Shown here: positions 1 to 42,625 of the stretch, in pieces | Layout of the letters: each line of letters starts with the position of its first letter | Numbering within the stretch: the stretch's first letter is position 1 | NCBI GenBank assembly: GCA_027592745.1 | Contig: JAQCLG010000014.1 | Span: forward strand, 1 to 42,625 | DNA: 42,625 nt | Direction of reading: 5' to 3' | From: Pseudomonadota bacterium | Lineage (GTDB): Bacteria > Pseudomonadota > Alphaproteobacteria > SP197 | The notes under the pieces: generated by a model | What the model was told of the DNA's origin: nothing | The model's database searches: none | What the model saw: only the letters and a program-made list of their open reading frames with translations | Program-made: the position numbers and the translations under genes

Positions 1-582
1 CAGGCGCAGCGGCGTCGAGGCGCCGCCGTTGATGCGCTCGGACGAGCAGGCCGTGACGATGACGATGCAGTTCATCTCGGCCTTGAGTTCCACATGGTCG
101 CCGGGCGCGGTCATCGTGACGCCGACGAAGAAGCTGCCGTCCGGCCGCGGCGGCGTATTCTGGAAGATGTTGACCGGGTCGGGCTGGTTGACGTGCTCGA
201 TGCCGGCGCGCCTTGCCGCCTCGTAGTAGTTGTCGCGGCAGTTGGGGTGACCCTTGCCCTTGCCGCGGCGCTCGAACCACGGTGCGTTGCACGAGGCATA
301 GGCCATGTCGTGGTAGCCCGGCGAGGTGTCCTTGCGGAAGGTCAGGATCGCGCGGTCGCGGGTCGTATAGAAACTCTCGCCGATGCACGGAAACATGTTG
401 CCGTTGATGAGGCGCGTCACCGAGGTACTGAGGTACTCGGAATGGTCGCGCGGGTTGACGGCGAAGAGATCGCCGACCTGGCAACCCTCGATGTCGGTCA
501 GGCGAACGATATCGCCCTTCCTGGCTACGACATAACCGTTGCCGTAGCCGGGGATCTCCGCGATCCGTTCTGCCTTGCCCAT
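1..582 (-). CDS. DUF1989 / urea carboxylase-associated family protein (3' end outside window)
   Basis: Minus-strand translation from ATG at 580-582: MGKAERIAEIPGYGNGYVVARKGDIVRLTDIEGCQVGDLFAVNPRDHSEYLSTSVTRLINGNMFP...; open to window edge, so absent from the ORF track. Confidence 0.75.
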   Translation of the reverse strand, partial: MGKAERIAEIPGYGNGYVVARKGDIVRLTDIEGCQVGDLFAVNPRDHSEYLSTSVTRLINGNMFPCIGESFYTTRDRAILTFRKDTSPGYHDMAYASCNAPWFERRGKGKGHPNCRDNYYEAARRAGIEHVNQPDPVNIFQNTPPRPDGSFFVGVTMTAPGDHVELKAEMNCIVIVTACSSERINGGASTPLRL

Positions 583-589
583 GGTTTCC

Positions 590-1054
590 TCAGCGCTCCT
601 GCCGCGTCACCGAGGCGACGCCGGGACCATAGAGCTCCCGCGCGCGCGCCTCGAAGGCGCCTACCATGCGCCGCACCGCCTCGTGGAACAACATCCCGAT
701 CGCCTTCTGCAGGATGACGTTGCGGAACTCGAAGTCGATGTCGAACTCGATGGTGCAGGAGCCGTCCGGCTCGGCGCGGAAGAGCCAGGTGTTGTGCATG
801 CGCTTGAACGGACCCTCGGTGTAGCTGACGTCGAGGCGTTCGGGGCGTGCCAGTTCGACCCTGGAGGTGAAGCGTTCGCGGAACATCTTGAAGCCGATCA
901 CGAGGTCGGCCCAGAAGACGTCCCCTTCCCGCTTGCGGATGCGCGACGCGGTGCACCAGGGCAGGAACTCGGGATAACGCGCCACGTCGGCGACCAGATC
1001 GAACATCTGCTCCCGGCTCCAGGGCAGGTGTCTTTCCTCGCGATGGACCGGCAT
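590..1054 (-). CDS. Coq10/RatA-type START-domain ubiquinone-binding protein
   Basis: 154 aa, MFDLVADVARYPEFLPWC...GPFKRMHNTWLFR...CTIEFDIDFEFRN; located next to lipA. Confidence 0.85.
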   Translation of the reverse strand: MPVHREERHLPWSREQMFDLVADVARYPEFLPWCTASRIRKREGDVFWADLVIGFKMFRERFTSRVELARPERLDVSYTEGPFKRMHNTWLFRAEPDGSCTIEFDIDFEFRNVILQKAIGMLFHEAVRRMVGAFEARARELYGPGVASVTRQER

Positions 1055-2016
1055 CAGACCGCGCCGGCCTCGCGCCGGGCCCTGAGTTGTGCGAAATCGC
1101 GGTCGGCGTGATGCGAGGAACGGGTCAGCGGGCTGGCCGAGACCATGAGGAACCCCTTGGCGTAGGCGAGTTTCTCCAGCTCGGCGAACTCCTCCGGGGT
1201 CCAGAAGCGGTCGATCGCGTGGTGGCGCGGGGTGGGCTGCAGGTACTGGCCGATGGTCAGGAAATCGACGCCGGCCTCGCGCATGTCGTCCATCACCTGG
1301 AGGACCTCGTCCCGGGTCTCGCCCAGGCCGACCATCAGGCCGGACTTGGTGAAGATCGCGGGATCGACGCGCTTGACCGTCCAGAGCAGGTTGAGCGAGG
1401 CGAAGTAGCGCGAGCCCGGACGGACCTCGCGGTAAAGCCGTGGAACGGTCTCGAGATTGTGGTTGAAGACGTCGGGACGGGCGCGCGCGACGATCTCGAT
1501 GGCGCCCTGCTTACGCAGGAAATCGGGTGTCAGGATCTCGATCGTGGTGCCCGGTGTGCGTTCGCGCAGCTTCTCGATGCAGGCGACGAAATGGGCCGCG
1601 CCGCCGTCGGGCAGGTCGTCGCGGTCGACCGAGGTGATCACGACATGGTTGAGGCCCAGGCCCTCGATGCCGCGGGCCAGGCGCTCGGGTTCGTCGGCAT
1701 CGACCGCGCGGGGGCGCCCGGTCGCGACGTTGCAGAAGGTGCAGCCGCGCGTGCAGATGTCGCCCAGGATCATCACCGTGGCGTGTTTCTCTGCCCAGCA
1801 TTCCCCGATGTTGGGGCAGGCCGCCTCCTCGCACACCGTGACGAGGCCGTTGTCCTTGATCAGCCGGCGGGTGGCGTGGAAGGCATCGGAGCCGGGCGCC
1901 TTGACGCGGATCCAGGGCGGCTTGCGCAGTGCGGGTGTGGCCTCGCGCCAGGCCTTCTCGGGGTGGCGCGTGCGGGCCGGGGCCTCTACGGGCGCGATGA
2001 GCGATACCTTGGTGAT
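1054..2016 (-). CDS. lipA: lipoyl synthase LipA; probable non-canonical ATC start
   Basis: Radical-SAM [15 protein letters not shown] motif; frame extends upstream of the tracked GTG (1836) through [58 protein letters not shown] to the lpd stop at 2041-2043 with no ATG/GTG/TTG. Confidence 0.9.
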
Positions 2017-2040
2017 GGCGGGTTTCCCTGTCCTGCGGGC

Positions 2041-3444
2041 CTAGATGTGGATGGCCCGGCCATAGGCTGCAAGCGTCGATTCCAGCATCATCTCCGAGAG
2101 CGTGGGATGCGGGAAGACCGTGTGCATCAGTTCGGCCTCGGTCGTCTCCAGGGTCTTGCCGATGGCGAAGCCCTGGATCAGCTCGGTCACTTCTGCACCG
2201 ATCATGTGGGCGCCCAGCAGCTCGCCGGTGGCGGCATCGAAGATGGTCTTGACCATACCCTGGTCCTCGCCGAGCGCGATCGCCTTGCCGTTGCCGATGA
2301 AGGGGAAACGCCCGACCTTGAGCTCGTGGCCCGCGGCCTTTGCCTTGGCTTCGGTCAGCCCGATGCTGGCGATCTGGGGACGGCAATAGGTGCAGCCCGG
2401 GATGTTGAGCGTGATCAGCGGCTCGACATGATCGAGGCCGGCGATCTTCTCGACGCAGATGATGCCTTCGTGGCTGGCCTTGTGGGCAAGCCAGGGCGGG
2501 CCGACGAGGTCGCCGATGGCATAGATGCCGGGTTCGTCGGTCTCCAGCCACCGGTTGACGACGACATGGCCCTTCTCGACCTTCACCTTGGTGCCATCCA
2601 GGCCGATGTCCTCGACGTTGCCGGTGATGCCCACGGCGAGGATCACCTTCTCGACCTCGATGGTGTGCTCCTTGCCCTTGGCGTCGGTCACCTGGACCGT
2701 GGCCCCGGCCTTCTTCGTCTTGATGCCGCCGACCCTGGCGCCGGTCATCAGGGTCATGCCCTGCTTCTCGAAGGCCTTGTGGGCGAAGGCGGCGATCTCC
2801 TCGTCCTCGGCGGGCAGGATGCGCTCGACGACTTCGACCACGGTGACCTGGCCCCCCAGGTCTCGGTAGAAGCTCGCGAACTCCATGCCGATGGCGCCCG
2901 AGCCCACGACCAGGAGAGACTTCGGGATCGCCTCGGGCACCATGGCCTCGCGGTAGGTCCAGATTGTCTTGCCGTCGGCCTCCAGGCCGGGCAGTTCGCG
3001 GGCGCGCGCGCCGGTCGCCAGGATGATGTGTCTGGCGGCAAGATCGGCGGCGGGCTTGCCGTCCTTCTCGACCTTCACCTTGCCCTTGCCGGCAAGCCGG
3101 GCCTGGCCCTCGATCACCATGACCTTGTTCTTCTTCAGGAGGTGCGCGACGCCGCCCGAGAGGCGGCCGGCGACCTTGCGGCTGCGCTCGACCACCTTCG
3201 TTGCGTCGTAGGCGATGTTGTCGGCCTTCAGGCCGAAGGCCTCGGCGTTCTGCATCAGGTGATAGACCTCGGCCGAACGCAGCAGCGCCTTGGTCGGGAT
3301 GCAGCCCCAGTTGAGGCAGATGCCGCCAAGGCTCTCGCGCTCGATGACGGCGGTCTTCATGCCGAGCTGCGCGGCGCGGATGGCGGCGACGTAACCGCCC
3401 GGGCCACTGCCGATGACGACGAGATCGAAGTTCTGTTCGGCCAT
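2041..3444 (-). CDS. lpd: dihydrolipoamide dehydrogenase (E3)
   Basis: 467 aa; FAD motif VVIGSGPGGYVAAIRAAQLG, redox disulfide GGICLNWGCIPTKALL. Confidence 0.95.
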   Translation of the reverse strand: MAEQNFDLVVIGSGPGGYVAAIRAAQLGMKTAVIERESLGGICLNWGCIPTKALLRSAEVYHLMQNAEAFGLKADNIAYDATKVVERSRKVAGRLSGGVAHLLKKNKVMVIEGQARLAGKGKVKVEKDGKPAADLAARHIILATGARARELPGLEADGKTIWTYREAMVPEAIPKSLLVVGSGAIGMEFASFYRDLGGQVTVVEVVERILPAEDEEIAAFAHKAFEKQGMTLMTGARVGGIKTKKAGATVQVTDAKGKEHTIEVEKVILAVGITGNVEDIGLDGTKVKVEKGHVVVNRWLETDEPGIYAIGDLVGPPWLAHKASHEGIICVEKIAGLDHVEPLITLNIPGCTYCRPQIASIGLTEAKAKAAGHELKVGRFPFIGNGKAIALGEDQGMVKTIFDAATGELLGAHMIGAEVTELIQGFAIGKTLETTEAELMHTVFPHPTLSEMMLESTLAAYGRAIHI

Positions 3445-3456
3445 GGTCCCCTCCCC

Positions 3457-4803
3457 CTAGAGCAGCATGGTCAGGGGATCCTCGATGAACCCCTTGAAGG
3501 CCGTCAGCAGGTTGGCCCCGATGGCGCCGTCGATGACGCGATGGTCGCAGGAGAGCGTGCAGGACATCACGGTGGCGACGTCGAGGCCGCCGTCCTTGAC
3601 GACCGGGCGTTTCTCGCCCGCGCCGATGGCGAGGATGCCGGCCTGGGGCGGATTGATCACCGCATCGAACTGCTTGATGCCGTACATGCCGAGGTTGGAG
3701 ATGGAGAAGCTGCCGCCCTGGTATTCCTCGGGCGCGAGCTTGCCCTCGCGGGCGCGCCGGGCGAGTTCCTTCATCTCGTCGGAGATCGCGGCCAGGCCCT
3801 TGGTGTCGGCCTTGCGGATCACCGGCGTGATGAGGCCGCCCTCGATCGCTACCGCAACCGAAACATCGATATCCTTGAAGCGGCGGATGACGTTGCCGCC
3901 CCACTGGGCGTTGGCCTCGGGCACCTTGCGCATCGCCAGGGCGACGGCGCGGATGACGAAGTCGTTGACCGAGAGCTTGTAGGCGTCGCTGCGGCCGTTG
4001 AGATCGGCGCGCATCTCGAGCAGCCGGTCGATGGTGCAGTCGACAGTGAGATAGAAGTGCGGGATCGTCGCCTTGGATTCCTGCAGGCGCTCGGCGATGA
4101 CCCGGCGCATGTTGGAAACCTTGATCTCCTCGTACGCGACGCCTTCGGGCAGCGGGGCCACGGCGGCCGGTGCGGACTTCGCCCTGGGAGCCGGTTCGGC
4201 AGACGCCTGCCTGGCACCGCCGGATTCCAGGGCGGCCTCGATGTCGCGCTTGATGATGCGCCCGTGCGGGCCGCTGCCCTCGATCCCGCCCAGGTCGAGA
4301 TCGGCCTGTCGCGCCATGCTGCGCGCCAGGGGGCTCGCCTTGATGCGGCCGTCGTCCGAACCGGCCTCGGCCTTCCTTTCCGGCCTGGCGGATTTGCCCT
4401 CGTCGGCCTTCTTTCTTTCCGCCCTGGGCTGCTCCTCTTCCTTTTCCTCGGAGGCGGCCTCGTCGTCGCTCTCCTCCTCGGGTTCTTCCTCCTTCTCGGC
4501 CTTGGCCGGCTGCTTCTTTTCCGAGCCGCTCCCGGCGCCTTCCAGGGCGGAGGCGTCCTCGCCCTCGCCCAGCAGCAGGGCGATGACCTCGTTCACGGGC
4601 ACGTTGTCGGTGCCCTCGGCGACGAGGATCTTGCCGACCTTGCCGTCATCGATGGATTCGACCTCCATGGTCGCCTTGTCGGTCTCGATCTCGGCGAGGA
4701 TGTCGCCGGAACTGACCTCGTCGCCTTCCTTGACCAGCCATTTGGAAAGCGTGCCCTCCGTCATGGTGGGCGAAAGCTGCGGCATCGTGATCTTGATCGG
4801 CAT
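3457..4803 (-). CDS. pdhC: pyruvate dehydrogenase complex dihydrolipoamide acetyltransferase (E2)
   Basis: Lipoyl domain MPIKITMPQLSPTMTEGTLSKWLVKEGDEV...EIETDKATMEVE; catalytic SCDHRVIDGAIGA near C-terminus. Confidence 0.95.
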   Translation of the reverse strand: MPIKITMPQLSPTMTEGTLSKWLVKEGDEVSSGDILAEIETDKATMEVESIDDGKVGKILVAEGTDNVPVNEVIALLLGEGEDASALEGAGSGSEKKQPAKAEKEEEPEEESDDEAASEEKEEEQPRAERKKADEGKSARPERKAEAGSDDGRIKASPLARSMARQADLDLGGIEGSGPHGRIIKRDIEAALESGGARQASAEPAPRAKSAPAAVAPLPEGVAYEEIKVSNMRRVIAERLQESKATIPHFYLTVDCTIDRLLEMRADLNGRSDAYKLSVNDFVIRAVALAMRKVPEANAQWGGNVIRRFKDIDVSVAVAIEGGLITPVIRKADTKGLAAISDEMKELARRAREGKLAPEEYQGGSFSISNLGMYGIKQFDAVINPPQAGILAIGAGEKRPVVKDGGLDVATVMSCTLSCDHRVIDGAIGANLLTAFKGFIEDPLTMLL

Positions 4804-4828
4804 CGCGTGTCTCCGGACGCTTGTTGCG

Positions 4829-5815
4829 TCAGTCGCGGGCGTAGCAGACGTCGCGCGCAGCCTCGACGATATGATCGGTCTGCGGCAGCGCGGCTTGTTC
4901 GAGATTGGCGGCATAGGGCAGCGGCGCATCGACCGAACTGACCCGACGCAGCGGTGCATCGAGTAGGTCGAAGCCCTGCTCCATGACAACGGCGGCGAGT
5001 TCGGCGCCGATGCCGGCGAAGGCCCAGCCTTCCTCGACGCTGACCAGGCGGTTGGTCTTCTTCAGCGAGGCGATGATCGTTGCGGTGTCGAGCGGTCGGA
5101 TCGAGCGCAGGTTGATGACCTCGGCCTCGATGCCGTCCTCGGCCAGCTTGTCGGCGGCTTCCAGCGCCTTGCCGACCATGATCGAGAAAGCGACGATGGT
5201 GACGTCGCTGCCCTCTCGCTCGACATGGGCCTTGCCGATCTCGAGCACGAAATCGTCGTCGTCGGGGATCTCGAAGCTCTGGCCGTAGAGCAACTCGTTC
5301 TCGAGGAAGATCACCGGGTTGGGATCGCGGATCGCCGCCTTGAGCAGGCCCTTGGCGTCGGCCGCCGACCAGGGGGCGAGCACCTTGAGGCCGGGGACAT
5401 GGCCGTACCAGCTGGCGTAGCACTGGCTGTGCTGGGCGCCCACGCGCGAGGCCGCGCCGTTGGGACCACGGAAGACGATGGGGCAATGGACCTGGCCGCC
5501 CGACATGTAGAGCGTTTTGGCCGCCGAGTTGATGATCTGGTCGATCGCCTGCATGGCGAAGTTGAAGGTCATGAACTCGGTGATCGGCTTCAGGCCGCCC
5601 ATGGCGGCGCCGACCGCAAGGCCGGTAAAGCCGTGTTCGGTGATCGGCGTGTCGATCACCCGCTTGTCGCCGAACTCGTCGAGCAGGCCCTGGCTGACCT
5701 TGTAGGCGCCCTGGTACTGGGCGACCTCCTCGCCGATGAGAAACACGCGGTCGTCGCGGCGCATCTCCTCGGCCATCGCATCGCGCAGGGCCTCGCGTAC
5801 CGTCACGGTTGCCAT
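4829..5815 (-). CDS. pdhB: pyruvate dehydrogenase E1 beta subunit
   Basis: 328 aa [44 protein letters not shown]...; no N-terminal lipoyl domain. Confidence 0.95.
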
Positions 5816-5829
5816 CGCCTTCCCCCGCT

Positions 5830-6927
5830 TCAGACTTCGGGCGCGTCGGGAACGGTGTCCCCGGCGGCCTGTTTCTCGTGGATCTCGACATTGTCCGGCG
5901 TCGGCTCGATGACGACGTCCTGCGTGTAGATGTCGGTCATGAGTTCCTCGAGCTTCGGCTCGGGGCTGTTCTGGGCGAACTCGGCGGCCTCGGCAATCTG
6001 CGACTTCACCTGCTTGTCGATCTCCTTGAGCTTGGCGTTGTCGGCGATGCCGCGGTCGGTGAGCTTGGCCCGGACGTGGTCGATCGGATCGTGCTCGGCC
6101 CGCATCTTCTGGACCTCGTCCTTGGTGCGGTACTTGGCGGGGTCCGACATGGAGTGGCCGCGGTAGCGGTAGGTCTGGGTCTCCAGCAGCATCGGCCCCT
6201 TGCCGGCACGGCAGTGTTCGACGGCTTCGCTGGCAGCGGTGTAGACCTTCTCCACGTCCATGCCGTCGACCTGCTGGCCCGGAAGGCCGAAGGCTTCGCC
6301 GCGCTGGTAGAGCTCGGTGCCGGCCTTGGCGCGCTTGATCGAGGTGCCCATGGCGTACTGGTTGTTCTCGACCACGAAGATCGCGGGCAGCTTCCAGAGG
6401 CTTGCCATGTTGAAGGTCTCGTAGACTTGGCCCTGGTTGGCCGCACCCTCGCCGAAGAAGATGACGGCGACGCCGTCGGTCTCGCGGTACTTCATGGAAA
6501 AGGCCAGGCCGGCGCCGAGCGGCACCTGGGCGCCGACGATGCCGTGGCCGCCGTAGAAACCCTTCTCGAGGTCGAACATGTGCATCGACCCGCCCTTGCC
6601 CTTGGAGACGCCGCCGGCGCGCCCGGTCAGTTCGGCCATGACCGCCTTGGGCTCGACGCCCCGGATCAGGCCGTGGCCGTGGCAGCGGTAGCTGGTGATG
6701 ATGGCGTCGGTTTCCTCGAGGGCGTGGTTCATGCCCACGACCACGGCTTCCTGGCCGATGTAGAGATGGCAGAACCCGCCGATCAGGCCCATGCCGTACA
6801 TCTGGCCGACCTTTTCCTCGAAGCGCCGCACGAGCAGCATCTGGCGGTAGAAGTCGAGCAGGAGGTCGTCATTGACCTCGTGAGTGTCGGATTTCTCCGA
6901 CCTGGATTTCGTGGCGGCTCTGGCCAT
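5830..6927 (-). CDS. pdhA: pyruvate dehydrogenase E1 alpha subunit
   Basis: TPP motif [60 protein letters not shown]. Confidence 0.95.
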
Positions 6928-7064
6928 GTCGCCTCCCAAGGGGGCGCAACGTTCCAGAGGCCCCACCCCTGCCAAACTAGGGAGCGGTCGGATCGGTTGC
7001 AAGCGCGACGGAAGGAATATCGGTCAGAAGCGGGGGATGTTTCCCTATTGGGGGACGATTCCCA

Positions 7065-7403
7065 CTAGTTGGGTTTGTCCCCAGGATCGAGAGCGTCGCG
7101 CATGATGACGATCTCGTCGAGCCGCGTGTAGTTGAGCACGACGCGGGCGCGTTCCTCGAGCATGTCGCGGTCGAGGCTGGTCGGGAGCATCAGTTCGACG
7201 TTGCGTTCCAGGGCGTCGCGTTCGGCCTCGACGGCACGCAGGTCCACGGCGGCCTGGTCGACCCGGCGCTCGAGCTGCAGCAGGGTCATGACGCCGCGCT
7301 CGCCCTGCAGGGCGTGATAGCCGAAATAGACCACGGCGCAGACGCCGAGCAGGGTCGGCAGCATGCGGCGGGTGGAACGGATGGGGGCGAGCAGACGGGC
7401 CAT
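7065..7403 (-). CDS. ftsB: FtsB/DivIC-type septum formation initiator
   Basis: 112 aa from ATG 7403; one N-terminal TM segment then coiled coil (LLQLERRVDQAAVDLRAVEAERDALERNVELM); placed beside eno and pdhA as usual in alphaproteobacteria. Confidence 0.8.
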   Translation of the reverse strand: MARLLAPIRSTRRMLPTLLGVCAVVYFGYHALQGERGVMTLLQLERRVDQAAVDLRAVEAERDALERNVELMLPTSLDRDMLEERARVVLNYTRLDEIVIMRDALDPGDKPN

Positions 7404-7422
7404 GGTTCGGAGGGAACCATGG
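7400..7422 (-). promoter_or_regulatory. Perfect 9-bp hairpin spanning the ftsB start codon
   Basis: + strand CCATGGTTC-GGAGG-GAACCATGG (7400-7408 / 7414-7422); ftsB ATG is 7401-7403. Confidence 0.5.
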
Positions 7423-7502
7423 CGCCTGTGGATAGTCAATAAAAACTACGTCAAATCACCTGCTTGCCGCGATTGGCCAAGGCAGAAGGCCAGCACCTGC
7501 CG

Positions 7503-9691
<2,189 letters not shown>

Positions 9692-9700
9692 GGGAGCAGT

Positions 9701-11329
9701 CTATACCAGACGCGACTGCTCGACCGCAGCCCCGACGAACGAGGTAAACAGCGGATGGGGATCGAAGGGCTTGGACTTCAGCTCGGGATGGAACTGCACG
9801 CCGACGAACCAGGGATGGTCCTTCAGCTCGATGATCTCGGGCAGTTCGCCATCGGGCGACAGGCCGGCAAAGACCATGCCGTGGGCTTCGAGCTGCTTGC
9901 GGTAGTTGATGTTGACCTCGTAGCGGTGGCGGTGGCGCTCGCTGATGTGGCGGGCGCCGTAGATCGCGCTCACCGCGCTGCCTTCGGCCAGATCGCAGTC
10001 GTAGGCGCCAAGGCGCATGGTGCCGCCGAGGTTGCCGTTGGCCGCGCGCCGTTCGAGCTGGTTGCCGTTCATCCACTCGGTCATGAGGCCGACCACGGCC
10101 TCCTGGCAGGGGCCGAACTCGGTCGAGGATGCGCCGGCGATGCCGGCCAGGTTCCGCGCCGCCTCGATCACCGCCATCTGCATGCCGAAACAGATGCCGA
10201 AATACGGGATGTGGCGCTCGCGGGCGAAGGTGACCGCGGCGATCTTGCCGGCCGAGCCGCGTTCGCCGAAGCCGCCGGGGACCAGGATGCCGTTGACGTT
10301 TTCGAGGTGGTTGACGGCATCCTCGCGCTCGAAGATCTCCGAATCGATCCAGTTGAGGTGGACCTTGACCTTGTTGGCGATGCCGCCGTGGGCGACCGCC
10401 TCGTTGAGCGACTTGTAGGCGTCGGCCAGGCCCGTGTACTTGCCGACCACCGCGATCGTGACCTCGCCGTCGGGCTGGCGCACGTCCTCGACGATGCGGC
10501 GCCAGGTTGCAAGGTTCGGCCCCGTGGTATCGGCGATGCCGAAGGCCTCCAGGACTTCGCGGTCGAGCCCGGCGTCGTGATAGGCGATCGGCACCTGGTA
10601 GATGGTGTCGACGTCGAGCGCGGGGATCACCGCCGCTTCGCGGACATTGCAGAACAGCGCGATCTTGCGCCGGTCGCTGGCCGGCAGCGGGTATTCCGAG
10701 CGGCAGACCAGGATGTCGGGCTGCAGGCCGATCGAGCGCAGTTCCTTGACGGAATGCTGGGTCGGCTTGGTCTTCAGCTCGCCCGCCGCCTTTAGATAGG
10801 GCACCAGGGTGTGATGGATCAGGATCGCATGGCGGCGGGGCAGTTCCTGGACGAGCTGGCGCACCGCCTCGAAGAAGGGCAGGCCCTCGATGTCGCCGAC
10901 GGTGCCGCCGACCTCGCAGAGCACGAAATCGGCATCGTCGGTATCCGCCTGGACGTAGTGCTTGATGACGTCGGTGACATGGGGAATGACCTGGACCGTG
11001 CCGCCCAGGTAGTCGCCGCGCCGCTCCCGGCTGATGACGTCGGAATAGACCCGCCCGCTGGTCACCGTGTCGCTGCGACGCGCCGGGACGCCCGTGAAGC
11101 GTTCGTAGTGGCCAAGATCGAGGTCGGTTTCGGCGCCGTCGTCGGTGACGAAGACCTCGCCGTGCTGGTACGGGCTCATGGTGCCCGGATCGACGTTGAG
11201 ATAGGGGTCGAACTTGCGCAGGCGCACGCGATAGCCGCGCGCCTGGAGCAGGGCTCCCAATGCAGCCGTCGTCAGGCCCTTACCGAGGGATGAGACCACG
11301 CCGCCGGTGACAAAGACATACCGCGCCAT
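9701..11329 (-). CDS. pyrG: CTP synthase
   Basis: [33 protein letters not shown]...; glutaminase [10 protein letters not shown]. Confidence 0.98.
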
Positions 11330-11427
11330 GGCCGATCACCCTATCACAACGGCGCGCTTGCCCAACCGTTGAGTCGGGTCGCTGGCACGTCTGGCTGTGG
11401 ATGAACCGGAGGCGCTGCGACGGCGCC

Positions 11428-11775
11428 TCATTCTGCGGCCGGAACGCTGGGTTCGGCCGGGGTTTGTTCGGTGGCGGGCGCGTCCGCGCTGCCGTCCGCC
11501 GGGATCGTGTCGACGATCGAGGTCGGGGTCGCCTGATTCGACATGACGATGGTCAGCGTCAGGCTCGACAGGAAGAACAGGGTGGCCACGATGGCCGTCG
11601 CGCGGGTCAGCAGGTTGGCGGTGCCGCGCGCCGACATGAAGCCGCCCATGCCGCCACCGCCGCCGCCTCCACCGCCGCCCATGCCCAGGCCGCCGCCCTC
11701 GCTGCGCTGCAGCAGGACGAGAGCCACGATGGCCGTGGCAAACAGGACGTGAAGGACGACGAGGATCGTCTCCAT
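11428..11775 (-). CDS. secG: SecG preprotein translocase subunit with poly-Gly segment
   Basis: METILVVLHVLFATAIVALVLLQRSEGGGLGMGGGGGGGGGGMGGFMSARGTANLLTRATAIVATLFF; next to pyrG. Confidence 0.92.
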   Translation of the reverse strand: METILVVLHVLFATAIVALVLLQRSEGGGLGMGGGGGGGGGGMGGFMSARGTANLLTRATAIVATLFFLSSLTLTIVMSNQATPTSIVDTIPADGSADAPATEQTPAEPSVPAAE

Positions 11776-11889
11776 GGATCGGCCTTACCCGTAGCGGTTT
11801 CGGACTGTGCGCGGCGACGTCGACCGGGCGCGCGAGCCTTTAACACAGGCTTGCCGGGGATGCCAGAGCGACACCCGCGCCATCTCGCC

Positions 11890-13587
11890 CTACAGGCCGG
11901 CGATGCCGGTGTTCCAGTTCGGACCGGCGCCGCCGGAAAGCACCTTGCGCCGGGCATCCCATGCCACGGCACAGACGCGCCCGAACGGCCAGCCGCCCGG
12001 TTCCTCCGCCACGGTCTGGATCTGGTGGCCGGCTCGGGCCATGCGGTTGCGCACCGTCTCGGGAATGCGCCGGTCGACCACGGTCTCCCTGCCCTGGCAA
12101 TGGACGCGGGGATGGTTGACCGCCTGCTGCACCCGCATCTTGTGGTCGACCATGTTGAGGAAGCTGTGCAGCACGCCGGTCTCGATGCGGTAGCCGCCCG
12201 AGCCCGAGCCGGCAAACAGCGGCTTGCCGCGCCGTGCCGCCACGATGGCCGGGGCGGCAAAGATCGGCATCTTGCCCGGGGCGATGGAATTGGGCAGGCC
12301 CGGACGGGGATCGAAGTTCTGCATGGCGTTGTTCAGGAAACAGCCGACCTCGGGCACATAGACGGTGGAGCCCCAGGCCGAACCCACCGAGATGCAGCAG
12401 GAGGCAAGGTTGCCCTCGCCGTCGGCCGCGGCGACCTGGCTGGTGCCTTCGCGGCGCGCCAGGGAACGCGGGTCGGTCACGACCTCCGACGCTGGGCCGG
12501 AGGCGTCGAACGGCCAGGGATCGCCCGCTTCCATGGGACGTGCCATGGCGCCGGTCTTGCGCAACAACCGCCGGCGCACGGCGGCGAAGTCCTTGCTGGC
12601 CAGGCCGTCGACCGGCGCGCGGACGAAATTGGGGTCGCCGTAGTGGCGCATCGAGTCGGTGAAGGCCACGCCCAGCGCCTCGGCCACCAGATGGCGGTAT
12701 TCGAAGCTGTCGGGGCCGTACCCCGCAAGATCGAAGTGTTCGAGGATGTTGAGGGCCTCGTAGGCGACCTGATCGAAACAGCTCGTGTAGTCGACGTTGC
12801 GGTAACGCGCAGGCTGTTCGAGCAGGACACGGGGACGGTAGGCGGCAAGATCGTCCGCCGAAAGGATGCCGCCGATCGAACGCATGTAGTCGCCGATCGC
12901 GCGGGCGATTCTGCCCCGGTAGAAGGCCGCGGGGCCCTTGGCTGCGACCGCCTTCAGGGTGCGCGCCAACTGGCTGGTATCGATCCGGTCCGGCCCGGCG
13001 GCCCTGCCCTGCCCTTCGCCCTTTGGCAGCAGGACGGCTCGTGTCGCCTCGAGGAACGCGCCGTCGGCCAGGCGCTTGGCGGTTGCCAGGCGGTCGGCGA
13101 AGTTGACCGTGACGCCGGCCTCGGCGATGCCGATCGCAGGTTCCAGCACCTTCCCGAGCGGTAGCTTGCCGAACGACTCATGGGCCAGGCAGAAGCCGGC
13201 AATGGCACCCGGAACCGCGGGGGCAAGCGCGCCGAAGTCGGCCTGGTGGCCCCTGGTGAAGGGATGGCCGTAATAGGTCTCGGCGTTTTCTTCGACCTCG
13301 AACATCCCGGCGTGCGCGGCCAGGGGCGCCCGACAATAGGTGTCGATCGTGACGAAGCGGTTGGATGCGGCGAGCCAGACCGAGATGTGGCCGTAGCCGC
13401 CGATGCCGCAGGAGGCAGGCTCCACGACGAAGGAGACGAAGGCCGCGGCGGTCAGCGCGTCGATGGCGTTGCCGCCCTGGCGGATCGCCTCGATGCCGGC
13501 CTGCGCCGCAAGCGGATGGCCGCCGCTGCAGATGCCGCGTTCGGCCTCGACCGGCGTGTGGGTGAAGAGCGGCTGGCTGGTGATCAT
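11890..13587 (-). CDS. gamma-glutamyltransferase family protein
   Basis: GICSGGHPLAAQAGIEAIRQGGNAIDALTAAAFVSFVVEP...GTSQVAAADGEGNLAS...GSGSGGYRIETGVL. Confidence 0.88.
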   Translation of the reverse strand: MITSQPLFTHTPVEAERGICSGGHPLAAQAGIEAIRQGGNAIDALTAAAFVSFVVEPASCGIGGYGHISVWLAASNRFVTIDTYCRAPLAAHAGMFEVEENAETYYGHPFTRGHQADFGALAPAVPGAIAGFCLAHESFGKLPLGKVLEPAIGIAEAGVTVNFADRLATAKRLADGAFLEATRAVLLPKGEGQGRAAGPDRIDTSQLARTLKAVAAKGPAAFYRGRIARAIGDYMRSIGGILSADDLAAYRPRVLLEQPARYRNVDYTSCFDQVAYEALNILEHFDLAGYGPDSFEYRHLVAEALGVAFTDSMRHYGDPNFVRAPVDGLASKDFAAVRRRLLRKTGAMARPMEAGDPWPFDASGPASEVVTDPRSLARREGTSQVAAADGEGNLASCCISVGSAWGSTVYVPEVGCFLNNAMQNFDPRPGLPNSIAPGKMPIFAAPAIVAARRGKPLFAGSGSGGYRIETGVLHSFLNMVDHKMRVQQAVNHPRVHCQGRETVVDRRIPETVRNRMARAGHQIQTVAEEPGGWPFGRVCAVAWDARRKVLSGGAGPNWNTGIAGL

Positions 13588-13612
13588 GGCTTGCGGTTTC
13601 CTCCCACGGAGA

Positions 13613-14362
13613 TCAGTGCGGCGCGGCTTCCACGATGGTCCAGAAATCGCCGGGCTTCAGGCTGGCGCCGCCGACCAGGGCGCCGTTGACATGGGGCACG
13701 CGCAGCAGTTCGTGGGCGTTGGCCGCATTGACCGAACCGCCATAGAGCAGGCGCACCGCCGTGCCGGCTTCGCCGAGCCGGCTTTCGAGCTCGTCGCGCA
13801 GCAGGCCGTGGATCTCGGCGACATCGGCGGGTGTGGCGGTGTTGCCCGTCCCTATCGCCCAGATTGGTTCGTAGGCGACCACCGTGTTGGCGCCGTCGGC
13901 CGATGGCGGCAGGGAACCGGCGAGCTGGCTGGCGACGACGGCCGCGGCCCGGCCCTGCGCACGCTCCTCGGCGCTTTCGCCCAGGCAGACGATGGCGACC
14001 AGTCCTGCCCGGTGTGCCGCCGCAGCCTTGGCGGAGATCACGGTGTCGCTCTCGCCGTGCCCTCCGCGCCGCTCGGAATGGCCGACGATGACGTGGCTGC
14101 AGCCGAGATCGGCCAGCAGGGGCGCCGCGACATCCCCGGTGAAGGCGCCCTTGTCCTCGGCATGGCAGTCCTGGCCGCCCCACAGCAGTCCGGAACCGGC
14201 CAGGGCGGCGGCAGCATCGGCGATCAGCGGTGCCGGCGGGCAGATGAGGACGTCGCAGGGGGGCGTCGCTGCCGCGGCACGCTCGCGGAAGGCGGCGAAC
14301 CGCTCGGCAGCATCGGCGCGCAGGCCGTTCATCTTCCAGTTTCCGGCAATCAGAGCGCGCAT
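13613..14362 (-). CDS. tpiA: triosephosphate isomerase
   Basis: MRALIAGNWKMNG...VIVGHSERR...YEPIWAIGTG...LLYGGSVNAAN; internal start at 14362 chosen over the tracked upstream start. Confidence 0.96.
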   Translation of the reverse strand: MRALIAGNWKMNGLRADAAERFAAFRERAAAATPPCDVLICPPAPLIADAAAALAGSGLLWGGQDCHAEDKGAFTGDVAAPLLADLGCSHVIVGHSERRGGHGESDTVISAKAAAAHRAGLVAIVCLGESAEERAQGRAAAVVASQLAGSLPPSADGANTVVAYEPIWAIGTGNTATPADVAEIHGLLRDELESRLGEAGTAVRLLYGGSVNAANAHELLRVPHVNGALVGGASLKPGDFWTIVEAAPH

Positions 14363-14451
14363 CGGTCCCTCGCTGGACGGTGGCATGGAGGACATTCCCC
14401 TAGCACGACACCCGGCCCCGGCCAAAGGTTCCCGGGGGTCAGCATGCCGGG

Positions 14452-14480
14452 TTGCCGCAGATTGGCCCTCTCCCTAAGAT
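14452..14480 (+). promoter_or_regulatory. Candidate promoter for the ppiD-like gene / trpE
   Basis: TTGCCG (14452-14457) - 17 nt - TAAGAT (14475-14480), upstream of ATG at 14532. Confidence 0.5.
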
Positions 14481-14531
14481 GCGCGGCCTTTCGCCCCCCA
14501 TACCAGCCGTTGCCCTGGAGAGAATTCGATC

Positions 14532-16409
14532 ATGCTGACGCAGATGCGCAAAGGTGCCTCCTCGTGGCCGGCTAAGGTGCTGCTCATCGTGATCGCGCTT
14601 TCCTTCGTGGCCTTTGGCATGGGCGGCGACTTCACCGACCGCAACGTCAACGTCGTGGCCCAGGTCGGCGACGTCGATGTCGAGATCCAGCGGCTGCAGA
14701 TCGCCTATAACCAGCAATCGCAGCAGTTCGAGAACCAGGGTTTCCAGATCGAGCCGGGCGGCGACCTGTCGCGCGCCATTGCGGGCCTCGCCCTGGAGCA
14801 GCTGGTACAGGACGCGCTCTACCGGATCACGGGCGAGGAACTGGGCGTCACGATCAACGACGAGACGGTGCGGGCCGACATCGCCAGCAATGGCCTCTTC
14901 CAGGACGACCAGGGCCGCTTCGACGGCGGACGCTTCCTCATGCTGCTGCAGAACAACGGGCTGAGCGAGGCCGCCTACGTCAACTCGCTGCGCGGCCAGA
15001 TCGCCGATTCCCAGCTGCAGAACGGCATCGGCGCCGTACCCCTTGCGCCCGACGCCATGGTCGACCTGATCTACGACTACCGCTTCGAGCGCAGGGTCGC
15101 CGAATTTGCGGTGATCCCCAACGACGTCCTGGCGCCGACGGTGGAACCTTCGCAGGACGAGCTTGACGCCTACTTTGCCGATCACGCCGATCGCTACCAG
15201 GCGCCCGAGTACCGCAGCGCGGAGTTCATCGCGATCTACCCCTCCGATCTTGCCGCGGAGATGACCGCGAGCGAGGAGGAACTGCGCCAGTTCTACGAGA
15301 CCAACGAGGCCCGCTGGATCGAGCCGGAGAAGCGCGACGTCCGCCGCATGGCCTTCGCCACCCTGGAGGAGGCCCAGGCCGCCAGCGACCGGGTCGCGGC
15401 GGGCGAGGACTTCGATGCCGTGGCCGCAGACATGGGCGCCGACGTGCTCGATCTGGGCACGGTCGGCCGGTCCGACCTCTTCGGCGACCTGACCGAGCCC
15501 ATCTTCGCCCTGAAAGAAGGTGTCCCCAGCGCCCCGATCGCCTCGCCCCTGGGCGGATATCTCGTCGCCCAGGTCACGGCCATCGAGCCCGAAGTGGTCG
15601 TCGGGTTCGACGAGGCGCGCGAGGACGTGGCCCAGCAGGTCGCGCTGGAGAAGGCCTATGACGCGATGTACGACGTCGCCAACGACCTCGACGACATGCT
15701 GGCATCGGGTGACAGCATCGCCGATGCCGCCGCCACCCTGGGATTGAGCCCCCAGACCGTGACCCGGGTCGATGCCTCGGGCAATGCCGCCGATCCGCTC
15801 TCCCTGCAGGTCATCCCCGATGCGCCGGAGTTCCTGCCGGAACTCTTCACCGCCGAGCAGGGTTTTGCCTCGCCGGTGATCGAGACCGCCAACGGCGGCC
15901 TTCTGGCGCTCGAGGTGACCGGGATCGAAGCGGCCCGGCCGCTGACCTTCGATGAGGCGCAAGAGCGTGTCGCGCACGAATGGCGCACCGAACGGCAGGC
16001 CGAACTGGCGCAGCAAGCTGCCCGCGACGCCGTCGCGAACCTGGATTCTGCCCGTCTGCTGGCCAATGCCTTTGTCGGCATGCCGGTCAGCGTCAGCCGC
16101 CCCGACGCCTTCCGCCGCAGGGCGGCGCCCGAGATCGAGGGTCTCGACACCGAGGTCGTGACCGCCCTGTTCGACGCCCGGCCGGGCGAGGTCGTCGTGA
16201 TGCCGGCAGCTGACGGCGAGGCGCAGGTCGTTGCCCGCCTCGTGGCGATCGAACCGGCGGATGCCTCCGGTGACGAGGAAGGCCTGCTCGCCCTGCGCGA
16301 CACCCTGACCAGCGCCATGATCAGCGATCTGGGCGATCAGTTCCGCCTAATGATGCGGAACGATCACGAGATCATCATCGATCAGGCCATGGTCGAGCAG
16401 TACTTCTGA
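14532..16409 (+). CDS. PpiD/SurA-type periplasmic peptidyl-prolyl isomerase, membrane anchored
   Basis: 625 aa; N-terminal TM anchor (KVLLIVIALSFVAFGMGGDF), SurA_N-like region and parvulin-like region. Confidence 0.85.
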   Translation: MLTQMRKGASSWPAKVLLIVIALSFVAFGMGGDFTDRNVNVVAQVGDVDVEIQRLQIAYNQQSQQFENQGFQIEPGGDLSRAIAGLALEQLVQDALYRITGEELGVTINDETVRADIASNGLFQDDQGRFDGGRFLMLLQNNGLSEAAYVNSLRGQIADSQLQNGIGAVPLAPDAMVDLIYDYRFERRVAEFAVIPNDVLAPTVEPSQDELDAYFADHADRYQAPEYRSAEFIAIYPSDLAAEMTASEEELRQFYETNEARWIEPEKRDVRRMAFATLEEAQAASDRVAAGEDFDAVAADMGADVLDLGTVGRSDLFGDLTEPIFALKEGVPSAPIASPLGGYLVAQVTAIEPEVVVGFDEAREDVAQQVALEKAYDAMYDVANDLDDMLASGDSIADAAATLGLSPQTVTRVDASGNAADPLSLQVIPDAPEFLPELFTAEQGFASPVIETANGGLLALEVTGIEAARPLTFDEAQERVAHEWRTERQAELAQQAARDAVANLDSARLLANAFVGMPVSVSRPDAFRRRAAPEIEGLDTEVVTALFDARPGEVVVMPAADGEAQVVARLVAIEPADASGDEEGLLALRDTLTSAMISDLGDQFRLMMRNDHEIIIDQAMVEQYF

Positions 16410-16411
16410 TC

Positions 16412-17926
16412 ATGGACGTGCTTCCCGCCTTCGACGGCTTCGAGGCAGGCTACCGCGCGGGCAAACCCCAGGTGGTCTGGACCAAGCTGGTCGCCGACCT
16501 GGAGACGCCGGTCTCGGCGATGATGAAACTCGCCGGCGGCCAGAGCCATGCCTTCCTGCTGGAATCGGTCGAGGGCGGCGCGGTCCGGGGACGCTACTCG
16601 ATCATCGGCCTGAAGCCCGACCTGATCTGGCGCTGCCGCGACGACCGGGCCGAGATCAACCGGAACGCCCGCTACGACCCCGAGGCCTTCGTCGCCGAAC
16701 CCTGCGGCGCCATCGAATCGCTGAAGGAACTGGTGCGGGCCTGCCACATCGACCTTCCCGAGGTATTGCCGCCGATGGCCGCGGCCCTGGTCGGTTACGT
16801 CGGCTACGAGATGGTGCGCCTGATGGAGCACCTGCCGACCGCGGCACCACGCAGGATCGACGTGCCCGACGGTTACCTGGTGCGCCCGACGATCATGGCG
16901 ATCTTCGACAACGTCGCCGACGAGGTGACGGTGGTGACCCCGGTCTGGCCCTCCGGCGAGGTCAGCCCGCGCGCGGCCTACAGCCGCGCCTGCAAGCGGC
17001 TGGCCGACGTCGTGGCCGATTTCGACCGGCCCCTGCCCCATCGCCAGGACGTCGCCGTGCCCGAGACCCTGCCCGAGCCGGTCACCAACACCGATCACGC
17101 GCGGTTCCTCGAGATGATCGATGCCGGCAAGGAATACATCGCCGCGGGCGATGCCTTCCAGATCGTGCTCTCGCAGCGCTTCGACGTGCCGTTCACCCTG
17201 CCGCCGCTGGCCTACTACCGCGCCCTGCGCCGGGTGAACCCTTCGCCCTTCCTGTTCTACCTCGACTTCGGCGATTTCTCGGTCGTGGGGTCGAGCCCGG
17301 AGATCCTGGTGCGGGTGCGCGACCAGAAGGTCACGATCCGCCCGCTCGCCGGAACCCGCAAGCGCGGCGTCGACCGGGCCGACGACGAACGCCTGCGCGA
17401 CGAACTGCTGGCCGATCCCAAGGAGCGGGCCGAACACCTGATGCTGCTCGACCTCGGGCGCAACGACGTCGGCCGGGTCTCGCGCGTCGGCACGGTCAAC
17501 GTCACCGAGCGCTTCCAGATCGAGTACTACAGCCATGTCATGCACATCAGCTCGAACGTCGAGGGCGAACTCGATCCCGCCTACGATGCCATCGACGCCC
17601 TGGTCGCGGGTTTCCCGGCCGGCACGGTGAGCGGCGCACCCAAGGTGCGGGCCATGGAGATCATCGACGAACTGGAGACCGACCGCCGCGGCGTCTATGG
17701 CGGCGCGATCGGCTATTTCTCGGCCAACGGCTCGATGGACACCTGCATCGCCCTGCGCACCGCGGTCATCAAGGACGGCGTGCTGCATGTCCAGGCCGGC
17801 GCCGGGGTCGTGGCCGACAGCGTGCCCGAGGCCGAACACCAGGAATGCCGCAACAAGGCTCGCGCCCTGCTGCGCGCCGCAGAGGAAGCCATCCGCTTCG
17901 CCGGGCGCGACGGCCTCAACCGCTAG
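16412..17926 (+). CDS. trpE: anthranilate synthase component I
   Basis: 504 aa; RPLAGTRKRG...AEHLMLLDLGRNDVGRVS...FPAGTVSGAPKVRAMEII. Confidence 0.97.
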   Translation: MDVLPAFDGFEAGYRAGKPQVVWTKLVADLETPVSAMMKLAGGQSHAFLLESVEGGAVRGRYSIIGLKPDLIWRCRDDRAEINRNARYDPEAFVAEPCGAIESLKELVRACHIDLPEVLPPMAAALVGYVGYEMVRLMEHLPTAAPRRIDVPDGYLVRPTIMAIFDNVADEVTVVTPVWPSGEVSPRAAYSRACKRLADVVADFDRPLPHRQDVAVPETLPEPVTNTDHARFLEMIDAGKEYIAAGDAFQIVLSQRFDVPFTLPPLAYYRALRRVNPSPFLFYLDFGDFSVVGSSPEILVRVRDQKVTIRPLAGTRKRGVDRADDERLRDELLADPKERAEHLMLLDLGRNDVGRVSRVGTVNVTERFQIEYYSHVMHISSNVEGELDPAYDAIDALVAGFPAGTVSGAPKVRAMEIIDELETDRRGVYGGAIGYFSANGSMDTCIALRTAVIKDGVLHVQAGAGVVADSVPEAEHQECRNKARALLRAAEEAIRFAGRDGLNR

Positions 17927-17948
17927 AAGCGGACTTCCAGCGGGCCGT

Positions 17949-19433
17949 TCACTCGTCGGCGTGCTGGGCCAGGAGCAGCGCGCGGCTTGCGATGATGCGG
18001 CTGACCGGAACCACCGAGAAACCCCGCGCCCGGGCCTGAGGGAGCCAGACGGCTAGGGCCGCGACCGTTGCCTCGTGGGGGTGGCCGATGCCGATGGCGA
18101 ATCCCTGAGCGCGGGCGACCTCCTCCAGTCTGGCGATCTGGGCCAGCACCGCGCCGGACTCGGGGACATTGTCGAGGAAGACATCGCGCCTGGCCGCCGG
18201 AACCCCGGCAGCCAGCGCCGTTTCGTAGGCGACAGAACCGGCGCTTGTCATCGAATCGACGAAGACGAGGCCGCGACCGTGCAGTTCGGCCATGACCAGG
18301 GCCATGGCCTGGCGGTCCTGGGTCAGCAGACTGCCCATGTGGTTGTTGACGCCGACGTAGCCGGTGAAACGGTCGAGGTTCCATGCCAGTTCGGCGGCCA
18401 GCGTCGACGGATCGAGGCGTTCCAGCAGGGCGTGGGGCCCGGGATCGACCGTCGGGTCGGTCGGTTCCATGGGCAGGTGCAGGAAGATCTCGTGGCCGGC
18501 AGCGGCGGCAAGCCGTGGCTGTTCGTCGAGGTTCTCGCCATAGGGGATGAAGGCCATGGTAATCGGCGCCGGAAGTGCGGCGACGCGCCGGGTCCGCGTG
18601 GCGTTCAGGCCGAGGTCGTCGATCATGATCGCGATCATCGGCACCGTGCCGGGATCGGGCAGGACCGGCACCGCCGGACCGGGCTGGAACTCGGGGCCGG
18701 CCTCGCTGATCGCGACCTCGACGCCTGCCTCCGGCACGTCCTGTGCCTGCGGCACCTGTTCGGGCAGCGGCAGGCCGGCCGGCGCCGGGTTGTCGTTGTC
18801 GGCTTCGATCCATCCGGTCGCAACGACCGCGACTGCCTCCGGGCTGGCGGCCCGTTCGCGCTCGAGGGCGCCATAGAGCAGCACGACCTCCGGCATGGTG
18901 TGCGGCGGTCCGGGGCGGCTGGCGGCGACCGTCGGCGGCGCCTCGGGTCCGGCCGTGCGGGTCAGCAGCAGGTAGAGTTCGCCCGGGCGATGGGGCGCAC
19001 CCGGCAGGGGCCGTGTCGATGGCGCCGGTGCCTGGACCGCAGCCAGGAGGGCGGCTTCGGCACCCAGATGGGGTGCACCCGGCAGGATGCGGGCCACCTG
19101 CAGCGCCGGATTGTCGGCCTCGGGAAAGCGAAAATAGAGCGGCGCAAGCTCGGCGGGCACGTGGGCCGGACCGCTGACCACAAGCGGCAGCGCGGGCATG
19201 TCGGGTGGCGCCAGGGCAGTGACCTCGATCGATACGGTGGAGGCTGGCAGCGGGAGACCGGGGGCCTCGTCAGACGCCCCAGCCAAAAGGGGCGGCGGCG
19301 CATCGGGCACCATCAGGGCCGTGCCCAGCCAGCCGGCCAGGACACCGGCCGCGACGGCACCCGAAATCCAGCGGAGCGGTCGCAGGACCGCCGCGCATCG
19401 CCGCAGCAGGATCAGGGTTTGGTCGCTGGCCAT
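17949..19433 (-). CDS. divergent polysaccharide deacetylase (YibQ-like) with long Pro/Ala-rich N-terminal region
   Basis: C-terminal half PMIAIMIDDLGLNATRTRRVAALPAPITMAFIPYGENL...GYVGVNNHMGSLLT...; N-terminal TM segment. Confidence 0.85.
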   Translation of the reverse strand: MASDQTLILLRRCAAVLRPLRWISGAVAAGVLAGWLGTALMVPDAPPPLLAGASDEAPGLPLPASTVSIEVTALAPPDMPALPLVVSGPAHVPAELAPLYFRFPEADNPALQVARILPGAPHLGAEAALLAAVQAPAPSTRPLPGAPHRPGELYLLLTRTAGPEAPPTVAASRPGPPHTMPEVVLLYGALERERAASPEAVAVVATGWIEADNDNPAPAGLPLPEQVPQAQDVPEAGVEVAISEAGPEFQPGPAVPVLPDPGTVPMIAIMIDDLGLNATRTRRVAALPAPITMAFIPYGENLDEQPRLAAAAGHEIFLHLPMEPTDPTVDPGPHALLERLDPSTLAAELAWNLDRFTGYVGVNNHMGSLLTQDRQAMALVMAELHGRGLVFVDSMTSAGSVAYETALAAGVPAARRDVFLDNVPESGAVLAQIARLEEVARAQGFAIGIGHPHEATVAALAVWLPQARARGFSVVPVSRIIASRALLLAQHADE

Positions 19434-19486
19434 CGCGCCGCAGTCTCCATGCGATGGCGCGGGCGCGCAAGGCGCGGCCAGCCGCG

Positions 19487-19515
19487 TTGTTCCGGCCGCA
19501 CTTGCACGTTATGTT
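19487..19515 (+). promoter_or_regulatory. Candidate promoter for trpGDC-moaC-moeA
   Basis: TTGTTC (19487-19492) - 17 nt - TATGTT (19510-19515), 30 nt upstream of trpG ATG (19546), in the divergent intergenic region. Confidence 0.4.
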
Positions 19516-19545
19516 CCGCCCCGACCTTGCCCCGGAAACGACGCC

Positions 19546-20157
19546 ATGCCGTCCGCCAACGACCAACCCAACCTGGTGCTGATCGATAACTACGACAGCT
19601 TCACCTACAATCTGTGGCACTACCTGGGGCAGCTTGGCGCGCACACGGTGGTCCATCGCAACGACCAGATCACGGTCGATGGGGTGATGGCGACGGGCTG
19701 CGACGGCATCGTCATTTCGCCGGGACCCTGCGATCCCGACCGGGCCGGCATCTGTCTCGAGCTGATAGCACGGGCGGCAGCCACGGAAATGCCCCTGTTC
19801 GGGGTCTGCCTTGGCCACCAGGCGATCGGCCAGGCCTTCGGCGGCAGGGTCGAGCGTTCGCCGGTGCCGATGCACGGCAAGGTCTCGGCGGTCAGCCACG
19901 ACGGCAGCGGCGTCTTCCGCCAACTGCCCTCGCCCTTCCAGGCAACGCGTTACCATTCGCTGACGATCGCCCCCGGCAGCGTGCCCGATTGCCTGACGGT
20001 CAATGCCCATGCCGACGACGGCGTGGTCATGGGCGTGCGGCACCGCGAGCTGCCGATCCACGGCGTACAGTTCCATCCCGAAAGCATCGAGTCCGAGCAC
20101 GGCCATGCGCTACTGCGCAACTTCCTCGGCGAAATCGAGATCCGGAGGCGCAGATGA
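19546..20157 (+). CDS. trpG: anthranilate synthase component II (glutamine amidotransferase)
   Basis: LVLIDNYDSFTYNL...FGVCLGHQAIGQAFGG...GVQFHPESIESEHG. Confidence 0.96.
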   Translation: MPSANDQPNLVLIDNYDSFTYNLWHYLGQLGAHTVVHRNDQITVDGVMATGCDGIVISPGPCDPDRAGICLELIARAAATEMPLFGVCLGHQAIGQAFGGRVERSPVPMHGKVSAVSHDGSGVFRQLPSPFQATRYHSLTIAPGSVPDCLTVNAHADDGVVMGVRHRELPIHGVQFHPESIESEHGHALLRNFLGEIEIRRRR

Positions 20158-21182
20158 GCGGAGCAGAAGCCGGGCTGAAGCCCTACATCGCCAGGGTCGC
20201 GGCGGGCGAAACCCTCTCGATCGACGACGCCGGGGCGGCCTTCGACGTCATCATGTCGGGCCAGGCGACGGCCTCGCAGCTGGGCGGTTTCCTGATGGCG
20301 CTTGCCATGCGCGGCGAGAGCACCGACGAGATCGCCGGGGCCGCCCGCGCCATGCGCGCCCACATGCATCGCATGCAGGCGACCCAGGGCGCGATCGACA
20401 TCGTCGGTACCGGCGGCGACGGGCGGCGCACCCTCAACATCTCGACGGCAACCGCCCTGGTCGTCGCCGGTTGCGGCGTGACTGTCGCCAAACACGGCAA
20501 CCGGGCTGCATCCTCCCAGTCGGGTGCGGCCGACGTGCTTTCCGCGCTGGGCGTCGACCTGGAGGCCGATTACGCTACGGTGCAGCGTGCGATCGATGCC
20601 GGCCTGGGCTTCATGATCGCGCCGCGCTACCACAGCGCCATGCGCCACGTCATGCCGACCCGCATCGAGCTGGGTGCCCGCACCGTCTTCAACCTGCTGG
20701 GACCGCTCTGCAATCCCGCCGACGTCAAGCTCTACATGCTGGGCGTGCCGGCGCAGCGCTGGGTCGAACCGCTCGCCCGGGTGCTGGGCGAACTGGGCGC
20801 CGAACGGGCCTGGGTGGTGCACAGCGGCGACGGCTGCGACGAACTGACCCTTTCGGCGCCCAATCTGGTTGCCGTGCTCGAAGGCGGCAAGGTCACGATG
20901 ACGACGGTCAGCGCGGCGGATGCCGGCCTGCCGGAACATCCGTTCGCGGCGATCGGTGGGGGCAGTCCGGCCGAGAATGCCCAGGCCCTTGCCGCCCTGC
21001 TGGACGGCGCGGCCGGCGCCTACCGCGATACCGTGCTGTTCAACGCCGCGGCGGCACTGATCGTCGCCGGGCGGGCCGGCGAGCTTGCCGAAGGCGTCGC
21101 CCTTGCCGCACAGGCCATCGACAGCGGCCGGGCACGGGCGAGCCTCGACCGGCTGGTCGCGATCACCACCGGCAAGGGCTGA
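20154..21182 (+). CDS. trpD: anthranilate phosphoribosyltransferase
   Basis: IVGTGGDGRRTLNISTATALVVAGCGVTVAKHGNRAASSQSGAADVLSALG; ATGA overlap with trpG. Confidence 0.97.
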   Translation: MSGAEAGLKPYIARVAAGETLSIDDAGAAFDVIMSGQATASQLGGFLMALAMRGESTDEIAGAARAMRAHMHRMQATQGAIDIVGTGGDGRRTLNISTATALVVAGCGVTVAKHGNRAASSQSGAADVLSALGVDLEADYATVQRAIDAGLGFMIAPRYHSAMRHVMPTRIELGARTVFNLLGPLCNPADVKLYMLGVPAQRWVEPLARVLGELGAERAWVVHSGDGCDELTLSAPNLVAVLEGGKVTMTTVSAADAGLPEHPFAAIGGGSPAENAQALAALLDGAAGAYRDTVLFNAAAALIVAGRAGELAEGVALAAQAIDSGRARASLDRLVAITTGKG

Positions 21183-21189
21183 GGGGACC

Positions 21190-22008
21190 GTGAGCGACAT
21201 CCTGGAGAAGATCTGCGCCGACAAGCGCGAACACGTCGCACGCTGCAAGACCGTGCGACCCCTGGCGACGCTGGAGGCCGCCGCCGCCGCCGCGCCTGCG
21301 CCGCTGGGTTTCGCTCAGGTGCTGGAAGCCGGTGCGTCGCAGGGCGGCTGGGGCCTGATCGCCGAGATCAAGCGCGCCTCGCCCAGCGCCGGCGAGATCC
21401 GGCCCGATTTCGACCCGGCTTCGCTCGCCCGCGCCTATCGCCAGGGCGGCGCTTCCTGCCTGTCGGTGCTGACCGACGAACCCTATTTCAGGGGCCGCGA
21501 CTCCTATGTGATGGAGGCAAGGGAGGCGAGCGAATTACCATGTCTTCGCAAAGACTTCATGGTCGATCCTTACCAGGTGGTTGAAGCGCGTGCGATCGGT
21601 GCCGACTGTATCCTGGTGATCATGGCCGCGGTCGACGACGCTTTGGCGCGCGATCTGGTCGCGACCGCCGATGCCTGGTCCCTCGACGTTCTCGTCGAGG
21701 TGCACGACGGCGAGGAACTCGAGCGTGCGCTGAAGCTCGACACCCGCCTGCTGGGTATCAACAACCGCAACCTTAAGACCCTGGCGGTCGACCTGGCCAC
21801 GACCGAGGCCCTGGCGCCGCGCGTGCCGGCCGACCGCCTGGTGATCTGCGAAAGCGGCATCAAGCGCCATGCCGACCTGGAGCGCATGGCGGCCAGCAAC
21901 GTGCGCTGTTTCCTGGTCGGCGAACACCTGATGCGCCAGGAGGACGTCGCGGCGGCCACGCGCGAGCTCCTTGGCCGGCCGGACCGCGCGACGGCTGCCG
22001 CCCGATGA
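21190..22008 (+). CDS. trpC: indole-3-glycerol phosphate synthase (GTG start)
   Basis: [45 protein letters not shown]...[11 protein letters not shown]. Confidence 0.96.
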
Positions 22009-22484
22009 GCGGGCGCCTGACCCACCTCGACGAGGCCGGCCATGCCCGCATGGTCGATGTCTCGGACAAGGAGAACACCGTCCGCATCGCGGTCGCCTGC
22101 GGCAGCATCGCCATGCGACCCGAGACCCTGGCGATGATCGTCGAGGGCAGCGTGCCCAAGGGCGATGTCATGGCCGCGGCCCGCATTGCCGGGATCATGG
22201 CGGCCAAGCGTACGGCCGATCTCATCCCGCTGTGCCATCCATTGGCGCTGTCCTCGGTCGAGGTCGAACTCGCTCCGGCCGAGAATGGCGCCGCCGTCGA
22301 GATCAGGGCGATGTGCAAGCTGACCGGGTGCACCGGTGTCGAGATGGAGGCCCTGACCGCCGTCTCCGTCGCCGCACTCACGGTCTATGACATGTGCAAG
22401 GCGGTAGACCGGGGCATGCGGATCGGCGAAATCCGCCTGGTGCACAAGTCCGGCGGCAAGTCCGGAACCTGGGAGCAGCCATGA
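22005..22484 (+). CDS. moaC: cyclic pyranopterin monophosphate synthase MoaC
   Basis: [29 protein letters not shown]...[21 protein letters not shown] overlaps on both sides. Confidence 0.97.
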
Positions 22485-23674
22485 TCCCTGTGGCGCAGGC
22501 GCGCAGGCGCATCCTCGACGGCTTTGCCGCCCTGCCCGCCGAACAGGTCGCGATCTCCCAGGCCGACGGCAGGGTGCTGGCCGAGGATGTCGCGGCCCGT
22601 GTCACCAAGCCGCCCCAGGACGTTTCCTCGATGGACGGCTACGCAGTCCATGCTGCCGATGTCGCCAGCGTTCCGGCTGCACTGATCGTGGTCGGCGAAG
22701 CCCCGGCGGGCGGCGCCTACGGCATGGCGCTGGGGCGCGGCGAGGCGGTGCGCATCTTCACCGGCGGCCCCCTGCCCGAGGGTGCGGATGCCGTCGTGAT
22801 CCAGGAGAACACCGTGCGTGACGGCGATCGCGTGATCGTGCGCGAGAGCGTCGCTCCGGGGCGTTTCGTGCGCCGCAAGGGTCTCGATTTTCGCGCCGGC
22901 GACATCGGCTGTGCGGCGGGAACGCGCCTGGGGGCTCGCCAGATCGGGCTGATCGCGGCGATGAACGTGCCCTGGGTGATGGTCACGCGCCGGCCGCGCA
23001 TCGCCATCCTGGGCACCGGCGATGAAATCGTGAATCCGGGCGACCCGCTGGGGCCCAACCAGATCATCTCCTCCAATTCGCTGGCGGTTGCCGCAATCGT
23101 GCGCGAGGCAGGAGCCGAGGCGCTCAACCTGGGCATCGCGACCGACAACGAAGCATCGCTGCGGCGCATGATTGCCGGCGCACGCCAGGCCGACCTCCTG
23201 GTCGTCTCCGGCGGCATGTCGGTGGGCGATCACGACCTGGTGCGCCATGTCCTGGGCGACGACGGGCTGGCGCTCGACTTCTGGAAGATCGCCATGCGCC
23301 CCGGCAAACCGCTGACCTTCGGACGGTTGGGCGACACGCCGATGCTCGGCCTGCCCGGCAACCCCGTCTCGACCCTGGTGTGCGGCCACCTCTTCCTGCG
23401 CCCGGCGATCGGAAGGATGCTGGGGCTGCGGGACGACGGCGACGGCGAGGACCGTGCGGTCCTTGGCATCGACCTGAAGGCCAACGACGAGCGCGAGGAC
23501 TACCTGCGGGCCAGGCTGGAGCGGGGCGAGGACGGCGGCTGGGTCGCGACCCCCTTTGCCGCGCAGGACAGCTCGATGCTTGCGACGCTGGCCCAGGCCG
23601 GCGCCTTGGTCGTGCGCGAGCCCCATGCCCCGGCGGCGCGGGCCGGCGAAACCTGCCGGATCGTGCGGCTTTAG
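22481..23674 (+). CDS. moeA: molybdopterin molybdotransferase MoeA
   Basis: [14 protein letters not shown]...[21 protein letters not shown]...[21 protein letters not shown]. Confidence 0.96.
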
Positions 23675-23734
23675 AGCAAATCATCCTTCTGCGGAATCGC
23701 TTCGCGATTGCGCAGAAGGATGTGAATTTGCTCT
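23673..23734 (+). terminator. 62-nt near-perfect hairpin followed by ATTTTTT; probable moeA terminator and palindromic repeat copy 1
   Basis: AGAGCAAAT (23673-23681) pairs ATTTGCTCT (23726-23734); CATCCTTCTGCG (23682-23693) pairs CGCAGAAGGATG (23711-23722); AATCGC-TTC-GCGATT apex; TGA bulge 23723-23725. Confidence 0.8.
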
Positions 23735-23747
23735 ATTTTTTGAGGTA

Positions 23748-23807
23748 GAGCGGATTCACACGATCACCTGGGACCGTGGAACGGTTCCAGGTGATCGTGA
23801 TCCGCTC
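23748..23807 (+). repeat. 60-nt near-perfect hairpin, palindromic repeat copy 2 (opposite orientation to copy 1)
   Basis: GAGCGGAT (23748-23755) pairs ATCCGCTC (23800-23807); TCA bulge 23756-23758; CACGATCACCTGG (23759-23771) pairs CCAGGTGATCGTG (23787-23799); ACCGT-GGA-ACGGT apex. Confidence 0.85.
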
Positions 23808-23851
23808 CAGGAGAACAACGATCCGATTGCAGGCACATTCCGGCAACAGGG

Positions 23852-23880
23852 TTGACACAAACTGTGAACTTAACTAGAAC
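23852..23880 (+). promoter_or_regulatory. lexA promoter with embedded alphaproteobacterial SOS box
   Basis: TTGACA (23852-23857) - 17 nt - TAGAAC (23875-23880); GAAC-N7-GAAC at 23866-23880 overlaps spacer and -10. Confidence 0.85.
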
Positions 23881-23927
23881 ATGTAGCGACGTTAGCTATT
23901 TGTTCCATTTCTAGTGGGGGTGCACAG

Positions 23928-24623
23928 ATGTTGACCCGCAAGCAGCAGGAACTCCTGCTCTTCATCAACGAGCGGCTCGGCAGGGACGGGGTTTCCCCCT
24001 CCTTCGACGAGATGAAGGATGCCGTCGGCCTGAAATCCAAATCGGGCATTCACCGCCTGATCACCGCCCTGGAGGAACGCGGCTTCATCCGCCGCCTGCC
24101 CCATCGGGCACGCGCGCTGGAGGTTCTCAAGCTGCCCCCGGGTGTCGGCGAACCGATCGCCACCCTGGCCGTGATCGAGGGCGATCTCGACCGGGTTCCC
24201 GCCAAGCGCCCGCCGGCCACTGCGGCAAGCAACGACGACGGCACGATCTCGCTCGCTCTGCACGGCAAGATCGCGGCCGGCACGCCGATCGAGGCCCTCT
24301 CGGACCCCTCGCGCAGCTTCGACGTTCCGGCCTCCATGGTCGGCAGCCGCGACTGCTACGCGCTGGAGATCGAGGGCGATTCGATGATCGACGCCGGCAT
24401 CCTCGACGGCGACATCGTGGTCGTCGAACGCTGCCAGACGGCCGAAAACGGCACCATCGTCGTCGCCCTGGTCGACGACAACGAGGCGACGCTCAAGCGT
24501 CTGAGGCGCCACCGCGACTCGATCGCCCTGGAGCCGGCCAATTCCGCCTACGAAACCCGCATCTTCGGCCCCGACAGGGTGAAGCTGCAGGGCCGCCTGA
24601 TCGGCCTGGTGCGCAGCTACTGA
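23928..24623 (+). CDS. lexA: LexA SOS repressor
   Basis: [65 protein letters not shown]...[18 protein letters not shown]. Confidence 0.97.
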
Positions 24624-26728
24624 GACTGGGGCCCCTGGCTCCAGGGCCTTTCGCCGCGTTCGCTGGCGAGGGTGTCGATCGTGGCACCCTTGCCGGTGAA
24701 CGTGATGGCATGGCCGCCCTGGCGCCAGAGGTCGAAACGATCGATCACGCCGAGCGGCGCCGGGCACGGGTTTTCCACCGGCACCAGGGCAAGGACCAGA
24801 TCGGCCATGGCGCAGTCCTCGTCGAGGGCGGCGGGGTGGGCGATGACGGCAACCACAAGATCCGGCCTTTCCGGCGGACGGTAGAGGCAGCCCAGGGCGT
24901 CGCACCGCTGTGCGCCCTGCAGGCCGCCCTCTCCCGGCTGCGGCCAGGCGACCTCATCGACATCGCCGGCCATGCGCGTCCAGGCCTCGCGGGCGAGGGC
25001 GTCGCGCCGCAGGGTGGACATGGCGAGCGCGCCGTCGGGCAGGCGCAGCGCGACAAGATCGGCATCGCCGTTGACCAGGATATCGGGCGGCCGGGCCAGG
25101 GCAAAGAGAACGGCCGCCAGGGCCACCCCGGCCAGCCCTGCGAGGCGCCAGGGTTTGCGCCAGAGACACAGCCAGAGCAGGCCCAGCCCGGCTGCCGGCA
25201 GCGCCCAGGACGAGGCGTGAGGCAGCGAGAGATGCGACCAGGGCAGGCCCGAGGTCCAGCGCGCGATCGCCAGGATGCCGTCGATGCCCCAGCCCATGGG
25301 AACAAGGGCCAGACCCTCCAGGCCCAGGGGCATGAGGAGCAGCGCCATCAAACCCCAGGGCATGACCCAGATTGCAAACAGCGGTACGGCGGCCAGGTTG
25401 GCAAGTGGTCCCCAGGTCGCGATGCGTCCGAAGTGGGCAAGGACGAAGGGTGTCGTGGCGGCATTGGCGATCATCGTGGTGAGCGCGACACCTGCAAGGT
25501 AGAGCGCGATACGCCCTCCCCAGCTGTGGGCGGCGCGCCAGCCCGGCACCCGGTCGCGCAGCAGTTCGCAGACTGCGACGAGGCCGAGCACGGCGGCGAA
25601 GGAAAGCTGGAAGCTCGCTCCCATGGCGACGTGGGGCGCGATTGCCAGGATCAGGCTCGCAGCCAACGCGACCATGCGCAGGGAGATCGCCTGGCGGCCC
25701 AGCATCACGGCAAACAGCACGACCGAGGTCATCAGGAAGGCGCGCTGGGTCGGCACCGTCATGCCCGAAATCAGCAGGTAACCCAGGGAGACGACGATGG
25801 CGGCAAGCGCCGCCCAGGTCTTGATCGGCCGGTGCAGCGCAAGCGGCTCGATGGCCGCCAGGGCGAAACGCACGACAAAAAAGGCGATCGCGGCGACCAT
25901 ACCCAGATGCAGCCCGGATATGGCCAGCAGGTGCGCCAGGCCGGCATCGCGTACGGCGACCAGGGTTTCCTCGGGCACGCCGCCGCGTTCGCCGGTGAGC
26001 AGGGCGGCCGCGATGCCCCCGGTCTCCCCGGGCAGGGCATCGAGGATGCGCCGGGTTGCCGCCAGGCGCACGCGCTCCAGCCCGTCCCGCAGATCCGCCC
26101 AGAGACCTGCTGGAGGCGAGGATGCATCGTCCCGGGCCGTCAGGGGGCCGACGGCAAAGCCGACACCGCCGATGCCCTTGAACCAGGCATCGCGCCCGAA
26201 ATCGAAGCCCCCCGGCCAGGCCGGCCCCGGCGGGCCCCGCAGGATCGCCAGGATGGTCACCTATTCTCCCGGCACCGGTGCGATGCCGCCGTGGGTGCGC
26301 ACGGTGATGCGCACGCGGCGGGGCGTTTCGCCGGCATCCAGCCAGGGAATCGAAAGCGCATCGAGGACGATGCGCACGTCCTTCTCGCGCGGCTCGACAT
26401 CGACGATGCGGCCGCTGACCGGGACGGGGCCGATCTCGCGCGACAGCAGCGGACCGGCAACGCGCCAGGTTTCCCACTGGGCCAGGGCATATCCCGCCGC
26501 GACCACGGCGGCGGCAAACAGGCAGAGGCCGGCGACCGGTACCCTGCGCAGCAGCACCGCGCCGGTCAGCAGGATCGCGCCGGCAAGGGCACCGGCCCAG
26601 GGCTCGAAGGCAAGATCGAAGTAGAGGGCGATGCCGCCCAGCAGGCCGACGGGCAGCCAAAGCGGCCACTGCTCGCGCTCGCTCGCGAGGACGGAACCCA
26701 GGCCGTGGCGCAGCGTCAGGCGAGCCAT
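24617..26728 (-). pseudogene. comEC: ComEC/Rec2 competence protein interrupted by an in-frame TAG (26261-26263)
   Basis: 26261-26728 (DUF4131-like N-terminus, ends ...GIAPVPGE*) and 24617-26260 (VTILAILRGPPGPAWPGGFDFGRDAWFKGIGGVGFAVG...HLLAISGLHLGMVAA) are in the same frame with only one stop codon between them. Confidence 0.8.
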
Positions 26729-26810
26729 GGCCCATGTTAGGACCTCCCGGACGGCTTGTCGTGCCGGTCCGATCTGCTAAACAGGCCCGCCTGCGACCAG
26801 GACCCAAGAC

Positions 26811-28214
26811 ATGACCGTTGTGACGCGCTTTGCCCCCTCCCCGACCGGTTTCCTCCATATCGGCGGCGCCCGTACGGCCCTGTTCAACTGGCTCTATGCC
26901 CGCCACACCGGCGGCAAGTTCCTGCTGCGCATCGAGGATACCGACCGCGAGCGCTCGACCGACGAAGCCATCGCGGCGATCCTCGACAGCCTGAACTGGC
27001 TCGAACTCGAGTGGGAGGGCGAGCCCGTCTATCAGGCCCAGCGCGTCGAGCGGCACGCCGAGGTCGCCCGGACCATGCTTGCCCAGGGCAAGGCCTACCA
27101 CTGCTACTGCTCGCCCGAGGAACTGACGGAAATGCGCGAGAGCGCCCGCGCCGAGGGCCGGCCGATGCGCTACGACGGCCGCTGGCGCGACCGCGATCGC
27201 TCCGAGGCCCCTGCCGGCATCAAGCCGGTGGTACGGCTGCGCGCGCCCCAGGAGGGCGAGACGGTGATCCGGGACAAGGTGCAGGGCGACATCACCATCG
27301 CCAACGCCCAGCTCGACGACATGGTCCTGCTGCGCTCGGACGGCACGCCGACCTACATGCTGGCCGTGGTGGTCGATGACCACGACATGGGTGTCACCCA
27401 TGTCGTGCGCGGCGACGACCACCTGACCAACGCGGCGCGCCAGATGCAGATCTTCCAGGCGATGGACTGGCCGGTGCCGGTGTTTGCCCACCTGCCCCTG
27501 ATCCACGGCCCGGACGGCGCCAAGCTGTCCAAGCGCCATGGCGCCGTGGGCGCCGAGGCCTATCGCGAGATGGGCTTCCTGCCCGAGGCGATGCGCAACT
27601 ACCTGCTGCGCCTGGGCTGGGCCCATGGCGACGACGAGACGATTTCCACCGAGCAGGCCGTCGCGTGGTTCGACTTCGATGGCATCGGGCGTTCGCCCGC
27701 CCGCTTCGACATGGCCAAGCTCACTGCGCTCAACCTGCACTATATCAAGATTGCCGACGATGCGCGGCTGGCCCGGCTGACCGCTCCGCTGCTCGGCGCG
27801 CGCCTGGGCCGCACGCTCGACGAGGGCGGCCTGGCGCTGCTGACCGCCGCGATGCCCTCGATGAAGGAGCGGGCCAAGACCCTGGTCGAGATGGCCGAGA
27901 ACGCCGAGTTCTATTTCCACCCCCGCCCCGTCGCGCCCGACGAGAAGGCCGCCAAGGTGCTGACGCCCGAGGCGCGCGGCGCCATTGCGGAGCTTGCGGG
28001 CGAACTTGCCGGGGTCGCCGAGTGGAACGCGCCAGCGCTCGAGGCAGTGGTGCGCGGTCATGCCGAACGCGCCGGCCTGGGGCTGGGAAAGGTCGCCCAG
28101 CCGCTGCGCGCGGCGCTGACCGGCCGCACGGTGTCGCCGCCGGTGTTCGACGTCATGGCGATCTTCGGCCGCGAGGAATCGCTCGCCCGCCTCACCGACG
28201 CCGCGGCCGCCTGA
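26811..28214 (+). CDS. gltX: glutamyl-tRNA synthetase
   Basis: [45 protein letters not shown]...[10 protein letters not shown]. Confidence 0.97.
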
Positions 28215-28242
28215 CCGTCATTGCATCGTCATCAGCAGGCGT

Positions 28243-28282
28243 TTGCGCCGGCTCGGCCATTGCCTGTACATTGCTGAGCAAT
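28243..28282 (+). promoter_or_regulatory. Candidate gltA promoter with overlapping 13-bp palindrome
   Basis: TTGCGC (28243-28248) - 18 nt - TACATT (28267-28272); ATTGCT-G-AGCAAT at 28270-28282. Confidence 0.35.
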
Positions 28283-28355
28283 CCCATGGTTTGCGCCGCA
28301 GCGCGTTCACGCGGGAGCCAAGAACAAGGCCGCACGGCAGGAAGGATACCCTTGG

Positions 28356-29693
28356 ATGTCGCTTGATCGCGCCGTCCCGGCGCCCACGGGACCGAAGGAA
28401 ATCAAGAGCTACAAGCTGGTCGACGGCGACGGCAAGCAGGTCGCCGAACTTCCCGTGCTGAACGGATCGGTCGGCCCCGATGTCATCGACGTGCGAACGC
28501 TCTACAAGCAGACTGGCAACTTCACCTTCGATCCGGGCTACACGGCGACCGCAAGCTGCGAGTCCAAGATCACCTACATCGACGGCGACAAGGGCGAACT
28601 GCTCTATCGCGGCATGCCCATCGAGCAGCTGGCCGAGAAATCGGACTTCCTCGAGGTCTGTCACCTGCTGCTGTTCGGGGACCTGCCCAATGCCGAGGAG
28701 AAACTCGGTTTCGAGAAGGGCATCACCTATCACACGATGGTGCACGAACAGGTCAACTTCTTCTTCCGCGGCTTCCGCCGCGACGCCCACCCCATGGCGG
28801 TGATGGTCGGCGTCATCGGCGCGCTCTCGGCCTTCTATTCGGACGCTTCCGATGTCGAGGACCCGCGCCAGCGCATGATCGCGACCTACCGGCTGATCGC
28901 CAAGATGCCGACCCTGGCGGCCATGGCGCACAAGTGGTCGGTCGGCCAGCCCTTCATCTATCCGCGCAACGACCTGACCTATGCCGAGAACTTCCTGCAC
29001 ATGATGTTCGCGGTGCCCTGCGAGCCCTACCATGTGAACCCGGTGCTGGCGCGTGCGATGGACCGGATCCTGATCCTGCATGCCGACCACGAGCAGAACG
29101 CCTCGACCTCGACCGTGCGCCTTGCGGGTTCCTCGGGCGCCAATCCGTTCGCCTGCATCGCGGCCGGCATCGCCTGCCTCTGGGGCCCCGCCCACGGCGG
29201 CGCAAACGAGGCGGTGCTCAACATGCTCGAGGAGATCAAGTCCTTCGACCGCATCCCCGAGTTCATCGCACGGGCCAAGGACAAGGACGATCCCTTCCGC
29301 CTGATGGGCTTCGGCCACCGGGTCTACAAGAACTACGATCCCCGGGCCAAGATCATGCGCGAGACCTGCTACGAGGTGCTCGACGAGCTCGGCGCCCATG
29401 ACGAGCCACTGCTCAAGACGGCCATGGAACTGGAGAAGATCGCGCTGAAGGACCCCTATTTCGTCGAGCGCAATCTCTATCCCAACGTCGATTTCTACTC
29501 GGGCATCATCCTGCGTGCCATGGGCATCCCGCGTCACCTGTTCACCGCCGTGTTCGCCGTTGCGCGCACGATCGGCTGGATCTCCCAGTGGAACGAGATG
29601 AACGAGGACCCCTCGCAGAAGATCGGGCGTCCGCGCCAGGTCTACACCGGGCCCGAGCGGCGCGATTACGTGCCGATCGACCAGCGACCCTGA
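28356..29693 (+). CDS. gltA: citrate synthase
   Basis: [52 protein letters not shown]...[16 protein letters not shown]. Confidence 0.97.
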
Positions 29694-29696
29694 TCG

Positions 29697-29879
29697 ATGG
29701 CGCAACCCGCACCACGGCGCCACCGCCAGCCGGTGGCCTGGGCAGGCATGCAGGGCCCCCGCATGTCGCTTCCCCGGCCGGCCAACGACAACCGCAGGCC
29801 GCGCAGCATGCGGTCGTCGCTGGCCTTGCTGGCCCTGGCCGCGATGACGGGTGCCGGGGCGCTCCTGCTCCTTGCCTGA
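29697..29879 (+). CDS. small single-TM protein candidate (38-60 aa depending on start)
   Basis: ...MSLPRPANDNRRPRSMRSSLALLALAAMTGAGALLLLA: basic N-terminus plus C-terminal hydrophobic helix, in the gltA-glyoxalase gap. Confidence 0.35.
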   Translation: MAQPAPRRHRQPVAWAGMQGPRMSLPRPANDNRRPRSMRSSLALLALAAMTGAGALLLLA

Positions 29880-29907
29880 AGGGGCGTTTTCCAAGACGGA
29901 GTTGTCG

Positions 29908-30327
29908 ATGAAGTATCTGCACACCATGGTTCGCGTCACCGATCTCGACGCCTCGCTTGCCTTCTACTGCGACAAGCTGGGCCTCAAGGAGATCAACCGC
30001 TACGACAGCGAGAAGGGCCGCTTCAGCCTGATCTTCCTGGCCGCCCCCGGCGACGAGGAAGCCCAGGTCGAGCTGACCCATAACTGGGATCCCGAGCCCT
30101 ATGACGGCGGCCGCAACTTCGGCCACCTGGCCTACGAGGTCGATGACATCTATGCCTCGTGCCAGCGCCTGATGGATGGCGGCGTGACGATCAACCGTCC
30201 GCCGCGCGACGGTCACATGGCCTTCGTGCGTTCGCCCGACGGCATCTCGATCGAACTGCTGCAGAAGGGCGATGCCCTGGCGCCGGCCGAACCCTGGGCC
30301 TCGATGCCCAATACCGGCGTCTGGTAG
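29908..30327 (+). CDS. glyoxalase I-like (lactoylglutathione lyase)
   Basis: MKYLHTMVRVTDLDASLAFYCDKLGLKEINRYDSEKGRFSLIFLAAPGD...GHLAYEVDDIY...FVRSPDGISIELLQKG. Confidence 0.9.
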   Translation: MKYLHTMVRVTDLDASLAFYCDKLGLKEINRYDSEKGRFSLIFLAAPGDEEAQVELTHNWDPEPYDGGRNFGHLAYEVDDIYASCQRLMDGGVTINRPPRDGHMAFVRSPDGISIELLQKGDALAPAEPWASMPNTGVW

Positions 30328-30331
30328 GCGC

Positions 30332-30485
30332 CTGATACCAAGCGCCCTGGATCGGAACCGATCCATGGCGCTGCCTCAATCGCCGGCGCCCGCTGGGCGG
30401 GCTTGGCTTTCGCGGCAGTGGCCGCGGCGCGCGGTCGCGCGCTGCCAAGGTCCGATGAGTTCAACTCATCGCACCCTGGTATCAG
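30332..30485. repeat. 154-bp multi-hairpin element with perfect 9-bp terminal inverted repeats
   Basis: CTGATACCA (30332-30340) / TGGTATCAG (30477-30485); internal hairpins TGGATCGG-AA-CCGATCCA (30348-30365, extended by AGCGCC/GGCGCT), GCCCGC-TGG-GCGGGC (30388-30402), CGATGAGTT-C-AACTCATCG (30453-30471). Confidence 0.75.
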
Positions 30486-31642
30486 CCCTTCGCCGGGCCG
30501 ATCAGTTTCAGTACCGCATCCGCCGCCCGTGCGCTGGGCGGCGGGCCTCCTCGACCAAGGGCCGCCATGACATCGTGCATGGCGGCCTTCTGCGTGGCGA
30601 TGGCTTGCCGGTCGCCCATCAGGGTACCGAGGGCCTGCGCAAGAGCCGTCGGTGTGCAGGCTTCCTGGAGCAGTTCGGGCGTGACACGCCTGCCTGCGAC
30701 CAGGTTGACGGGCGAAGCGGTGTCGATGCGCACCATGCGCCGCACCACCATGGCCGTGAGGGCGTTGGCGCGGTAGGCGATGACATGGGGCGTTGCCACC
30801 GCCGCCAGTTCCAGCGCGACGGTGCCCGAGGTCGCAAGCGCAGCATCGGCCGCGGCCATGACAGCCAGCCGTTCGGCCACGCCGCCCTCGACGACGCTGA
30901 CCGGGACCGGCCAGCCGGCAACTTCCGCCGCGATGAACGTTGCCAGACCGGGCACGGTCGGGATGGCCACCGTAAGCCCGGGATGATCCTTGCCGAGGCG
31001 TTCGACCGCACTCCTGAAGATCGGCAGGTGCCGGGCGACGACCCCGCGCCGGCTTCCCGGCAGGACCGCCAGCAGGGGACCCTCGTGCCCCGCAAGCAGG
31101 CGGCTGCGCATGGCGGCGCGGGTTTCCTCGTCCACACGGGCCGCTGCCGCCGGGTGGCCGACCTCTACCCAGTCCAGGCCGACGGCATCCCAATAGGGTC
31201 CCTCGAAGGGGAAGAGCAGCAGCACGCGGTCGACCACCCGGGCGAGGTGGCGGGCACGCCAGGGTTTCCAGGCCCACACCGTCGGTGCGACGTACTGGAC
31301 GATGGGACAGGGTGCTGGGGCGAGCTTGCGGGCGACGCGGCAGGAGAAACTCTGGGAATCGATCGTGACGACGATGGCAGGCCGCAGCGCGCGCACGGCG
31401 CGCACGGTCTCGTCGATCCGGCGCAGGATGCGGCGCAGGCTGGGCAGCACCTCGATCAGGCCCATCACCGAAAGGTCCGTCATGGGAAAGATGCTCTCCA
31501 GGCCCTGCTCGGCCATGGCCGGACCGCCGACGCCGGCAAATCGGATGCGACCCCCGGTAAGCTCGCGCAGGGCCGCCATGAGGGCGCCGCCCAGGACGTC
31601 GCCGGACGGCTCTCCCGCCACCAGGAAGACGAGCGGCTCCAC
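30482..31642 (-). CDS. lpxB: lipid-A-disaccharide synthase
   Basis: MEPLVFLVAGEPSGDVLGGALMAALRE...FAGVGGPAMAEQGLES...PIVQYVAPTVWAWKPWR. Confidence 0.96.
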   Translation of the reverse strand: MEPLVFLVAGEPSGDVLGGALMAALRELTGGRIRFAGVGGPAMAEQGLESIFPMTDLSVMGLIEVLPSLRRILRRIDETVRAVRALRPAIVVTIDSQSFSCRVARKLAPAPCPIVQYVAPTVWAWKPWRARHLARVVDRVLLLFPFEGPYWDAVGLDWVEVGHPAAAARVDEETRAAMRSRLLAGHEGPLLAVLPGSRRGVVARHLPIFRSAVERLGKDHPGLTVAIPTVPGLATFIAAEVAGWPVPVSVVEGGVAERLAVMAAADAALATSGTVALELAAVATPHVIAYRANALTAMVVRRMVRIDTASPVNLVAGRRVTPELLQEACTPTALAQALGTLMGDRQAIATQKAAMHDVMAALGRGGPPPSARAADAVLKLIGPAKG

Positions 31643-31645
31643 GGT

Positions 31646-32470
31646 TCAGTCCGCTCCCGGATCGAGACCGATCAGGAAGAGGCCGGCAGCATCGGCTGCG
31701 GCGATGGTTGCGTCGCGGTCGACCACGAGGGTGCGGCCCGCCTCGATCGCGATGCCGGCAAAACCGGTGGCGGCGCAGCCCTCTACCGTCGCCGGGCCCA
31801 CGGTGGGCAGGTCGACGCGCTGTTCCTGGCCGCTCTTGGCACGCTTGATCAGGACCGGGCCCTTGGCCTGCCGCTTGAGTTCGCCGCAACGCCGGATCAG
31901 GGCATCGGTGCCCTCGATCGCCTCGATGCCCAGGACGACGCCGGCCTGGACCACCACCGCCTGGCCGACGTCGGAGCGTCCGAGCGCCTCCAGGATGGCA
32001 ACGCCGCGTGCGATGTCGGCCTGGTCCTCGGGGCCCGGTTCCAGCCTGCCCAGGTTGCCGCGCCGGGCCATCAGGCCACCGGCGACCTCCTGGATGGAGA
32101 CGATGCGGAAGCCTTCCTCCTGTTCCAGGGTACGCACCACGGCCGAAAGCAGGCCATCGTCTCCCGCCTTGAGCGCGCCGCGGGCCAGGAACCGCATCAT
32201 GCGGGCGTCGGGGCGCAGTTCGGCAAGGGACGGCCGGCGCACCGGGCCGGCCAGGACGATCTCCTCCACCCCGGCATCGCGGAAATGACGGATCGCGGTT
32301 GCCGCAGCACCCAGGCGGACCCAGGCATGGGGCCAGGCCCCGACGACCGCGGGGTCGGCGTGCTGTTCCAGCGCAACGATGAAGACGTCCCTGCCCTGTT
32401 CCCTGGCACGCGCGGCGATATAACCCGGCAGCGCACCGCCGCCGGCAACGATGCCCAGCCTAGTCGGCAT
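31646..32470 (-). CDS. lpxI: UDP-2,3-diacylglucosamine hydrolase LpxI
   Basis: MPTRLGIVAGGGALPGYIAARAREQGRDVFIVALEQHADP...; DUF1009/LpxI-type sequence between lpxA and lpxB. Confidence 0.92.
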   Translation of the reverse strand: MPTRLGIVAGGGALPGYIAARAREQGRDVFIVALEQHADPAVVGAWPHAWVRLGAAATAIRHFRDAGVEEIVLAGPVRRPSLAELRPDARMMRFLARGALKAGDDGLLSAVVRTLEQEEGFRIVSIQEVAGGLMARRGNLGRLEPGPEDQADIARGVAILEALGRSDVGQAVVVQAGVVLGIEAIEGTDALIRRCGELKRQAKGPVLIKRAKSGQEQRVDLPTVGPATVEGCAATGFAGIAIEAGRTLVVDRDATIAAADAAGLFLIGLDPGAD

Positions 32471-33260
32471 GTCCGTCACGGGGCTGGCAGATGCCGCGCT
32501 GGCTCTCGGAGCGCATGAAGCCGACGATGGCGGCAACCACGGAGTTGGCGCCGAAGACCTTGGCGACGTCGGAAAGGCGTTCCGACAAGGTGCCTTCATC
32601 GGCAAACAACAGGCGATAGGCGTTGCGCAGCGTATGGATGTCCTCGCGCTCGAAGCCGTGGCGCTTGAGGCCGACCAGGTTGAGGCCCATCAGATGGGCG
32701 CGGTCCCCGGTGACCGAACCGAAGGGAATGACATCCTGCTCGACACCGGACATGCCGCCGACCATGGCGTGATGGCCGATCCGCACGAACTGGTGGACCG
32801 CCGAGAGGCCGCCGATGATGGCGTGGTCACCGACCGAGACATGGCCGGCCAGGGTGGCGTTGTTGGCCATGATGACATGGTCGCCGATGGTGCAGTCGTG
32901 GGCGATGTGGGAGCCGACCATGAACAGGCAGTGATCGCCGACACGGGTGACGAGGCCGCCGCCTTCGGTGCCGGGGTTCATGGTGACGTGTTCGCGGATC
33001 TGGTTGCCCTTGCCGATGATCAACTCGCTCTTCTCGCCCTTGAACTTGAGGTCCTGGGGCTTGAGGCCGATCGAGGCGAAGGGAAAGATGTGGCAGTCCT
33101 CGCCGATGCGCGTCCGGCCGCCGACCACGACATGGGATTCGATGACCACGCCGCCGCCCAGCTCGACCTCGGCGCCGATCACGCTGTAGGGGCCGATGCG
33201 GACGTCTTCGGCCAGCCGTGCGCCGTCTTCGACGATGGCAGTGGGGTGGATCTGGGCCAT
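32460..33260 (-). CDS. lpxA: UDP-N-acetylglucosamine acyltransferase
   Basis: MAQIHPTAIVEDGARLAEDVRIGPYSVIGAEVELG; hexapeptide repeats. Confidence 0.97.
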   Translation of the reverse strand: MAQIHPTAIVEDGARLAEDVRIGPYSVIGAEVELGGGVVIESHVVVGGRTRIGEDCHIFPFASIGLKPQDLKFKGEKSELIIGKGNQIREHVTMNPGTEGGGLVTRVGDHCLFMVGSHIAHDCTIGDHVIMANNATLAGHVSVGDHAIIGGLSAVHQFVRIGHHAMVGGMSGVEQDVIPFGSVTGDRAHLMGLNLVGLKRHGFEREDIHTLRNAYRLLFADEGTLSERLSDVAKVFGANSVVAAIVGFMRSESQRGICQPRDGHAD

Positions 33261-33270
33261 GAAACCTGCT

Positions 33271-33750
33271 TCAGCTGTCGAGAATCATGGCGGAATAGGT
33301 CGCCTCGGCGACCACGGTGCCATCGACCCTGGCCTCCGCGGAGAACTTCCAGACCGGTCCCCGTTGCCGCACCTTGCGGACATGGACGTACATGACGTCG
33401 CCCGGGGTGACCGGCTTGCGGAAGCGCGCGCGGTCCACCGACATGAAATAGACGAGCTTGCCTTCGAATTCCTTGCCCAGCGTCTCGACCACCAGGACCG
33501 CGGCCGACTGCGCCATGGCCTCGATGATCAGCACGCCCGGCATGACCGGGCGGCGCGGGAAATGGCCCTGGAAGTGGGGCTCGTTGATCGAGACGTTCTT
33601 GATGCCCACGGCACCGACGTCGGCCACGACGTCGATCACCCGGTCGATCATGAGGAACGGATAGCGGTGCGGGATCATCTCCATCACCCGCTCGATGCCC
33701 ACGATATCGACGGTGCGCCCCGCCGGCTTCATCTGCGAATTGTCGTTCAT
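33271..33750 (-). CDS. fabZ: 3-hydroxyacyl-[ACP] dehydratase FabZ
   Basis: [20 protein letters not shown]...[26 protein letters not shown]; start at ATG 33750. Confidence 0.96.
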
Positions 33751-34772
33751 GCCCCTTTGCCTCGACTGACCAGACGCCGGATCGCGATCTGCTGGCGCCA
33801 GAAATCCTTGATCGGGATGGCCGGCGCGCCCAGGTAGGTGCCGCCCGCCTCCAGGTCGTCGACGACGCCGCTCTGGGCTCCCACGCGCGCGCCCTTGCCG
33901 AGCTTGACGTGGTTGGCCAGGCCCGACTTGCCCCCGATCATGGCATAGTCGCCCATCTGGGAACTGCCCGCCAATCCCGCCTGGCCGGCCAGGATGCAAC
34001 CCCGCCCGATCTGCACGTTATGGGCAATCTGCACCTGATTATCAATCATGGTGCCCCGGCCGATGAAGGTGTCTCCGGTGGTGCCGCGGTCGATCGTCGT
34101 GTTGGCGCCAATCTCGACATCGTCCTCGATCACGACCCTGCCGGTATGGGGGATGCGCACGGGCCCGCGCGGCCCGACGGCAAAGCCGAACCCCTGGGTG
34201 CCGATCCGTGCCCCCGGATCGATTGCGACCCGGCTGCCCACGATACAGCACAACAGGCTCGCCCCCGAGCCGACCCGGCAGTCGTCGCCCAGGATCACGC
34301 CGGCGCCCAGGGTGGCACCGGCCTCGATGTGGCAACGCGCACCGATCCTTGCCCCAGCTCCGATCACCGCAAAGGCCTCGACCCGGCAGTCCGCGCCCAG
34401 TTCCGCTTCACGGTCGATGCGGGCATCGGGCGAGATCCAGGGTTCCGGAGCCGCCTGGGGGTAGAACTTCCGCGCGGCCAGGGCGAAGGCCAGGTAGGGC
34501 TGCTCGCAGACGATGACCGTCATGCCGGCGGGTGCCCGTGCGGCGAACTCGGCTGCAACCAGGCAGAACCCGGCCCGGCTCGCTTCGAACGCGGCGATGT
34601 ACTTGCGGTTGTCGAGGAAACTCAGGTCATCGGACCCGGCACCGTCGAGCGGGGCAACGTCCGCGATGACACGGTCGCCATCTGCGCCATCCTGCAGGCT
34701 GCCATCGACGGCGGCAGCGACCTCGCGGAGGGAAAACGGACCCGAACGGCTGAAAAAACGGGGATCCGACAC
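33747..34772 (-). CDS. lpxD: UDP-3-O-acylglucosamine N-acyltransferase (GTG start)
   Basis: [24 protein letters not shown]...[10 protein letters not shown]...[31 protein letters not shown]. Confidence 0.95.
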
Positions 34773-34774
34773 GT

Positions 34775-35350
34775 TCAGTTGCCGCTTTGCGGCGTGAGCG
34801 TCACGGAGGGAAGTTCCTGGTCCAGACGGGCCAGGACATCGTCGGTGATATCGAGGGTTCGGGTGCCCACGAGCACGGCGGTCTGCGGTACGACGAGGTC
34901 GATGCCGCGCTCCTCGATCATCTGGGTCAGGATGTCGATGATGACCTGGCGTACCTGGCCGACACCGCCGGCATAGGTCTGCTCCAACAGCTGCTGCCGG
35001 TTGCGGACGTCTCGCTGCAGTTCCACGACCTTTTCCTCGAACTGGCGCCGCCGCTCGGCCAGGACTTCGGGGGAAAGGAGGGCAGCCTGCTCCTGCAGGT
35101 CCCTCTCCTCCTGCCGCAGGGCCCCCTCCTGCTGGGTCACCGTGTCGGTAAAGTTCTGCCGCAGGCTTTCCATCTGGCTCTCGATCGTCTGCCCGGCCTG
35201 AGATGCCCGCATGAGGTGCTGCAGATCGACCACCGCGACCACGGTGGGCTCCATCTGCTGTGCCCTGACGCTGCCGGCCAGTGCGCCCGAAAGGCTGAGG
35301 ACGCATAGGGCGGCGATCAGCCCGTGGCGCAGGATTCCGGGAACGGTCAT
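34775..35350 (-). CDS. OmpH/Skp-family periplasmic chaperone
   Basis: 191 aa with signal peptide; [31 protein letters not shown]..., coiled coil. Confidence 0.88.
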
Positions 35351-37671
35351 CAGAAGGTCGTTCCGAAACTGAAGCGGAAGAACTCCGTGCGGTCGTAGTC
35401 GAGACGGCGAACGTCCTTGGCGAAGTCGAGGCGGATCGGACCCAGGGGCGACTGGTAGGCAAAGCCGATGCCGATCGAGCCGCGCAGGTAATTCTCGTCC
35501 TCGACGTTCTTGGCGTTGACGCCGGTGATCGAGTCCTCATCGAGGCTGTAGAGGGAACCCCAGTCGCTGAAGAGACGCCCGGTCAGACCCAGTTCCCGGG
35601 GCAGGCCCAAGGGAACGGTCAGCTCGAAGGATGCCGCGTAGAAGATGTTACCGCCAAGCGAATCTCCGGTATCGACGTCGCGCGGGCCGACACCGGCAGG
35701 CTCGAAGCCACGCAGGCTGGCGCCGCCCAGGAAGAAACGATCCTGGATGCGCACGTCCTCACCGAACAGCCCGAAGATCCTGCCGCCTTCCAGCTTGAAG
35801 CTGCCGGTCCAGTCCTGCGCAAACGGATAATAGACCGTGCCGCTGCCGCGCTGACGGAAGAACTTGGCATTGCCCCCCAGACCCGCGAAATCATGGCCGA
35901 ACTGCAGCAGGTAGCCACTGGTGGGGTTGAGGGCATCGTTGCGCCGGTCATAGGTCAGTTCATTGCCGACCGCCGACGTGACCGTGGTGCCTTCCTGATC
36001 CTGAATGTAGATCGAGGCGTCCGAGTCGACATCCTCGATCGTTGTCGAGGCAAGTGTGTAGTAGAGCGACTGCCGCAAGTGCTCGGTGACCGGATAGCCC
36101 ATACGCAGGACTAACCCGATGTTGTCCTGTGTATAGGACGACTCGCTTTGCAGATCGAGCCGGCGCTTGAAGATGTCGAAGCCGGCTGACAGGTCGCGGT
36201 CGAGGAAATACGGCTCGGTGAAGCTCAGGCCGATCGTCTGGCGGCGGCTGGACAGCGCAAGGTCCAGGGAGAGCCGCTGACCTTTGCCCAGCAGATTGCG
36301 TTCGCGGATCGAGATGGTGAACAGCACACTGTCGAAGGTCGAAAAACCGGCACCGATCGAAAGTTCGCCGGTCGACTTCTCCTCGACGGCGACGTTGATC
36401 ACGGTCGTGTCGGGCTGGGTGCCCGGTTCGGTCGTGACTTCGACGGTGTTGAAGAAGTCGAGCTCGCGCACGAGCTTTTCCGAACGCTGCAGACGCGCCA
36501 GGTTGAAGGCATCGCCCTCGGCCAGCTTGAACTGGCGGCGGATGACTTCGTCCTCCGTACGGAAGTTGCCGTAGATGTTGATCTCTTCGACGTAGATATG
36601 CTCGCCTTCGCCGACCAAGAAGTTGACGTCGACGGTCAGGTTCTCGCGGTCGCGCTGGGCGCGCGGACGCACGTTGACGAAGGCAAAGCCCCGGTTGCCC
36701 AGTTCGATCGTCATGTCCTGGACGACGTCCTCGACCTCCTGGGCGTCGTACCAGTCGCCGGGATCCATCGTCACTTCGCCTTCGATGTCCGCAGGCTCCA
36801 GACCGCGCAGTTCACTGATCACGCCGACTTCGCCGAACTGATAGCGCGGTCCTTCCTCGATGGTGAAGGTGATGAAGAAGTCGCGCCGGTCCGCGGTCAG
36901 GTCGGCCACCACCGACAGCACGCGGAAGTCTGCGTAGCCGCGGGAAAGGTAGAAGCGGCGGAGCAGTTCCTGGTCGAAGGCCAGGCGGTCGGGATCGTAG
37001 GTGTCGTCGGTCGTGAAGAAACGGTACCAGGCCGATTCCTTGGTCGCGATTTCCTCGCGCAGGCTGCCGTCGGAATAGGCTTCGTTGCCGATGAAGTTGA
37101 TCTCGCGAACCTTGGTGGGATCGCCCTCGTCGACCTCGAACACCAGGTCGACGCGGTTCTGCTCCTGTCGGATCACCTTGGGTTCGACCGTGGCCGAGAA
37201 ATGCCCATTGCGACGGTAAATCTCGAGGATGCGCGCGACGTCGTTCTGCACCTTGGTGCGGGTGTAGACGGTGCGCGGCCGAAGCTGGACCTCGGCCTCG
37301 AGATCCTCGCTCTTGAGGTCGCGGTTACCCTCGAAGGCGATGCGGTTGATGATCGGGTTCTCGACCACCTGGACGATCAGGCTGTCGCCTTCCCGGCGGA
37401 TCGACACGTCGGCGAACATGCCGGTTGCAAACAGGCTCTTGAGGCTGTCGTCGATCTGCCGCGGGTCGAAGGCATCGCCGACGTCGACCGTCATGTAGCT
37501 GGCGATGGTCTCGGGCTCGATGCGCTGGTTGCCGGTGACCACGATCTGCTCGATGTACTGGGAGGTCTGCGCGGCCGCGGGTTGCGCGGTCGCGGCGACC
37601 CCGGCCCAGACGAGAACCAGGGCAAGACAGAGAGTGCGCACGAGCGCGCCTGTTGAGCCGATTCTCATCAC
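35350..37671 (-). CDS. bamA: outer membrane protein assembly factor BamA
   Basis: 773 aa with POTRA repeats and C-terminal barrel ending ...[40 protein letters not shown]. Confidence 0.97.
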
Positions 37672-38805
37672 TCAGGACACCAGACCGGACAGGAAATCGA
37701 CCAGCCCGAAGCGGGACAGGTCGTTGAACGTGAAGAACAGGAACAATGCACCAACCAGCCCCATGCCGACAAAGAAACCGTACTCCTGCGCCTTGACGCT
37801 GAGGGGCCGTCCCCGGAACGCCTCAATGACATAAAACATGAGGTGGCCGCCGTCGAGCATGGGAACGGGAAACAGGTTGATCAGCCCCAGGTTGACCGAG
37901 AGGATCGCCATGAAGGTGATCAGGCTGGGCAGCCCGTGTTCGGCGACATTGCTCGACATCTGGGCGATGCCCAGGGGGCCGGCAAGATCGCTGCTGCTCT
38001 GGGTACCGCCGATGATCTTGCCAAGGAAATCGAAGATCCGCATTGACCAGGCCCAGGTCTCCTCGACCCCGCCCCACAGGGCCTGGGGCAGCGGCACCGG
38101 CTCGAAGACGACGTTGTCGTTGCGCACGCCAAGGCGCCCCATGGCGTGTTCGTTGCCGTTGCCGTCGGTCTCCATGACCGTGTCGGGAACCACCGTGAGG
38201 GCGAGGATTTCGTCGCCGCGGGCGACCTCGAAGGCAAGCGGCTGGCCCGCGCTGGTGCTGACGATGTACTGAAGCTCGTCGAAGCGGTCGAGATTGGCGC
38301 CATCGACCGAAAGCACCCGGTCGCCGGCCTGCAGCCCGGCGGTTTCGGCCGCACTGCCGGCCATGACCTCGGTGATCTCGGGCAGAGACTGGCTGCGGCC
38401 GACGATGGCAAAGACGGCGGCAAAGAGCACGATGGCAAGGATGAAGTTGGCGATCGGACCGCCGGCGACGATGGCGAAGCGTTGCCAGACCCGCTTGGCG
38501 GGAAAGGCCTGGGCCTTTTCCTCCTCGGTCCATTGTTCGCCGCCCTCGCCGTCCGGCCCGGTGTCGCTCTGGCCGAACATTTTGACGTAGCCGCCCAGCG
38601 GCAGCAGCGCGATCTTCCAGCGGGTGCCTTGGCGGTCGTTCCAGCCGAAGAGTTCCGGGCCGAAGCCGATCGAGAAGACTTCCACCTTCACGCCGTTGAA
38701 GCGGGCGGTCAGAAAATGGCCGAGCTCGTGGAAAAAGACGATCACGGTGATCGTCAGGAGGAATGCCCCCCCGTAGGTCCAGATGCTCGAGAAAAACAGG
38801 TCCAT
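37672..38805 (-). CDS. rseP: RseP site-2 metalloprotease
   Basis: FFHELGHFLTARFNGVKVEVFSIGFGPELFGW; PDZ region; NLFPVPMLDGGHL. Confidence 0.96.
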   Translation of the reverse strand: MDLFFSSIWTYGGAFLLTITVIVFFHELGHFLTARFNGVKVEVFSIGFGPELFGWNDRQGTRWKIALLPLGGYVKMFGQSDTGPDGEGGEQWTEEEKAQAFPAKRVWQRFAIVAGGPIANFILAIVLFAAVFAIVGRSQSLPEITEVMAGSAAETAGLQAGDRVLSVDGANLDRFDELQYIVSTSAGQPLAFEVARGDEILALTVVPDTVMETDGNGNEHAMGRLGVRNDNVVFEPVPLPQALWGGVEETWAWSMRIFDFLGKIIGGTQSSSDLAGPLGIAQMSSNVAEHGLPSLITFMAILSVNLGLINLFPVPMLDGGHLMFYVIEAFRGRPLSVKAQEYGFFVGMGLVGALFLFFTFNDLSRFGLVDFLSGLVS

Positions 38806-38819
38806 GGATCGTGATACTC

Positions 38820-39992
38820 TCAGGCCGCAGCCATCATGAGGGATTCTGCCGTGCTCCGGGCTTCATCGTCCACGGCGTGAACCTCCTCCAGGGAATCGGC
38901 GCTGTGACCGACGAGGCGTTCCAGGGTTTCTTCGACGATGGCGACAATATCGAGGAAGCCGATGCGCCGGTCCAGAAATCCTCGCACCGCTACCTCGTTG
39001 GCGGCGTTGAGCACGGTCGGCGCGGCACGTCCCGCCCGCAGGGCATCCCGGGCGACACGAAGAGCCGAAAATCGTTGTTCATCAGGGCTTTCAAACGAGA
39101 GGCTCTTTTGTTGGACGAAGTCCAGCTTCGCCGATGGACCAGCCATGCGGTCGGGCCAGGCCAGAGTATAGGCGATCGGTGTGCGCATGTCGGGGCTGCC
39201 GAGCTGAGCCAGCACCGATCCGTCGATGTAGGCGACCATGCTGTGAATCACCGACTCCGGGTGGACGACGATCTCGATCCGGGGCTCGGGCACGGGAAAC
39301 AGGTGGCTGGCCTCGATCAGTTCCAGACCCTTGTTCATCATGGTCGCGGAATCGATGGAGATCTTGGCGCCCATGCTCCAGTTCGGGTGGGCCAGGGCCT
39401 GCTCGGGTGTCGCCGCGGCCATGTCCTGCCGGCTACGGTTGCGGAACGGGCCGCCCGAGGCGGTCAGGATCAGCCGCTCGACCCGTTCGGGATTCTTGAA
39501 GTCGAAGACCTGGTGGATCGCATTGTGCTCGGAATCGACCGGCAGCAGGATGCTGCCGCTGCGGGCGCAGGCAGCCATGACGATCGCACCGGCGCAGACC
39601 AGCGCCTCCTTGTTGGCCAGCGCCACCATGGCGCCGCGCTCGATCGCGGCCAGCGTGGGGGCAAGGCCTGCCGCCCCGGTGATCGCCGACATAACCCACT
39701 CGGCTGGCCGGGCCGCGGCATCGGCCAGGGCCTGGGGACCGCCGCCAACCTCGATTCCGGTGCCGGCCAGTTCCTGCCTGAGATCGCCGTAACAGCTTTC
39801 ATCGCCCACGGCGACGAAGCGTGCCCCGAACTCGCGCGCCAGCCCGGCAAGGCCGGCGGTGTTGCGGTGGGCGGTGAGCGCCTCGACCCGGAAGCGGTCA
39901 CGGTTGCGGCGCAGCAGGTCGATCGTGTTCAGGCCGACCGATCCCGTCGCGCCGAGCACCGTAACGCTGCGCAATGGGCCAGCGGCCACCAT
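38820..39992 (-). CDS. dxr: 1-deoxy-D-xylulose 5-phosphate reductoisomerase
   Basis: SVTVLGATGSVGLNTIDLLRRNRDRF...ALANKEALVCAG...LPVDSEHNAI. Confidence 0.97.
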   Translation of the reverse strand: MVAAGPLRSVTVLGATGSVGLNTIDLLRRNRDRFRVEALTAHRNTAGLAGLAREFGARFVAVGDESCYGDLRQELAGTGIEVGGGPQALADAAARPAEWVMSAITGAAGLAPTLAAIERGAMVALANKEALVCAGAIVMAACARSGSILLPVDSEHNAIHQVFDFKNPERVERLILTASGGPFRNRSRQDMAAATPEQALAHPNWSMGAKISIDSATMMNKGLELIEASHLFPVPEPRIEIVVHPESVIHSMVAYIDGSVLAQLGSPDMRTPIAYTLAWPDRMAGPSAKLDFVQQKSLSFESPDEQRFSALRVARDALRAGRAAPTVLNAANEVAVRGFLDRRIGFLDIVAIVEETLERLVGHSADSLEEVHAVDDEARSTAESLMMAAA

Positions 39993-40807
39993 CAGTTTCC
40001 CCTCGTGGCCAGCGAGACCATGACGATCAGGGCAAAGACCGGTGCCGCGGTGGCGAGCGAATCAAGACGGTCCATGATGCCGCCATGACCTGGGATCAGG
40101 CGTCCGCTGTCCTTGGTCTTCCAGCGCCGCTTGACCCACGATTCGAAGAGATCCCCGATCTGGGCCGCGATACCCACCAGCGTTGCCATCAGTGCCCCGC
40201 CGCCCATGGAACTGTCGAGCAGGAAGGGCGCCAGGGTGGCGCCGAAGAGGGCCGAGGAGGCAAGGCCGCCCAAGGCACCCGACCAGGTCTTGGAGGGACT
40301 GATGGCGGGGGCCAGCTTGGGTCCACCGATCGTGCGTCCAACCGAAAAGGCACCAATGTCGGAGAACCAGACGACGGCAAAGAGCCAGAGAATGACCAAT
40401 GGACCGCCCACGCCAACGTGGATCCAGAGCATGGCGGCAAGCGGAAGGGTGGCATAGAGCGAACCGCCCGCCGACCAGCCGCCGCCTTCGCCGCCCCGCC
40501 GGACCAGCGCGAACATGGCCGTGCCGACCGCACCCATCACGACGCAGTAGAGGGCCAGGACAATGCTGCCGTGCCAGGCGAGCGCGAACCAGACGGCAAC
40601 CACGGCCGCGCACGCCGCCCAACGGCCCGCGCTGCGCGTCATCTCGAACCACTCCCAGGCCACCCCCAGCGCCAGGAGCAGCACGAAACCCTTGAAGAAC
40701 CAGCCGCCCAGCAGGTCGGTACCGACCGCCAGGACGGCCAGCACGATGCCCGAAACCAGCCGCTTGGCCAGTTCGGCGCCCTGATCAGGCCGGGGCGACT
40801 GCGCCAT
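39992..40807 (-). CDS. cdsA: phosphatidate cytidylyltransferase
   Basis: Polytopic; VWFSDIGAFSVGRTIGGPKLAPAISPSKTWSGALGGLASS...IPGHGGIMDRLDSL. Start coordinate approximate. Confidence 0.95.
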   Translation of the reverse strand: MAQSPRPDQGAELAKRLVSGIVLAVLAVGTDLLGGWFFKGFVLLLALGVAWEWFEMTRSAGRWAACAAVVAVWFALAWHGSIVLALYCVVMGAVGTAMFALVRRGGEGGGWSAGGSLYATLPLAAMLWIHVGVGGPLVILWLFAVVWFSDIGAFSVGRTIGGPKLAPAISPSKTWSGALGGLASSALFGATLAPFLLDSSMGGGALMATLVGIAAQIGDLFESWVKRRWKTKDSGRLIPGHGGIMDRLDSLATAAPVFALIVMVSLATRGN

Positions 40808-41525
40808 AACGTCGGTCACGGCTGTGGAACTCCTCGATGGCCTCTTCCAGATCGGCACGACCGAAGTCGGGCCACAGGACGGGGGTGAAGACGAACTCGG
40901 CATAGGCGGCCTGCCAGAGCAGGAAATTGCTCAGGCGCTGCTCGCCGCTGGTGCGCAGGATCAAGTCGGGATCGGGCAGGCCGGCCGTATCGAGCCGGTC
41001 GGCGATCAGCTCTTGCGTCACGGCCTCGGGCCGGAGCATGCCAGCGGCGACATCGGACGCAATGGCGCGGGCGACCCGCGCCAGTTCATCCCGCCCGCCG
41101 TAGTTCAGGGCGACCGTCAGCGTCAGGCGCGCATTGCCGCTGGTCAGGGCCGCTGCTTCCTCCATCAGCGTGACAATGTCGCCGGGCATGCGGCGTGGAT
41201 CGCCGATGAAGCGCAGGCGCACGCCGCGGGCGGCCAGTTCGCGCAGTTCCTTGCGGATGTAGAAGCGCATCAGGCCAAGGAGGTCGTCGATTTCACCGGT
41301 CGGCCGCTTCCAGTTCTCCGAGGAGAAGGCGTAGATCGTCAGGAACTCGATCCCCAGTTCCATGCAGGCGCGGATCGTGCGCCGTACGGCCTCGGCCCCG
41401 GCCTGGTGGCCGGCGGCCCTGGGCAGGCCGCGCACACCGGCCCAGCGGCCGTTGCCGTCCATGATGACGGCGACATGGCGCGGCGGCGGGCGTTGGGCGT
41501 CGGGTTGTGGGGCGGCGTTGGCCAA
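40785..41525 (-). CDS. uppS: undecaprenyl diphosphate synthase (probable TTG start)
   Basis: RHVAVIMDGNGRWAGVRGLPRAAGHQAGAEAVR...LTIYAFSSENWKRP; TTG at 41523-41525 just after the frr stop. Confidence 0.95.
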   Translation of the reverse strand: MANAAPQPDAQRPPPRHVAVIMDGNGRWAGVRGLPRAAGHQAGAEAVRRTIRACMELGIEFLTIYAFSSENWKRPTGEIDDLLGLMRFYIRKELRELAARGVRLRFIGDPRRMPGDIVTLMEEAAALTSGNARLTLTVALNYGGRDELARVARAIASDVAAGMLRPEAVTQELIADRLDTAGLPDPDLILRTSGEQRLSNFLLWQAAYAEFVFTPVLWPDFGRADLEEAIEEFHSRDRRYGAVAPA

Positions 41526-41529
41526 GAGC

Positions 41530-42087
41530 TCAGACCTGCATGATCTCGGCCTGTTTGGCGGCAAGCAGCTCGTCGATCTTGGCGACCTCGGCATCGGTCA
41601 GCGACTGGATCTCGTCGGACATGCGATGCTGCTCGTTCTGCGAGATCTCGCCGTCCTTTTCCATGCGCTTGAGGGCGTCCATGCCGTCGCGGCGGACGTT
41701 GCGCACGGAGATCTTGGCCTGTTCGCAGTACTTGCCGGCCACCTTGGTCAGGTCCTTGCGCCGTTCCTCGTCGAGGGCGGGAATGGGAATGCGCACCAGG
41801 GTGCCGTCGCTCTGGGGATTGAGGCCGAGGCCGGCATTGGTGATCGCCTTCTCGACCGACTTCACCAGGCCCTTGTCCCAGACCTGGACGGTCAGCAGGC
41901 GAGCCTCGGCAGCGGCGATGTTGCCGACCTGGTTGAGCGGCACGCTGGAGCCATAGGCATCGACCATCACCGGGTCGAGGAAGCTGACCGAGGCGCGACC
42001 GGTCCTCAGGCCGTTGAGCTCCTTCTTGAGCACATCGACGGCGCCTTCCATGCGGCGCTTGAGATCCTTGGTGATGGCGTTAGCCAT
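41530..42087 (-). CDS. frr: ribosome recycling factor
   Basis: 185 aa; [57 protein letters not shown]. Confidence 0.97.
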
Positions 42088-42625
42088 GGGCGTCTCCTTC
42101 GGTGATCAGCGTGTGCCTGCCCGTGCCGGCGAGGACCGCGGCAAGACCGCCCGGTTCGTGCAGGGAGAACACCACCACCGGCAGGCCCTGCTCGCGGGCC
42201 AGCGAGATTGCCGTGGCGTCCATCACCTTGAGATCCCGGGTCAGCACGTCAGTATAGGTCAAACGCTCGTAGCGTGTCGCATCGGGCGTCGTCTTGGGGT
42301 CGGCCGAATAGACGCCGTCGACCTGGGTCGCCTTGAAGAAGGCGTCGCAGCCCATTTCCACCGCGCGCAGGGCGGCCGCGGTATCGGTGGTGAAGAAGGG
42401 ATTGCCGGTGCCGGCGGCAAAGATGACGATGCGGCCCTTCTGGATGTGGGAGACCGCACGCGGGCGCACATAGGGCTCGCACACGGTGGGCATCGGGATC
42501 GCCGATTGGACGCGGGTGTCGGCGCCTGCCCGCTCCAGCGCGTTTTCGAGCGCCAGTGCGTTGATCACCGTCGCCAGCATGCCCATGTAGTCGGCGGTCG
42601 CGCGTTCCATGCCCTAGGCTGCCCC
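42080..42625 (-). CDS. pyrH: uridylate kinase, 5' part outside window, with in-frame TAG at 42614-42616
   Basis: ...[44 protein letters not shown]...[23 protein letters not shown]. Confidence 0.9.

Follow-up and report, generated by a model that had tools for sequence, protein, structure and literature searches.

The multi-hairpin sequence that separates the convergent glyoxalase-family gene and lpxB in the window (the whole 42,625-nucleotide stretch of DNA analysed here) is, judging from sequence comparisons, very probably a non-autonomous transposon (MITE) of an IS630-family insertion sequence (IS), a reading to which we give a probability of about 0.92. The element is 146 bp long, has no transposase gene and carries TACCA-N8-(T/G)GA at both ends. 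Its position and parts, together with the flanking genes, are as follows.

29908-30327, plus strand: glyoxalase-family gene (PF00903), upstream of the MITE; stop codon TAG at 30325-30327
30333-30335: left target-site copy (TNA, here TGA), one base diverged from the TCA at the right; family target-site duplication
30336-30481, plus strand: probable complete IS630-type MITE, 146 bp, TACCA...TGGTA, recognized from copies and their alignment, with limits from element-free sites
30336-30359, plus strand: left end, TACCAAGCGCCCTGGATCGGAACC
30341-30372: hairpin A, the left terminal palindrome (helix 2 in the alignment, with both-side changes in 8 of 12 pairs)
30373-30452, plus strand: core, CCTCAATCGCCGG...CTTGGCTTTCGC...TGCCAAG, with three small palindromes
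30388-30402: core palindrome GCCCGC-TGG-GCGGGC
30403-30448: TTGGC...GCCAA arm with GCGGC and GCGCGC palindromes
30453-30471: hairpin B, the right terminal palindrome, CGATGAGTTCAACTCATCG
30457-30481, minus strand: right end, read from the outside in, TACCAGGGTGCGATGAGTTGAACTC; its TACCA-N8-TGAGT pattern is also found in the right end of the IS630 of the same genome (G000)
30482-30484, minus strand: right target-site copy TCA, which is the lpxB TGA stop codon; a stop lies at the orthologous place in the element-free site
30482-31642, minus strand: lpxB open reading frame (LpxB by PF02684, E 1.2e-86)

The initial annotation had described 30332-30485 as a 154-bp element closed by perfect terminal inverted repeats. 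Every inverted repeat that it listed is present: the outer repeat CTGATACCA (30332-30340) and TGGTATCAG (30477-30485); hairpin A, AGCGCC-c-TGGATCGG-AA-CCGATCCA-t-GGCGCT (30341-30372); the TTGGC/GCCAA arm (30403-30448), with inner CGCGGC..GCCGCG and GCGCGC..GCGCGC; and hairpin B, CGATGAGTT-C-AACTCATCG (30453-30471). The suggested folding test gave a 154-bp stretch far more stable than its shuffles, with a minimum free energy of -94.8 kcal/mol compared with -65.7 +/- 4.1 kcal/mol for 200 dinucleotide shuffles, none of which was as good (z = -7.16). The letters of the outer repeat do pair as described, but the outer TGA (30333-30335) and TCA (30482-30484) are best read as copies of the target, and the element itself as 30336-30481. 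We thus regard the outer CTGA/TCAG on sequence grounds as target DNA and not as terminal repeat, because element-free sites place the limits of the insertion at TACCA...TGGTA plus one TNA.

Aligned copies of the family have the TACCA...TGGTA ends in common, with TNA outside them on both sides. The middle base N was identical in 78 of the 99 copies flanked by TNA at left and right, where 27% would be expected (P about 7e-27, although copies within one genome are not fully independent), which argues that the family makes a 3-bp direct duplication of a TNA target. The earlier statement that no target-site duplication is visible is therefore wrong for the family; in the window copy the target bases are TGA and TCA, which differ in the middle base, so that the duplication is inexact and hidden.

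Element-free sites were sought by searching the joined flanks of copies in the family of G188. Three sites have element-free orthologues, all in the Niveispirillum group (L105 compared with G436; L106 with G429, G283, G438 and G434; L137 with G432), in which TACC..GGTA and one copy of TNA are absent and a single TTA is left. The cleanest pairs are L105/L344, L106/L348 and L106/L349; some alignments at element-free sites have a few gaps beside the junction. The site of the window copy is also element-free in a genome of the same genus (G001), where about 20 bp separate the matching parts of gloA and lpxB and the junction carries TCA, the lpxB stop. The proposed check for empty sites thus succeeded, including at gloA-lpxB itself. 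By contrast, the description of the element as filling the intergenic space does not hold, since the gloA and lpxB stops of G001 lie a few bases apart without it.

The element is not a single-copy sequence, having further copies both in its own genome and in relatives. Three full copies, with identities of 87-100%, are present in the genome of the window (the other two match the window copy at 90% and 87% identity), together with diverged and partial copies. The same sequence was found in 12 of 60 relatives, among them a metagenome genome from a lake that belongs to a different family and has 13 near-identical copies (Baikal-deep-G43). A covariance model built from eight copies, which takes in the target bases on each side, matched 35 of 385 genomes of Alphaproteobacteria, or 30 of the 277 genera covered. 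When 399 genomes were sampled across the phylum, the 13 that matched all came from this class. All 11 genomes of the Niveispirillum group carry the MITE, with 3 to at least 150 copies each. Hosts known by name, found with the core alone as the search pattern, include Azospirillum sp. RU38E, Niveispirillum, Aerophototrophica, Magnetospirillum, Telmatospirillum, Roseococcus, Novispirillum and sphingomonads. The copy from the Baikal metagenome genome had no match in the plasmid collection, in which other copies matched only Methylobacterium, Methylorubrum, Niveispirillum and Tistrella. Six contigs of the metagenome genome G026 (C31, C32, C66, C7, C50 and C55) end within the repeat, which therefore breaks assemblies and leaves the copy number of G026 underestimated. 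An open-access literature search on RIME and on repeats of Magnetospirillum, Azospirillum and Niveispirillum found nothing relevant.

The genome of the window also holds an IS630-family IS of 1,165 bp (G000:C159, L291 1425-2589). A run of A divides its transposase gene into two frames, possibly a programmed frameshift, and the flanks of the IS, CCA and TAA, form no exact target-site duplication. The left end of this IS, TACCAACGGCCATTGATCAGGACC, is identical at 19 of 24 positions to the left end of another MITE copy in the genome (L002, TACCAAGCGCCATGGATCGGAACC), and the right ends of the G000 MITE and IS have TACCA-N8-TGA followed by GACT in common. Averaged over families, identity between MITE and IS ends beyond TACCA is 12.2 of 19 positions, compared with 7.9 for shuffled ends (maximum 9.25 in 2,000). 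The partner IS proteins belong to the IS630 family and have HTH and DDE_3 domains (NCBIfam, Pfam). IS copies with clear ends have exact TNA duplications: TCA, TTA, TAA and TCA in four copies of G359, TGA in one of G003 and TTA in one of G339. MITE and IS occur together in 15 genomes, compared with 4.3 expected (P 1.2e-6, uncorrected for relatedness). The IS protein used as query had no match in 20 of the 35 MITE genomes, in which the partner may have been lost, may be more diverged or may be another IS. The TNA target had hinted at a partner of IS4/IS5 type; PF01609 transposases are present in 13 genomes, and the loci fetched contained no TACCA-ended IS, so this candidate was rejected. A degenerate IS630-family transposase with TACCA ends adjoins a MITE copy in G005, where the degenerate IS630, a small TACCA-ended element and a full MITE form one cluster (L045 224-1656, G005:C20).

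The MITE-like option of the initial annotation is borne out by further copies in the genome, element-free sites, the duplicated target and an IS whose ends match, and an ordinary IS630-type transposase probably moves the MITE. The sequences show that TACCA...TGGTA entered a 3-bp TNA target, which was duplicated. The MITE ends resemble those of the IS630 in the same genome, left to left and right to right, and this IS group makes the same TNA duplication. In the mechanism that we propose, the IS630 transposase would recognize the MITE ends in trans and move the MITE as it moves its own IS. TNA covers the stop codons TAA and TGA, and GC-rich genomes have few TNA outside genes; for these reasons surviving insertions would often lie exactly in a stop codon, and the gene, here lpxB, would be unharmed because the duplicated TNA restores the stop.

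The distribution of insertions is in keeping with this scheme. Among 146 insertions with enough flank, a target copy falls exactly on the stop codon of a gene-like frame in 68, compared with 61 of 861 other TNA within 80 bp (odds ratio 11, with crude gene calls that use open frame and GC3 only). When the comparison is confined to TNA that are non-coding or stop, 53 of 101 are on a stop compared with about 38 expected (z about 5). Because the excess shrinks to this level once non-coding TNA are allowed for, most of it is attributable to the TNA target together with the loss of intragenic insertions, and a modest extra remains. The idea that stop codons are specifically recognized is weakened by the same drop. 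Insertion that restores the stop would offer a transposon an uncomplicated means of survival where genomes are compact and GC-rich; it also brings new hairpins immediately downstream of genes such as lpxB.

The conservation of the hairpins could reflect a function of the transcript, an option raised at the outset as a structured RNA or 3'-UTR: folding of the transcript, for instance to shield mRNA 3' ends or to terminate transcription, would then be why the hairpins persist. The very stable fold and the frequent position directly after stop codons fit this explanation, as do compensatory changes in most helices. In an alignment of 24 copies (MAFFT alignment A5, with the misplaced row L127 kept in the pair counts and removed for the G.U and A.C counts), 86% of cells are paired, a share that falls to 32-43% when the partners are slid, and both members have changed in 28 of the 41 pairs. 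However, selection on one RNA strand should favour G.U, and imperfect pairs show no excess of G.U over A.C (6 and 6 in hairpin A, 22 and 37 in hairpin B, 6 and 9 in the core hairpin, one constant G.T column of the core being set aside). The element lies in either orientation with respect to its gene (42 and 27, P 0.09, not significant), and Rfam gave no match to the MITE at the gathering score, its one match being a chance snoRNA match elsewhere. The element has no T-tract, as had been noted, so there is no support for a canonical bidirectional intrinsic terminator either. With no Rfam match and G.U not above A.C, we consider RNA function an improbable reason for the hairpins. Because G.U does not exceed A.C, the compensatory changes appear to keep the palindromes at the level of DNA, where selection on some role of the DNA, or else palindrome-templated repair, might hold the terminal and core palindromes. 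In the second case, template switching at quasi-palindromes would keep the arms matched in a neutral MITE without selection. The near-perfect palindromes, the equality of G.U and A.C, and arms that differ in sequence across genomes yet remain paired are all consistent with such correction, but hairpin positions, loops and core motifs recur across the class, which suggests some constraint; we think it a real possibility, with the odds somewhat against it. It concerns the persistence of the hairpins alone and is compatible with the MITE reading. The case of this MITE warns that compensatory changes by themselves are no proof of a structured RNA.

A different question is whether the MITE belongs to a repeat family already described. 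The CIR (CcrM-associated intergenic repeats) of Caulobacter and Brucella, as tabulated in PMC2229807 from Chen and Shapiro (2003), are alphaproteobacterial intergenic elements of about 110 bp with TA termini, two palindromic arms joined by a linker, and GANTC at a terminal loop. Likened by that description alone, the two have a similar host group, size, arms and TA ends; hairpin A, core and hairpin B correspond to two arms with a linker. The hairpin B loops are GATGAGTC in many families, where GAGTC fits GANTC, and GANTC lies in the last 40 bp of 28 of the 56 copies of set A2. The 118-bp versions of Methylobacterium type in G295 (L108-L110), with two palindromic arms, a short linker and GAGTC in a loop, match the architecture given there. 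GANTC is nevertheless absent from the window copy and present in only 3 of 66 Niveispirillum-group copies (set A4), and the same tabulation lists CIR without terminal inverted repeats, with target duplication unknown and no partner transposase known, whereas the present MITE has terminal repeats, TNA duplication and an IS630 with matching ends. Membership of CIR is in our view unlikely but deserves weight, as mobility would then be a property of CIR too. Short, palindromic, intergenic and abundant elements also recall REP or REPIN sequences moved by a RAYT (a Y1 single-strand transposase), and a solo hairpin (L113) and the core tandem arrays described below resemble BIMEs. REP/IS200-type transposition makes no target duplication. 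The 3-bp duplication led us to reject a REPIN/RAYT identity, which, given also the element-free sites and terminal repeats matching a DDE IS630, is most improbable.

For the MITE as an IS630-type element, the best functional parallel, likened by description and not by sequence, is RUP of Streptococcus pneumoniae, a high-copy 107-bp intergenic MITE whose ends match IS630-Spn1 of the same genome (PMC2229807, PMC3049150). RUP inserts at TA, whereas the present MITE uses TNA with a 3-bp duplication and has a multi-hairpin core and class-wide spread. Correia/NEMIS elements of Neisseria are likewise about 105-155 bp long and of high copy number, with terminal inverted repeats, target-site duplication and TA at the termini, but they have 24-bp terminal repeats of another sequence, other hosts and no paired terminal hairpins described (PMC2229807). 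BOX elements of S. pneumoniae are also linked to stop codons, supplying the stop of the gene in 36 of 58 overlapping coding sequences (PMC3049150); in the present MITE the reading frame is instead unchanged, because the target that is duplicated is the stop codon. The partner IS resembles IS630/Tc1/mariner elements such as ISY100 in its HTH and DDE_3 transposase and terminal inverted repeats (PMC2170065). For IS630 elements, ISY100 among them, the published description is insertion at TA with duplication of TA (PMC2170065), whereas MITE and partner IS both have a 3-bp TNA duplication, a departure from the TA rule that is unexpected for the family. What is new in this IS630-type MITE family is thus the TNA duplication and the composite build; if CIR are the same, part is already known. 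A probable transposase and a rule of insertion can now be assigned to a recurrent, unannotated structured repeat of many Alphaproteobacteria.

The core, CCCTCA-nn-CGCCGGGCG...CTTGGCTT, also occurs in tandem arrays with units of about 100-116 bp that have no TACCA ends, in Terasakiella, Telmatospirillum, an Acetobacteraceae bacterium and G318. Because these arrays occur without IS630 ends, the core is a repeat in its own right, either carried by the MITE or escaped from it. Tentatively, and at slightly less than even odds, we suggest that an alphaproteobacterial IS630 subgroup has shifted its target from TA to a stop-codon-sized TNA, with a hairpin-ended MITE whose class-wide palindromic core spreads by itself in tandem arrays. 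Were this so, stop codons would be safe insertion sites throughout the genome and the 3' ends of many genes would have been re-modelled.

Several loci show other arrangements of these parts. Core arrays of 3-5 units lie at L164 3224-3560, L174 55-370, L168 2140-2620 and L097 2430-2790. The solo palindrome in G026 (L113 1501-1542, G026:C2:2868), 42 bp long and reading TACCAGGTCTCGATGATCG...CTGGTA between TAA and TTA, is an element reduced to one hairpin. A core-only copy lies on a plasmid of Niveispirillum cyanobacteriorum (L503 1493-1585), directly behind the stop codon of an annotated acyl-CoA dehydrogenase gene. Locus L097 (4508-4969, G318:C5) also holds a second MITE, of 462 bp, with the same TACCA type of end, terminal inverted repeats exceeding 35 bp and a flanking TAA at each end, which folds as one long hairpin.
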